Shown here in pieces: positions 1-51,159 of a stretch of 51,159 nucleotides of DNA; the first letter of the stretch is position 1; each line of letters starts with the position of its first letter. Location: the NCBI RefSeq assembly GCF_001921205.1, contig NZ_MSIE01000028.1, forward strand, positions 1 to 51,159, given 5' to 3'. The notes under the pieces are model-generated. The model was not told the origin of the DNA. It worked only from the letters and a program-made list of their open reading frames with translations, and searched no databases. This stretch comes from Actinophytocola xanthii. GTDB taxonomy: Bacteria; Actinomycetota; Actinomycetes; Mycobacteriales; Pseudonocardiaceae. Position numbers and translations under genes: made by a program.

Positions 1-140
1 GCGTCGCTGACGCGATCTCGCTTCGCTCGACCCTGGACACCGGTGGCCCGGAGCTACGGGACGGCCTGTGCGAGGGAGCCCGGGGGGAGTAGGCAGCTGG
101 TGGGGCGGGTTCAGCCTGGCCGGGCTCGCACTGGGCCTGC

Positions 141-252
141 CGGCTCGGCTTTGTGCGGCTCGGCTTTGTGCGGCTCGGCTTTGTGCGGCTCGGCTTTGTG
201 CGGCTCGGCTTGCTCGGCTCGGCTCGGCTCGGCTTGCTCGGCTCGGCTCGGC
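141..252. repeat. Tandem repeat, 15-bp unit x4 plus GGCTC-rich tail
   Basis: The unit CGGCTCGGCTTTGTG occurs four times without a mismatch at 141-155, 156-170, 171-185 and 186-200. It then decays into 5-bp GGCTC/GGCTT steps with a repeated GGCTTGCTC element to about 252. The unit length is a multiple of three, so false open frames run through it. Perfect copies suggest recent slippage expansion. No spacers are present, so it is not a CRISPR array. Confidence 0.85.
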
Positions 253-305
253 GTGCTTGGCGGCGTGGCTCGGTCAGCTGCCTCGGTTAGCGCGGCTCGC
301 TAAGC

Positions 306-326
306 GCGGCTTTGCAAGCCGCTTTT
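306..326 (+). terminator. Short hairpin with T-run
   Basis: Arms GCGGCTT (306-312) and AAGCCGC (316-322) pair perfectly around TGC, followed by TTTT at 323-326 on the plus strand. The T-run orients it as an intrinsic terminator for plus-strand transcription, although the nearest gene is tex on the minus strand, ending about 80 bp away. It may stop transcripts from either side. The stem is short. Confidence 0.4.
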
Positions 327-406
327 GCCAGCCGCCTCGGGCAGTGCGAGCTACTGCATACCTGGGGCTGGCTGGGGGCTCAATGGGGGCGGCTGCTCCG
401 AGCGCG

Positions 407-2785
407 TCAGTTGGGGCGGTAGCCCGCCTTGCGGAGGGCTTCGGCCATGGCGCCGGTGGGGGCGGCGGGGGTGTTGCGGTCGCGCTGGTTGCGGCGTTGT
501 TGGCCGCCGGTGCGTTGCTGGGTGGCGCCGCCCCGTTGTTGGGTGCGGTCGCGTTGTTGGGCGCCGCGTTGGTCCTGGCGGGGGCGGGAGGGGGTGTCCT
601 CCTCCAGGCGCAGGGTGAGGGAGATGCGTTTGCGGGGGATGTCCACCTCCAGGACCTTCGCTCGGACTATGTCGCCCGACTTGACTACCTCGCGGGGGTC
701 CTTGACGAAGGTGCGGGAGAGCTGGGACACGTGTGCCAGACCATCACAGTGGACGCCTATGTCGATGAAGGCGCCGAAGGCGGCGACGTTCGTGACCACG
801 CCTTCGAGGATCATTCCCACCTTGAGGTCGGCGAGGGTGTGGACGGCGTCGTTGAACGTGGCCGTGCGGAAGGCGGGGCGGGGGTCGCGGCCCGGTTTGT
901 CCAGCTCAACCAGGATGTCGGTGACGGTGGGGAGGCCGAACTGCTCGTCGACGAACTGTTGGGGGGACAGCGCCCTGAGGACCTTCGTGTTGCCGATCAG
1001 CTCGGGGAGAGGTCGGCCGGTCGTCGACACGATGCGGCGGACGATCGGGTAGGCCTCGGGATGGACGGCCGAGGCGTCGAGGGGATCGTCGCCGGCGGGG
1101 ATGCGGAGGAAGCCGGCGCACTGTTCGAACGCCTTGGGGCCCAGTTTGGGGACGTCGCGCAGGGCCGTTCGGGAGCGGAACGGGCCGTTGGCGTCGCGGT
1201 GGGCGACGATGTTCGCGGCGAGGGCGCCGCCGATGCCGGACACCCTGGTGAGCAGGGGGACCGACGCCGTGTTGAGGTCCACGCCTACGCCGTTGACACA
1301 GTCCTCCACCACGGCGTCCAGGGAGCGGGAGAGCTTCACCTCGGAGATGTCGTGTTGGTACTGGCCCACGCCGATGGACTTGGGGTCGATCTTGACCAGC
1401 TCGGCCAGGGGGTCCTGGAGGCGACGGGCGATGGACACCGCGCCGCGGAGGGAGACGTCCAGGGTGGGGAGCTCCTGGGAGGCGTAGGCGGAAGCCGAGT
1501 ACACCGACGCGCCCGCTTCGGAGACCATCACCTTCGTCAGCTTGAGCTCGGGTGCCTTGGCCAGCAGCTCGGCGGCCAGCTTGTCGGTCTCCCTCGATGC
1601 GGTGCCGTTGCCGATGGCGATCAGGTCGACGTCGTGGGTCTTGGCCAGGCGGTGGAGGGTCGCCAGGGCCTCGTTCCAGCGCTTGGCCGGGGCGTGCGGG
1701 TAGATGGTGTCGGTGGCCACGACCTTGCCGGTGGCATCGACCACCGCGACCTTGACGCCGGTGCGCAGGCCCGGGTCCAGGCCCATCGTGGCGCGGGTGC
1801 CGGCGGGGGCGGCCAGCAGGAGGTCGCGGAGGTTGGCGGCGAACACCCGCACGGCCTCGTCCTCGGCTTCCTGGCGTAGGCGGGTGCGCAGGTCGATGCC
1901 GAGGTGCACCAGGATGCGGGTGCGCCAGGCCCACCGGACCGTGTCGGCGAGCCAGCGGTCGGCGGGGCGGCCCTGGTCGTCGACGCCGAAGCGGGAGGCG
2001 ATGCGAGCCTCGTACTCCGACGGGCCGGGCGGCTGGTCGTCGTCGGGGTGGGGGTCGAGCGTGAGCTCGAGTGCCTCCTCCTTCTCCCCCCGGAACATCG
2101 CGAGGATGCGGTGCGAGGGGAGCTTGGTGAACGGCTCGGAGAAGTCGAAGTAGTCGGCGAACTTGGCGCCGGCCTCCTGCTTGCCGTCGCGGACCTTGGC
2201 GACCAGCCTGCCCTGGTTCCACATGCGTTCGCGCAGCGTGCCGATCAGGTCGGCGTCCTCGCTGAACCGCTCGACGAGGATGGCCCGGGCGCCGTCCAGG
2301 GCGGCCTGGGCGTCCGCGACGCCGCGCTCGGCGTCGACGAACACCGCGGCCGCGGCCTGCGGGTCGGTGTTCGGGTCGTCCAGGAGGCCGTCGGCCAGGG
2401 GCTCCAGGCCAGCCTCGCGCGCGATCTGGGCCTTGGTCCGGCGCTTGGGCTTGAACGGGAGGTAGATGTCCTCCAGGCGGGCCTTGGAGTCGGCGGCCAT
2501 GATCTGCGCGGTGAGCGCGTCGTCGAGCTTGCCCTGGCTCCTGATCGACTCGAGCACCGCGGCGCGGCGCTCCTCGAGCTCGCGGAGGTAGCGCAGGCGC
2601 TCCTCGAGCGTGCGGAGCTGGGCGTCGTCCAGCGCGCCGGTGGCCTCCTTGCGGTACCGGGCGATGAACGGCACCGTCGAGCCGCCGTCGAGCAGCTCCA
2701 CGGCCGAACGCACCTGGCGCTCGGCGACCTCGAGCTCCTCGGCGATGCGCCGGAACACGGATGCCGGGGTGGCCGTCGCAGTCAC
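407..2785 (-). CDS. tex: Tex family RNA-binding protein (S1 domain)
   Basis: A 792-residue Tex/YhgF-type protein, the usual family length. It shows a helical Tex N-terminus with the family-typical [10 protein letters not shown], a YqgF-like RNase H fold beginning GLDPGLRTG, a helix-hairpin-helix region ([17 protein letters not shown]) and a C-terminal S1 domain ([18 protein letters not shown]). It ends in an Arg/Gln-rich low-complexity tail and GYRPN. Family members bind nucleic acid and are linked to transcription and RNA metabolism; no specific partner is visible here. The frame stays open upstream to 3331, but homology begins at the GTG at 2785 and the extension is antisense to the MarR gene, so 2785 is chosen. 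It is divergent from the MarR/exporter pair across about 160 bp. Confidence 0.93.
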
Positions 2786-2917
2786 AGTCTTCCGCCCTCT
2801 CGATGGGTTCCGCGGCTCGGTGAGCCCCGTGGGAGCATTCTGCCGCCCGCCACCGACAGCGGTGCGCGCGCCCGCGACCCCCGCCGGCCTGAGTTCCCGC
2901 TCACAGTCCCTTGCGGA

Positions 2918-2954
2918 TAGTTTCACGAGTGAAATGATTGCGTCCGTGAAACTA
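2918..2954 (+). promoter_or_regulatory. Probable MarR autoregulatory operator and promoter
   Basis: TTTCACGAGTGAAA (2921-2934) is a perfect inverted repeat, and TAGTTTCAC (2918-2926) pairs perfectly with GTGAAACTA (2946-2954) over a wider spacing. The shared TTTCAC/GTGAAA half-sites are arranged so that two dimers could overlap. TTGCGG (2911-2916) and AATGAT (2933-2938) lie 16 bp apart and could be -35 and -10, placing the transcript start close to the GTG at 2946. Binding by the adjacent MarR protein is inferred from position. Confidence 0.6.
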
Positions 2955-3416
2955 AGTGCGTCGTCGGTGGAGTCGGTGACCGACGACGTCGTCAGTTTCC
3001 TCTCCCGTCTCAAGCAGAGCGGCGAGGCCCACATATTGGGTGTCGCCGCCGGGCTCGATCTGTCATTCTCCCAGCTGCGTGCCCTGTTCGTGCTCGCCGA
3101 CTGCCAGGAGGAGCTGGCGGTCAACGAGCTCGCCGAACGTCTCGCGCTGTCAATGGCGACCGCCGGTCGCGCCGTGCAGGCGCTGGCCCGGGCCGAGATG
3201 GTCACGCGCCGGGAGGACGACCAGGACCGGAGGGTCAAGCGGGTTCGCCTGTCCGAGCGCGGCCGAGCTCTGGTGGCCGGGTTGGACCGCGCCCACCGCG
3301 AGGCCGTCCGGGACTGCGTCCGCTCGCTCACCGAGCACGAGCGTGCGCGGCTCTCGGCGGCCCTGGCGCCCCTCCTGGCTCAGGGGGACACACCGACACC
3401 GACAACCGGTTGCTGA
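2946..3416 (+). CDS. MarR family transcriptional regulator
   Basis: A winged-helix regulator of 156 residues, typical of MarR. The DNA-binding core is visible as [14 protein letters not shown], then [19 protein letters not shown] (recognition helix region) and the wing with [18 protein letters not shown]. It probably represses itself and the exporter 21 bp downstream, with a small ligand relieving repression. Two starts are possible: ATG at 2934 or GTG at 2946. Neither has a Shine-Dalgarno sequence. GTG 2946 is preferred because it lies about 8 bp after a possible -10 and would give a leaderless mRNA, but the ATG adds only four residues and cannot be excluded. Confidence 0.85.
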
Positions 3417-3437
3417 ATCACGAGGGGAAGTAAGGCC

Positions 3438-5039
3438 TTGATAGAACCATTACCTCCGACCGCTGCCGCGGGGGCGGCGCCGTCGGCGGAGGAGCAGGGG
3501 CTCGACCGGCGGATCCTGTTGATCGGGTCGGTCGTCGTGCTCGGCGCGATCATGGCGATGCTCGACATCACCGTCGTCAACGTCGCGCTCGACCGCCTGA
3601 TCATCGAGTTCGACACGACGCTCGACCAGATGCAGTGGGTCGCCACGGGCTACACCCTGGCGCTCGCCACGGTGATCCCGCTGTCCGGTTGGGCGGCGGA
3701 CCGCTTCGGGACCAAGCGGATCTACCTGACCGCGGTGTTCCTGTTCATGCTCGGCTCGGCCGCGGCCGGCACGGCCTGGTCGGCGGAGTCGCTGATCCTG
3801 TTCCGCGTCCTGCAGGGGCTCGGCGGCGGCATGCTGATGCCGCTGGGCATGACGATCCTGACCAAGGCCGCCGGCCCGGAGCGGGTCGGCCGGGTGATGG
3901 CCGTGCTCGGCGTGCCGATGCTGCTGGGCCCGATCGTCGGCCCGATCCTGGGCGGCTGGTTGGTCGACGACGTCTCCTGGCGCTGGATCTTCTTCCTGAA
4001 CATCCCGATCGGCATCGTGTCGCTGATCATGGGCGCCAGGATCCTGGAGCCCGACGAGCCCCGCCCGACCGAGCGGCTCGACGTGCTTGGCCTGCTGCTG
4101 CTCTCGCCGGGGCTGGCGGCGCTGATCTACGGCCTGGCCCAGGTGCCCGCACACGGGGGTTTCGGCCACCTCGAGGTGTACGGGCCGGCGCTGGCGGGCG
4201 CGGTGCTGGTGGCCGCGTTCATCGTGCACGCCGGCCGCACGCCACACGCGCTGATCGACCTGAAGCTGTTCCGGGACCGGGGCTTCTCGATGGCCTCGAT
4301 CACGATGGTGCTGTTCACCGTGGCGTTCTTCGGCGCGATGCTGCTGTTCCCGCTGTACTTCCAGCAGGTGCGGGTGGAGAGCGCGCTCAACGCCGGCCTG
4401 CTGCTCGCTCCGCAGGGGATCGGCGCCATGATCATGATGCCGATCGCCGGCCGGATCGTGGACCGGGGCGGCGCGGCCAGGATGGCCCAGCTCGGCATCC
4501 TGACCATCGTCGCCTCGATGGTGGTGTTCATCCGGATCGGCGCGGACACCTCCTACTGGACGATCGGTGCGGCGCTGTTCGTGCTCGGCCTCGGTATGGG
4601 CATGGCGATGATGCCGATCATGTCGATCGCGCTGAAGACGCTCCGGCCGGAGAGCGTGGCCAGGGCGTCCACCAGCCTGAACATCATCCAGCAGGTGGCC
4701 GCCTCGATCGGCACGGCGATGCTCTCGGTGATCCTGTTCAACGAGACCAAGGAGCGCCTCGCGCCGGTGCTCGCGCAGCTGCCCGCGGCTCCCTCCGACG
4801 GGGAGGGTGCCGCGACGACCGCCCTCCGGGACCTGCCCCAGCAGGTGCGCGACCTCCTCGCGCCGCCCATGGCAGACGCCTACGCGACCACGTTCGTCTG
4901 GGCGCTGGTGCTGCTCGCGGTGTCGTTCCTGCCGGCGCTGCTGCTGCCTCGCGGCACGGCCGTTCCGCCGGTCCCGCCCGCCCAGGATGACCAGGGCGTG
5001 CGCGGCGAGGAGCGTGTGCCGGAAGGCGAGCTGAGCTGA
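3438..5039 (+). CDS. MFS drug exporter, DHA2 (EmrB/QacA) family
   Basis: A 533-residue major facilitator with about 14 hydrophobic segments, the DHA2 layout. It has DITVVNVALDRL in TM1, motif A as GWAADRFGTKR and the antiporter motif C as GPIVGPILGGWLVD. It should export hydrophobic or cationic compounds from the cytoplasmic membrane using the proton gradient; the substrate cannot be read from sequence. The TTG at 3438 is chosen because GAGGGGAAG lies 8-9 bp upstream and the protein begins just before the soluble N-terminus typical of the family. It follows the MarR gene by 21 bp, a classic regulator-pump pair. A 12-bp hairpin follows its stop. Confidence 0.92.
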   Translation: MIEPLPPTAAAGAAPSAEEQGLDRRILLIGSVVVLGAIMAMLDITVVNVALDRLIIEFDTTLDQMQWVATGYTLALATVIPLSGWAADRFGTKRIYLTAVFLFMLGSAAAGTAWSAESLILFRVLQGLGGGMLMPLGMTILTKAAGPERVGRVMAVLGVPMLLGPIVGPILGGWLVDDVSWRWIFFLNIPIGIVSLIMGARILEPDEPRPTERLDVLGLLLLSPGLAALIYGLAQVPAHGGFGHLEVYGPALAGAVLVAAFIVHAGRTPHALIDLKLFRDRGFSMASITMVLFTVAFFGAMLLFPLYFQQVRVESALNAGLLLAPQGIGAMIMMPIAGRIVDRGGAARMAQLGILTIVASMVVFIRIGADTSYWTIGAALFVLGLGMGMAMMPIMSIALKTLRPESVARASTSLNIIQQVAASIGTAMLSVILFNETKERLAPVLAQLPAAPSDGEGAATTALRDLPQQVRDLLAPPMADAYATTFVWALVLLAVSFLPALLLPRGTAVPPVPPAQDDQGVRGEERVPEGELS

Positions 5040-5052
5040 CCCGACAGTGACA

Positions 5053-5089
5053 CGGCGGCGCCGGAAGCCTGTGGCTCCCGGCGCCGCCG
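5053..5089. terminator. Bidirectional hairpin between converging genes
   Basis: CGGCGGCGCCGG (5053-5064) and CCGGCGCCGCCG (5078-5089) are a perfect 12-bp inverted repeat with a 13-nt loop. It fills the gap between the exporter stop (5039) and the stop of the converging HEAT-like gene (5091). There is no T-run, as is common in actinobacteria. Confidence 0.75.
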
Positions 5090-5090
5090 G

Positions 5091-8000
5091 TCATTCGGGG
5101 CTGGTGACGATGTCCAGGGCGAGCGGCCGCACGTCCGGGTCGGCGTGCTCGCGCAGCGCCAGCACGAGCTCCCGCCAGTGCTCGGGCCAGCCCGCCCGGT
5201 GCCCGGCCACCTCGGCCACCGCCAGCGCCAGCATCGGCGCCGCCGGGGCCGGCTCCCGTGCGGCCAGAGCGCTCGCCACCTCGTGCAGGTGCCGCTCGGG
5301 CAGCCGTGCCACGGTCGCCCACACCCGTCGGAGCAGGGCGTCGCGTGCCTGCCAGGCCGGCAGGGGACCGGTGGCCAGCTCGGCGAGCCGCACGAGGGCG
5401 GGTAGGTCCCCGGCGCCGCCGTCCAGCGGGACCGCCGAGGTCGCCAGCTCCACCACCGGGCGGCGCAGGGTCGGGTCGGTGGCCAGGTCGCCGGCCAGCT
5501 CGGCGGCGGCCGCCCGCATCGTCTCCGAGGACGGGGCCGCGGCGGCGACGGCGTCGGCAACGGCGAGGACGCGCCGGCGTGCCGGCAGGTCGCGGTCGGC
5601 GGTCGGCGTCGGCTCGGGTACCGCGCGCAACGCCGCGACAACGGCGGTGAGCGGCGCCGGGTCCTCCCGTGCCTCGCACGCCGCGACCAGGGCGGTCAGC
5701 GCATGGTGCCAGCGTGCGGTACCGGTCAGGTCGCCGACCAGGCGCACGAGCATCGCCGTCCCGGCCTCGTCCCAGCGGGACCAGGCCGGCAGCGCGGCGA
5801 GGCCACGGCGGGCCGTGTCGGGATCGGGTGCGGCGGCGACGGTGTGGACCACCGCGGCATAGCGGGCGCGGTGCCGGGGGCCGATCGTGGTCGGGTCCAG
5901 CTCGAGCACCGCCGTGGCGACCTCCGGCTCGGAACCGGCGGCCGCCGCCAGCAGGTCCCAGGTGCGCTCGTGGTCCAGGCACCACCTTGCCGCCCAGACC
6001 AGGGCGCGCCGGACGTCGCGGTGCTGGTCGGGGCGCGCCCATTCGGCCGCGAGGACCGCGCCGAGGTCCGGCGCGCGGTGCGCGGCGAGCAGCCGCAGGG
6101 CCTCCTTGCGGGAGGTCACTTTGCGACTGCCCAGGGCCGGGGCCAGCGCGGCACCGAGCTCGGCCGGCCGGACGAACCGCGCGCAGCGGGAGGCCGCGTA
6201 GACCGCGACCCTGGCGCGGTCGGTGTCGGCGTGGCCGAGTAGCTCCGCCAGCACCTCGGCCGGCGCGTCGGTCCAGGCCAGCGCGCTCAGCGCCGCCTCG
6301 CTGACGGCGACCTCCTGGTCCGCGGTGTACCGGAGCAGGCGCTCGACGGTGCCGGGGACCCGACCCAGCCGGCTCACCGCGGCCACCCGTTCCCAGGGCA
6401 TCCTCTTCCGGTGTTCCACGATGCGGGCCAGCAGGTCCGCGTACGCCGCGCACTGACGGGGCAGCCAGCGGTGGAAGCAGCCGGCGAAGTGCGGCACGAA
6501 CCGCACCCCCCGCCGCAGGAACCGGCCGTGCAGCGGCTCGCGCAGCACCTCGTCGAGCAGGTCGGTCCGGCGCCAGCCGATCCCCCTGAGCACCGCGGGG
6601 ACGGTGATCGTGGACCGGTCGGCCGCCAGCACCTCGCCGATCCGGGCGTCCCGGGTGGCGGGCGGTGCCAGCCACAGCTCGATCGCCGAGAGGACGGTGT
6701 TGTCCTCGGCGGCCTCCCTGGCCTGGCCGACGAACCGCTGCAGCTCCGGCATCTTCCACGCCCGCCGGCCCAGGCCCCTGGCCAGGGACAGCGCGGTCTC
6801 GAACCGGCCGTGCCGCGCGTCGTCGGCGATCCTGGGCAGCAGCGCCTCGAACACCCGGTGCTCCCCGCCGCGCGGCAGCTCGCGGTCCAGCCCGGCCAGC
6901 TGGAGCCAGGGGTGTCGCCGGCCCAACCGCTGCATCGCCGCCACCCCCGTGTCCACCAGCTCGGGCTGGCGGCTCAGCACGCCGTGCCGGACCAGCGCGG
7001 CGATCAGCGCCAGCGCGCGGCTCTGCGTCCGCGGCGAGCAGTCCCTGGCCTGTGTGGCGTCGGTCATCAGGGTGAGCAGGGCCGGCGCCTCGGCCGGGCG
7101 GAACAGCCACGGCGGCACCGCCGCGAGCGCCTCGAAGGCGGCCAGGCGCACCGGGTCCTGCTCGTTGCGCAGGCGGTCGAGGGAGCCCAGCGCCTCGGCG
7201 ACGGCCTCCTGGTCCCGGCTGAGCGCCGCGGCAGCGATCAGGCAGCCGTAGGCCTGCGCCCGTTCGGCCGCGGTGGGACGCCGGGTCGCCGCACGCAGGA
7301 GGTCCCGTACCTGGGCCCAGGGCAGCCGGGCGGTGATCTCGAGCCGACGGCTCGGGTCGTCGGCGACGGCCCGCAGCCCGAGCAGCCGCTCCGCCTCCCT
7401 CGCCCTGGCCGCCGCGGGCAACAGGTCGAGCAGGGCGATCGGCAGCCCGTCCGCGGTCAGGTCCCGGTTCCCGACGACGACCGAGTAGACCGCCTCCCGG
7501 CGGGCGGGTGGCAGCACGCGGAGGAACCGCACCAACCGATACGGGTCGAGCGTCCTGGCCAGGGCCCCCAGGTCGCCGTCCCCGGCGCTGAGCAGTGCGC
7601 GCCAGAGCCGCCGCCCGCCCGGCACCGGGCCCCGGCGGCGCGGGTCGAGCAGCACGGCCAACAGGCCGGCCCGGTCCCGCCGGGCCAGTGCGGTCAACGC
7701 CGGGGACAGCGCGCGGGGCAGCTGGACCCGGGGTGCGACCCTCGCGAGCAGCCCGAGCACCCGGTCCGGCTCGACCAGGGCGGCGGCGGCGATCCCGCGG
7801 CCGGTCCTGGTCACGATCCGCTCCCAGTCCGCCCGCGGGGTGGCGTCCAGCTCGGCGTCGAGGTGGTCCAGGAACACCGTGGGGTGGCGGTGGGCGAGCA
7901 TCCCCCAGCCGGTCACCGCGAACGCGAGGTCGGGCAGGGCGGCGGTCACGGTCGCCGAGCCGCACACCGGCAGCAGGACCGCGGCCTCCTCCTCGCCGAA

Positions 8001-8405
8001 CCGGGCCCGGACCGCCGGCAGCAGCGCCTCGGCCAGCTCGACCGCCCGGCCGCGGCGCACGTGCTGGTAGAGGGTGCGCCGTGCCTCCGTCGCGAGCTCG
8101 GGGAGCAGTCCGACCAGGAGCGCGGGGTCCACGCCCAGGCGCACCGCCAGGCCGAGCGAGCGGCCGGCGACGGCCGGCCTGGACGCGGTGAGGCACCGCG
8201 CCACGAAGGCGGTCTCCCCGCCCACGTGGGCCAGGTGCAGGGCCAGGCGGGTCTCGTAGTCGCCGCCCGCCTCGTGCAGCTCGTCGAGCAGGGCGGGAAG
8301 CTCGGGTGTTCCGGCCAGCTCCCGGGCCTGCCGGGCGAGCTCGCGGTGGCGAGCGGTGGCGGGGAGCTCCTCGACGCTCTCGAGCAGGCGGCGCGCGGTG
8401 ATCAC
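5091..8405 (-). CDS. Large HEAT-like alpha-helical protein, function unknown
   Basis: A 1104-residue soluble protein rich in Ala, Leu and Arg, made almost entirely of predicted helical stretches of 30-40 residues ending in short polar turns, as in HEAT/ARM solenoids. I see no signal peptide, transmembrane segment, nucleotide-binding motif or catalytic signature. Solenoids of this kind usually act as scaffolds or protein-binding surfaces; nothing here says for what. Start GTG at 8405 begins a plausible helix (VITARRLLESVEEL) but has no strong ribosome site, so a nearby in-frame start is possible. It lies 31 bp upstream of nothing else on its strand except the BNR gene, whose stop is at 8437, so the two may be cotranscribed. 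Confidence 0.75.
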   Translation of the reverse strand: MITARRLLESVEELPATARHRELARQARELAGTPELPALLDELHEAGGDYETRLALHLAHVGGETAFVARCLTASRPAVAGRSLGLAVRLGVDPALLVGLLPELATEARRTLYQHVRRGRAVELAEALLPAVRARFGEEEAAVLLPVCGSATVTAALPDLAFAVTGWGMLAHRHPTVFLDHLDAELDATPRADWERIVTRTGRGIAAAALVEPDRVLGLLARVAPRVQLPRALSPALTALARRDRAGLLAVLLDPRRRGPVPGGRRLWRALLSAGDGDLGALARTLDPYRLVRFLRVLPPARREAVYSVVVGNRDLTADGLPIALLDLLPAAARAREAERLLGLRAVADDPSRRLEITARLPWAQVRDLLRAATRRPTAAERAQAYGCLIAAAALSRDQEAVAEALGSLDRLRNEQDPVRLAAFEALAAVPPWLFRPAEAPALLTLMTDATQARDCSPRTQSRALALIAALVRHGVLSRQPELVDTGVAAMQRLGRRHPWLQLAGLDRELPRGGEHRVFEALLPRIADDARHGRFETALSLARGLGRRAWKMPELQRFVGQAREAAEDNTVLSAIELWLAPPATRDARIGEVLAADRSTITVPAVLRGIGWRRTDLLDEVLREPLHGRFLRRGVRFVPHFAGCFHRWLPRQCAAYADLLARIVEHRKRMPWERVAAVSRLGRVPGTVERLLRYTADQEVAVSEAALSALAWTDAPAEVLAELLGHADTDRARVAVYAASRCARFVRPAELGAALAPALGSRKVTSRKEALRLLAAHRAPDLGAVLAAEWARPDQHRDVRRALVWAARWCLDHERTWDLLAAAAGSEPEVATAVLELDPTTIGPRHRARYAAVVHTVAAAPDPDTARRGLAALPAWSRWDEAGTAMLVRLVGDLTGTARWHHALTALVAACEAREDPAPLTAVVAALRAVPEPTPTADRDLPARRRVLAVADAVAAAAPSSETMRAAAAELAGDLATDPTLRRPVVELATSAVPLDGGAGDLPALVRLAELATGPLPAWQARDALLRRVWATVARLPERHLHEVASALAAREPAPAAPMLALAVAEVAGHRAGWPEHWRELVLALREHADPDVRPLALDIVTSPE

Positions 8406-8436
8406 GGCCAGATTCTGCCCCGGCGACCGCGGCCGG

Positions 8437-9498
8437 TCAGCCGAACCGCAGAACCGCCACCCGGCCGCGTGCGCCCGACGCCCAGCAGGCGCCGTCCCAG
8501 CCGCAGTCGACGTTGTCGAAGGTCCCGTCGTCGAACTGCCGCCAATGACGTCCGCCGTCGACGCTCACGTCGCTGCCGCTCGGGCCGACCGCGAGCAGCG
8601 TCGAGTGCAGGAAGGGGTGGTAGGTGACCGCCGACCGGTAGCCGGCCGGGGAGTTCGCCGGCTCACGCCAGGTCCGCCCGCCGTCGCGGGACAGCGCCAG
8701 GTTGTCCTCGCCGCTGGTCGGGTTCAGGTAGTCGCCGCCGATCGCGATGCCCTGGGCGGGGGTGCGGAACGCCACCGCGAACACGCCGGCGCTCTCGCTG
8801 CTGGCCAGCGGGGTGTCGGCGGCGGTCCAGGTGCGGCCGCGGTCGGCCGAGTGCAGGACCCGCGCGGTGTCCGCGCCGCCGGTCGCGATCCAGGCGTGCC
8901 GCCGCCCGGCGACGGCGACGCACTGTCCGCTCGCGGAGAAGCCGTACTCGCCGGGCAGCGCCGCGGGCATCCCGTCGTCGGGCAGCACCCGCCACGAGCG
9001 GCCCCCGTCGGAGGTGGACAGCACACGGAACCTGCCGTCCACCGGGTCGCCGGCGACGAGCCCGTTGCGGTGGTCGAAGAACGCCACGCAGTTGTAGAAC
9101 GCGGCCTCCTCCGGGTTGCGGAAGGTCTCGGTCCAGGTCGCGCCGCCGTCGGTGGTCCGGTAGATCCGCGAGGCGGCGCCGGGCCCGATCGACAGCGCCA
9201 CCGCGGTCCGCGCGTCGAACGCCTCGATGTCCCGGAAGTCCAGGTCCGCCGTGTCCGGCGGGCCCACCTGCCGCCAGGTCCGTCCGCCGTCCAGCGTGCG
9301 CAGCACCGTGCCCCGCGCCCCGCTGGCCCAGGCGACCCGCCGGCTGACCGCGGAGAGCCCGCGCAGCTGGGCGTCGGTCCCGGTCGGGGTGAGGGTCCAG
9401 GACAGCGAGCCGGTGCCGGCGGCGGCACCCGGTGCGGTCGCGACCGTGCTCGCGACCGCGGCCAGTACCAGCAGGACAACGCTCAGCGCACGCCTCAT
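8437..9498 (-). CDS. Secreted BNR/YCF48-like beta-propeller protein
   Basis: A 353-residue protein with a signal peptide (MRRALSVVLLVLAAVASTVA, cleavage near APGAAAG). The mature part has repeated Asp-box-like turns: TLDGGRTWRQ, TTDGGATWTE, TSDGGRSWRV, SADRGRTWTA and SRDGGRTWRE, the signature of sialidase-type/BNR or YCF48-like propellers. It lacks the arginine triad I would expect of a true sialidase, so an enzymatic role is not supported; many homologues are annotated loosely as oxidoreductases. It probably works outside the membrane. ATG at 9498 is fixed by the signal peptide. The longer open frame upstream is antisense to the divergent PH-domain gene. Confidence 0.8.
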   Translation of the reverse strand: MRRALSVVLLVLAAVASTVATAPGAAAGTGSLSWTLTPTGTDAQLRGLSAVSRRVAWASGARGTVLRTLDGGRTWRQVGPPDTADLDFRDIEAFDARTAVALSIGPGAASRIYRTTDGGATWTETFRNPEEAAFYNCVAFFDHRNGLVAGDPVDGRFRVLSTSDGGRSWRVLPDDGMPAALPGEYGFSASGQCVAVAGRRHAWIATGGADTARVLHSADRGRTWTAADTPLASSESAGVFAVAFRTPAQGIAIGGDYLNPTSGEDNLALSRDGGRTWREPANSPAGYRSAVTYHPFLHSTLLAVGPSGSDVSVDGGRHWRQFDDGTFDNVDCGWDGACWASGARGRVAVLRFG

Positions 9499-9538
9499 GG
9501 CCGCCAAGATAGCCCGGCGGGTCGGCCGGGGGAACGAC

Positions 9539-9552
9539 GAACGACATCGTTC
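9539..9552. promoter_or_regulatory. Inverted repeat in divergent promoter region
   Basis: GAACGA (9539-9544) and TCGTTC (9547-9552) form a perfect inverted repeat with a 2-bp centre, midway between the propeller gene (minus) and the PH-domain pair (plus). An extra GAACGA half-site overlaps nearby at 9532-9537. It could be an operator for an unknown regulator; no regulator gene is adjacent. Confidence 0.35.
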
Positions 9553-9618
9553 TTTCGGACGACGCCGGGGCTGATGGACCGCCCCTAGGGTCGGTTCACA
9601 CGCGACAGGGGAGGAACA

Positions 9619-10113
9619 GTGGACGACGTGGTACGGCTGCGGCCGCCGCGCAACCGCGTGGAGCGACGTGCCGTCACCTACTGGTTGACCAACGAGCTGC
9701 TGACGACGCTCGTTCCGGCGGTGGTCCTCGTGGTGCTGGCGGTGCTCATCACGCCGGCCCGGCCCTGGTTGCTGCTCGCGCTGGGTGTCGAGCTCGGGAT
9801 CGGCCTGCCCTACGCGCTGGTGGTGCCGCTGTGGCGATACCGGGTGCACCGCTGGGAGGTCACCGAGGACGCGGTGTTCACCAGGACCGGCTGGCTCTGG
9901 CAGGAGTGGCGGGTCGCCCCGATGTCGCGGATCCAGACCGTGGACACCGCACGCGGTCCGCTCGAGCAGCTGTTCCGGCTCGCCAGCGTCACCGTGACCA
10001 CCGCGTCCGCGGCCGGTCCGCTCAAGATCCAGGGCCTGGACCACGAGCTGGCCGCCGGCCTCGTCGAACGCCTCACCGAGACCACCCAGGCCAACCGCGG
10101 GGACGCGACATGA
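9619..10113 (+). CDS. PH domain-containing membrane protein (YdbS-like)
   Basis: A 164-residue protein with two hydrophobic segments (roughly residues 26-43 and 48-70), followed by a bacterial PH domain (bPH_2, old name DUF304) beginning near YRVHRWEVTEDAVFTRTGWL and containing the family-typical VAPMSRIQTVDTARGPLEQLF. Members sit in the cytoplasmic membrane; their biochemical role is not settled. GTG at 9619 follows GGGGAGGAACA, a good ribosome site. Its stop overlaps the ATG of the next gene by 4 bp (ATGA), so the two are translationally coupled, the common YdbS-YdbT arrangement. Confidence 0.85.
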   Translation: MDDVVRLRPPRNRVERRAVTYWLTNELLTTLVPAVVLVVLAVLITPARPWLLLALGVELGIGLPYALVVPLWRYRVHRWEVTEDAVFTRTGWLWQEWRVAPMSRIQTVDTARGPLEQLFRLASVTVTTASAAGPLKIQGLDHELAAGLVERLTETTQANRGDAT

Positions 10114-11642
10114 GCGGCGACTGGCAGCGGCTGCACCCGCGCACGGTCGTGGTCACCGCGCTCACCGTGGCCGGCCTCGGCGTCTCGATTGCCACCCCCA
10201 TCGTGGTGAACCTGCTGCGCGACGACCACCGGCCGGCCCGGGTGCTGCTGATCGCCGTCGGCGGCGTGGTGCTGCTGACCGCGCTCGGCACGGCGGGCGA
10301 CCTCATGCGCTGGCGGCACACGACCTACCGGGTCACCGGCGAGCGGGTCGAGCTGCGGCACTCCTGGGTGCTGCACCGGCTGCGCTCGATACCCCGGGAC
10401 CGGGTGCGGGCGGTCGACCTGGCGGCCAACCCGCTGCTGCGGGTGTTCGGGCTGACCAAGGTCAAGATCGGGACCGGGCAGCAGGTCGTCGGCCAGGGCA
10501 GCCAGCTCACGCTCGACCCGCTCGGCCGCGGCGAGGCCGAGGAGCTGCGCCGGGTGCTGCTCGACCGGGCGCCGGCGGGGACCGGGGAGCCGGTGCCCCC
10601 CGGGGCGGGCACCGCCCAGGCGCCGGCGATCGCCGTGCTGGACCGCTCCTGGATCCGGTACGCGCCGGTCTCGGTGAGCACGCCCATCCTCGGCGCGGCG
10701 GCGTTCGGCGCAGTGATGCAGCTGTCGGACTGGTTCGGCGTGCAGAACGCGCTGGTCCAGTGGGTCGGCGACCTCTTCGCCGGCCTGTCGGTGCCCATGC
10801 TCGTGCTCGTGCTCGTCGCCGTCGGCGTGGTGATCGGGGTCCTCGGGTCGCTCGGCCTGTTCGTCGAGATGTGGTGGAACTACCGGCTCACCCGCGAGGA
10901 GGGCACGCTCGTGGTGCGCCGGGGCCTGCTCACCACCCGCACGCTCTCGCTGGAGCAGCGGCGGCTGCGGGGGGCCGAGCTGTTCGAGCCCCTCGGTTCC
11001 CGGCTGTTCGGCGCGGCCAGGGTGGACGTCGTCGCCACCGGCCTGCGGGCGCGGTCGGAGAAGGACAGCACCGACCCCAAGACGCTGCTGCCCGTCGCAC
11101 CCCTCCGGTTCGCCCGCCGGGTCGCGGCCGAGGTGGTCGGCTCCGACCCCTGGGCGGACGCGGACCTCCGGCCGCACCCGCCGGCCGCACGCCGGCGGCG
11201 CGTCGGATGGGCGCTGTACTCGGTGTTCGGCCTCGCCGCGGTGCTGGTCGTGCTCGGGCTGCTGCTGACGACGGTGCTGGTGCATCTCGCCTGGATCGCC
11301 GTGCTCGTCCTCACCCCGATCGCCGTCGCGCTCGCGCTCGACGACTACCGCAACCTCGGCCACGGGCTGACCGCGGACTACCTGGTCACCCGGTACGGCG
11401 CCGGCAGCCGGCGCACGGTCGCGCTGCTGCGCGGCGGGATCATCGGCTGGACCGTGCGCAGCTCACCGTTCCAGCGCCGTGCCGGCCTGGTGACGATCGC
11501 CGCGACGACGGCGGCCAACAGCGGCGAGTACCTGGTGCGCGACGTCGGCGAGACGGACGGGCTGCGGTTGGCCGAGGTCGCGGTGCCCGGCCTGCTCACG
11601 CCGTTCCTGGAGGTCGCGCCCGGTCAGCTGTCGACCGTGTAG
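10110..11642 (+). CDS. PH domain-containing membrane protein (YdbT-like)
   Basis: A 510-residue protein with several transmembrane segments and three bPH_2-type domains: one near residues 70-150 (TYRVTGERVELRHSWVLHR, then SIPRDRVRAVDLA), a second after the TM pair near residues 250-330 (NYRLTREEGTLVVRRGLL, TLSLEQRRLRGAEL) and a third near 420-500 (GLTADYLVTRYGAG, SSPFQRRAGL). This is the YdbT layout. It probably forms a membrane complex with the upstream protein, inferred from translational coupling. Its last 19 bp overlap the 3' end of the converging acetyltransferase gene. Confidence 0.85.
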   Translation: MSGDWQRLHPRTVVVTALTVAGLGVSIATPIVVNLLRDDHRPARVLLIAVGGVVLLTALGTAGDLMRWRHTTYRVTGERVELRHSWVLHRLRSIPRDRVRAVDLAANPLLRVFGLTKVKIGTGQQVVGQGSQLTLDPLGRGEAEELRRVLLDRAPAGTGEPVPPGAGTAQAPAIAVLDRSWIRYAPVSVSTPILGAAAFGAVMQLSDWFGVQNALVQWVGDLFAGLSVPMLVLVLVAVGVVIGVLGSLGLFVEMWWNYRLTREEGTLVVRRGLLTTRTLSLEQRRLRGAELFEPLGSRLFGAARVDVVATGLRARSEKDSTDPKTLLPVAPLRFARRVAAEVVGSDPWADADLRPHPPAARRRRVGWALYSVFGLAAVLVVLGLLLTTVLVHLAWIAVLVLTPIAVALALDDYRNLGHGLTADYLVTRYGAGSRRTVALLRGGIIGWTVRSSPFQRRAGLVTIAATTAANSGEYLVRDVGETDGLRLAEVAVPGLLTPFLEVAPGQLSTV

Positions 11643-12058
11643 CCGGCGCCGGCGGCCCGGCGTTCGAGGTAGGTCGCGTCCGGCTCGGCGAAGCCGAACC
11701 GCCGGTAGAGCCCGTGCGCGTCCAGCGTGTGCAGCATCCAGCGGAAGTCCCGGCCCGGCCCGTCCTCGATCATCGCCCGGACCAGCTCCGTGCCCACGCC
11801 GAGACCTCGGGCCTCCTCGACCACGAACACGTCGGCCAGGTAGGCGAGCGCCTCCCCGTCCGACACCGCCCTGGCGAAACCGATCATCGACCCATCGGTC
11901 GCCCGGTAGGCAGCGACGACCCGCCAGGCGCCGTCCAGCTGCCGCTCCACCGTCCCGCGGTCGCGCGAGCGGCCCCAGTAGGCCTTGGTGGAGAGGAACT
12001 CCCACAGCACGTCCCGGTCGACCCGGCCGGGGTCGTCGTCGATCTCGAACTCCGCCAC
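11624..12058 (-). CDS. GNAT family N-acetyltransferase
   Basis: A 144-residue acetyltransferase. The acetyl-CoA pyrophosphate-binding motif A is clear as VFVVEEARGLGVGTELV (R-x-x-G-x-G), preceded by the beta-4 strand with ALAYLADVF and followed by HGLYRRFGF, the C-terminal GNAT beta-alpha unit. It should transfer an acetyl group from acetyl-CoA to an amine; the substrate is unknown. The open frame continues upstream, but GTG 12058 (VAEFEIDDDPGRVD) begins the typical N-terminus. There is no clear ribosome site, and a TACATT lies just upstream, so the mRNA may be leaderless. It converges on and overlaps the PH-domain gene by 19 bp. Confidence 0.85.
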   Translation of the reverse strand: MAEFEIDDDPGRVDRDVLWEFLSTKAYWGRSRDRGTVERQLDGAWRVVAAYRATDGSMIGFARAVSDGEALAYLADVFVVEEARGLGVGTELVRAMIEDGPGRDFRWMLHTLDAHGLYRRFGFAEPDATYLERRAAGAGYTVDS

Positions 12059-12158
12059 GGCCGCAATGTAGATCGTGCCCTGGCGTTCCCGCCACGGCTT
12101 TCGTGTCTGTCGCGTTCGTACAAGAGGCGGGCACGGCGGGCGGCATAGCGTTGCCCAC

Positions 12159-12743
12159 ATGGAACTGCACGAGATGATGGCGAAGGCCGCCGCGGCCGCG
12201 GTCGAGGTCGCCCGCAACGTCAAGCCCGACCAGCTCGAGGACCCGACACCCTGTCCGGACTGGGACGTGCGTGCGCTGGTCAACCACCTGATGTTCTGGT
12301 CGGCGTTCCGCTCGGAGCTGGCCGCGCGCAAGCAGCCCGTCCCCGCCGACGACCCGGTCACCGAGGAGACCGACTTCACCCGGGACCCGCACTGGGCGGC
12401 CACCCTGGAGAGCCGGCTGGAACGGGTGACCGCGGCCTGGGGCGAGCCCGGCGCGACCGAGGGCCAGACGGGCCTGGCCGGTGGTTCGATGCCGGCGGGG
12501 TTGATCGGCACGATGATGGTCGGCGAGCTCGTCGTGCACGGGTGGGACCTCGCGCGGGCGACCGGCCAGCGGCTGGAGGTCGACGACGCGGTGGCCGAGG
12601 CCGTGAACGGGATGGTCTCCACGATGGCTCCGCAGGGCCGGGAGATGGGGGTGTTCGGCGCGGAGGTCGCGGTGCCCGCCGAGGCCTCGCCGCTGGACCG
12701 GGTGCTCGGGATGAGCGGCCGCGACCCGGCCTGGACGCCCTGA
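12159..12743 (+). CDS. DinB/MDMPI-type TIGR03086 family protein
   Basis: A 194-residue protein of the maleylpyruvate isomerase/mycothiol-dependent DinB superfamily, TIGR03086 branch. Diagnostic pieces are TPCPDWDVRALVNHL near residues 28-42 and ELVVHGWDLARATG near 125-138, which carry the metal-ligand histidines of the four-helix bundle. Relatives use mycothiol, the actinobacterial thiol, or bind metal; the reaction here is unknown. ATG 12159 starts the first helix. It is divergent from the acetyltransferase across 100 bp and converges on the Erm-like gene 13 bp away. Confidence 0.85.
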   Translation: MELHEMMAKAAAAAVEVARNVKPDQLEDPTPCPDWDVRALVNHLMFWSAFRSELAARKQPVPADDPVTEETDFTRDPHWAATLESRLERVTAAWGEPGATEGQTGLAGGSMPAGLIGTMMVGELVVHGWDLARATGQRLEVDDAVAEAVNGMVSTMAPQGREMGVFGAEVAVPAEASPLDRVLGMSGRDPAWTP

Positions 12744-12756
12744 CGCCCTGACGCGC

Positions 12757-13596
12757 TCACCGCTCACCGCGCAGGGCGCGGGGAAGCGGCGGCGGGCTCA
12801 CCGCGCCGGTGGCGGCCAGGGCCGCGGCCACCCCGGTCCACCTCCCGACCGGAACCTCGACCGCCGGGGTGGCCGGGTCGGTCCCCCGCTCGCGGAGCAG
12901 GCGGCCGGCGCGCTGGTGGGCCACCAGGTCGCCGAGCACGCGCCTGGCCGGGCGGTCCGGCTGCCGGTGGACGGCGCCGAGCAGCGACCACAGCACCGCC
13001 TGGGTCGCGACGTCCAGGCCCGGGCGGCGGCGAATCCGCAGGTGTGCCGCGTCGACCGACGGTGCCGGCCGGAAGCAGCTCGCCGGGATCCGGCGAACCA
13101 GGCGCAGCTCGAAGCGCGCCGTCCACCAGGCCGTCTCCAGGTCGCGGGGGTGTGCGGCGGTGAGTCGCCGGGCGAGCCCCCACTCGCAGACCAGCTCGGC
13201 GCGGGTGAGCCGGGCGGGGACCGGGGTCAGCAGGCGCCGCAGCAGTGTGGTGGACACGGCGAACGGGATGCTCGCCACGACCGCGAACTCCGTGCGGGGC
13301 AGGGGGAGCCGGCGCAGGTCGCCGGGTAGGACGCGAACCAGCGGACGGTCGGCGAACCGACGGCGCAGCACGGCGACGAACGCCTCGTCGCGCTCGACGG
13401 CGATCACCCGGGCGCCGGTGCCGGCCAGGGGCGCGGTGATGGTGCCGGGTCCGGCACCGAAGTCGATCACGAGGTCGCCGGCGCCCAGGCCGGCGCCGCG
13501 GACCAGGCGGTCGATCACGTGGCGGCAGGACAGCAGGTGCACGCCGGAGGAGGACGGGCGGAAGCGGGCGGCGCGGGGCCGCCGGGGGGAAGGCAT
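12757..13596 (-). CDS. Erm-like 23S rRNA (adenine-N6) methyltransferase
   Basis: A 279-residue Rossmann methyltransferase of the KsgA/Erm superfamily. Visible motifs are the SAM-binding VIDFGAGPGTIT (motif I), VIAVERD (motif II), PGDLRRLPLP, and ASIPFAVSTTLLRRLL (motif IV). A C-terminal part with RIPASCFRPAPSVDAAHLRI matches the Erm PxPxV region. Erm enzymes methylate A2058 of 23S rRNA and give macrolide-lincosamide-streptogramin resistance. Two departures are notable: motif IV has SIPF where N-x-P-F/Y is usual, and the N-terminal Q-N/H-F motif reads VHLL. The protein may be a divergent Erm or have another rRNA target. It is preceded by a structured leader with a small upstream frame (13597-13743). 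Confidence 0.82.
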   Translation of the reverse strand: MPSPRRPRAARFRPSSSGVHLLSCRHVIDRLVRGAGLGAGDLVIDFGAGPGTITAPLAGTGARVIAVERDEAFVAVLRRRFADRPLVRVLPGDLRRLPLPRTEFAVVASIPFAVSTTLLRRLLTPVPARLTRAELVCEWGLARRLTAAHPRDLETAWWTARFELRLVRRIPASCFRPAPSVDAAHLRIRRRPGLDVATQAVLWSLLGAVHRQPDRPARRVLGDLVAHQRAGRLLRERGTDPATPAVEVPVGRWTGVAAALAATGAVSPPPLPRALRGER

Positions 13597-13743
13597 GGGA
13601 GAGCCGCTCCAGGCACGAGGTGGTCGTGGGTGCGTGGAGACGGCGACGGCGCCCGGCGAACCGGGTCGACGTTCAGCTCGTGTCTCAGCTCGGTCGGGCC
13701 GTCGCCGTCAGCGACGCCGCAACCTTGCCCAGGTGGCTCCCAT
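13597..13743 (-). promoter_or_regulatory. Candidate ribosome-mediated attenuator of the Erm-like gene
   Basis: The 147-bp leader, read on the minus strand, has in order: an 11-codon frame (13743-13708); a perfect 12-bp long-range stem formed by 13709-13698 and 13650-13639, whose 5' arm overlaps the leader stop codon; an internal hairpin with 5-bp GC stem and UUCG loop (13665-13652); a CACGA/TCGTG hairpin (13628-13614); and a GGAG/CTCC hairpin that would hold the erm ribosome site. This matches the general plan of drug-induced erm leaders, where a stalled ribosome changes the fold. The freed 3' arm could also pair with the ribosome-site region, so the direction of the switch is not settled. 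Confidence 0.55.
13708..13743 (-). CDS. Putative erm leader peptide (11 aa)
   Basis: ATG GGA GCC ACC TGG GCA AGG TTG ... TGA encodes MGATWARLRRR. Residues 7-9 are Arg-Leu-Arg, an example of the +X+ motif at which macrolide-bound ribosomes are known to stall, as in the ErmD leader. A TACGGT lies 7 bp upstream of the ATG, so the mRNA could begin at or near this codon (leaderless). The frame is too short to be proven by sequence alone; its position exactly in front of the 12-bp stem is the main support. Confidence 0.45.
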   Translation of the reverse strand: MGATWARLRRR

Positions 13744-13797
13744 ACCGATCACCGTAGGTGCGCGGGCAACTGAATTAGCGCCCTAAGCTCCCGCCGT

Positions 13798-14850
13798 ATG
13801 CGACGGGTCGACGTGCTGGTCATCGGCGGCGGGATCGCGGGCGTCTCGATCGGCTACGAGCTGGCCGAGCACGCGGACGTGCTGCTCGCCGAGGCCGAGC
13901 CGGCGCTCGCCGCGCACACCACGGGCCGCTCGGCCGCGGTCTACCTCCCCAGCTACGGCGGACCCGTCGTTCGGGCGCTGACCGAGGCGAGCGCCGGGCG
14001 CTACCGCGAGCTCGAGGCCGAGCTGGGCACGCCGCCGCTGCTCTCCCCGCGACCGGTGCTCTGGCTCGCCGCCGACGAGCTCGCCGCCGCCCACCTGGCC
14101 GAGCTGCCGGCCGAGCCGATCAGCCCCGCCCAGGCCCGCGCGCTCTGCCCGGTGCTGCGCGAGGTCCGCGCCGCGGCCCGGGACGACGAGGCCAGCGACA
14201 TCGACGTGATGGCACTGCACCAGGGCTACACGATGGGGCTGCGCCGGCGCGGCGGCGAGGTCCACACCGCGGCGCCGGCCACCGCCCTGCGGCGGGAGGG
14301 CGAGGACTGGCTCGTCGAGCTGGCCACCGGGCCGGTCCTGGCGGCCACCGTGGTGAACGCGGCCGGGGCCTGGGCCGACGTGGTCGCCGCCCGCGCCGGG
14401 GTGCCGCCGGTGGGGCTGCGGCCGCTGCGGCGCACGCTCGCCCTCGCCGACGGGACGCGCCCGGTCGACCCGGCCTGGCCGCTGGTCGCCGACGCCGCCG
14501 ACCGGTTCTACTTCCGCCCCGAGGGCTCGCGGGTGCTGGTCTCCCCCGCCGACGAGAGCCCTGCCGAGCCCTGCGACGCCAGGCCGGACGAGCTCGACGT
14601 CGCACTCGCCCTGGAGCGGGTCAACCAGGCGACGACCCTCGGGCTGCGCACGGTGCACAGCGCCTGGGCGGGGCTGCGCTCGTTCGTCGCCGACCGGGAG
14701 CCGGTCGTCGGGGCGTGGCCGGACCACCCGGGGTTCGTGTTCTTCGCCGGCCAGGGCGGCTTCGGCATCCAGATGGCCCCGGCGCTGGCGCGGCTCGGCG
14801 CCGAGGTCGTCCTCGGCGCCACCGCCCCCGCGGCCGTGTCGCCCCGTTGA
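13798..14850 (+). CDS. FAD-dependent oxidoreductase, DAO family
   Basis: A 350-residue protein with an N-terminal FAD-binding Rossmann motif (VLVIGGGIAGVSIGYELAE) and the DAO-type sequence AAHTTGRSAAVYLPSYGG, and a C-terminal GGFGIQMAPALARLGAEVV flavin-contacting segment. The family oxidises D-amino acids, sarcosine, glycine or related amines and hydroxyacids to imine or keto products; the substrate here is unknown. ATG 13798 starts directly at the nucleotide-binding strand; no ribosome site precedes it, and TAAGCT lies 8 bp upstream, consistent with a leaderless mRNA. It is divergent from the Erm-like gene and shares its promoter region, 54 bp from the possible leader peptide. Confidence 0.85.
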   Translation: MRRVDVLVIGGGIAGVSIGYELAEHADVLLAEAEPALAAHTTGRSAAVYLPSYGGPVVRALTEASAGRYRELEAELGTPPLLSPRPVLWLAADELAAAHLAELPAEPISPAQARALCPVLREVRAAARDDEASDIDVMALHQGYTMGLRRRGGEVHTAAPATALRREGEDWLVELATGPVLAATVVNAAGAWADVVAARAGVPPVGLRPLRRTLALADGTRPVDPAWPLVADAADRFYFRPEGSRVLVSPADESPAEPCDARPDELDVALALERVNQATTLGLRTVHSAWAGLRSFVADREPVVGAWPDHPGFVFFAGQGGFGIQMAPALARLGAEVVLGATAPAAVSPR

Positions 14851-14904
14851 TCAGCCAACTAAGGTGGACGGCGCTGGTTTTTCGGCACGGCCGGGAGGAT
14901 TCCA

Positions 14905-16278
14905 ATGGCGGACATCGGGGCGAGACTGGCCGAGATCGTCGGCGCGGGCCACGTGCTGTCCGGTGACGCCGTGGGCGAGGACTACACCCACGACGAGGCC
15001 CTGACCGCCGCGCCGACGCGACCCGCGCACGTGGTCCGGCCGGAGACGGCCGCCGAGGTGGCCGCGGTGCTCACGCTCGCCGCCGAGACCGGCACCCCGG
15101 TGACCGCACGCGGCAGCGGGACCGGTCTGTGCGGGTCGGCCAACCCCAGTGCGGACGGCATCCTGGTGTCCTTCGAGCGGATGAACCGGATCCTCGAGAT
15201 CGACACCGACAACCACGTCGCGGTCGTGCAGCCAGGCGTCACGCTCACCGAGCTCGAGGAGCGCACCCGCGAGGTGGGCCTGCTCTACCCGGTCTACCCC
15301 GGCGAGCTCTCCGCGAGCCTGGGCGGCAACGTGAGCACCAACGCCGGCGGCATGCGCGCGGTCAAGTACGGCGTGACCCGCCACCACGTGCTCGGCCTGG
15401 AGGCGGTGCTGCCCACCGGCGAGGTCATCCGGACCGGCGGCCGGTACGTCAAGGCCAGCACCGGCTACGACCTCACCCAGCTCATCGTCGGCTCCGAGGG
15501 CACGCTCGCGCTGGTCACCGAGGCAGTGCTCAAGCTCCAGCCCCGGATGTCGCACCAGACGACCGTGCTCGCCCCGTTCCCCGACCTGGGCTCGCTGGCC
15601 CGCGCCGTGCCCCGCGTGGTGGGCAGTGGTGTCGGCCCGCTGATCCTCGAGTACATCGACGCGCTGACGATGGGCGCGATCACCTACACCGCCGACCTGG
15701 AGCTGGGCATCCCCGACGGGGTGCGCGAGACAGCGCAGGCCTACCTCGTCGTGATGCTGGAGAGCGCCTCGGTTGACCGGCTGGACGCCGACGTGGAGTC
15801 GGTCGGGCTGCTGCTCGGCGAGCTCGGCGCGCTGGACACCTACGTCCTGCCCGGCCCCGCGGCCCGCAAGCTGATCGAGGCCAGGGAGAACGCCTTCTAC
15901 ACCGCGAAGGGCGCCGGCGCCGACGACATCATCGACACGGTGCTGCCGCGAGCGGCGCTGCCGGCCTTCTTCGAGCGCGTCCTGGAGATCGCCCAGGGCC
16001 ACCAGACCCTGGTCGTGGGGTGCGGGCACGCCGGCGACGGCAACGTGCACCTCGCGGTGTTCCAGAAGGACCCCGAGGTGCGGCACACGGTGCTGCACGA
16101 GCTGTTCGCCGCCGGTATGGGCCTCGGCGGCGCGATCTCCGGCGAGCACGGCATCGGGCACGAGAAGAAGCGGCACTTCCTCGAGCTCGAGGACCCGAAC
16201 AAGATCGAGCTGATGCGTCGCATCAAGCAGGCCTTCGACCCGCGCGGGATCCTCAACCCGGGCGTGCTCTTCGACTGA
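14905..16278 (+). CDS. FAD-linked oxidase, GlcD/D-lactate dehydrogenase type
   Basis: A 457-residue member of the VAO/PCMH flavoprotein family. The FAD-binding half shows RPAHVVRPETAAEVAAVL, TARGSGTGLCGS and YPGELSASLGGNVSTNAGG; the cap and C-terminus show CGHAGDGNVH and GEHGIGHEKK, the pattern typical of GlcD and D-lactate/D-2-hydroxyglutarate dehydrogenases. It should oxidise a D-2-hydroxyacid to the 2-oxoacid and pass electrons to an acceptor. ATG 14905 is preceded by GGGAGGATTCCA. The next gene, a ThDP-dependent enzyme acting on 2-oxoacids, starts 16 bp later, suggesting successive steps: hydroxyacid to oxoacid to product. The substrate is not determined. Confidence 0.9.
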   Translation: MADIGARLAEIVGAGHVLSGDAVGEDYTHDEALTAAPTRPAHVVRPETAAEVAAVLTLAAETGTPVTARGSGTGLCGSANPSADGILVSFERMNRILEIDTDNHVAVVQPGVTLTELEERTREVGLLYPVYPGELSASLGGNVSTNAGGMRAVKYGVTRHHVLGLEAVLPTGEVIRTGGRYVKASTGYDLTQLIVGSEGTLALVTEAVLKLQPRMSHQTTVLAPFPDLGSLARAVPRVVGSGVGPLILEYIDALTMGAITYTADLELGIPDGVRETAQAYLVVMLESASVDRLDADVESVGLLLGELGALDTYVLPGPAARKLIEARENAFYTAKGAGADDIIDTVLPRAALPAFFERVLEIAQGHQTLVVGCGHAGDGNVHLAVFQKDPEVRHTVLHELFAAGMGLGGAISGEHGIGHEKKRHFLELEDPNKIELMRRIKQAFDPRGILNPGVLFD

Positions 16279-16294
16279 GGGGACGACAACCATC

Positions 16295-17848
16295 GTGAAC
16301 GGCGCCCAGGCCCTGCTGCGGACACTCGTCGACGGCGGCGTCGACGTGTGCTTCGCCAACCCCGGCACCTCGGAGATGCACTTCGTGGCCGCCCTCGACG
16401 CCGTGCCGCGGATGCGTGCGGTGCTGAGCCTGTTCGAGGGCACGGTCACCGGCGCGGCCGACGGCTACGGCCGCATCGCCGACCGGCCGGCGGCGACCCT
16501 GCTGCACCTCGGCCCCGGCATGGCCAACGGTCTGGCCAACCTGCACAACGCCCGGCGGGCACACACCCCGATCATCAATGTCATCGGCGACCACGCTCGC
16601 GACCACAAGGCCTTCGACGCACCGCTCGAGTCCGACATCGACGCGCTCACCGGTTGGCTGCAGGGCTGGTCACGCACCTCCGCGGCGGTCGAGGAGATCG
16701 GCGCGGACGCCGCGAGCGCCATCGCCGCCGCGCTCACCGCACCCGGCCAGGTGGCCAACCTGGTGCTCCCGGCCGACGTGTCGTGGTCGGAGGGCGGCGA
16801 GCCGGGCACGTTCACCCCGCCGCCGCCCCCGGTGCCGGTGGACGACGACCGGGTGGCCCAGATCGCCGAGGTCGTCCGCGGCGGCGAGTCGACGGTGCTG
16901 CTGCTCGGGCACGGCACCACCCGGGAGCGCGGCCTGGTCGCGGCCAGCCGGGTGGCGGCCGCGACGGGGGTGCGACTGTTCGCCGAGACCTTCCCCGCCC
17001 GGATCGAGCGCGGCGCCGGCCTGCCCACCGTGGAGCGGCTCGGCTACCTGGCCGAGCAGGTCCAGTGGCAGCTCACCGACGTCCGGCACCTGGTCCTGGT
17101 CGGCGCGAAGGCGCCGGTCTCGTTCTTCGCCTACCCGGGCAAGCCGAGCGAGCTGGTGCCCGAAGGCTGCCAGGTGCACGTGCTGTCCGGCCTCGGCGAG
17201 GACGGCACCGGCGCGTTGGAGCACCTGGCCGACGAGGTCGCCGCCGGGGTGTCGCCGGTGCTCCAGGAGCCCGTCCGGCCGGCGCTGCCCAGCGGGCCGC
17301 TGACCCCGCAGAACTGGACCGAGGTCATCGGAGCCCTGCTCCCGGAGGGGGCGATCGTCTCCGACGAGGCCAACACCTCGGGCCTGATGATCCCGATGAC
17401 CACCGCCGGCGCACCCCGCCACGACGTGCTCACGCTCACCGGCGGCGCCATCGGGCAGGGGCTCCCGGTGGCGCTCGGCGCCGCGGTCGCCGCGCCGGAC
17501 CGCCCCGTGGTCTGCCTGCAGGCCGACGGCAGCGCCATGTACACGGTCTCGTCGCTGTGGACCATGGCCAGGGAGGGCCTGGACGTCACCACGGTCGTGC
17601 TGAACAACCGGGCCTACGCGATCCTGCGGATGGAGCTGTCGCGGGTCGGCGCCGAGGCCGCCGGGCCCCGGGCCGGTCAGCTGCTGGACCTGTCGGGACC
17701 CGACCTGGACTTCGTCTCGATGGCGCGGGGCATGGGCGTGCCCGCCAGCCGGGCCACCACCGCCGAGGAGCTGGCCGACCAGTTCGCCAAGGCACTCGCC
17801 GAGCCCGGCCCGCACCTCATCGAGGCCATGGTCCCCTCGCTGCTCTGA
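16295..17848 (+). CDS. ThDP-dependent enzyme, acetolactate synthase/benzoylformate decarboxylase-like
   Basis: A 517-residue thiamine diphosphate enzyme with the usual three domains. The N-terminal pyrimidine-binding domain has NPGTSEMHFV and the activating glutamate in LFEGTVTGAADGYGR; the C-terminal domain has the ThDP/Mg motif ADGSAMYTVSSLWTM ending in VVLNN. Related proteins are often named acetolactate synthase large subunit, but no small regulatory subunit is nearby, and the location next to a 2-hydroxyacid oxidase fits a decarboxylase or carboligase of the MdlC/IlvB-like group. GTG 16295 starts 16 bp after the oxidase. True branched-chain amino acid synthesis is less likely from context. 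Confidence 0.87.
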   Translation: MNGAQALLRTLVDGGVDVCFANPGTSEMHFVAALDAVPRMRAVLSLFEGTVTGAADGYGRIADRPAATLLHLGPGMANGLANLHNARRAHTPIINVIGDHARDHKAFDAPLESDIDALTGWLQGWSRTSAAVEEIGADAASAIAAALTAPGQVANLVLPADVSWSEGGEPGTFTPPPPPVPVDDDRVAQIAEVVRGGESTVLLLGHGTTRERGLVAASRVAAATGVRLFAETFPARIERGAGLPTVERLGYLAEQVQWQLTDVRHLVLVGAKAPVSFFAYPGKPSELVPEGCQVHVLSGLGEDGTGALEHLADEVAAGVSPVLQEPVRPALPSGPLTPQNWTEVIGALLPEGAIVSDEANTSGLMIPMTTAGAPRHDVLTLTGGAIGQGLPVALGAAVAAPDRPVVCLQADGSAMYTVSSLWTMAREGLDVTTVVLNNRAYAILRMELSRVGAEAAGPRAGQLLDLSGPDLDFVSMARGMGVPASRATTAEELADQFAKALAEPGPHLIEAMVPSLL

Positions 17849-17895
17849 GCCGACGCTGGCCGGCCGGCTCCCGCCCCGCGGGGTTCAATGGCGGT

Positions 17896-18795
17896 ATGAC
17901 GTCCGTGACCAGCGCGACCGACACCGGCATCTTCGGGCCGGACTCGGTCACCTGGCAGCTGCACGCCGAGCCGGCGATGTGGCTCGCCGGCATCCGCAGC
18001 CTCTACCTGCAGGCGCTGGACCCGCGCACGGTCGCCGGCGTCATCCAGAACTCGGACTTCCGCAACGACCCCCTCGGGCGACTGGTCCGCACCGCCAACT
18101 TCGTCGGCGCCAGCACCTACTGCCCGACCGACGAGGTCGAGCGGCACGCGCTCCGGGTCAGGCAGGTGCACCGGGAGCTGCGGGTGGTCGACCGGGACAC
18201 CGGCGAGCGCTACCGCGTGGACGAGCCGGACCTGCTGCTGTGGGTGCACTGCGCGGAGGTCTCGTCGTTCCTGGCCGTCGTCCGCCGGGCCGGGTTCCCG
18301 CTCACCGCCGCACACGCCGACCAGTACCTGGACGAGCAGCGCAGGGCGGCCGCCCTGGTGGGCCTGGACCCGGACGAGGTGCCAGGCGACGTGGTGGCCA
18401 TGCGGGCCTACCTGGCGCACCGGCGCCCCCTGCTGCGCCGCACCGACGACGCCGACGAGATCTACGACTTCCTGCACCGCCCGCCGGTCAGCGGGTCGCT
18501 CGCGCTGGGCCTGCCGGTGTACGAGCCGCTGGTCGGCCACCTGGCGTACTCGCTGCTGCCGCGGTGGGCCACCGACCTCTACGGGCGCCGGCCCTACCCG
18601 AAGCCGGTCGCGACGGCCATGCTCCGCACGTTCTCCGGTGCGCTGCGCACCGCCCAGCGCACCGCTCGGCGCCTGGTCCGCGAGCCTCGGCTCGGACCGC
18701 TGCAGCCGCACCCGGTGCTGGCCGTGCGCCGGCTCGGCGTCTGGGCGACGCCCTCAGCCGCGCGTCTACCTAGGAGTGCGCCTCCTGGAACTTGA
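17896..18795 (+). CDS. DUF2236 (MpaB/latex-clearing-like) oxygenase family protein
   Basis: A 299-residue protein of the DUF2236 family (ER-bound oxygenase MpaB/MpaB'/Lcp-like). Diagnostic parts are an N-terminal SVTWQLHAEPAMWLAGIRSLYLQAL, a central LLLWVHCAEVSSFL with the heme- or metal-region histidine, and a helical C-terminus with YPKPVATAMLRTF. Characterised relatives are haem oxygenases of rubber or mycophenolic acid routes; most bacterial copies are uncharacterised. ATG 17896 is 47 bp after the ThDP gene, so it may belong to the same unit. The last 26 bp overlap the 3' end of lsr2 on the opposite strand. Confidence 0.83.
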   Translation: MTSVTSATDTGIFGPDSVTWQLHAEPAMWLAGIRSLYLQALDPRTVAGVIQNSDFRNDPLGRLVRTANFVGASTYCPTDEVERHALRVRQVHRELRVVDRDTGERYRVDEPDLLLWVHCAEVSSFLAVVRRAGFPLTAAHADQYLDEQRRAAALVGLDPDEVPGDVVAMRAYLAHRRPLLRRTDDADEIYDFLHRPPVSGSLALGLPVYEPLVGHLAYSLLPRWATDLYGRRPYPKPVATAMLRTFSGALRTAQRTARRLVREPRLGPLQPHPVLAVRRLGVWATPSAARLPRSAPPGT

Positions 18796-19102
18796 TCACC
18801 AGTGCCTGGGGGACCCGGCCGCGCTCGGCCACGGTCTCGCCCTGGCTGCGCGCCCACTCCCGCACCGCGTGGGTGTCGGGCTTGCCGTTGCCCTGGGCGG
18901 CGGCCGCCTTGCCGCGCTGCTTGCGCCCACCGGTACGGCGGGCGTGGCCGACGAACTCGGCGAGCGCGTCGCGCAGCCGGGAGGCGTTCTCGGCGGAGAG
19001 GTCGATCTCGAACTCGGCGCCGTCGAGGGCGAAGGCCACCGTCTCCTCGGCCGGGCCGCCGTCGATGTCGTCGACCAGTTCGAGGATGGTCTTCTGCGCC
19101 AC
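18770..19102 (-). CDS. lsr2: Nucleoid-associated protein Lsr2
   Basis: A 110-residue Lsr2, close to the usual 112. The N-terminal dimerisation domain reads AQKTILELVDDIDGGPAEET, and the C-terminal DNA-binding domain has THAVREWARSQG and the AT-hook-like RGR near residue 96 (ERGRVPQAL). Lsr2 bridges DNA and silences AT-rich, often acquired genes. A basic Ala/Lys/Gly linker (RKQRGKAAAAQGNGK) joins the domains. GTG 19102 is chosen because of GGAGGA 6-7 bp upstream and alignment with the family N-terminus; the longer frame is not supported. It converges on and overlaps the DUF2236 gene. Confidence 0.95.
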   Translation of the reverse strand: MAQKTILELVDDIDGGPAEETVAFALDGAEFEIDLSAENASRLRDALAEFVGHARRTGGRKQRGKAAAAQGNGKPDTHAVREWARSQGETVAERGRVPQALVIKFQEAHS

Positions 19103-19204
19103 TGGGTCCTCCGGGGGGGATCGCGAAACGAGCGAGACGAGGATATCCGCCCGGCCGCCGCCGGTGGGTGAGGTACGGCCGGTGTGGCGAGTGTCCCGAT
19201 GGGA

Positions 19205-19219
19205 CGGCCAGACTGGCCG
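19205..19219 (+). promoter_or_regulatory. Palindrome at crcB start
   Basis: CGGCCAG-A-CTGGCCG is a perfect 7-bp inverted repeat with a single central base, ending one base before the crcB start GTG at 19221. It could be an operator. No fluoride riboswitch resembling the crcB motif is recognisable upstream. Confidence 0.3.
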
Positions 19220-19220
19220 G

Positions 19221-19598
19221 GTGCGTACCGACCGCCGAACCGAGCTGCTCGCGGTCTCCGCCGGTGGCGCGGTCGGTGCGCTGGTCAGGTACGCCGCCTT
19301 CGCCGTCTGGCCGACGCGGTCCGGCGGGTTTCCGTGGGCGACCTTCGCCGTCAACGTGACGGGTTGCCTGCTGATCGGGCTGTCGATGGCGTTGGTCACA
19401 CCTCGGCTGTGGCGGGTCTTCCTTGGCCCGGGTCTGCTCGGCGGCTTCACCACGTTCTCCACCTACGCCGAGGAGGTCCGCGCGCTGCTGGACTGGGCGC
19501 GGCCGGGAACGGCCGTGGCCTACCTGGCCGCGACGGTCCTCGCGGCGCTGGCCGCGGTCGCGGCCGGCGGGTGGCTCGCGCGGCGGGCGCGCCGGTGA
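19221..19598 (+). CDS. crcB: Fluoride channel CrcB, first subunit
   Basis: A 125-residue four-helix CrcB/Fluc protein. The family core is seen as GGAVGALVRYAAF in TM1, FAVNVTGCLLIGL in TM2 and GLLGGFTTFSTYAEEV in TM3, whose Asn, Phe and Thr/Ser residues line the fluoride pore. It exports fluoride through the membrane as a dual-topology dimer. GTG 19221 is used because it opens the N-terminus just before TM1; no ribosome site is evident, so the mRNA may be leaderless. Its TGA overlaps the GTG of the second crcB (GTGA), so the pair is coupled and likely forms an antiparallel heterodimer. Confidence 0.9.
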   Translation: MRTDRRTELLAVSAGGAVGALVRYAAFAVWPTRSGGFPWATFAVNVTGCLLIGLSMALVTPRLWRVFLGPGLLGGFTTFSTYAEEVRALLDWARPGTAVAYLAATVLAALAAVAAGGWLARRARR

Positions 19599-19939
19599 CC
19601 GCGCTGCTGGTCCTGCTGGGCGGGGCGGTGGGGGCGCCGCTGCGCTATCTCGTCGGGATCTGGGCCAACCGGGCGCTGCCGTGGGGGACGCTGCTGGTCA
19701 ACGTGGCGGGGTCGGCGCTGCTCGGGGCACTCGGCGGGCTCGGCACGGCGGTGCCCGGACCGCTCGCGGCGCTGCTCGGCGCGGGGTTCTGCGGTGCGCT
19801 GACCACCTACAGCACGTTCGGTCTTGAGGTCGTGACGCTCGTCGAGCGCCGGCGCTACCTCGCGGCGGCCGGCTACGTGCTGCTGAGCGTTGGCGCCGCC
19901 GTCGGCGCGGCGGCGCTGGCGCACGCGCTGGTGGCGTAG
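19595..19939 (+). CDS. crcB: Fluoride channel CrcB, second subunit
   Basis: A 114-residue CrcB with LLGGAVGAPLRYLVG, TLLVNVAGSALLGAL and GFCGALTTYSTFGLEVV. It overlaps the upstream crcB by 4 bp. Paired crcB genes in Gram-positive bacteria encode oppositely oriented subunits of a heterodimeric fluoride channel; the positive-inside balance differs between the two here (Arg-rich C-terminus in the first, few charges in this one), in line with opposite topologies. It converges on the next gene with 6 bp between stops. Confidence 0.9.
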   Translation: MTALLVLLGGAVGAPLRYLVGIWANRALPWGTLLVNVAGSALLGALGGLGTAVPGPLAALLGAGFCGALTTYSTFGLEVVTLVERRRYLAAAGYVLLSVGAAVGAAALAHALVA

Positions 19940-19945
19940 CGGCGC

Positions 19946-21301
19946 TCAGGTGGGCGCCGGGATGTCCAGGGCCAGGGTCGCCAACCGCACCAGATCCGGG
20001 TCCTCCGGGGTGGACGGGGCGCCGACCCACACGGCCTGCACCAGCTTGAGGCTGTTGCCCTCCCGGCCGCTGGCGTAGGCCGCCGACTCGAAGAACGGCT
20101 TGACCTCACCCGGCCACGGCTGGTCCTCGGTGGACGGATCGGTGATCGCGCCGCTGCCCGGCAGGTCGGCCACCGCCTTCAGCTCGCCGGCCAGGGCGGT
20201 CTCCGGGAACCGCAGCACGGCGACCAGGAGCGCCGCCCGCCGCTCACCCGAGGTCGACTCGTACCGCATCCGGACCAGCTGGCCACAGCGGTTGCGCTCC
20301 AGCCACACCTGCACGTCGCCGTAGGCGTGGGCGGCGCAGTCGGTGTCGGAGACCGTTCCCTTCGGGGTGAAGGTGCGGCCGCCGATCTCGACCTCGTTGC
20401 TCTGGGTCGTGGTGGTGGGGCTGGCGTCCGCCGCGTCGTCCTCGTCGCCGGACGTGGCGACCGCGTACACGATGCCGCCCAGCAGCAGCACCGCGACCAG
20501 CACCGCGGCGCTGACCGGGAGCCAGCGCAGCGAGCCGGGGCGGGCCCGCGAGGTCGCCTTCGCGCTCGCCGGGGCCGGTGGTTTCGCAGTTGTCCCGCCC
20601 TCGGATGTCCGGGCTTTGGCTGTCCCTGTCTTGGATGTCCCGGTCCCGGATGGGGCGGTCACCGACGTGGCGGCCTCGGCCGTGGCCGCGAAGCCCTCCG
20701 CGGTCAGGTCGAGCGCGGCGAGGGCCGGGTTCTCCGGCTCGAGCGCCTCCAGCAGCGCCCTGGCCTGCTCGGCGGTGCACGGCCGGGGGCGGGTGGCCAG
20801 CTCGCGGGCGGCGGTGAGCAGCGTCGCCGGCTCGGGGTGCAGGACGCGGACGCCGCGCTCGAGGTCCTCTGCCGGCTGGTGGACCTCGGCGACGTACGGC
20901 CCGACCGCGATCACCGCGCCGACCGGCACGGGCTCCACGCCAGCCTGGTCGCGCACCGCCCGGTGCAGCAGGTGGGTGGCCTCCTCGATGCTCTCGGTGA
21001 CCTCGGCCGCGGGGTTCACCAGGCCGTCCGGCCGGCTCAGCGGCCAGCCGTCGGTCCGCCACTGCCCGGTCAGCGGCGCGTCCAGGCGCATGGCCGGGTC
21101 GGGCAGGTCCACGCCGGCGACCACCAGCACACCGCGGGGGAGTACCACGACCGCGTCCAGGCGCCGGGAGCCCTCGCCGGGGCGGTAGCCGACCAGCGCG
21201 ACCCCGCCCACGACCGTGTCGCCCCGGCCCCAGGACGCCAGCGCCGCCCGCACGTCCGCACCGACCTTTGAGGACTCCTCGCTCAGGCGGACCAGTCGCA
21301 C
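19946..21301 (-). CDS. Single-pass membrane protein with degenerate NERD-like N-terminus
   Basis: A 451-residue protein. Residues about 1-60 contain WGRGDTVVGGVALVGY and RRLDAVVVLPRGVLVVAGVDL, which resembles the start of a NERD (nuclease-related) domain, but the catalytic residues are not clearly kept. A Ser/Thr/Gly/Ala/Lys linker (near 235-270, imperfectly repeated TSKTGTAKARTSEGG) precedes one transmembrane segment (WLPVSAAVLVAVLLLGGIVY). The roughly 160 residues after it, including a Cys pair (DTDCAAHAYG, RNRCGQL), should be extracytoplasmic. Function unknown. GTG 21301 is chosen for the strong GAGGAGGTG 7 bp upstream. It is divergent from DUF3145. Confidence 0.72.
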   Translation of the reverse strand: MRLVRLSEESSKVGADVRAALASWGRGDTVVGGVALVGYRPGEGSRRLDAVVVLPRGVLVVAGVDLPDPAMRLDAPLTGQWRTDGWPLSRPDGLVNPAAEVTESIEEATHLLHRAVRDQAGVEPVPVGAVIAVGPYVAEVHQPAEDLERGVRVLHPEPATLLTAARELATRPRPCTAEQARALLEALEPENPALAALDLTAEGFAATAEAATSVTAPSGTGTSKTGTAKARTSEGGTTAKPPAPASAKATSRARPGSLRWLPVSAAVLVAVLLLGGIVYAVATSGDEDDAADASPTTTTQSNEVEIGGRTFTPKGTVSDTDCAAHAYGDVQVWLERNRCGQLVRMRYESTSGERRAALLVAVLRFPETALAGELKAVADLPGSGAITDPSTEDQPWPGEVKPFFESAAYASGREGNSLKLVQAVWVGAPSTPEDPDLVRLATLALDIPAPT

Positions 21302-21450
21302 GGCGCACCTCCTCGCTCCGCTCACCGTATCTGGAGGGCTACCCACCGCGGGGCGTGCCCTCAATCTGCCATCGGTGTGGCGGAAGCGACGTGCTCCGGG
21401 CAGAATGAGCGGCACAACAGAGATCGAGAGTGCGGGTCGAAGGCCACCGT

Positions 21451-21482
21451 GACGAGGACGTAGGGGAAGACGGTTCCTCGTC
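21451..21482 (+). promoter_or_regulatory. 5' UTR hairpin before DUF3145
   Basis: GACGAGGA (21451-21458) and TCCTCGTC (21475-21482) are perfect 8-bp complements with a 16-nt loop. The hairpin ends 7 bp before the GGAGGT ribosome site of the DUF3145 gene, so it could affect mRNA stability or translation. Confidence 0.35.
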
Positions 21483-21500
21483 GAGCAGCGGAGGTCAGCA

Positions 21501-21992
21501 GTGAGCACTCGTGGCGTGGTGTACGTCCACTCGTCGCCGTCTGCGGTATGTCCGCACGTCGAGTGGGCTATTTCGGGCACCCTTGGAGTCCGGGCGAACC
21601 TGCAGTGGACCGCGCAGCCGGCCACGCAGGGACAGCTCCGGGCCGAGTGCGGCTGGACCGGAGCGGCGGGGACCGGCGGCAAGCTGGTTGCTGCCCTCAA
21701 GGCGTGGCCGATGATCCGCTTCGAGGTCACCGAGGAGCCGAGCGAGGGCGTGGACGGGGAGCGGTTCTGCTTCGTCCCGACCCTGGGCCTGTGGCGGGCG
21801 AGAACTTCGGCCAACGGCGACATCGTCGTCGGCGAGGACCAGCTCCGCTCCCTCGCCACCGCGAGCAGGGCCGGTGAGGCGTTCGCCCACCGGGTCGACG
21901 AGCTGCTCGGCGCGTCCTGGGACGCCGCCCTCGAGCCCTACCGCCGCGCCGGCGACGGCGCCCCGGTCACCTGGTTGCACCGTGTGGGCTGA
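21501..21992 (+). CDS. DUF3145 family protein
   Basis: A 163-residue actinobacterial protein of the DUF3145 family, recognised from its N-terminus STRGVVYVHSSPSAVCPHVE and the later FVPTLGLWRARTSANGDIVVGED. The family is conserved near the fabD-fabH-acpP-fabF locus in actinobacteria, including Streptomyces, but no function is known. It looks cytosolic, with no signal or membrane segment. GTG 21501 has GGAGGT 6 bp upstream. Confidence 0.92.
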   Translation: MSTRGVVYVHSSPSAVCPHVEWAISGTLGVRANLQWTAQPATQGQLRAECGWTGAAGTGGKLVAALKAWPMIRFEVTEEPSEGVDGERFCFVPTLGLWRARTSANGDIVVGEDQLRSLATASRAGEAFAHRVDELLGASWDAALEPYRRAGDGAPVTWLHRVG

Positions 21993-22002
21993 GCGGGCTG
22001 TG

Positions 22003-22016
22003 GCACCCTAGGGTGC
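22003..22016. promoter_or_regulatory. 14-bp perfect palindrome at gene start
   Basis: GCACCCTAGGGTGC is a perfect 14-bp palindrome ending one base before the GTG at 22018. It contains TAGGGT, a sequence often seen at actinobacterial -10 regions, so it may be both a promoter element and an operator. There is no ribosome site between it and the start. Confidence 0.35.
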
Positions 22017-22017
22017 T

Positions 22018-22602
22018 GTGTCGCCCGCGCGTGGTCGCCAGCTGTGGCTGGTGCCGGTTCTGCTCATCATGGTGATCGTCACCGCGACCGGTGGTCTGCT
22101 GGCGCGGAACCTCTACGCGGACCCGGACACCGGGCCCTCGGACGTCGTCCAGCCCAGTGCCTCCTCGGTCCCGCCCGAGGAGGCGCCGGGGCCGCGCACC
22201 GTGCGCGGGGTGTTGGACGCGACCGAGCACCCCCTGTTCGAGTCCGTCCGGGGGGTGCTCCAGTCCTACTTCGACGCGATCAACGACCGCGACTACCTAC
22301 GCTGGACCGACACGGTTACCCGGCGCCGGCTCGAGCTGCAGCCGGAGCCGGTGTGGCGGGCGAGCTACCGGTCCACCCGGGACGGCAACATCGTCGTCTA
22401 CCGCATCGAGCTGGCGGAGACCGACCAGGCCCGGGTGCTGCTCAGGTTCACCAGCACCCAGGACGTGGCCGACGCGCCGAGCGAGCTGCCCGAGCCCTGC
22501 ATCAACTGGAACGTGGTGTTCCCCCTGGTGCTGGAGGACTCGGGCTGGAAGATCGACAGCGGTCCGACGACCGCGTCCCCCCAGCACGAGGCCTGCGGCT
22601 GA
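22018..22602 (+). CDS. Membrane-anchored or secreted hypothetical protein
   Basis: A 194-residue protein with an N-terminal hydrophobic helix (LWLVPVLLIMVIVTATGGLL, residues 9-28), an acidic Pro/Ser linker, then about 130 residues resembling an NTF2-like/DUF4878-type fold: VRGVLQSYFDAINDRDYLRW, VVYRIELAETDQARV and WKIDSGPT. Proteins of this shape are usually extracytoplasmic domains on a single anchor. A Cys pair near the C-terminus (EPCINWN, HEACG) could form a disulfide. No function can be assigned. GTG 22018 has no ribosome site and follows a palindrome, so leaderless translation is possible. It converges on accD 13 bp away. Confidence 0.7.
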   Translation: MSPARGRQLWLVPVLLIMVIVTATGGLLARNLYADPDTGPSDVVQPSASSVPPEEAPGPRTVRGVLDATEHPLFESVRGVLQSYFDAINDRDYLRWTDTVTRRRLELQPEPVWRASYRSTRDGNIVVYRIELAETDQARVLLRFTSTQDVADAPSELPEPCINWNVVFPLVLEDSGWKIDSGPTTASPQHEACG

Positions 22603-22615
22603 GGGGACGCCGCGC

Positions 22616-24055
22616 TCAGAGCGGGATGTTGCCGTGCGCGCCGCGGCCGGCAGGCGCGGCGGCCAGGGCCTCGGCCAGCTTCCGGCGGGTGTGGCGCGGC
22701 TCGATGACCTCGTCCACCACGCCGATCGCCATCGCCCGGTCCACGCCGCCGGCGATCCGCTCGTGCTCCTCGGTCAGGCGGGCGTGCAACGCCTCGCGCT
22801 CCTCCTCGGGCGCCGCGGCGAGCTTCTTGCGGTGCAGGATGCCCACCGCCGCCTTCGCGCCCATCACCGCGACCTGCGCCTCCGGCCAGGCGAACACGGC
22901 GGTCGCGCCAAGCGAGCGGGAGTTCATGGCGATGTAGGCGCCGCCGTAGGACTTGCGGGTCACCAGCGTCACCCTCGGCACGACCGCCTCGGCGAACGCG
23001 TGCAGCAGCTTGGCGCCGCGCCGGACGACGCCGTCCCACTCCTGGCCCACCCCCGGCAGGTAGCCGGGGACGTCCACGACCACGAGCAGCGGCACGCCGA
23101 ACGAGTCGCACATCCGGACGAACCTGGCGGCCTTCTCCGCCGACAGCGAGTCGAGGCAGCCGCCCTTGCGCAGCGGGTTGTTCGCGATCACGCCGACCGT
23201 GCGCCCGCCGAGCCGGCCGAGGCCGACGACGATGTTGGGCGCCCACTTCGCCTGCAGCTCCTCGAACAGGGGCCGCTCGTCGGCGTCGCGGTCGAGGATT
23301 CGGCGCAGCAGCGGCTTCACGTCGTAGGCGCGGTTGGGCTGCTCGGGGAGCAGGGCCCGCAGGTCCTCCTCGTCGCGCACCGCGTGCAGGTCGAACAGGC
23401 CGGGCTTGGCGAACAGGCCGGTGATCCGGCGCGCGCGCACGTAGGCGTCGTCCTCGTCGTCGGAGAGCACGTGCACCACGCCCGACTTGCGACCGTGCGC
23501 CTCGGCGCCGCCGAGACCCTCCTGGTCGATCTGCTCGCCGGTCACCGACCGCACGACGTCCGGGCCGGTCACGAACACCCGCCCGGCCGGGGACATGATG
23601 ACCACGTCGGTCAGCGCCGGCCCGTAGGCAGCGCCACCCGCAGCCGGGCCGACGACGACCGAGATCTGCGGCACCCGGCCGGAGGCCCGGATCATCGCCG
23701 CGAACACGCCGCCGACGCCGTCGAGCGACTCCACGCCCTCGGCCAGCCGGGCGCCCCCGCAGTGCCAGATCCCGATGACCGGGCACCGCTCCCGCACCGC
23801 GGTGTCGATGGCCTCGACGATGTGCCGGCACCCCTCGCTGCCCATGGCGCCGCCCATCTTGGTGGCGTCGGTGCAGTAGGCGATGACCCGCACGCCCTCG
23901 ATGCGCCCGCGGACCGCGTAGACGCCGCTGGAGTCGCTGGGTCGCAGCGGGGCGAGCGTGCCCTCGTCGAGCAGCTTGCCCAGCCGCACCTCCGGCTCGC
24001 GCGGGTCGATCTGCCGTGGTCCGTCCTGGGTTGGGTGGGTGGCCAGCGCAGTCAT
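22616..24055 (-). CDS. accD: Acyl-CoA carboxylase beta subunit (AccD6-like carboxyltransferase)
   Basis: A 479-residue biotin-dependent carboxyltransferase. Both crotonase-fold halves are visible: the N-half with GVGGVFAAMIRASGRVPQIS and VVGPAAGGAAYGPALTD (oxyanion-hole glycines), the C-half with VVDVPGYLPGVGQEWDGVVR, RKSYGGAYIAMNS and VAVMGAKAAVGILHRK. It carboxylates acetyl-CoA (and perhaps propionyl-CoA) together with a biotinylated alpha subunit encoded elsewhere, making malonyl-CoA for FabD. Position as the last gene after fabF equals accD6 of the mycobacterial kas operon. ATG 24055 follows AGAGGGGAC; the TTG 24 bp upstream is rejected. It starts 25 bp after fabF. Confidence 0.93.
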   Translation of the reverse strand: MTALATHPTQDGPRQIDPREPEVRLGKLLDEGTLAPLRPSDSSGVYAVRGRIEGVRVIAYCTDATKMGGAMGSEGCRHIVEAIDTAVRERCPVIGIWHCGGARLAEGVESLDGVGGVFAAMIRASGRVPQISVVVGPAAGGAAYGPALTDVVIMSPAGRVFVTGPDVVRSVTGEQIDQEGLGGAEAHGRKSGVVHVLSDDEDDAYVRARRITGLFAKPGLFDLHAVRDEEDLRALLPEQPNRAYDVKPLLRRILDRDADERPLFEELQAKWAPNIVVGLGRLGGRTVGVIANNPLRKGGCLDSLSAEKAARFVRMCDSFGVPLLVVVDVPGYLPGVGQEWDGVVRRGAKLLHAFAEAVVPRVTLVTRKSYGGAYIAMNSRSLGATAVFAWPEAQVAVMGAKAAVGILHRKKLAAAPEEEREALHARLTEEHERIAGGVDRAMAIGVVDEVIEPRHTRRKLAEALAAAPAGRGAHGNIPL

Positions 24056-24080
24056 CTGAAGTCCCCTCTGTGGTGCCAAG

Positions 24081-25328
24081 TCAGGCTGCGGTGAAGGCCA
24101 GGGCCACGTTGTGCCCGCCGAAACCGAAGGAGTCGTTCACGGCCGCGACGATCTCCATCTTGCGGGGCTCGCCGGCGACCACGTCCAGGCCGACCTTGGG
24201 GTCCTGGTTCTCCAGGTTGCGGGTGGCCGGGATGATGCCGTGGTAGATCGACAGCAGCGTCACGATGCTCTCCACGGCGCCCGCGCCGCCGACCAGGTGG
24301 CCGAGCGAGCTCTTCGGCGCGGTCAGCACGACGTGGTCACCGATCGCCCGCCTGATGGCCACGGCCTCGCCGATGTCGCCCACCACCGTCGAGGTGGCGT
24401 GCGCGTTGACGTGCCCGACGTCCTCGGGGGAGATCCCGGCCGTGCGGATGGCCTCGGTGATCGCGTTGACCTGGCCGATGCCCTCCGGGTGGTTGCCGGT
24501 GATGTGGTAGGCGTCGGAGGTGATGCCGGCTCCGGCGAGCCGGCCGTAGATCCGCGCGCCCCGTGCCCGCGCGTGGTCCTCGCGCTCGAGCACCAGCACG
24601 CCGGCGCCCTCGCCGAGCACGAACCCGTCGCGGTGGATGTCGAACGGCCGCGAGGCGCGCTCCGGCTCGTCGTTGCGCAGGCTCAGGGTCCGCGACTGGG
24701 CGAACCCGGCCACGGTGATCGGCGCGATGCAGGCCTCCGCACCGCCCGCGACCACCACGTCGGCCCGGCCGTTCTGGATCATCTGCCAGCCGGTGGCGAG
24801 GCCCTCGGCCCCGGACGCACAGGCCGAGGCCGGGGAGTGCACCCCGGCCCTGGCCATCAGCTCGATGCTGACGTGCGCGGCCGGCCCGTTGGGCATCAGC
24901 ATCGGCACGGTCAGCGGTGAGACCTTGCGCAGCCCCTGGTTCTCCAGCACGTCATCCTGGTCGAGCAGGGTGACCGGTCCGCCGATGCCGGTGCCGATGG
25001 CGACACCGAGCCGGTCCGGGTCCACCGACTGGCTCTCCCCGGTCGGGAGCTCGAAACCCGCGTCGGCCCAGGCCTGGCGGGCCGCGATGATCGCGACCTG
25101 CTCGCAGCGGTCGAGCCGGCGCAGCTGCACCCGCGGGAGCACCTCGGACGGTTCGACGGCAAGCGGCGCCGCCAGCCTCGACGGCAGCTCGAACCGGGAC
25201 ACCCAGTCGGCGTCGTTGGTTCGGATGCCGTTGCGGCCGGCGATCAGGCCGTCCCAGGTGGACGCGACGTCGCCTCCGAGCGGCGTCGTCGCACCCATGC
25301 CGGTGACGACCACATCGACCCTGCTCAT
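24081..25328 (-). CDS. fabF: Beta-ketoacyl-ACP synthase II (KasA/FabF)
   Basis: A 415-residue condensing enzyme. The Cys-His-His-type active site is complete: Cys170 in SACASGAEG, His310 in VNAHATST, Lys339 and His344 in APKSSLGHLVGGAG. Spacing matches mycobacterial KasA (C171, H311, K340, H345), one residue shorter. It elongates acyl-ACP with malonyl-ACP. Only one fabF copy occurs, whereas mycobacteria carry kasA and kasB in tandem. ATG 25328 follows GGAGGGGAC. It is the fourth gene of the fabD operon. Confidence 0.96.
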   Translation of the reverse strand: MSRVDVVVTGMGATTPLGGDVASTWDGLIAGRNGIRTNDADWVSRFELPSRLAAPLAVEPSEVLPRVQLRRLDRCEQVAIIAARQAWADAGFELPTGESQSVDPDRLGVAIGTGIGGPVTLLDQDDVLENQGLRKVSPLTVPMLMPNGPAAHVSIELMARAGVHSPASACASGAEGLATGWQMIQNGRADVVVAGGAEACIAPITVAGFAQSRTLSLRNDEPERASRPFDIHRDGFVLGEGAGVLVLEREDHARARGARIYGRLAGAGITSDAYHITGNHPEGIGQVNAITEAIRTAGISPEDVGHVNAHATSTVVGDIGEAVAIRRAIGDHVVLTAPKSSLGHLVGGAGAVESIVTLLSIYHGIIPATRNLENQDPKVGLDVVAGEPRKMEIVAAVNDSFGFGGHNVALAFTAA

Positions 25329-25368
25329 GTCCCCCTCCGTGGTGGTGTGAGGTCAGTTCGTGCGTGAG

Positions 25369-25623
25369 TCAGACGTTCTTGGCGACGTAGTTCACCGCGT
25401 CGCCCACGGTCTTCAGGTTGGCGAGCTCGGCGTCGGGGATCTTGACCTCGAAGCGGTCCTCGGCCTGGACGGCGATCTCCACCATGGACAGCGAGTCGAT
25501 GTCCAGGTCGTCCACAAAGGACTTGTCGGCGGTGACCTCGTCGGACTCCACGCCGGCGACCTCTTCGACGATCTCGGCGAGACCGGCGAGGATCTCTTCC
25601 TCGGTGGGCTTGGCGTTCGCCAT
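25369..25623 (-). CDS. acpP: Acyl carrier protein
   Basis: An 84-residue, strongly acidic ACP. The 4'-phosphopantetheine attachment site is Ser44 in LDIDSLSMVE. Length is nearer to Streptomyces AcpP than to the C-terminally extended mycobacterial AcpM (about 115). It carries the growing acyl chain between FabD, FabH and FabF. ATG 25623 has a good ribosome site (AGAAGGAGAG just upstream). Confidence 0.96.
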   Translation of the reverse strand: MANAKPTEEEILAGLAEIVEEVAGVESDEVTADKSFVDDLDIDSLSMVEIAVQAEDRFEVKIPDAELANLKTVGDAVNYVAKNV

Positions 25624-25682
25624 GGGTGTGCTCTCCTTCTGGTTGCTCCGGGCGGTGTGCCTCACCGCCGGAAGTCGGTGTA

Positions 25683-26657
25683 CTACGGGCAGATCACGAC
25701 CTGGCCGGCGTAGGACAGTCCCGCGCCGAACCCGACCAGCAGCGCGACGTCACCGGAGTGGATCCGGCCGGCCGCGCGCATGTGGTCCATCGCCATGGGG
25801 ATGGACGCCGAGGAGGTGTTGCCGGAGGTCACGATGTCGTCGGCGACGACCATGTCCTCCCGCGCGCCCTTCTGGCGCAGCTTCTTCGCGATCGCCTCGA
25901 CGATCCGCAGGTTCGCCTGGTGCGGAACCAGGATGTCCACGTCGGAGGGCTGGAGCCCGGCGAGTTCGAGGGCCCGCAGCGCGATCGGCGCGATCTTGGT
26001 GGTGGCCCAGCGGAAGACCGCCTGGCCCTCCTGGTAGATGTGCCTGCCGTTGGGCATGGTGATCGTCTCGGCGAGGTCGCCGGCGGTGCCCCAGGCGACC
26101 GGGCCGATTCCCGGCTCGTCGCTCGGTCCGACGACCGCGGCGCCCGCCCCGTCGGCGAAGATGATCGCGGTCGAACGGTCCACCGGGTCGACCACGTCGG
26201 TGAGCTTCTCCGAGCCGATCACCAGGACCCTGGTGGCCGAACCGGCGCGGACCATGTCCGAGGCGGAGGCCAGCGCGTAGCAGAACCCGGCGCAGGCGGC
26301 GTTGAGGTCGAAGCCGCCGGCTGCCTTGATCCCGATCAGGTCGGCGACCTGGGCGGCGGCGTTGGGGATCGGCACGGTCGTCGTGCAGTTGGCGACGATC
26401 ACGGTGTCCACGTCCGACGGCGTGAGCCCGGAGGCGGCGATGGCCTTCGAGCCGGCCTCGACGGCCATCGAGACGACGGTGTCCTCGGTGCCGCCGAACC
26501 GGCGCTCGCGGATACCGACCCGTTCGCGGATCCACTGGTCGTCGGTGTCCATGATCGTGGACAGCTCGTCGTTGGTGACCACGCGCTCGGGTTGGGTGCT
26601 GCCGATGCCGAGGATCCTGCTGGCCGCGGCCCCCTGGGAGAGTCGGATGGCGGTCAT
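25683..26657 (-). CDS. fabH: Beta-ketoacyl-ACP synthase III
   Basis: A 324-residue FabH with the full triad: Cys122 in NAACAGFCYAL, His246 in VPHQANLRIV and Asn280 in TSGNTSSAS. It starts fatty-acid synthesis by condensing an acyl-CoA primer with malonyl-ACP. ATG 26657 overlaps the fabD stop (ATGA), so the two are translationally coupled. Its presence between fabD and acpP follows the Streptomyces order; in mycobacteria fabH is elsewhere. Confidence 0.95.
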   Translation of the reverse strand: MTAIRLSQGAAASRILGIGSTQPERVVTNDELSTIMDTDDQWIRERVGIRERRFGGTEDTVVSMAVEAGSKAIAASGLTPSDVDTVIVANCTTTVPIPNAAAQVADLIGIKAAGGFDLNAACAGFCYALASASDMVRAGSATRVLVIGSEKLTDVVDPVDRSTAIIFADGAGAAVVGPSDEPGIGPVAWGTAGDLAETITMPNGRHIYQEGQAVFRWATTKIAPIALRALELAGLQPSDVDILVPHQANLRIVEAIAKKLRQKGAREDMVVADDIVTSGNTSSASIPMAMDHMRAAGRIHSGDVALLVGFGAGLSYAGQVVICP

Positions 26658-27586
26658 GCGGTGGCCTCCCCGCCGTCGAGCAGCTCGGCGACCGTGTCGA
26701 GGTCGGCCGGCTTCTTCAGGGCGAGGGTCCGTACGCCGGTGAGCTCGCGCTTGGCCAGGCCGGTCAGGGTGCCGGCCGGCGGCATCTCCACGGTCGCGCG
26801 CACCCCCCGCTCGCTCATCGCTGCCATGCACAGGTCCCACCGCACCGGCAGGGTGACCTGCGCGACGAGGCGGTCGAGAACGTCCTGTCCCTCGGTCACG
26901 ACGCCGCCGTCGGCGTTGGAGAGCAGGGGACGCCCGGGGTCGGCGACGGCGGCCTTCTTGGCCCGCTCGCCGAGCGCCTCCTGGGCGGGGGCCATGAAGC
27001 GGGTGTGGAAGGCGCCGGCGACCTTGAGCCGGATGACCTTCTTCACCCAGTCCGGCTTCTCCGCGACCATCGCGTCGATCCGCTCGGTGGGACCGGCGGC
27101 GACGATCTGCCCGGCGCCGTTGCGGTTGGCGGGGGTGAGGTCGTACCCGGCGAGCCAGTCCACGACCTGCTCGGGCTCGCCGCCCATGACCGCGGCCATG
27201 CCGGTGGGCTCGAGCTCGCAGGCCCGGGCCATCTCCCGGCCCCGGACGGCGGCGAGGGCGACCGCGTCGTCGGCGCTGAGCGCCCCGGCCATGGCCGCGG
27301 CGGCGAGCTCGCCGACCGAGTGCCCGGCGACCAGCACGTCGTCGGGCAGTTCGTGGCGGCGCGACAGCTCCTCGAACGCGAGCAGCGCCAGCGCGACGAC
27401 CAGGGGCTGGGTGACCGAGGTGTCCTGGATGGCCTCGGCCTCGGCGACCGTACCGAGCTCGACGAGGTCGAGCCCGGTCAGCTCGGACCAGGCGACGACC
27501 CGTTCGCGGACGCCGTCCAGCTCGAGCCACGGGGCGAACATGCCTGGTGTCTGGGAGCCCTGGCCTGGGGCGAGCAGTGCGAGCAC
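26654..27586 (-). CDS. fabD: Malonyl-CoA:ACP transacylase
   Basis: A 310-residue acyltransferase with the GHSVGE nucleophile (Ser90), Arg115 in AAVRGREMA and His194 in GAFHTRF, the MCAT triad. It loads malonate from malonyl-CoA onto ACP. Two GTG starts are possible: 27601 (adds FSRH) and 27586 (begins LALLAPGQGSQ). The second matches the family start and is chosen; neither has a clear ribosome site. It is the first structural gene of the operon and lies about 134 bp after fasR. Confidence 0.94.
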   Translation of the reverse strand: MLALLAPGQGSQTPGMFAPWLELDGVRERVVAWSELTGLDLVELGTVAEAEAIQDTSVTQPLVVALALLAFEELSRRHELPDDVLVAGHSVGELAAAAMAGALSADDAVALAAVRGREMARACELEPTGMAAVMGGEPEQVVDWLAGYDLTPANRNGAGQIVAAGPTERIDAMVAEKPDWVKKVIRLKVAGAFHTRFMAPAQEALGERAKKAAVADPGRPLLSNADGGVVTEGQDVLDRLVAQVTLPVRWDLCMAAMSERGVRATVEMPPAGTLTGLAKRELTGVRTLALKKPADLDTVAELLDGGEATA

Positions 27587-27675
27587 GTGTCTACTGAACA
27601 CGTTTCACGACCAGAACGCGCATGCCGGGAGTGACCAAGTCGCGCCGGTCGATTTGTAGGAATCCTCCAAAAGTT

Positions 27676-27698
27676 ACCTGGGGATGAACGATCCAGGT
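27676..27698 (-). promoter_or_regulatory. Candidate FasR operator upstream of fabD
   Basis: ACCTGG (27676-27681) and CCAGGT (27693-27698) form a perfect inverted repeat with an 11-bp spacer, in the 119-bp gap between the fasR stop (27721) and fabD. The outer bases extend it to T-n-ACCTGG...CCAGGT-n-A. A centre-to-centre distance of about 17 bp suits a dimer, but the site assignment to FasR is inferred from position only. Confidence 0.45.
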
Positions 27699-27720
27699 GA
27701 CGTTGTATTGTCCGGTTCCC

Positions 27721-28890
27721 TTACCACAAGCCCCGTGACCTGGACAGTCTCCCGACGGCGAGGGCGATCCGGAGCACGAGCGCGTCACGAGGTGAGGTGG
27801 CGTTGTGCCCGGTGAGCTCGGCGGCCTTGCGCAGCCGGTAGCGGACGGTGTTGGGGTGGACGAACAGCAGGCGCGCGCAGGTCTCGAGCACCCCGCCGGC
27901 CTCGAGGAAGGTGTCGACGGTCTCGAGCAGGGCGCCGCCCGCGTTCTCCAGGGGCTTGGCGATCTGGTCGATGAGCTGCCACTCGGCCTCCGGGTCGCCC
28001 GCGAGCGCGCGTTCGGGGAGGAGGTTGGTCGACCGCACCGGCCGGGGGGCCGAGGGCCAGGCCACGACGGCACGCAGCCCGGACAGGGCGTCCGCCGAGC
28101 TGCGGTGGGCGTCGGCGATGTTGTCCACGGTGGGTCCGGCGACCACGGGCCCCTCGCCGAACGAGGCCGCCATCCGCGCCAGCACGTCGACCGGCGGATC
28201 GGTGGGGCCGGCGAGCACGACAACCAGCCGTGATCCCTGCACGCCGAGCAACACCGGCCGGTTGGCCCGCGCGGCGCGGCTGCGGACCTCGTAGAGCACG
28301 GTTGGCGGATCGTCCGAGGGGGAGTTGCCGACCAGCACGGTGGCCGGCGCGTCCAGGTCCCAGCCCAGCGCCGCGGCCCGGCTGAGCAGCGACTCTTCCG
28401 CGTCGCCCCGCACGATCGCGTCCACCACGGAGGCTTCCAGTCGCGCGTCCCAGGCCCCCCGGGTCTCCGCGGCGGAGGCGTAGGACATGGCGGAGGTGAA
28501 CGCGACCTCCCGCCCGTAGCGCAGGACGGCCTCGGTGAGCACCTGCCGCTCGTCGTCGTCCGCGGCGAGGTCGGGCACCTCGCGTTCGATCACGTGCACG
28601 GCGACCCGGACGAGCTCGACGGTCTGGCGAAGGCTGATCCAGCGGGAGAGGTCGCGGGGGGCCTGCCGGAAGGCGTCGGTGGTGAGCCGGATGGCCTCAC
28701 GCTTGTCCCGCAGGTAGCTGGTGAACCCGGCGGCGCCCGTCTGCGCGATCAGCAGCACGCTGGCCCGCTGGTCGGCGGGCATCCGCCCGAACCAGGCGAA
28801 CTGCTCGTCCATCGAGGCCAGGGCCGCGGAGGCCAGCTTCCCGGAAGCCCGGTCCAGCGCTCCCAACGTGGCCTCCGACACCTTCACCAT
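27721..28890 (-). CDS. fasR: PucR/CdaR-type regulator of fatty-acid synthesis (FasR)
   Basis: A 389-residue regulator with a C-terminal PucR helix-turn-helix (CARLLFVHPNTVRYRLRKAA near residues 335-354, then SPRDALVLRIALAVGRL). The N-terminal half is helical with no metal or nucleotide motif. Immediately upstream of fabD, it corresponds to FasR of Streptomyces, an activator of the fabD-fabH-acpP-fabF operon. ATG 28890 is chosen because MVKVSEATLGALDR starts the conserved part; the extra 26 codons upstream are hydrophobic and unsupported. A TTATTG lies 6-7 bp before the ATG, so leaderless expression is possible. Confidence 0.92.
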   Translation of the reverse strand: MVKVSEATLGALDRASGKLASAALASMDEQFAWFGRMPADQRASVLLIAQTGAAGFTSYLRDKREAIRLTTDAFRQAPRDLSRWISLRQTVELVRVAVHVIEREVPDLAADDDERQVLTEAVLRYGREVAFTSAMSYASAAETRGAWDARLEASVVDAIVRGDAEESLLSRAAALGWDLDAPATVLVGNSPSDDPPTVLYEVRSRAARANRPVLLGVQGSRLVVVLAGPTDPPVDVLARMAASFGEGPVVAGPTVDNIADAHRSSADALSGLRAVVAWPSAPRPVRSTNLLPERALAGDPEAEWQLIDQIAKPLENAGGALLETVDTFLEAGGVLETCARLLFVHPNTVRYRLRKAAELTGHNATSPRDALVLRIALAVGRLSRSRGLW

Positions 28891-29326
28891 GCCCCACAAT
28901 AACGCGACCACCAGCCAAAACCTGTGCTCGGTGTTCGCGGCACTGGTTGTCGTCGCCGGCCTGGTCAAGCCTGGTCAGCTGGGCTCACTCCGCCCCTGTG
29001 ATCAGAAGCGAGCGCGGCTTCGCCCGCCCGGAAGGCGCCGACCAGCGCACCGACGTTGAGCAACGAAACCGCCCTCGCAGTGGGGCCCACCCAGCAACCA
29101 CGCCTTGTTGTGAAGATCCAGCCCCCAGTGAACAACCCCCACCCGTTCCCGGGGGCGTCCCGCCTTGCCAGCGTATCGGCTTGTGGGGGGCCGGGGAGGG
29201 GTTGGCGTGATCTGTGGATAACTCCGAGGCGCGAACGGAGGATTCAGCGAACGGATTGTTCCGCTACTCCCCGGATGCGGCAGGCGACAGGATGTGGACC
29301 CGACGGCCAGGAGAACAGGAGCGCGT
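28891..29326. other. 436-bp gene-less region
   Basis: No credible gene is seen. Open frames exist on the minus strand (for example 29346-29002) but lack a ribosome site, overlap the start of the next gene and have abnormal composition. The middle (about 29000-29150) keeps two overlapping minus-strand frames without stops, which is more like a structured or dispersed non-coding element than a gene. The right part has a lone perfect DnaA-box match (TGTGGATAA, 29213-29221) without clustering. The promoter of the downstream small membrane protein must lie near 29280-29320. Confidence 0.55.
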
Positions 29327-29560
29327 GTGAACCCGATCCTGCTCATCTACCTGTTCTTCTTCCTCTCGCTCGCCTTCGCGTTCGTGGGGTACCGGTGGGT
29401 CCCGCCGACCCACCTGGCGGTCTCGATCACCCTCGTCGTGGTGCTCGGGCTCACGGCGAACTGGAACATCGGCTTCCAGCTCCTGTTGCTGCTCCTACCC
29501 GGAATGTCCATAGTCAGCGCCAGGCTGTGGGCGAGCCGCGACGACGCGGCGCGGAGCTGA
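29327..29560 (+). CDS. Small two-helix membrane protein A
   Basis: A 77-residue protein with two or three hydrophobic segments (ILLIYLFFFLSLAFAFV; LAVSITLVVVLGLTA; FQLLLLLLPGMSIVSA). GTG 29327 has AGGAG five bases upstream (29318-29322). It is clearly related to the 82-residue protein at 33845-34093: both have IYL-FFF-SL, YR-VP--HL--S, a Trp, then LLLL-LPGM and a basic tail. No known domain. It is convergent with tRNA-Val and stops 8 bp from the tRNA 3' end. Confidence 0.75.
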   Translation: MNPILLIYLFFFLSLAFAFVGYRWVPPTHLAVSITLVVVLGLTANWNIGFQLLLLLLPGMSIVSARLWASRDDAARS

Positions 29561-29567
29561 TCATCGG

Positions 29568-29639
29568 TGGGCACAGCAGGATTCGAACCTGCGACCGCTC
29601 GGGTGTAAACCGAGAGCTCTTCCGCTGAGCTATGTGCCC
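29568..29639 (-). tRNA. tRNA-Val (anticodon TAC)
   Basis: The minus strand folds into a complete 72-nt cloverleaf: acceptor GGGCACA/TGTGCCC with discriminator A, D-arm GCTC...GAGC, anticodon stem CTCGG/CCGAG with 7-nt loop TTTACAC (anticodon TAC, Val), 5-nt variable loop and T-arm GCAGG-TTCGAAT-CCTGC. CCA is not encoded. Its 5' end lies 14 bp after the ahpE stop, so it is probably cotranscribed with ahpE and processed. No integrase or duplicated tRNA end is nearby. Confidence 0.96.
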
Positions 29640-29653
29640 CGACCTGCCGGCCG

Positions 29654-30118
29654 TCAGGACTTCAGGGTGGCCACCGCCTTCTTCCAGCCTTCCTGGTCGC
29701 GGGCCTCACCGGGCTGGTTGGTCTCCGCGAAGCGCACGACGCCCTTCTTGTCGATCAGGAACGTCCCCCGGTTGGCGAGCCCCGCCTGCTCGTTGAACAC
29801 CCCGTACGCCTGCGCCACCTCGCCGTGCGGCCAGAAGTCCGACAGCAGCGGGAACTGGTAGCCCTCCTGCTCGGCCCATGCCTTGAGGCTGAACGGTGTG
29901 TCCACCGACACCCCGAGCACCTGGACCTCCGCCGACTTGTAGGTCGCCAGCTCGTCGCGCAGCTGGCAGAGCTCGCCGGTGCAGATGCCGCTGAAGGCGA
30001 ACGGGTAGAACACCAGCAACACGTTCGACGCGTCCCGGTACGACGACAACGCCACCTTCTGGTGGTTGTAGTCCTTGAGAGTGAACTCCGGCGCCGTCGC
30101 GCCGACCTCGACCGCCAT
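29654..30118 (-). CDS. ahpE: Peroxiredoxin, AhpE-type
   Basis: A 154-residue thiol peroxidase. The active site reads PFAFSGICTGELCQLRDE, with peroxidatic Cys46 and a second Cys51 four residues later. AhpE of Mycobacterium tuberculosis has only the first Cys; the C-x4-C spacing here is as in BCP/PrxQ, so an intramolecular disulfide is possible. It reduces hydrogen peroxide and organic or peroxynitrite substrates, probably with mycothiol or thioredoxin as reductant. ATG 30118 has AGGAGG nearby. It precedes tRNA-Val by 14 bp and follows DUF3052 by 66 bp on the same strand. Confidence 0.92.
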   Translation of the reverse strand: MAVEVGATAPEFTLKDYNHQKVALSSYRDASNVLLVFYPFAFSGICTGELCQLRDELATYKSAEVQVLGVSVDTPFSLKAWAEQEGYQFPLLSDFWPHGEVAQAYGVFNEQAGLANRGTFLIDKKGVVRFAETNQPGEARDQEGWKKAVATLKS

Positions 30119-30184
30119 CCGGCTTCCTCCTGCAGTCCGTGTCCGGGATGTGCGGCCAGCCTAGGGCACCCGCCCGGTCCCGGC

Positions 30185-30616
30185 TCAGCGCTTGGACTTC
30201 GCGGACTTCGGAGAGACCAGGCGCGTCGCCGACCAGTCGTCACCGACCGCGATGTTGGACGTCTGTGAGAGCCCGGCCGTCGGCACCGCCTCGGCGATCT
30301 CACTCGGCTCGACGTGGCCGTCGCGGCCCGTCTTCGGGGTCAGGACCCAGATCACACCGTTCTCGGCGAGCGGGCTGATGGCGTCCATGAGTGCGTCGAC
30401 GAGATCGCCGTCGTCCTCGCGCCACCACAGCAGGACCACGTCGACGACCTCGTCCGCGTCCTCATCCAGTAGATCACCGCCGATCCGCTCCTCGATGGCG
30501 GCGCGAACGCCGTCGTCGACGTCCTCGTCCCAGCCGATCTCTTGGACGATCATGCCAAGCTCGATCCCGAGCCTCTCGGCGACGCCAGCCTTGCCGGCGT
30601 CTCCCGCGGCGACCAC
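30185..30616 (-). CDS. DUF3052 family protein
   Basis: A 143-residue acidic protein of DUF3052, recognised from AERLGIELGMIVQEIGWDED and the later VVLLWWREDDGDLVDALMDA and VIWVLTPKTGRDG. It is an actinobacterial family found next to aceE; no function is known. Two GTG codons, 30625 and 30616, follow AGGAGGA; the second (VVAAGDAGKAG) matches the family start and has the better 10-bp spacing. A GC-rich hairpin lies upstream in its leader. It is divergent from aceE. Confidence 0.88.
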   Translation of the reverse strand: MVAAGDAGKAGVAERLGIELGMIVQEIGWDEDVDDGVRAAIEERIGGDLLDEDADEVVDVVLLWWREDDGDLVDALMDAISPLAENGVIWVLTPKTGRDGHVEPSEIAEAVPTAGLSQTSNIAVGDDWSATRLVSPKSAKSKR

Positions 30617-30641
30617 GGCTTCCACTCCTCCTCGACGCCAT

Positions 30642-30666
30642 CGCGGGGGCCGGACCAGCCCCCGCG
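30642..30666 (-). promoter_or_regulatory. GC-rich hairpin in DUF3052 leader
   Basis: CGCGGGGGC (30642-30650) and GCCCCCGCG (30658-30666) pair perfectly over 9 bp with a 7-nt loop. It lies 26 bp upstream of the DUF3052 start and just before its ribosome site, so it may be an mRNA-stability or translation element. Confidence 0.4.
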
Positions 30667-30777
30667 CAACGGTATTGGGATAGCGAACACTGCCCCTGCC
30701 CGCCTGCGCAACCACCCACGCCGGTTTCCCACGCCCGACAACGGGCACGACTGGGCATGAACGGGCACGTGTCCGGT

Positions 30778-30793
30778 GTTACCCATGAGTAAC
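30778..30793 (+). promoter_or_regulatory. Inverted repeat upstream of aceE
   Basis: GTTACCCATGAGTAAC is an inverted repeat with 5-bp arms GTTAC/GTAAC and a 6-bp centre, 80 bp before the aceE start. It lies where an operator for a pyruvate- or acetate-responsive regulator could sit. The regulator is not identified. Confidence 0.35.
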
Positions 30794-30872
30794 GATGACG
30801 CGAGCGCTCGTCGAGACGACGATGGCAGAGTAAGGGCAGAGTTGGCCTTCGAGCGCAGGCACTGGAGATCCC

Positions 30873-33644
30873 TTGGCTACGCAGAACAGCGGGAACGGTA
30901 GGACACCCGAGCGGGTTCGGGTCATCCGTGACGGGCTGGCCGCCCACCTTCCCGACATCGACCCGGACGAAACTTCCGAGTGGCTGGAGTCGTTCGACTC
31001 GATGCTCGCCGCCGGCGGCCAGCAACGGGCTCGTTACCTCATGCTCCGACTGCTGGAGCGTGCCCGCGAGAGCCGGGTCGGCGTCCCCGCGCTCACCAGC
31101 ACCGACTACGTCAACTCCATCCCCACCGACAGGGAGCCCTGGTTCCCCGGTGACGAGGAGGTGGAGCGCCGCTACCGCGCGTGGATCAGGTGGAACGCGG
31201 CCATGACCGTGCACCGGGCGCAGCGCCCCGGCGTGGGTGTCGGCGGACACATCTCGACCTACGCGTCCTCCGCGACGCTCTACGAGGTCGGCTTCAACTG
31301 GTTCTTCCGCGGCAAGAACCACCCCGGCGGCGGCGACCAGGTGTTCTTCCAGGGACATGCCTCGCCGGGCATGTACGCGCGTGCGTTCCTCGAGGGCCGG
31401 CTGTCCGCCCAGCAGCTCGACGGGTTCCGGCAGGAGTTCTCGCACGGCGGCCCCGGGGCCGGCCTGCCCTCCTACCCGCACCCGCGACTGATGCCGGACT
31501 TCTGGGAGTACCCGACGGTGTCGATGGGCCTCGGCCCGATGAACGCGATCTACCAGGCCCGGTTCAACCGGTACCTGCACGACCGCGGCATCAAGGACAC
31601 CGCCGACCAGCACGTCTGGGCGTTCCTCGGCGACGGCGAGATGGACGAGGCCGAGTCCCGCGGCCTGGTGCACGTCGCGGCCAACGAGGGCCTGGACAAC
31701 CTGACCTTCGTGGTCAACTGCAACCTGCAGCGGCTCGACGGGCCGGTGCGAGGCAACGGCAAGATCATCCAGGAGCTGGAGGCGTTCTTCAGGGGCGCCG
31801 GCTGGAACGTCATCAAGGTCATCTGGGGGCGCGAGTGGGACACGCTGCTGCACGCCGACCGTGACGGCGCCCTGATCAACCTGATGAACACCACGCCGGA
31901 CGGTGACTACCAGACCTACAAGGCCAACGACGGCGCCTTCGTCCGCGAGCACTTCTTCGGGCGCGACCCGCGCACCAAGGAGCTCGTCACCCCGATGAGC
32001 GACCAGGACATCTGGAACCTCAAGCGCGGCGGCCACGACTACCGCAAGGTCTACGCGGCCTACCAGGCGGCCACCGAGCACCACGGGCAGCCCACGGTCA
32101 TCCTCGCGAAGACGATCAAGGGGTACGGCCTCGGCCCGCACTTCGAGGGCCGCAACGCGACCCACCAGATGAAGAAGATGACCCTGGACGACCTCAAGCT
32201 GTTCCGGGACTCGCTGCGCATCCCGGTGAGCGACGAGGAGCTGGAGAAGGACCCGTACCTGCCGCCGTACTACCACCCGGGCCCCGACGCGCCCGAGATC
32301 CAGTACCTGCTGGAGCGGCGCCGCCAGCTCGGCGGGTTCGTCCCGGAGCGGCGGTCCAAGTCCAAGGCGCTGGTCCTGCCCGGCGACAAGGTCTACGACG
32401 TGATCCGCCGCGGCTCGGGCAAGCAGGAGGTCGCCACCACGATGGCGTTCGTCCGGCTCGTGCGTGACCTCGCCAAGGACAAGGAGATCGGCCCGCGGCT
32501 GGTGCCGATCATCCCGGACGAGGCCCGCACGTTCGGGATGGACTCGATGTTCCCGACGCAGAAGATCTACAACCCGCACGGCCAGCTCTACACCTCGGTG
32601 GACGCGTCGCTGATGCTGTCCTACAAGGAGAGCGAGCAGGGGCAGATCCTGCACGAGGGCATCAACGAGGCCGGGTCGACCGCGTCGTTCACCGCGGCCG
32701 GGACGTCCTACGCCACCCACGGCGAGCCGATGATCCCGATCTACATCTTCTACTCGATGTTCGGCTTCCAGCGCACCGGCGACGGCCTGTGGGCCGCCGC
32801 CGACCAGATGGCCCGCGGCTTCGTGCTCGGCGCCACCGCCGGCCGGACGACGCTCACCGGTGAGGGCCTACAGCACAACGACGGTCACTCGCTGCTTCTC
32901 GCCGCGACCAACCCCGCCGTGGTCGCCTACGACCCGGCGTGGTCGTTCGAGATCGCGCACATCGTGCGGGACGGCCTGCGGCGGATGTACGGCGAGCAGG
33001 CGGAGGACATCTACTACTACCTGACCATCTACAACGAGCCGTACGTGCAGGCCCCGGAGCCGGACGACCTCGACGTCGAGGGGCTGCTGCGTGGGCTGTA
33101 CCGGTACCAGGCCGCGCCGGAGGGGTCGGGCCCCCGGGCCCGCATCCTGACCTCCGGTGTGGGCATGCCGTGGGCCCTACGCGCCCGCGAGCTGCTGGCC
33201 GAGGAGTGGAACGTGCGGGCCGAGGTCTGGTCGGCGACGTCCTGGACGGAGCTGCGCCGCGACGCGGTGGAGACCGACCGGCACAACTTCCTGCACCCCG
33301 AGGCCGAGCCGCGGCGGCCGTACGTGACCCGCGTCCTGTCCGAGGGCGCGGGGCCCGTCGTCGCCGCGAGCGACTGGATGCGGGCGGTGCCGGACCTGAT
33401 CCGACCCTGGGTGCCGACCGACATGCTCACGCTCGGTACCGACGGGTTCGGCTTCTCCGACACCCGTCCGGCGGCACGGCGCCACTTCCTCGTCGACGCC
33501 GAGTCGATCACCGTGGGCGTGCTGGCCGCACTGGCCAGGCGGGGCGAGGTGGAGAAGTCCACCGTCGTCGAGGCGGCCAGGAAGTACCGGATCGACGACA
33601 TCTCGGCGGCCGGACCGCAGACGTCCGACCCCGGCGTCGCCTGA
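30873..33644 (+). CDS. aceE: Pyruvate dehydrogenase E1 component, homodimeric
   Basis: A 923-residue E1p of the single-chain (homodimeric) type used by actinobacteria and gammaproteobacteria. The ThDP-binding motif is [14 protein letters not shown] ending near VVNCNLQ; the transketolase-like second half carries [20 protein letters not shown] and the C-terminal domain [16 protein letters not shown]. It decarboxylates pyruvate and passes the acetyl group to lipoyl-E2, here probably the product of sucB at 42919-44685, with Lpd. TTG 30873 is chosen for GGAG at 6 bp distance and the MATQNSGN start. It is divergent from DUF3052, and two strong hairpins follow it. Confidence 0.97.
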
Positions 33645-33713
33645 CCCTGAGTTACCCCCTCTGACCTGCGATGATGAACCGGTCGCACGATAGGGGGACA
33701 GCGCTGGCGGCAG

Positions 33714-33799
33714 CTCCCCGGTCCGTCCATAGTGGAACTACCGGTGGGGACCGGGGAGAGGGGCCGCCCGGCGGCGAGCGCACCGCTACGCCGGGCGGC
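33714..33799. terminator. Two consecutive hairpins after aceE
   Basis: First: CTCCCCGGTCC (33714-33724) pairs with GGACCGGGGAG (33748-33758), 11 bp, with an inner CCA-TAG-TGG. Second: GCCGCCCGGC (33763-33772) pairs with GCCGGGCGGC (33790-33799), 10 bp. They lie between aceE and the converging small membrane protein, so they should terminate both. Two perfect hairpins in a row are unusual and may mark a stable 3' end or small RNA. Confidence 0.65.
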
Positions 33800-33844
33800 T
33801 CCGCGTATTTCCAGCGTCTTTGCGCTGATCACCGCCGCGAACGG

Positions 33845-34093
33845 TCAGGCCCGCGTCGGCTCGTCGCTACTCCCGGACGTCTGGAGAATGATCCGGACGC
33901 AGGCAACGCACATCCCGGGAAGGATGAGCAGGAGCAGCAGGAGACCCACGCCCCAGTGGACCGCCAGGCTCAACCAACCGACCAGCGCGAGCGACAGGAA
34001 CAGGTGGATCAGCGGAACGCGTCGGTACGGCAGGAACGCAAGGCCGATCGAGAAGAAGAAGGCAAGGTATATCGCGAGCAGTCCGATGCGCAT
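33845..34093 (-). CDS. Small two-helix membrane protein B
   Basis: An 82-residue protein with hydrophobic segments near IGLLAIYLAFFFSIGLAFL, LFLSLALVGWLSLAV and LLLLLLILPGMCVACVRI. It aligns with the 77-residue protein at 29327-29560 over almost its whole length (IYL, YR-VP--HL--S, LLLL-LPGM, basic tail), so they are paralogues. ATG 34093; ribosome site weak. No characterised domain is known to me. It converges on aceE. Confidence 0.75.
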   Translation of the reverse strand: MRIGLLAIYLAFFFSIGLAFLPYRRVPLIHLFLSLALVGWLSLAVHWGVGLLLLLLILPGMCVACVRIILQTSGSSDEPTRA

Positions 34094-34244
34094 CGCTCAA
34101 CCAGTTCCGAAGGTCGGGATTGATCCCCGAGGATATCTCGGCACTCGGGCCGAGCGGCAGCGCCGGTCCCCGACGACGGGCGGCGCCACTCTCCGCCGGT
34201 AGCATTCCGCCGACGCCGACCTGGTCTGCTCGGAAGGACGTGCG

Positions 34245-34835
34245 GTGCTCTCCGATGACCCACCAGCTGAGAACCAGCCGCTGAGCACCGACGCGCGTGT
34301 CCTCTACGTCGTCACCTGTGCCACCCCCGCCGCCCAGCGCGTCGGGACGCTCGTCGAGTTGGCGCAGGGAGAGGGCTGGACGGTGTGCGTCATCGCCACG
34401 CCGAAGGCGACGCGGTTCATCGACCGGCCGGTCCTCGAGGCACGGACCGGCTACCCGGTGCGCGACGACTACAAGCAGCCCGGCACCCCGGACGTTCATC
34501 CGCCCCCCACCGCCATCGTGGTTGGCGGGGCCAGCTTCAACACGATCAACAAGTGGGCGGCGGGGATCGCGGACACGCTCGCGCTCGGCTTGTTGACCGA
34601 GGGGATCGGGCTGGGGCTGCCGCTGGTGGTGCTGCCGTTTCTCAACTCCGCGCAGGCCGCCCACCCCGCGTTCGCCCGCAGTGTGGGCGAACTGCGGGCC
34701 GCCGGGGTCCAGATCCTGCTTGGCGGCGAGGGGTTCACGCCGGCCGAGCCGGGACAGGGGGACGAGCAGCTGGCCGACTATCCCTGGGAGCTGGCGCTGC
34801 GCGTGGTGAGCAAGCAACGTCATCGATCTGGATAA
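34245..34835 (+). CDS. Flavoprotein, Dfp/HFCD family
   Basis: A 196-residue protein of the homo-oligomeric flavin-containing Cys decarboxylase (HFCD) type. The Rossmann-like start LYVVTCATPAAQRVGTLVELA, the FMN-site region PPPTAIVVGGASFNTINKWAAGIADTL (read in pieces: PPTAIVVGGASFNTINKW, then AAGIADTLALG) and PLVVLPFLNSAQAAHPAFARS support this. Family members use FMN to decarboxylate C-terminal cysteines or phosphopantothenoylcysteine; the substrate here is unknown and it is not a full Dfp. GTG 34245 follows GGAAGGACG. It ends just before the KTSC gene, whose possible promoter overlaps its stop codon. Confidence 0.82.
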   Translation: MLSDDPPAENQPLSTDARVLYVVTCATPAAQRVGTLVELAQGEGWTVCVIATPKATRFIDRPVLEARTGYPVRDDYKQPGTPDVHPPPTAIVVGGASFNTINKWAAGIADTLALGLLTEGIGLGLPLVVLPFLNSAQAAHPAFARSVGELRAAGVQILLGGEGFTPAEPGQGDEQLADYPWELALRVVSKQRHRSG

Positions 34836-34836
34836 T
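34807..34836 (+). promoter_or_regulatory. Possible leaderless promoter of the KTSC gene
   Basis: GATAAT (34831-34836), five of six matching the -10 consensus, lies 6 bp before the GTG at 34843, with TGAGCA 18 bp upstream as a weak -35. It overlaps the flavoprotein stop codon. No ribosome site precedes the GTG, so a leaderless transcript is the simplest reading. Confidence 0.45.
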
Positions 34837-34842
34837 GAAAAA

Positions 34843-35058
34843 GTGCACCGACAGGCCGTCGACTCCAGTGTGCTGGTTGAGGTCGGGTACGACCGGTCGC
34901 GCCGCGTGCTGGAGGTGAAGCTGGTCAACGGGTCCGTCTACCAGTACCTCGGCGTTCCGCCGAAGGACTTCTTCGGGCTGCTCGCGGCGGAAAGCCAGGG
35001 ACGCTTCTACAACCTCCGGATCAAGCCCAACTACGACTACCGCGAAGTCAACGGCTAG
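34843..35058 (+). CDS. KTSC domain-containing protein
   Basis: A 71-residue protein almost wholly made of a KTSC domain: VDSSVLVEVGYD, VEVKLVNGSVYQYLGVP-like LEVKLVNGSVYQYLGVPP and FNLRIKPNYDYRE-like FYNLRIKPNYDYREV. KTSC was named after the C-terminal part of some lysyl-tRNA synthetases; its role is unclear. GTG 34843 lacks a ribosome site (see the promoter entry). Its TAG shares CTAG with the TAG of the converging DedA gene. Confidence 0.87.
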   Translation: MHRQAVDSSVLVEVGYDRSRRVLEVKLVNGSVYQYLGVPPKDFFGLLAAESQGRFYNLRIKPNYDYREVNG

Positions 35059-35759
35059 CCGGCCGGTTCCAGCTGCGGGTCCGCGTCACCGGCGATCGCC
35101 GTGGCGGGGGAGGGCTCCGTGGGGACCACGACGACGATCGGGGCCGCGGTCTTCTTGCGGCGCTTGCGGACCGCGACGGTCACCACCAGCGCCACGGCCA
35201 GCCCGCCGACCACGACCAGGCCACCCGTGGTGATCATGCCCTCGATGCGCTTCGCAGCCTCGCCCAGCGCCGCACCGATCGCGATGTGCAGGGCCGACCA
35301 GCAGGCCGCGCCGGCGACCACGGCGGGAAGGAACTTGCGGTAGGCAAGGCCGGACGTGCCGGCCGCTGCGGGGGTCAGGGTGCGCACCACCGGCAGGAAC
35401 CTCGCGAAGAACACCGCCCAGGCGCCTCTGCGGCGCAGGATGTCCGTCGCCTTGTCCCAGCCCTCCACGCCGTACTTCTGGATGAGCTTGGTCTCCCGCA
35501 GCTGCGGGCCGAACCTGCGACCGATGTAGTAGCCGATCGAGTCCCCCAGACCCGCGCAGACCGTCACCACCGCCCACAGCACCAGGAACCGCGAGACCGA
35601 GTCCACCGTCGTGGCGGCGATCAGCAGCCCGCCCTCGCCCGGTGCGATGAACCCGAGGCCGATCGTGCACTCGGCGAACACCAGCGCGCCGGTCGCGCCG
35701 ACGAGGGCCGGCTGCGGTAATGCCTGTAACCACTCCAGGACATCGGTCAGCAACGCCAC
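35055..35759 (-). CDS. DedA family membrane protein
   Basis: A 234-residue DedA/SNARE-associated protein with about five hydrophobic segments. Characteristic parts are ALVFAECTIGLGFIAPGEGG (the conserved E-x-G-PGE motif) and FFARFLPVVRTLTPAAAG (the F-x-R-x3-R motif). DedA proteins are membrane proteins linked to lipid flipping and membrane homeostasis. A basic tail (AVRKRRKK) and an acidic, Pro/Ala-rich end follow the last helix. GTG 35759 follows GGAGGGGAG; the longer frame to 35837 lacks support. Convergent with KTSC, overlapping by 4 bp (CTAG). Confidence 0.92.
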   Translation of the reverse strand: MALLTDVLEWLQALPQPALVGATGALVFAECTIGLGFIAPGEGGLLIAATTVDSVSRFLVLWAVVTVCAGLGDSIGYYIGRRFGPQLRETKLIQKYGVEGWDKATDILRRRGAWAVFFARFLPVVRTLTPAAAGTSGLAYRKFLPAVVAGAACWSALHIAIGAALGEAAKRIEGMITTGGLVVVGGLAVALVVTVAVRKRRKKTAAPIVVVVPTEPSPATAIAGDADPQLEPAG

Positions 35760-35889
35760 GATCGGCTCCCCTCCATTGTGGCCACCCACTCCAGGCCGGC
35801 GAATGCGAGTCTGGCAGTTGGACCGAGCCTGGCACATCCGGGTTCCCCCTGAATCAAACCGGGGGCTGACCCCACCTACCCCCGCAGGC

Positions 35890-36894
35890 CTACTGCCGGC
35901 CGAGCACCGCGCTGATCTCCTGGTTCGCCGGCCCCGCCTCGGCCAGGTGGCGCAGCGCCTCGGGAACCTCCTCGCCGCGGTGGGCGATCGCCTGGGCGTA
36001 GAGCCGGCCCGCCCGGTAGGACGAGCGCACCAGCGGACCCGCCATCACCCCGGCGAAGCCCATGCCCTCGGCGGCCTCCTTGTGCTCGAGGAACTCCTCG
36101 GGCCGCACCCACCGGTCGACCGGGTGGTGGCGCAGCGACGGGCGCAGGTACTGGGTGATCGTGATGATGTCGCAGCCCGCGTCGTAGAGATCACGCAGCG
36201 CCGCGGTGACCTCCTCTGGCGTCTCACCCATCCCCAGGATCAGGTTGGACTTCGTCACCAGACCGGCCTCGCGGGCCCGCGTGATCACGTCGAGCGAGCG
36301 CTGGTAGCGGAACGCCGGACGGATGCGCTTGAACACCCGCGGCACCGTCTCCAGGTTGTGCGCGAGCACCTCCGGTCGCGAGCCGAACACCTCGGCGAGC
36401 TGGTCGGGATCCGCGTTGAAGTCCGGGATCAGCAGCTCCACGCCGGTGCCGGGGTTGAGTGAGTGGATCCGCCGGACGGTCTCGGCGTAGAGCCAGGCGC
36501 CGCCGTCGGGCAGGTCGTCCCTGGCCACGCCGGTCACCGTCGCGTAGCGCAGGCCCATCGCCTGCACCGACTCGGCGACCTTGCGCGGCTCCTCCCGGTC
36601 CAGCGCCGCCGGGCGACCGGTGTCGATCTGGCAGAAGTCGCAGCGCCGCGTGCACTGCTCGCCGCCGATAAGGAACGTGGCCTCGCGGTCCTCCCAGCAC
36701 TCGTAGATGTTGGGGCAGCCGGCCTCCTCGCACACGGTGTGCAGGCCCTCGCGCCGAACCAGGCCCTTGAGCTCCCGGTACTCCGGGCCCATCCGTGCGC
36801 GGGTCTTGATCCACGACGGCTTCTTCTCGATCGGGGTCTGGCTGTTGCGGGCCTCGAGCCGCAGCAGCTTCCGCCCCTCCGGAGCAACGGTCAC
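35890..36894 (-). CDS. lipA: Lipoyl synthase
   Basis: A 334-residue radical SAM enzyme with the auxiliary cluster cysteines C55, C60 and C66 ([15 protein letters not shown]) and the SAM-cluster cysteines C81, C85 and C88 (CTRRCDFC), plus RSSYRAG near the C-terminus, whose serine binds the auxiliary cluster. It inserts two sulfurs into octanoyl-E2 lysines to make lipoyl groups on SucB and the glycine cleavage H-protein. GTG 36894 opens the typical N-terminus; no tight ribosome site. LipB, which supplies the octanoyl-E2, is 5 kb away on the same strand. It is divergent from the M14 peptidase. Confidence 0.97.
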
Positions 36895-36975
36895 CCCATC
36901 AGGCTACGCCGCCCTTGACGGGGCCCCAGCAGGGCCGATAAGCAGCACCTGTCCCGGACGAGTGGAGGAAAAGCC

Positions 36976-39531
36976 GTGCTCAACCGCTCTCGAAGACACC
37001 TCGGGCGCATCGCGCTGGCCGCCGGTGTGGCGGCCGTGTCCGTGATCACCACGACCGTACCGGCGACCGGCGCGCCCGACCGCCCCCGAGTTCCGCGTGA
37101 GGCGCCCGCCAACGGCGCCGACCGCAACACCACCGCCGCTACCGACCAGGCGCCGCGGGCCAGGGTCGCCGCTCCCGCCGGCGAGAACAAGGTCGGCAGC
37201 CGGCTGGGCTACCCGCGCCAGACCAGGCTGCGGGTCTACCCGGAGAACCCCGCCGACAAGTCGATCAAGCTCGGTCTCACGCCGTACCACGCGATCGCGC
37301 CCCGGCTCAACCGACTGCAGGCGATCAGCGACCGGGTCTCGGTCGAGGTCGTCGGGCAGACCGGTCTCGGCCGCGACCTGTACCAGGTCACCCTGACCGC
37401 GCCGGAGCGCCCGGGGGAGACCCGCGAGCAGGAGGCCTGGCGCGAGCTCATCGAGAACGACCCCGAGCGCGCAGCCCGGGACCGCCGCATCGACCGCGAG
37501 TACAAGGCGCCGGTCTGGATCAACAACAACATTCACGGCAACGAGTGGGAGGGCACCGACGCGGCACTGCGCCAGATCGAGCACCTCGCCACCAGCCGCG
37601 ACCCCGCCGTGCGACGGCTGCTCGAGCACACCCGGATCCTCTACAACGTCACCGCGAACCCCGACGGCCGGGTCGCCGGCACCAGGGCCAACAACGCCGG
37701 CTTCGACATGAACCGCGACTTCGTCACGAACTCCCAGCCGGAGAACCGGGCGATGCGGGACATGATCATCGACAGCCAGCCCGTGGTCGTGCTCGACGAG
37801 CACGGCTACGTCGGCGGAACACTGATCGAGCCGACCACCCCGCCACACGGCCAGAACTACGACTTCGACCTCTACATCCGGCACGGCTACGCCAACGGGC
37901 TCGCCATGGAGCGGGCGGTCAAGGCGCTGGGCTACGACGAGGCGCAGGACGTCATCGTGCCCTTCAGGGACCTGCCGCCCGGCGAGTGGGACGGCTGGCC
38001 GCCGATCTTCACCGCGCAGTACGCGATGTACCACGGCGCGGTGTCCTACACCGTGGAGATCCCGCTGCGGGTGAACAACGCCGACTACGACGCGCTGCCG
38101 GTGGAGGAGCTGCGGCGCCGCTCGGCGATCAACACCGACGTCTCCGAGGCCACCATGCGCGCCACGCTGGACTACGTGGCCCGCAAACGGGTCGACCTGG
38201 TGGACAACCAGATCGAGATCTTCCGGCGCGGAGCGGCTGGCGAGCGGCAGCGCTTCATCCCGGACGGCTTCGTCCCCGGCTTCGGGCCAGAGGACCGGTT
38301 CACGACCAGCTTCCCCCGCACCTACGTCATCCCCGCCGGGTCGGGGCAGCGTTCCGCGGTGGCCGCGGCGCGGCTGGTGGACCACCTCGTGGACCACGAC
38401 GTCCGGGTGCGTCAGGCCACCCGGGCCTTCACCCTGGCCGGGAGGTCCTACCCGGCCGGGTCCTACCTCGTGGACATGCACCAGCCCAAGCGCGGGCTCG
38501 CCAACGCCATGCTCGAGGCGGGCAAGGACCTCTCCGCGGACGCACCGCAGATGTACGACATCGCCGGCTGGAGCCACCGCCTGCTCTGGGGGGCCTCGGT
38601 CGACATCGTGCGTGGCGGTGACCTGCGGGTGCACAGCCGTCCGGTCGTGGTCGCCTCGCCAACCGGCGGTGTCGACGCCGCCCCCGGCCGCGACCTGGTG
38701 ATCTCGGTGCGGGACGGCAGGGACGCGAGCGCGGTCAACGACCTGCTGGGCCGGGGCATCGAGCTGCGCCGCCGGGCCGACGGCTCGGTGGTCGTGCCGG
38801 CGGCGGCGCGGGCCGCCGCACGGGAGGTCGCCGACCGCTACGGCGTGCGGTTCACCGCGGCGCCCGCCGGTGCCCCGGGGGCGGTGCTCCACCGGCTGAC
38901 CGTGGCGGCCGCGGTGGGAGCCGACGAGCTGTTCTCCCTGCGGGAGATGGGCTTCGACGTCCGGCCGGTGTCCACAGCGGTGCTCAACGGCGGGTTCGAC
39001 CTGTCCAGGGTGGACGTGCTGGTGGTGTCGGCCGGCCTGCGGTTCGACCAGCTGAACCCGGCGGCGCGGGCGCAGGTCGAGGCGCTGTTCGCCCGGGGCG
39101 GAGTCGTCACCCGGGGCGCGACCGGCTCGCGGTTCAACGCCGACGCCGGCCTGCTGCCGGTGACCGCGGTGCCCGGGCGGGGGGACGCGAACGGCGTCGT
39201 GTCGGTGTCGAACGAGACGGCCTCGGTCCTGGCCGGCTCGACGTCCACGTCGTTCGTGTATTCGCCCCAGTGGTTCACCGGCCTGGGTTCGGGGGTGACC
39301 GTCGAGCAGCGCTACGGGACCGGCAACCCGCTGGTCGCCGGGCACTGGCTGCCCAACGACGACGGCTCCGGCGGTCCGGACGCCGCGGCCGGCCAGCCCG
39401 CCGTGGTCTCCGGTGTGGACGAGCGCGGCGCGCGGGTGCTGGTGTTCGGCACCGAGCCGATGTTCCGCGCCCACCCGAAGGGGCTGTTCGCCCAGGTGGC
39501 CAACGGAATCTTCTGGAGCGCGACCCGATAG
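36976..39531 (+). CDS. Secreted M14 family zinc carboxypeptidase
   Basis: An 851-residue secreted peptidase. A signal peptide covers residues 1-33 (IALAAGVAAVSVITTTVPA). The catalytic domain has zinc ligands in HGNE (His187, Glu190) and DEHG (His276), NPDGR at 228, MNRDF and the catalytic glutamate in YTVEIPL (Glu361). About 400 residues follow, with no catalytic motif that I recognise. M14 enzymes remove C-terminal residues from peptides; the large C-terminal part may direct substrate or surface binding. GTG 36976 follows GGAGGAAAAGCC. A perfect 15-bp terminator lies just after its stop. Confidence 0.9.
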   Translation: MLNRSRRHLGRIALAAGVAAVSVITTTVPATGAPDRPRVPREAPANGADRNTTAATDQAPRARVAAPAGENKVGSRLGYPRQTRLRVYPENPADKSIKLGLTPYHAIAPRLNRLQAISDRVSVEVVGQTGLGRDLYQVTLTAPERPGETREQEAWRELIENDPERAARDRRIDREYKAPVWINNNIHGNEWEGTDAALRQIEHLATSRDPAVRRLLEHTRILYNVTANPDGRVAGTRANNAGFDMNRDFVTNSQPENRAMRDMIIDSQPVVVLDEHGYVGGTLIEPTTPPHGQNYDFDLYIRHGYANGLAMERAVKALGYDEAQDVIVPFRDLPPGEWDGWPPIFTAQYAMYHGAVSYTVEIPLRVNNADYDALPVEELRRRSAINTDVSEATMRATLDYVARKRVDLVDNQIEIFRRGAAGERQRFIPDGFVPGFGPEDRFTTSFPRTYVIPAGSGQRSAVAAARLVDHLVDHDVRVRQATRAFTLAGRSYPAGSYLVDMHQPKRGLANAMLEAGKDLSADAPQMYDIAGWSHRLLWGASVDIVRGGDLRVHSRPVVVASPTGGVDAAPGRDLVISVRDGRDASAVNDLLGRGIELRRRADGSVVVPAAARAAAREVADRYGVRFTAAPAGAPGAVLHRLTVAAAVGADELFSLREMGFDVRPVSTAVLNGGFDLSRVDVLVVSAGLRFDQLNPAARAQVEALFARGGVVTRGATGSRFNADAGLLPVTAVPGRGDANGVVSVSNETASVLAGSTSTSFVYSPQWFTGLGSGVTVEQRYGTGNPLVAGHWLPNDDGSGGPDAAAGQPAVVSGVDERGARVLVFGTEPMFRAHPKGLFAQVANGIFWSATR

Positions 39532-39542
39532 GCCTGGCGAGC

Positions 39543-39578
39543 GACGGCGTCCTCCCCCAAGGTGGGGAGGACGCCGTC
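39543..39578 (+). terminator. Strong intrinsic terminator after M14 peptidase
   Basis: GACGGCGTCCTCCCC (39543-39557) and GGGGAGGACGCCGTC (39564-39578) form a perfect 15-bp stem with a 6-nt loop, 11 bp after the peptidase stop. It ends 22 bp before the Nudix start, so the Nudix gene likely has its own promoter or depends on readthrough. Confidence 0.85.
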
Positions 39579-39600
39579 CGTCGTGTCGGAGGGGGAGCCG

Positions 39601-40050
39601 GTGGCTTTGGTGGCACGGAGCGCGGCGGGTGCGTTGTTCCTCGACGGGGTGGGGCGCGTGCTGATCGTGGAGCCGACCTACAAGCCGAACTGGGAGATCC
39701 CCGGCGGCATGCTGGAGGTGGGCGAGACCCCGAGCCAGGCCTGCGTCCGGGAGGTGGCCGAGGAGCTCGGCCTCACGCTCGTGCCCGGCCGGCTGCTCGT
39801 GGTCGACTGGGCCCCGCACCCGGTGTTCGGCGACCGGGTGCTGTTCGTGTTCGACGGCGGGACGCTGGACTCGGCACAGCTGGCGGCGATCGTACTGCAG
39901 GCCGAGGAGCTCGCGTCCTACGCGCTGGTCGAGCCGGGAGCGGTGGGGACGCGGCTGATCCCGCGGTTGGCGCGGCGGGTGAGCGCGGCGCTCGAGGCCC
40001 GGGAGGACGGGACGACGCGCTACCTCGAGCACGGACGGCCCGTCGGGTAG
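39601..40050 (+). CDS. NUDIX hydrolase
   Basis: A 149-residue Nudix enzyme with the complete box G-x5-E-x7-REVAEELGL (GGMLEVGETPSQACVREVAE, then ELGL, residues about 35-58). It should hydrolyse a nucleoside diphosphate linked to another moiety with Mg2+; the substrate is not clear, although the N-terminal ALFLDGVGRVLIVEPTYK suggests an 8-oxo-dGTP or NUDT-like type. GTG 39601 is chosen because GGAGGGGGAG lies 6-8 bp upstream; earlier in-frame codons fall inside the terminator. It converges on the next gene 7 bp away. Confidence 0.9.
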   Translation: MALVARSAAGALFLDGVGRVLIVEPTYKPNWEIPGGMLEVGETPSQACVREVAEELGLTLVPGRLLVVDWAPHPVFGDRVLFVFDGGTLDSAQLAAIVLQAEELASYALVEPGAVGTRLIPRLARRVSAALEAREDGTTRYLEHGRPVG

Positions 40051-40057
40051 GACGCCG

Positions 40058-40525
40058 TCAGGCCGACGGGGCCAGCCGACGCAGCAGGCGTTCGACGGGG
40101 TTGCGTCGCGGCCGGGTCTCCACCAGGGCGAGGAACGCCGCGCCCACCGCGGCGCGGTCCTCGGCGGCGTCGCCGGGGGCGGTGAGGCCGGCGACGTCGG
40201 CCAGCGCGCGGCGCTCGGCGTCGACCCGCTCGCGCAGGACCGGCCGGTCGGCGTGTCGTTCGAGGATGCGCCGCAGTGCGGCGTTGTCCGCGGCGCTCGC
40301 GCGCCAGGCCTCACCCACGGCCCGCGCCCGGTCGAGGTCCGGGTCGCGCTCGGCGGCTGTCACGGCGAGCTCCAGGCGCCCGGCCAGGCGCATCGACCAG
40401 CGGTGGTGCAGGGCGAGCAGCAGCTCGTCCAGGTCGGTGAACGGCTCCGGAACGGACAGCTCCCCGCCCGACGCGATCACCGCGTCGAGGGCGTCCCGGC
40501 GTCGGTAGTGCTCCTGCCAGCCCAT
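40058..40525 (-). CDS. Hypothetical helical protein beside TetR
   Basis: A 155-residue, Arg/Ala/Leu-rich protein with predicted helices (WSMRLAGRLELAVTAAERD, AVGEAWRASAADNAALRRIL) and no motif known to me. It has no signal or membrane segment. ATG 40525 is preferred over in-frame codons upstream because those are in the TetR operator region. The gene is divergent from the TetR regulator and shares the CATACC repeat promoter, so it is probably its target. Confidence 0.7.
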   Translation of the reverse strand: MGWQEHYRRRDALDAVIASGGELSVPEPFTDLDELLLALHHRWSMRLAGRLELAVTAAERDPDLDRARAVGEAWRASAADNAALRRILERHADRPVLRERVDAERRALADVAGLTAPGDAAEDRAAVGAAFLALVETRPRRNPVERLLRRLAPSA

Positions 40526-40541
40526 GTCCCCGCCCCCTGTG

Positions 40542-40603
40542 CATACCATCGGTCTTGGACATACCAAGAGTACGGCGACGGGCTCCGTCATACCACCGGT
40601 ATG
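40542..40603. promoter_or_regulatory. Three CATACC repeats, candidate TetR operators
   Basis: CATACC occurs at 40542, 40560 and 40589. The third is half of a perfect inverted repeat CATACC-ACC-GGTATG (40589-40603); the first is followed by ATC and the near-match GGTCTT; the second by AAG and AGTACG. The sites lie in the 115-bp gap between the divergent TetR and hypothetical genes, the expected place for TetR autoregulation and control of a target. Confidence 0.65.
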
Positions 40604-40640
40604 TGACGGGGATCTGTCGTACGGTGTGGGCGTGGTGACG

Positions 40641-41240
40641 ATGCGGTCCAGGCGGGTCGACTACACGGAGTCGACGCGGGCGGCGCTGGTGGACTCGGCG
40701 CTGGAGCTGTTCACCCGGCGCGGCTACGCCGGGACCTCCCTCGACGCGATCGTCACCGGTGCCCGGGTCACCAAGGGTGCGCTCTACCACCACTTCAGCG
40801 GCAAGCAGGCGTTGTTCGAGGCCGCCTTCGACCTGGTCGAGACGGCGGCACTGGACCGGCTGACCGCCGCCGTGGCCGGCGACGGCCCCGCGTGGGAGCG
40901 GGCGCTCGCCGGCGTGGAGGCCTACGTCGGGCTCTGCCTGGAACCGTCCTACCAGCGGATCGTGATCCACGAGGGACCGGTGGTGATGGGCTGGGAGCGC
41001 TGGCGCCAGGCCGAGGAGCGCTTCAGCTACGGCCTGGTCCGCTCCACGGTGGCGGCGCTGATCGAGGCCGGCGAGATCGAACGGCTGCCGCTCGAGGTGA
41101 CCGCCCGGATCCTGTTCGGCGCCCTGTCGGCCGGCGCCGAGGCGATCGCCGGCTCCGCGGACCCGAAGGCAGCCGCGGCCGACGTGACGAAGACGATCGT
41201 CGCCGTGCTCACCGGGATGCGCCGGGCCGCGGCCGGGTGA
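40641..41240 (+). CDS. TetR family transcriptional regulator
   Basis: A 199-residue TetR. The N-terminal helix-turn-helix is clear: RAALVDSALELFTRRGYAGT, SLDAIVTGARVTKGALYHHF and SGKQALFEAAFDLVE. The C-terminal ligand domain is helical with a GWERWRQAEERFSYGL segment. It should repress its own gene and the divergent hypothetical gene through the CATACC sites; ligand unknown. The start is uncertain: ATG 40641 is used, but GTG 40632, 6 bp after TACGGT, could be a leaderless start and adds three residues. It converges on lipB 16 bp away. Confidence 0.87.
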   Translation: MRSRRVDYTESTRAALVDSALELFTRRGYAGTSLDAIVTGARVTKGALYHHFSGKQALFEAAFDLVETAALDRLTAAVAGDGPAWERALAGVEAYVGLCLEPSYQRIVIHEGPVVMGWERWRQAEERFSYGLVRSTVAALIEAGEIERLPLEVTARILFGALSAGAEAIAGSADPKAAAADVTKTIVAVLTGMRRAAAG

Positions 41241-41256
41241 GCGTTGGTCAGGCCGC

Positions 41257-41991
41257 TCAGCGGTGCTGGGCCAGCTCGAAGCTCACCCCGGGGGTGGCCG
41301 GGGTCCAGCGCGGCAGCCAGCGGTCCACGACCGGCAGGGAGCCCTCCAGCGCGGCCAGGACGTGGCGCTGCGCCAGCGGCAGCACCTCGGCGACGGTCAC
41401 CGGGTGCCCGAGTTCCAGCGACAGCGAGGTCACCCCGGCGTCGCGGATTCCGCAGGGCACGATGCGGTCGAACGCGCTCAGGTCCGCGTCGCAGTTGATC
41501 TCGAAGCCGTGCATGGTGACGCCGCGCTGGACCCGGATCCCGATCGCCGCGATCTTGCGTTCCGGGCGGTGGTCGGCAGGCAGCCACACGCCGCTGCGCC
41601 CTTCCACCCGGCCGGTGACCAGCCCCAGCTCGTCGCACAGGGCGATCAGTGCCTGCTCCAGCCTGCGCACGAACTGCACGACGTCCACCGGGTCGGCCAG
41701 CTTCACGATGGGGTAGCCGACCAGCTGTCCGGGGCCGTGCCAGGTGATCTTGCCGCCGCGGTCGACGTCGACGACCGGGGTGCCGTCCTCCGGCCGCTCG
41801 TCCGGCTCGGTGCGCTTGCCCGCCGTGTAGACCGACGGGTGCTCGAGCAGCAGCAGGGTGTCCTGGCCCGCGCCGGCGGCGCGCGCCGTCGCCAGCTCGC
41901 GCTGCAGGTCCCAGGCGTGCTGGTAGTCGATCGATCCGAGCCGGCGGACCTGGACGGGGGCGCTGGACGCGCGGCAGGAAGCATGAGCCAC
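41257..41991 (-). CDS. lipB: Octanoyl-[ACP]:protein octanoyltransferase
   Basis: A 244-residue LipB with the catalytic dyad Lys146 ([10 protein letters not shown]) and Cys180 (IVPCGIRD), and the substrate-site motifs [10 protein letters not shown] and [16 protein letters not shown]. It moves octanoyl from ACP to lipoyl-domain lysines, which LipA then converts to lipoyl. GTG 41991; homologous start. It lies 42 bp downstream of the TIGR01777 gene on the same strand, and may share the sucB transcript. Confidence 0.96.
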
Positions 41992-42033
41992 GAACGCGAC
42001 CTTACGCCGCCGGAATGACGGCGTCCTGTGGCG

Positions 42034-42918
42034 CTACCGGAGCACCGCCTCGAGGGCGCGGTCGAGACGCGGGTGGCCGAAGACGAAGCCGTGCTCCAGC
42101 AACGCCGCCGGGACCGTGCGCTGGCTGAACAGGATCTCCCCGGCGTGGTCGCCGACCGCGAGCCGGATGGCGGGTGCCGGGGCGAACCAGGGCGCCGGGC
42201 GGCGCAGCGTTCGGCCGAGCTGGTGGGTGAACTCGGCGTTGGTGACCGGATGGGGCGAGCAGACGTTCACCGCGCCGGAGAGCGCGTCGTTGTCCAGGAC
42301 GAACCGCATCGCGGCGACCTGGTCGTCGACCGTGATCCACGGCATGAACTGCCGGCCGTCGCCGAGCCGGCCGCCGAGCATGAGCTGGAACAGCGGGCGC
42401 ATCATGGCGAGCAGCCCGCCCTGGCGGGACAGGACGTGCCCGGTCCGCAGCCGCACCACCCGGGCGCCGGCGCTCGAGGCGTGCTGGGTGGCCGCCTCCC
42501 AGGTACCGCACAGGTCGGCGAGGAAGCCCGTCCCGCGGGGGGCCGACTCGTCCAGCTCCCGATCGCCGCCGTCGCCGTAGTAGCCCACGGCAGAGGCGTT
42601 GACCAGCAGCGGGATCCCGTGTTCGGCGACGGCGGCGGAGAGCACCTCGGTCGGCTCGATCCGGCTGTCGATCAGCACCTGTTTGCGGGCGTGGCTCCAC
42701 CGCCGACCCGCGATCGGTGCTCCGCACAGGTTGACGACGGCGTCCGCGCCGGCGAGCGCGTCGCCGCCGACCCGACCCGCCGGCGGGTCCCACTCGCGCT
42801 CGTCCGGCGCCCGCGGGGGGCGCCGGACGAGCCGGACGATCTCGTGGCCCCCGGACCGCAGGCCTTCGACCAACGCCGTGCCGATGAGCCCGGACGAGCC
42901 GGCGACCACGATTCTCAT
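42034..42918 (-). CDS. TIGR01777 family NAD(P)-binding epimerase-like protein
   Basis: A 294-residue extended SDR with an N-terminal VVAGSSGLIGTALVEGL (G-x-x-G-x-x-G) and the TIGR01777 markers VNLCGAPIAGRRWS and NASAVGYYGDGGD, whose Tyr is the likely catalytic residue. The true reaction is unknown; members are sometimes called SulA-like or YfcH. ATG 42918 directly follows the TAG of sucB (42919-42921) on the same strand, so coupling is expected. Genes for the lipoyl pathway surround it. Confidence 0.93.
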   Translation of the reverse strand: MRIVVAGSSGLIGTALVEGLRSGGHEIVRLVRRPPRAPDEREWDPPAGRVGGDALAGADAVVNLCGAPIAGRRWSHARKQVLIDSRIEPTEVLSAAVAEHGIPLLVNASAVGYYGDGGDRELDESAPRGTGFLADLCGTWEAATQHASSAGARVVRLRTGHVLSRQGGLLAMMRPLFQLMLGGRLGDGRQFMPWITVDDQVAAMRFVLDNDALSGAVNVCSPHPVTNAEFTHQLGRTLRRPAPWFAPAPAIRLAVGDHAGEILFSQRTVPAALLEHGFVFGHPRLDRALEAVLR

Positions 42919-44685
42919 CTAGAGACCCAGATCGCCTTCGAAGTTGCCGTCCTGCAGCCGGTTCTTGATCGTGCTCAGGAAGCGTCCGGCGTCCGCGCCG
43001 TCGATCAGCCGGTGGTCGTAGGTCAGCGCGAGGTAGGCCATCGACCGGATGGCGATCGTGTCGTTGCCGTCGGCGTCGGTGAGCACGACCGGGCGCTTCA
43101 CGACGAGCCCGACGCCGAGAATCCCCACCTGCGGCTGCGGGATGATCGGCGTGTCGAACAGGGCACCCTGGCTGCCCAGGTTCGTCAGCGTGAACGTGGC
43201 GCCGAACAGCTCGTCCGGGGTGACCTTGTTCGCCCTGGTGCGCTCCGCCAGGTCGGCGATCCGGTGCGCGAGCCCGGCGACGCTGAGGTCGCCGGCGTTG
43301 TGGATCGCCGGGGACAGCAGGCCGCGCTCGGTGTCCACCGCGATGCCGAGGTGCTCGGCACCGTGGTAGGTCACCTCCTTGGTCTCGTCGTTGATCGACG
43401 CGTTCAGCTTCGGGTGCGCCTTGAGCGCCTCCACGGTGGCCTTGGCGAAGAACGGGAGGAACGTCAGCTTCACGCCCTCGCGCTGTTCGAACGCCGACTT
43501 GGCCCGGGACCGGAGCTTCGCGATCCTGGTCACGTCGACCTCGACGACCTGGGTGAGCTGCGCGGAGGTCTGCAGCGACTCGACCATCCGGCGCGACACC
43601 GTCTGGCGCAGCCGGCTCATCTTCTCGGTCTTGCCGCGCAGGTCCGCCTGCGGCGCCGGGGCGGCCGAGGCCTTGGCAGGCGCGGACGAGGCAGCGGGTG
43701 CGGGCTGGCGTGCGGCCTCGGCCGCGGCGAGCACGTCCTGCTTGCGGATCCGCCCGCCGACACCGGAGCCCTTGACGGTGCTCAGATCGACGTCGTGCTC
43801 CGCGGCGAGCTTGCGCACCAGCGGTGTCACGTACGGGGCGTCGCCCGACCGGCCGTTGCTCGACGCCGAACCGGCCGCCGCAGGCTGGGCCGCCTCCCGC
43901 CGCGGCTCGGGCTTGGGCTCGGGCTTCGGTTCCGGCTTGGCCTCGTGCTTGGGGGCGCGCTCGGGCTCGGGTTCCGGCTCCGGCTCCGGCTCGGGTTCCG
44001 GCTTGGGCTCGGGCTCCTCCTGCCGCGGCTCGGCGGGAGCGGCGTCGCCGGAGCCGACGACCGCGAGCTGGCCGCCGACCTGCACGGTCTCGTCCTCGTT
44101 CGCGGTGATCTCCAGCACGGTGCCGGCCACCGGTGACGGGATCTCGGTGTCGACCTTGTCGGTGGACACCTCCAGCAGCGGCTCGTCCACCTCGACGGTG
44201 TCGCCGACCTGCTTGAGCCACCGGGTGACCGTGCCCTCGGTGACACTCTCGCCGAGCGCGGGCATCGTCACCGGGGTGCCGTCCCCGCCGCCACCGCTGC
44301 CGGAGGACTGCTCCTCGCGGGCCGGTTCGGGCCGGGACTCCTGCTCGGGTTCCGGCTCGGGCTGGGGCTCTGGCTCGGGCTCGGGCTCTGGCTCGGAGTC
44401 CTGGTCCTCGCCCGAGTCACCGCCGCCCTGGTCGCCCGAGTCGGCCGCGCCGTCGCCGATCACCGCGAGCTCCGCGCCGACCTCGATCGTGTCGTCCTCC
44501 TGGGCGACGATCTTCTGCAGCACGCCCGCGGCCGGCGAGGGGATCTCGGTGTCGACCTTGTCCGTCGACACCTCCAGCAACGGCTCGTCCACCTCGACGG
44601 TGTCGCCGACCTGCTTGAGCCACCGGGTGACCGTGCCCTCGGTGACACTCTCGCCGAGCGCCGGCATCTGGACGGAGAACGCCAT
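42919..44685 (-). CDS. sucB: 2-oxoacid dehydrogenase E2 (dihydrolipoamide acyltransferase)
   Basis: A 588-residue E2 with two nearly identical N-terminal lipoyl domains (lipoyl-lysines K43 and K177, both in TDKVDTEIP), joined by long Glu/Pro/Gln-rich linkers; a peripheral subunit-binding domain ([17 protein letters not shown], near 287-320); and a C-terminal catalytic domain ending in [13 protein letters not shown] (His558, Asp562). It takes acyl groups from E1 to CoA. In actinobacteria this E2 commonly serves pyruvate dehydrogenase with AceE, often annotated sucB. ATG 44685 has AAGGAG upstream, at 10-13 bp. It is followed on the same strand by the TIGR01777 and lipB genes. Confidence 0.96.
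44179..44259 (-). repeat. 81-bp direct repeat, copy 1 (second lipoyl domain)
   Basis: Identical over 81 bp to 44581-44661, starting CGGCTCGTCC and ending GCCGAGCGC. It encodes the same part of lipoyl domain 2 in sucB. The offset of 402 bp is 134 codons, so recombination between copies would keep the reading frame. Confidence 0.9.
44581..44661 (-). repeat. 81-bp direct repeat, copy 2 (first lipoyl domain)
   Basis: Second perfect copy, within lipoyl domain 1 of sucB. DNA-level identity, beyond what the protein needs, points to recent duplication or gene conversion. Confidence 0.9.
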
Positions 44686-44715
44686 GGTTTCGCTGACTCC
44701 TTGTTACTCGCGGCT

Positions 44716-46086
44716 TCAGCCGTGCACGTGCAGTGGCTTGCCGGCCAGGGCGAGGAAGGCCTCGCCGAGCGCCTCGGTCTGGGTGGGGTGGGCGTGGACG
44801 AGTGGGGCCACGTCCTCCGGGTAGGCCTCCCAGTTGTAGATCAACTGGGCCTCCCCGACAAGTTCGCCGACCCGCTCGCCCACCATCGTGATGCCGACGA
44901 CCGGGCCGTCAGGTGCCTTCACGAGCTTGACGCCGCCCGCGGTCTTCAGGATCTGGCTCTTCCCGTTCCCGCTCAGCGCGTAGGTGTAGGTCTCGGCGCC
45001 GCCGTAGCGTTCCTTGGCCTGGGCCTCGGTGAGCCCTACCGAGGCGACCTCCGGCTTGCAGTAGGTGACGCGCGGGATGCCCGCCTCCTCGACCGGCCGG
45101 GGCGCGAGGCCGGCGATCTCCTCGGCGACGAAGATGCCGTGCTGGAAGCCGCGGTGGGCCAGCTGCAGGCCGGGGACCAGGTCACCCACGGCGTAGACGT
45201 TGTCCAGGTTGGTGCGCAGCCGCTCGTCGGTGAGCACGAACCCGCGCTCCATCGCGACGCCGGCCTCCTCGTAGCCGTGCCCGGCGCTGTTCGGGCCCCG
45301 GCCGACGGCCACCAGCAGCGTCTCCGCCTCGATCGTCTCGCCGGACTCCAGCGAGACCGACACCGACGAGCCGTTCTGCTCCGCGCCGGTGAACCGGACC
45401 CCGGTCTTGAACGTGATGCCGCGCTTGCGGAAGGCGCGTTCCAGCTGCTTGGAGGCCCACTCGTCCTCGAGCGGCACCAGTCGGGGAAGCGCCTCGACGA
45501 TCGTGACGTCCGCGCCGAAGGAGGCCCAGACGCTGGCGAACTCGACGCCGATCACGCCGCCGCCCAGGACCACGACGCTGGAGGGGATGTAGTCCAGGTG
45601 CACGGCCTGGTCGCTGGTGATGATCCGGCCGCTGATCTCCAGGCCGGGCAGGGTGCGCGCGTAGGAACCGGTGGCGAGCACGACGTTGCGGCCGGTGTAC
45701 CGCTCGCCGTCGACCTCGACGGTGTTCGGCGCGACGAAGGTGCCCTTCCCCTCGACGACCGTGACCTTGTTGGCCTTGGCCAACCCCTGCAGTCCCTTGT
45801 AGAGCCCGCCGACGACGCCGTCCTTGTAGGAGTTGACCCCGGCGATGTCCACGCCCTCCAGCGAGGACTTCACGCCGAACTGGTCACCCTCGCGGGCCAG
45901 GTCGGCGACCTCGGCGGCGTGCAGCAGCGCCTTGGTGGGAATGCAGCCGCGGTGCAGGCAGGTGCCGCCCAGCTTGTCCTTCTCCACCAGGACCACCGAC
46001 AGGCCGAGGCCGGCCGCGCGGAACGCGCAGGCGTAGCCACCCGACCCGCCACCCAGGATCACCAGGTCAGCGGAGGTATCAGTCAC
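44716..46086 (-). CDS. lpdA: Dihydrolipoyl dehydrogenase
   Basis: A 456-residue E3. The FAD-binding N-terminus (LVILGGGSGGYACAFRA), the redox pair Cys43/Cys48 (GGTCLHRGCIP), the NAD site (VVVLGGGVIGVEFASVW) and the C-terminal HAHPTQTEALGEA (His-Glu) are all present. It reoxidises the dihydrolipoyl groups of E2. GTG 46086 follows AAGGAG; the upstream 21 codons are not conserved in style and are left out. It precedes sucB by 30 bp on the same strand, so both are likely one transcript. Confidence 0.97.
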   Translation of the reverse strand: MTDTSADLVILGGGSGGYACAFRAAGLGLSVVLVEKDKLGGTCLHRGCIPTKALLHAAEVADLAREGDQFGVKSSLEGVDIAGVNSYKDGVVGGLYKGLQGLAKANKVTVVEGKGTFVAPNTVEVDGERYTGRNVVLATGSYARTLPGLEISGRIITSDQAVHLDYIPSSVVVLGGGVIGVEFASVWASFGADVTIVEALPRLVPLEDEWASKQLERAFRKRGITFKTGVRFTGAEQNGSSVSVSLESGETIEAETLLVAVGRGPNSAGHGYEEAGVAMERGFVLTDERLRTNLDNVYAVGDLVPGLQLAHRGFQHGIFVAEEIAGLAPRPVEEAGIPRVTYCKPEVASVGLTEAQAKERYGGAETYTYALSGNGKSQILKTAGGVKLVKAPDGPVVGITMVGERVGELVGEAQLIYNWEAYPEDVAPLVHAHPTQTEALGEAFLALAGKPLHVHG

Positions 46087-46238
46087 GGGTTCTCCTTGAC
46101 GTGCGGCTCCAGACGGTCGCGGTCGTTCCGGTCTTGACACCGCCACCACACATCATCTTGTCACTACCTGCGGCAGGCTTGCGAGGTGGCCGCACGGGCA
46201 CAATGAAGGGACGACTTTCTGCGACGGAGGTAGCCGCC

Positions 46239-46571
46239 GTGGGTGTTTTCGACTCGCTGCGCAAGAAGAAGCGCAAGGCCGGCGCGGGTCAGGTGCGGGG
46301 CGCGAGCAAGCAGGACACCGCCCACCTCGACGACTGGGCCGCACAACGCCACGGCGTCGAGGCGTTCGTCGAGCCGCGGACGCACGTGACCGAGACGACC
46401 GTGCTGCTGGTCGCGCACGACGGGGAGTGGACCCGCCGCCGCGTGTCCAGCGCGGGCGCCGCGTTCGACTTCGCCAAGAAGCGCTCGATGCCGATCTACG
46501 AGGTGGAACGGGTCGGCTACCCGAAGCGGATGCGCGAGTACCAGGCCAGGCAGAAGCGCGAGCGCGGTTGA
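46239..46571 (+). CDS. Conserved small basic actinobacterial protein
   Basis: A 110-residue basic protein starting GVFDSLRKKKRKAGAGQ, with a basic N-terminus, a central TETTVLLVAHDGEWTRRRV and the end RMREYQARQKRERG. Proteins of this type are commonly annotated as oxidoreductases, but I see no cofactor or redox motif. GTG 46239 follows GGAGG (46226-46230). The start codon of the longer frame (46101) lies in the promoter area of lpd. Divergent from lpd. Confidence 0.75.
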   Translation: MGVFDSLRKKKRKAGAGQVRGASKQDTAHLDDWAAQRHGVEAFVEPRTHVTETTVLLVAHDGEWTRRRVSSAGAAFDFAKKRSMPIYEVERVGYPKRMREYQARQKRERG

Positions 46572-46635
46572 ACTCCTGGCCTCATGCCGCCGTATCAAGG
46601 GTGATTACCCCGATGCGCAACGGAGAGGGTGGGGC

Positions 46636-48720
46636 GTGACTGGAGTCACCGCCGTCGTCGACTTCGGCAGCGCCGACACGGTCGTTGTGGCCGGGCCGCC
46701 CGAGCGGCTGGTCACCGTCGAGCCCTCGGCGGTGCTGCTGACCCGCGAGGACCAGCTGGTCGCCGGGCACGCGGCGGCGCGTGCCGCGGCCGCCGACCCC
46801 ACCCGGCTGCTGTCCCGCCTCAAGCCCCGGCTCGACGAGCGCGAGGTCATGGTGGGCGACACGGTCCTGCCGGTCACCGGTCTGCTGCGCACGCTGCTCA
46901 CCCGGGTCGTGCGCGCCGTCGGAGCGCCCCCGGACGAGCTGGTGCTGACCCATCCCGCGGGGTGGCCCTCGGCCAGGGTGGCGGTGCTGACAGCCGCCGC
47001 CTCCGGGCTCGCCGGCCGGGTCGCCACGCTCGCGGCCCCGGTGGCCGCGGCGGCGGGAGCCGGTGCCGAGCCGGGCACGACGCTGCTCGTCGTGGACCTC
47101 GGCGCGGTCTTCTGCGAGGTGAGCGCGGTGCGCCGGCAGCGCTCGGGGTCCGATCAGGCCGGGTCCGGTCGGGCTGGGTTCGAGGTGCTGGCCGCGACCG
47201 AGCTCGCCGTCGGGGGCGACGACTTCGACGAGCGCGTGCGTGAGTACCTGGGACCCGAGGTCGACGCACGCGCCCGCCGGGAGCAGGCCGCCACGGGCTC
47301 GGGGGAGGGCCTGACCGGCGGCGAGCTGGACCGGGTCGTCGCCGCGGACGTCGCGCGGATCGTGGAGGCGGCGCAACGGGTGACGGCGGAGGTGCCGGTC
47401 GACCGGGTGCTGCTGGTCGGCGGGGCCAGCCGGATGCCGCTGGTCGCGCGGCGGGTCGGCGAGGCCGTGTCACGCCCGGTCGCGCTGGCGGCCGATCCCG
47501 AGCAGGCGGTCGCCCGCGGCGCACTGCGGCTGCTCACCTCCCGGGGCGAGGCCGCCGAGAGCGCCGGCGTCAGCGCGCCGGCCGAGAGCGCCCACACCAC
47601 GGCGCCCGCCGAGGAGGTCGAGGAGGTCGAGCCCGCGCCGGCCACCCCGCTGCGCCCCGTCCGACGGCGGTTGGTCGTCGCGGCCGCGTTGCTGGTGCTC
47701 GCGCTGGCGGCCGCCGCGGTCGTGGCCGTCGGGGTCGGGCCGGGACAGCTCGTCGCGGGATCACCGGGACCGGTGAGCGGCCCGCCGCCGCCGGCCGAGG
47801 ACTCCGCACTGCCGCCCGAGGTCGCCGGCCGGGAGCTCGTCGGCGTCGGCCAGCAGGCGTACGCGCCCGGTCGTCCAGGCGCTCCGGTGCGCTACGCCCA
47901 CCCCTCGGGGGCCACGCTGGAGCTGATCGTGACCGGGGTGCGGGCCGAGCGCACGGCCGAGCCGTTCGCCGTGGCACCGCTGGGGTACCGATGGGTGACG
48001 GTGTTCCTGAGCGGTACCAACGTCGCCGGCCCCGCCTGGCGTCAGGACCTGGTCGACGAGGTCGCGGCGCTGGACGAGCGGGGGCAGTGGATCCGACCGC
48101 TCCAGGGCGGGGTGAGCGCCTGTGCGCCGGAGCGGACGCCGCCGCCGGAGTCGGTCGAGCCGGGTGGCTCGTTCGACGCGTGCGTCGTGCTGCCCGTGCC
48201 GGAGGCGACACCGGTCGTGGCCGTGGTGTTCGGCAGGACCGGCGCCGGGGCGGCGCGGCCGGTCCGGTTCCCGGTCTCGGTCCCGGTCGCCTCGCCCGAG
48301 GCCGCCCCGGTCCGGCAGGTGGGCCGGCTCGGGGAGCCCGCCGTCGAGGTGACGGTCAACGGCGTTCCGGTGCTCGCGGGCTTCCACGTCGTGCTCACGC
48401 CCTCGGGCTACCTCGGCAACCGCCGCCCGGCCGCCGGCAACCGGTACGTCGTGGTCCGCGGACAGGTCCCGGCGCTGGGTACTGCCGAGCACGTGTACCT
48501 GCGGGACGACCGCGGGGTGCTGACCAGCCCGCTGACCGGCTTCGACACCATGCCGAACTGCCCCCCGTTCGCGGGCCTGGGCGACCCGAGGGCGACTGTC
48601 TACGCCTGCTTCGTCTACGAGCTGGACGCGGACGTCACGGTCTCGGGCGTCACCCTGGGCGGCCAGCTGCAGGGCGCCGGCCGGGAGATCGAGAGCTGGC
48701 CGACCTGGGTGACGCGGTAG
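46636..48720 (+). CDS. Hsp70-type ATPase fused to TM and extracellular modules
   Basis: A 694-residue protein. Residues 1-300 are an Hsp70/actin-type ATPase with phosphate-1 strand VVDFGSADTVVVAG, phosphate-2 LLVVDLGAVFCEVS and adenosine motif VLLVGGASRMPLVARRV. This is shorter than the roughly 380-residue Hsp70 domain, and there is no substrate-binding domain. A Pro/Glu-rich linker (305-340), a single transmembrane helix (about 346-366) and two extracellular beta-rich modules follow (about 395-530 and 560-690), resembling DUF4352-type domains with conserved Cys pairs. Topology (ATPase in cytosol, modules outside) is inferred. GTG 46636. It converges on pepA. Confidence 0.78.
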   Translation: MTGVTAVVDFGSADTVVVAGPPERLVTVEPSAVLLTREDQLVAGHAAARAAAADPTRLLSRLKPRLDEREVMVGDTVLPVTGLLRTLLTRVVRAVGAPPDELVLTHPAGWPSARVAVLTAAASGLAGRVATLAAPVAAAAGAGAEPGTTLLVVDLGAVFCEVSAVRRQRSGSDQAGSGRAGFEVLAATELAVGGDDFDERVREYLGPEVDARARREQAATGSGEGLTGGELDRVVAADVARIVEAAQRVTAEVPVDRVLLVGGASRMPLVARRVGEAVSRPVALAADPEQAVARGALRLLTSRGEAAESAGVSAPAESAHTTAPAEEVEEVEPAPATPLRPVRRRLVVAAALLVLALAAAAVVAVGVGPGQLVAGSPGPVSGPPPPAEDSALPPEVAGRELVGVGQQAYAPGRPGAPVRYAHPSGATLELIVTGVRAERTAEPFAVAPLGYRWVTVFLSGTNVAGPAWRQDLVDEVAALDERGQWIRPLQGGVSACAPERTPPPESVEPGGSFDACVVLPVPEATPVVAVVFGRTGAGAARPVRFPVSVPVASPEAAPVRQVGRLGEPAVEVTVNGVPVLAGFHVVLTPSGYLGNRRPAAGNRYVVVRGQVPALGTAEHVYLRDDRGVLTSPLTGFDTMPNCPPFAGLGDPRATVYACFVYELDADVTVSGVTLGGQLQGAGREIESWPTWVTR

Positions 48721-48739
48721 GAGAGTCGCCGCTGGCGCC

Positions 48740-50224
48740 TCAGCCGTTGTCGGCGATGTCGGCCAGCAGCGCGGCGAGCGTGCGGACCGGCACCCCGGTG
48801 CCGCCCTTGCCGGTGTAGCCCCAGGGGCCGGCGGTGTTGTAGGCCGGACCGGCGATGTCGATGTGTGCCCAGGCCAGCCCGTCCGGCACGAACTCCCGCA
48901 GGAAGTGGCCCGCGGCCAGCATGCCGCCCCAGCGGTGGCCGGTGACGTTCGCTAGGTCGGCGAGCTTGGAGTCGAGGTCGCGGCGCAGCTCCTCGGGCAG
49001 CGGCATCGCCCAGCCGCCCTCGCCGGTGGCCTTGGCGATCTCGGTCACCCGGTCCCGGAACTCGTCGGTGCCCATGATCCCGGCCGTGCGCTTGCCGAGC
49101 GAGACGACCTGGGCGCCGGTCAGCGTCGCGGTGTCCACCAGGTAGTCGGGCTCGTCCTCGCAGGCCCGCACGATGGCGTCGGCCAGGATCAGGCGCCCCT
49201 CGGCGTCGGTGTTGAGGACCTCGACGGTCTTTCCGCCGTACATGGTCAGCACGTCGCCGGGCCGGTAGGCCGCGCCGGAGGGCATGTTCTCCGCCATCGG
49301 CACCGTCGCCACGACCTCCAGCGGGTACTTGAGCCGCGCGGCCAGCACGACCGTCGCCACCACGGCGGCCGCCCCGGACATGTCGGAGGTCATCTCGTCC
49401 ATCCCCGCGGCCGGCTTGATCGAGATGCCGCCGGTGTCGAACGTGATCCCCTTGCCGACCAGCGCGACCTTCTTGCGTGCCTTCGGTCCCCGGTAGCGCA
49501 GGCGCACGAGCCGGGGCGGCCGGGCCGAACCCATGCCGACACCCAGCACGCCGCCGAAGCCGCCCTTGCGCAGCGCCTTCTCGTCGAGGATCTCGACCTC
49601 GAGGCCGGCGGCCCGGCCCAGTGCCGCGGCCCGCTCGGCGAAGGAGGCGGGGTACAGGTCGTTGGGCGGGGTGTTGACCAGGTCGCGGGCGGTCGTGACG
49701 GCCTCGGCGATCGCGGTGGCGGCCTTGACCGTGGCCCGGTGCTCCTTGGCGGTCCCGTCGGCCGGGCTCGCCAGGTCCAGCCTGGCCAGCGGGGCGTCAC
49801 CGGGCGTGGAGCGGTAGGCGTCGAACCGGTAGGCGCCCAGCACGGTTCCCTCGACCGCCGCCTGGAGGTCCACAGTGGACAACGTGGTGAGCGCCCTGGC
49901 GGTGCCGGCGAGCGCGCGGGCGGCGGCGCCGGAGGCGCGGCGGACCTGCTCGGGGCCGGGCTCACCGGTCCCGAGCCCGGTCGCGACGAGCACCTTCGCG
50001 CCCAGGCGCCCGAGCGTGGGGACCTTGACGACCTCGTCGGCCTTGCCGGTGGCACCCAGGCTGCCCAGCACGTCGAGGAGGTCGCCGTCGAACGCGGCGG
50101 CGACCCGCTCGCTGCCCGGCGCGAGCGCGAGGTCCTCCCCGTCGCGCACGGTCCCGATGATCACTGCATCGACGGTTGCCTGGTCAGCCGGGGTGGCGGT
50201 GAGAGACAGCTTGGGCGCGGTCAA
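48740..50224 (-). CDS. pepA: Leucyl aminopeptidase (M17)
   Basis: A 494-residue M17 aminopeptidase. The metal and catalytic region is present: [20 protein letters not shown], then the signature [12 protein letters not shown] and [14 protein letters not shown]. The C-terminus [18 protein letters not shown] is typical. It hydrolyses N-terminal residues, with two divalent metals, as a hexamer. The start is TTG 50224, supported by AGGAG 7 bp upstream; no ATG or GTG lies nearer. It converges on the Hsp70-type gene 19 bp away. Confidence 0.94.
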
Positions 50225-50336
50225 CGCATTGCTCCTGTCGGTCGAGTTGCTGACGCATGCTAACGACCTGGTTCGGCGGCGTGCACCGCCAGGCCCACCG
50301 TCGAGTACCGGTCCGCTGGTCTGCCACGGTAGGCCC

Positions 50337-51159
50337 GTGAGCGAACCGGCGCGCAGGGTGGACCTCGTCGCCTCCGGCGTGGTGTCCACGGTCGGAGCCG
50401 GCCTGCTCACCGGGCTGGCGCCGGCGGCCGCGCTGGCCGGCCCCTGGCTGCTCGCCGCCCTCGTCCCGGCGGCCGGGATCGCCCACCTCGTCACCCTGTC
50501 CACTTCGCAACGTCCAGGGCAGGCGCCGGTCGGCCGCCTGCTCGGCATCTCCGGACGTCTGGCCGCGGGAATCGCGGTGGCCGGAACGGTCGGCCGCTAC
50601 GCCACGCCCGAGCAGCCGGTGCTCGGCACGCTGGGGGTCGTGCTGGCGGTGGCCGTGCTCGCGCTCGCCCGGCCGCGACCATCGACGGCGGCCACGCGGG
50701 TGGCGGCGGTGGTCGTGCTGGTGGGGCTCGCCCTGGTCGTGTTGTCCTGCTTCGCGATCGCCCCGGCGACGCCACCGGTGCCCATGCCCCAGGGCGGGAG
50801 CCCGCTGGGATTCCTCGCCGCCGTCGGCCTGCTGACCGTGTGCTTCCTGGGCATTCCGCCGCGGGAGCCGCGCGAACACGGCCCGCGCGGCAGGCGGCTG
50901 GGGGTACTGGCCGGGGTACTGGCCGTGGTGCTGGCCGTGTGCCTCGCGGTGGGCGCGGCCGCCCTGCGGCAGCTCGGCGCGCCCCGGCTGGCGTTGTCGC
51001 CGGCCCCGCTGCGCGACGCACTGGCCGCCGCCGACGGGGCGCCCGTCGAGCCGCTTCTGCTGGTCGTGGTGGTGGTCTCGGCGGGGTTCGTGCTGCTCGG
51101 CATCCTGGCGGTGCTGGCCGAGGCCGGCTCCGGGCTGCCCGCCCCGCGGGTGCGGGTCG
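50337..51159 (+). CDS. Multi-pass membrane protein (partial, runs off window)
   Basis: An open frame starting with GTG 50337 ([15 protein letters not shown]) reaches the window edge without a stop; at least 274 codons. It has at least seven hydrophobic segments, for instance [56 protein letters not shown] and [20 protein letters not shown]. The pattern is of an amino-acid permease-like (APC) or similar transporter, but no diagnostic motif is seen. It is divergent from pepA. The 3' end is missing. Confidence 0.7.

Follow-up and report, generated by a model that had tools for sequence, protein, structure and literature searches.

The closest described counterparts of the locus reported here are the leader peptides of inducible erm genes. 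ErmDL carries an Arg-Leu-Arg arrest motif and stalls the ribosome while Leu occupies the P site (PMC8298421), so the stall motif itself is not new. The locus examined here lies in Actinophytocola xanthii (assembly GCF_001921205.1), in a stretch of 51,159 nucleotides, hereafter the window, spanning positions 1 to 51,159 of contig NZ_MSIE01000028.1. It resembles ErmDL in placing a short leader frame with Arg-Leu-Arg before an erm gene, and differs from ErmDL in that the +X+ motif here usually stands two codons before the stop codon, the frame is apparently leaderless and the downstream gene is a distant Erm (PMC8298421). With the ErmCL-ermC attenuator it shares leader stalling and rearranged helices, both of which are proposed here, as well as a hidden ribosome site of the resistance gene; in contrast to ermC, the first hairpin (1:2) is unsupported here, and the position of the ribosome relative to the stop codon may set the exclusion instead (PMC13410324).

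Actinobacterial leader frames, several of them leaderless, have been described as amino-acid leader peptides of Streptomyces lividans (PMC8079986) and as cysteine-rich leaders in mycobacteria (PMC4633059); they are linked to amino-acid metabolism, whereas the present frame carries a drug-arrest motif before an Erm-like gene. Upstream, the locus is similar to WblC/WhiB7 promoters in its box of GAAAWY, 3 bp and a TTG-type element with a TANNNT -10 box, the WblC consensus being given as GAAAWY-3-TKG with -10 TANNNT (PMC7157823). Among 35 erm genes and 43 homologues surveyed elsewhere, uORFs were reported to be scattered and to follow no universal pattern (PMC11264731). No account of the present leaders was found in the literature on actinobacterial erm leaders as judged by titles and the starts of abstracts, subscription papers being mostly outside reach. 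A Streptomyces relative, ermSV, likewise has a leader. Macrolides reportedly induce ermSV (Kamimiya and Weisblum 1997). The leaderless arrangement and this leader family were thus not found described, which is weak evidence of novelty.

A distant Erm-like gene behind a short Arg-Leu-Arg frame

The features of the locus are as follows.

13767..13777, minus strand: TAATTCAGTTG, a weak form of the relatives' box GAAAAYCGGTTG, WblC/WhiB7-like, 10 nt from the -10 box
13751..13756, minus strand: TACGGT, probable -10 box 7 nt upstream of the ATG of the leader (from the sequence and the TANNNT spacing in relatives)
13708..13743, minus strand: leader frame MGATWARLRRR plus stop, 11 codons (from the sequence; kept in relatives)
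13698..13709, minus strand: segment B, begins in the stop codon and pairs with C (perfect 12 bp; shuffles; pair counts)
13639..13650, minus strand: segment C, partner of B; the C:D helix is extended by the 3' end of C (shuffles; pair counts)
13630..13639, minus strand: C', which forms the 5' strand of the helix covering the ribosome site (shuffles; pair counts)
13607..13616, minus strand: segment D, containing GGAG (13610-13607), the Shine-Dalgarno sequence for the Erm-like gene (from the sequence; pair counts)
12757..13596, minus strand: Erm-like rRNA adenine methyltransferase gene, 279 aa (profile matches)

The top NCBIfam match of the product of 12757-13596 is the broad Erm model, at 157.8 bits and under its curated cut-off of 212, a value that two relatives also fall short of (185 and 185.7 bits). 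RrnaAD is the top Pfam match, and among solved structures Erm(38) is the best match by sequence. A KsgA/RsmA identity was considered and rejected, as the protein scores 94.5 bits on the KsgA model against the 171 required and the genome holds a separate KsgA elsewhere, which at 244 bits lies above that cut-off. Since the Erm model is the best match but stays below its cut-off, and a separate KsgA is present, the gene is termed Erm-like; judged by these profile matches it is a distant Erm, with rRNA as its predicted target and a probable role in antibiotic resistance. Erm-like genes are present in 5 of 6 genus, 68 of 390 family and 23 of 394 class genomes, the own genome being counted in each.

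The catalytic motif N-I-P-Y/F reads S-I-P-F in the window's protein, and a simple pattern applied to 93 rows (L013 included) gave S as the first residue in 42 and N in 41, and found no motif in 10. Several Erm-like proteins (L048-L051, L054, L059, L063, L071, L073 and L103-L108) span only about 173-218 residues from the start of the match, their C-terminal part being short or missing; for comparison, the models of Erm(37) and Erm(41) are 179 and 173 positions long.

Upstream of this gene an earlier note on the same DNA had pointed to an 11-codon frame, MGATWARLRRR, which is indeed present on the minus strand from the ATG at 13743 to the TGA at 13708 (ATG GGA GCC ACC TGG GCA AGG TTG CGG CGT CGC TGA). 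Arg7-Leu8-Arg9 is followed by two more Arg codons and the stop, and 111 nt separate the stop from the start of the Erm-like gene.

Recurrence of the leader and its motif in relatives

Whether relatives keep a short frame had been named as a check on this leader, and one was found in the corresponding position in 60 of 70 loci, comprising 68 family loci together with L012 and L014 (L013 is the same record as L051 and was left out of leader counts and folds). A fixed test, drawn up once the first leaders were known, asked for TANNNT 5-8 nt before ATG or GTG, a length of 7-26 codons and Arg-X-Arg near the end; 55 of the 70 loci passed, as against none of their reverse complements and a mean of 0.15 of 70 (at most 1) in 20 dinucleotide shuffles. 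With the -10 condition removed, R[LP]R frames occurred in 52 of 70 loci, compared with 3 reverse complements and 3.7 loci (at most 9) in shuffles. Searching the 70 loci blind to the motif returned 60 short frames behind a -10 box, 55 of which carry Arg/Lys-X-Arg/Lys near their end. The 60 leaders counted below consist of 55 motif-bearing frames, four frames with R-P-W in place of R-X-R (L016, L017, L061 and L069) and L026, included although its start lies further from the -10 box. As the +X+ motif and the -10 box were partly used in choosing these leaders, their counts among the 60 are not independent, and the motif-blind search serves as a check. More than one start is possible in L018, L036, L075 and L076; in L018 and L036 it was set to the one behind the -10 box, in the promoter-spacing count only.

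Within the genus the leaders read MGATWARLRRR, MGMAAMIKKRRR, MGAASLRLRRR, MGASIRLRRR and MSASIRLRRR, and the forms commoner across the family resemble MGTLCRSCVALARLRPRRA. When a short frame behind a -10 box was sought, none was scored as a leader in 10 of the 70 loci (L014, L020-L023, L029, L045, L047, L057 and L077), L014 having a frame behind a -10-like box that lacks +X+. Two genus groups are without the leader, L020-L023 with L029, and L045 with L047 and L057; in the former, the Erm-like gene itself directly follows a -10-like box.

In the codon analysis, which covered 75 leaders and left out L016, L017, L056, L061 and L069, R[LPI]R was present in 73, with Leu as X in 47, Pro in 22 and Ile in 4. 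The motif is encoded by 30 different 9-mers, the codons being CTN or TTG for Leu and CGN or AGG for Arg, and this variety points to the peptide as what is kept. An independent-column model of the R-X-R codons was discarded as a measure of conservation, since column make-up alone keeps the motif in 0.78 of random draws; the argument therefore rests on codon variety and the motif-blind count. Exactly two codons and the stop follow +X+ in 47 of the 60 leaders. The R-P-W leaders stand at three separate places of the tree as drawn, which is a quick tree only, and the group count of the tree tool, with ungrouped rows excluded, gives one change.

Two helices share one segment

All of the secondary structure that had been read from the window's sequence was recovered on the minus strand. 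The perfect 12-bp stem overlapping the leader stop joins 13709-13698 to 13650-13639, its 5' arm starting inside the stop codon, and is accompanied by the UUCG hairpin (CCCGG-TTCG-CCGGG, 13665-13652), the CACGA hairpin (CACGA/TCGTG, 13628-13614) and the GGAG/CTCC helix over the erm ribosome site (13639-13630 with 13616-13607). The Shine-Dalgarno GGAG at 13610-13607 stands 10 nt upstream of the erm ATG at 13596. As observed, the leader, the stems and the ribosome-site helix are real. In many genera B, C and D approximate ACGCAGCGGCTG, CAGTCGCTGCGTCATGAG and CTCATGACGTGGAG, with GGAG as the ribosome site. Segment C is common to the B:C and C:D helices, and C:D covers the erm ribosome site; by comparison with ErmC-type features, C:D matches the helix that hides the Shine-Dalgarno sequence (3:4) and B:C the competing helix (2:3).

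Helix and fold tests were confined to the 51 of 55 loci with a GGAG ribosome site upstream of the gene (L032, L033, L037 and L044 having none). Of the 51, 35 had a B:C helix and 24 a C:D helix that no more than 5 of 100 shuffles equalled; in all 51 the longest B helix begins within 5 nt of the end of the stop on either side, the search window having been set there. The main alignment count used 38 rows, excluding 13 rows of two divergent groups. In these rows 409 of 456 B:C cells (90%) are paired, as against 23-57% for slid partners and at most 87.5% for permuted rows; over all 51 rows the count is 499 of 597. For C:D, 364 of 434 cells are paired in the 38 rows, with slid partners at 24-52%. 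Pairs changed on both sides number 6 of 12 for B:C (slid 3-5) and 4 of 12 for C:D (slid 1-4), barely exceeding the slid controls, so that this count by itself adds little. In the own genus 95% of B:C cells are paired (11 of 500 shuffles as high), two pairs having changed on both sides; C:D there, with 87.5% of cells paired, did not go beyond column shuffles (166 of 500). Conservation of the stop-codon stem, also proposed as a check, is thus seen both in the 38 rows and in the own genus, where B:C stays paired through sequence change.

A first hairpin, A:B, fared differently. In the window 92 of 100 synonymous recodings were as strong, and over the 51 loci 10 reached 5% or better against recoding, which is weak overall. 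At the gathering score no Rfam family matched the leader, the only match in the window being a tRNA at 29568-29639.

Modelled consequences of stalling

Stalling was modelled with the ribosome front assumed to lie 16 nt beyond the P-site codon and with the +X+ that comes closest to standing two codons from the end; in 44 of 51 loci the front would then extend 1 nt past the stop, and we infer that a terminating ribosome, standing further on, would cover most of B. Masking the stalled ribosome raised mean B-to-C pairing over the 51 loci from 0.36 to 0.80 and mean GGAG exposure from 0.19 to 0.33. The mean modelled cost of opening the ribosome site fell from 7.2 kcal/mol with B taken to 4.0 kcal/mol with B free, the site becoming easier to open by more than 1 kcal/mol in 40 of 51 loci and harder by more than 1 in one. 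Shuffled B segments (50 loci, L042 being excluded as too long; 12 replicates) gave 0.1-0.7 kcal/mol compared with 3.1 for real B, and eased the site by more than 1 kcal/mol in 11-19 loci versus 38.

In the window itself, freeing B lowers the opening cost from 8.1 to 6.5 kcal/mol, a small gain, and under the simple stalled model the site remains closed (unpaired 0.26 free, 0.02 stalled). In its genus this final step is weak: four of five loci are eased by more than 1 kcal/mol, but only one by more than 3. The earlier proposal that stalling at Arg7-Leu8-Arg9 changes the fold therefore finds support in the modelled folds of relatives, by masking and by freeing B, and for the window it extends to a small release of the ribosome site.

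Promoter and WblC/WhiB7-like box

In 57 of 60 leaders the start lies 6-8 nt behind a TANNNT box, starts being partly chosen for TANNNT, and at this distance the mRNA is probably leaderless, with transcription predicted to begin at or adjoining the ATG. Most WblC-activated starts in Streptomyces coelicolor lie 7-8 bp past the -10 box (PMC7157823), a spacing that would place the transcription start at the leader ATG. A scan of 13560-13900 for the sigma-70 consensus found no match.

Upstream of the leader -10 boxes stands GAAAAYCGGTTGC, resembling the WblC box. Among the 60 leaders, an AT-rich box followed after 3 bp by a TTG-type -35 has 25 strict and 46 loose matches, the window being a loose match only. 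Of the 46 leaders with a box, 44 have 10-11 nt from its TTG to the -10 box (7-8 bp between -35 and -10) and the other two 21 nt (18 bp), so that the 44 fall outside the 16-19 bp expected between -35 and -10 of WblC/WhiB7 promoters. Unlike in those promoters, the distance from box to -10 is hence 10-11 bp shorter in 44 of 46 (PMC7157823). The AT-hook WhiB7-like gene of the own genome has its box with the TTG 21 nt from the -10 box, at a spacing of 18 bp read by eye.

The box of the erm leaders thus stands one helical turn nearer the -10 box than usual (10-11 as against about 21 nt). In the own genome no exact WblC box with canonical spacing was found and one with short spacing was, while a looser pattern gave four sites, including one at the whiB7-like gene. 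At L111 (C3:23944 of the own genome) a box, AAAACCGGTTGC, lies 34 nt upstream of the ATG of a 256-aa frame; in erm leaders with a clear box the corresponding distance is 33-35 nt in 19 of 22.

Leaders in a second family

Leaders with R[LPI]R, such as MGATNFSAVAYWRIRRHVTA, were also found in 20 of 22 class-level loci (the own one excluded), with a single frame found motif-blind. In all 20 (L089-L108) exactly five codons follow +X+, and the leaders often end in Val-Thr-Ala. The motif-blind search at class level found no leader frame in L110, and in L109 a frame near the gene start was not scored as a leader. These 20 loci cluster with a Micromonosporaceae record in the quick tree, and the second family is accordingly taken to be Micromonosporaceae, an assignment that we infer from this placement. 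The B:C test was positive in only 2 of 20, no RNA partner of the leader end being found with confidence. Among the rows of this family, for which a somewhat different box pattern was used, the TTG lies 21 nt from the -10 box in 11 of 21, and 10 showed no box.

Proposed switch and alternative explanations

We consider it likely that the locus is a translational attenuator that senses macrolide-like drugs through a leaderless +X+ erm leader. An attenuator of the macrolide type had been suggested from the window's sequence, and the suggestion is strengthened by the conserved Arg-X-Arg frame, the conserved stop-codon stem and the modelled fold shift in relatives. As judged from the -10 box, transcription would start at the leader ATG and ribosomes would load on a leaderless mRNA. 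Without drug, the ribosome would reach the stop and its front would cover B, so that C would stay with D and the erm ribosome site would be hidden. With drug in the tunnel, the ribosome would halt at Arg-X-Arg, X occupying the P site, and its front would end near the stop; B, left free, would pair with C, the C:D helix would be shortened and the Erm-like methyltransferase would be translated. As A:B is unsupported in the window, our preferred model has B kept from C by the terminating ribosome instead of by a first hairpin. Comparison among relatives shows conservation of the frame, of Arg-X-Arg and of the spacing between motif and stop, together with pairing of B to C and of C to D, and the easing of the erm ribosome site is a prediction of the folding model only.

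An attenuator of transcription, in which C:D or B:C would be a terminator helix removed by stalling on the leader, would suit the mutual exclusion of the two helices equally well, and whiB7/wblC and several ABC-F genes are described as being under such leader-controlled termination (PMC10727445, PMC12421871). A terminator scan of 13560-13900 nevertheless found no terminator-like site, only 1 of 51 loci has five or more T in a row after the stop, and a GGAG ribosome site precedes the gene in 51 of 55, all of which make this explanation unlikely; actinobacterial terminators may be without a T run. It is more improbable still that the leader answers to scarce Arg-tRNA, or to any slowed ribosome, rather than to a macrolide. 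Several Arg codons do end many leaders, and Streptomyces has leaderless amino-acid leader peptides (PMC8079986), but the recurring unit is R-X-R with X as Leu, Pro or Ile (47, 22 and 4 of 73), known as a macrolide/ketolide motif (PMC8298421), and the controlled gene is an Erm-like methyltransferase. We give least credence, and very little, to the view that the leader merely feeds ribosomes to the erm gene or arose neutrally as a by-product of leaderless transcription from its promoter, a WhiB7-like activator alone being the regulator: conservation of R-X-R, of the spacing between motif and stop, and of both helices, B:C and C:D, would then be unexpected, even though a WblC/WhiB7-like box lies upstream of 46 of 60 leaders by the loose pattern and erm(41) and Erm(O)-type genes belong to WblC/WhiB7 regulons (PMC10727445, PMC7157823).

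Beyond the translational attenuator at this locus, we tentatively propose, with slightly more doubt than belief, that these leaders form a widespread new class of drug sensor in two actinobacterial families, characterised by a leaderless +X+ leader, the stop distance as a ruler, no first hairpin and a WhiB7-like box. The ruler would be two codons after +X+ in most Pseudonocardiaceae leaders and five in all 20 of the other family, such that a ribosome halted at Arg-X-Arg would leave B free and one at the stop would cover it. With the WhiB7-like box one helical turn closer to the -10 box, a single locus might respond to drug stress at two levels.

The arrangement recurs in many soil bacteria. 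It places Erm-like genes on actinobacterial chromosomes under a conserved, probably ribosome-sensing switch, which would represent an environmental counterpart, and a possible source, of clinical erm leaders. The roughly 80 natural leaders, mostly with the same motif and with a near-fixed stop distance per family, offer a ready set, R-P-W variants included, for defining the peptide features behind drug-dependent arrest, and also for asking whether leaderless initiation works under macrolides.

The divergent neighbour

The erm leader shares its upstream region with a divergent FAD-dependent oxidoreductase gene (13798-14850, plus strand), where TAAGCT stands 8 nt upstream of the ATG (13784-13798); judging by this arrangement, the oxidoreductase mRNA may be leaderless too. 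The -10 boxes of the two transcription units lie back to back, with about 28 bp between them.
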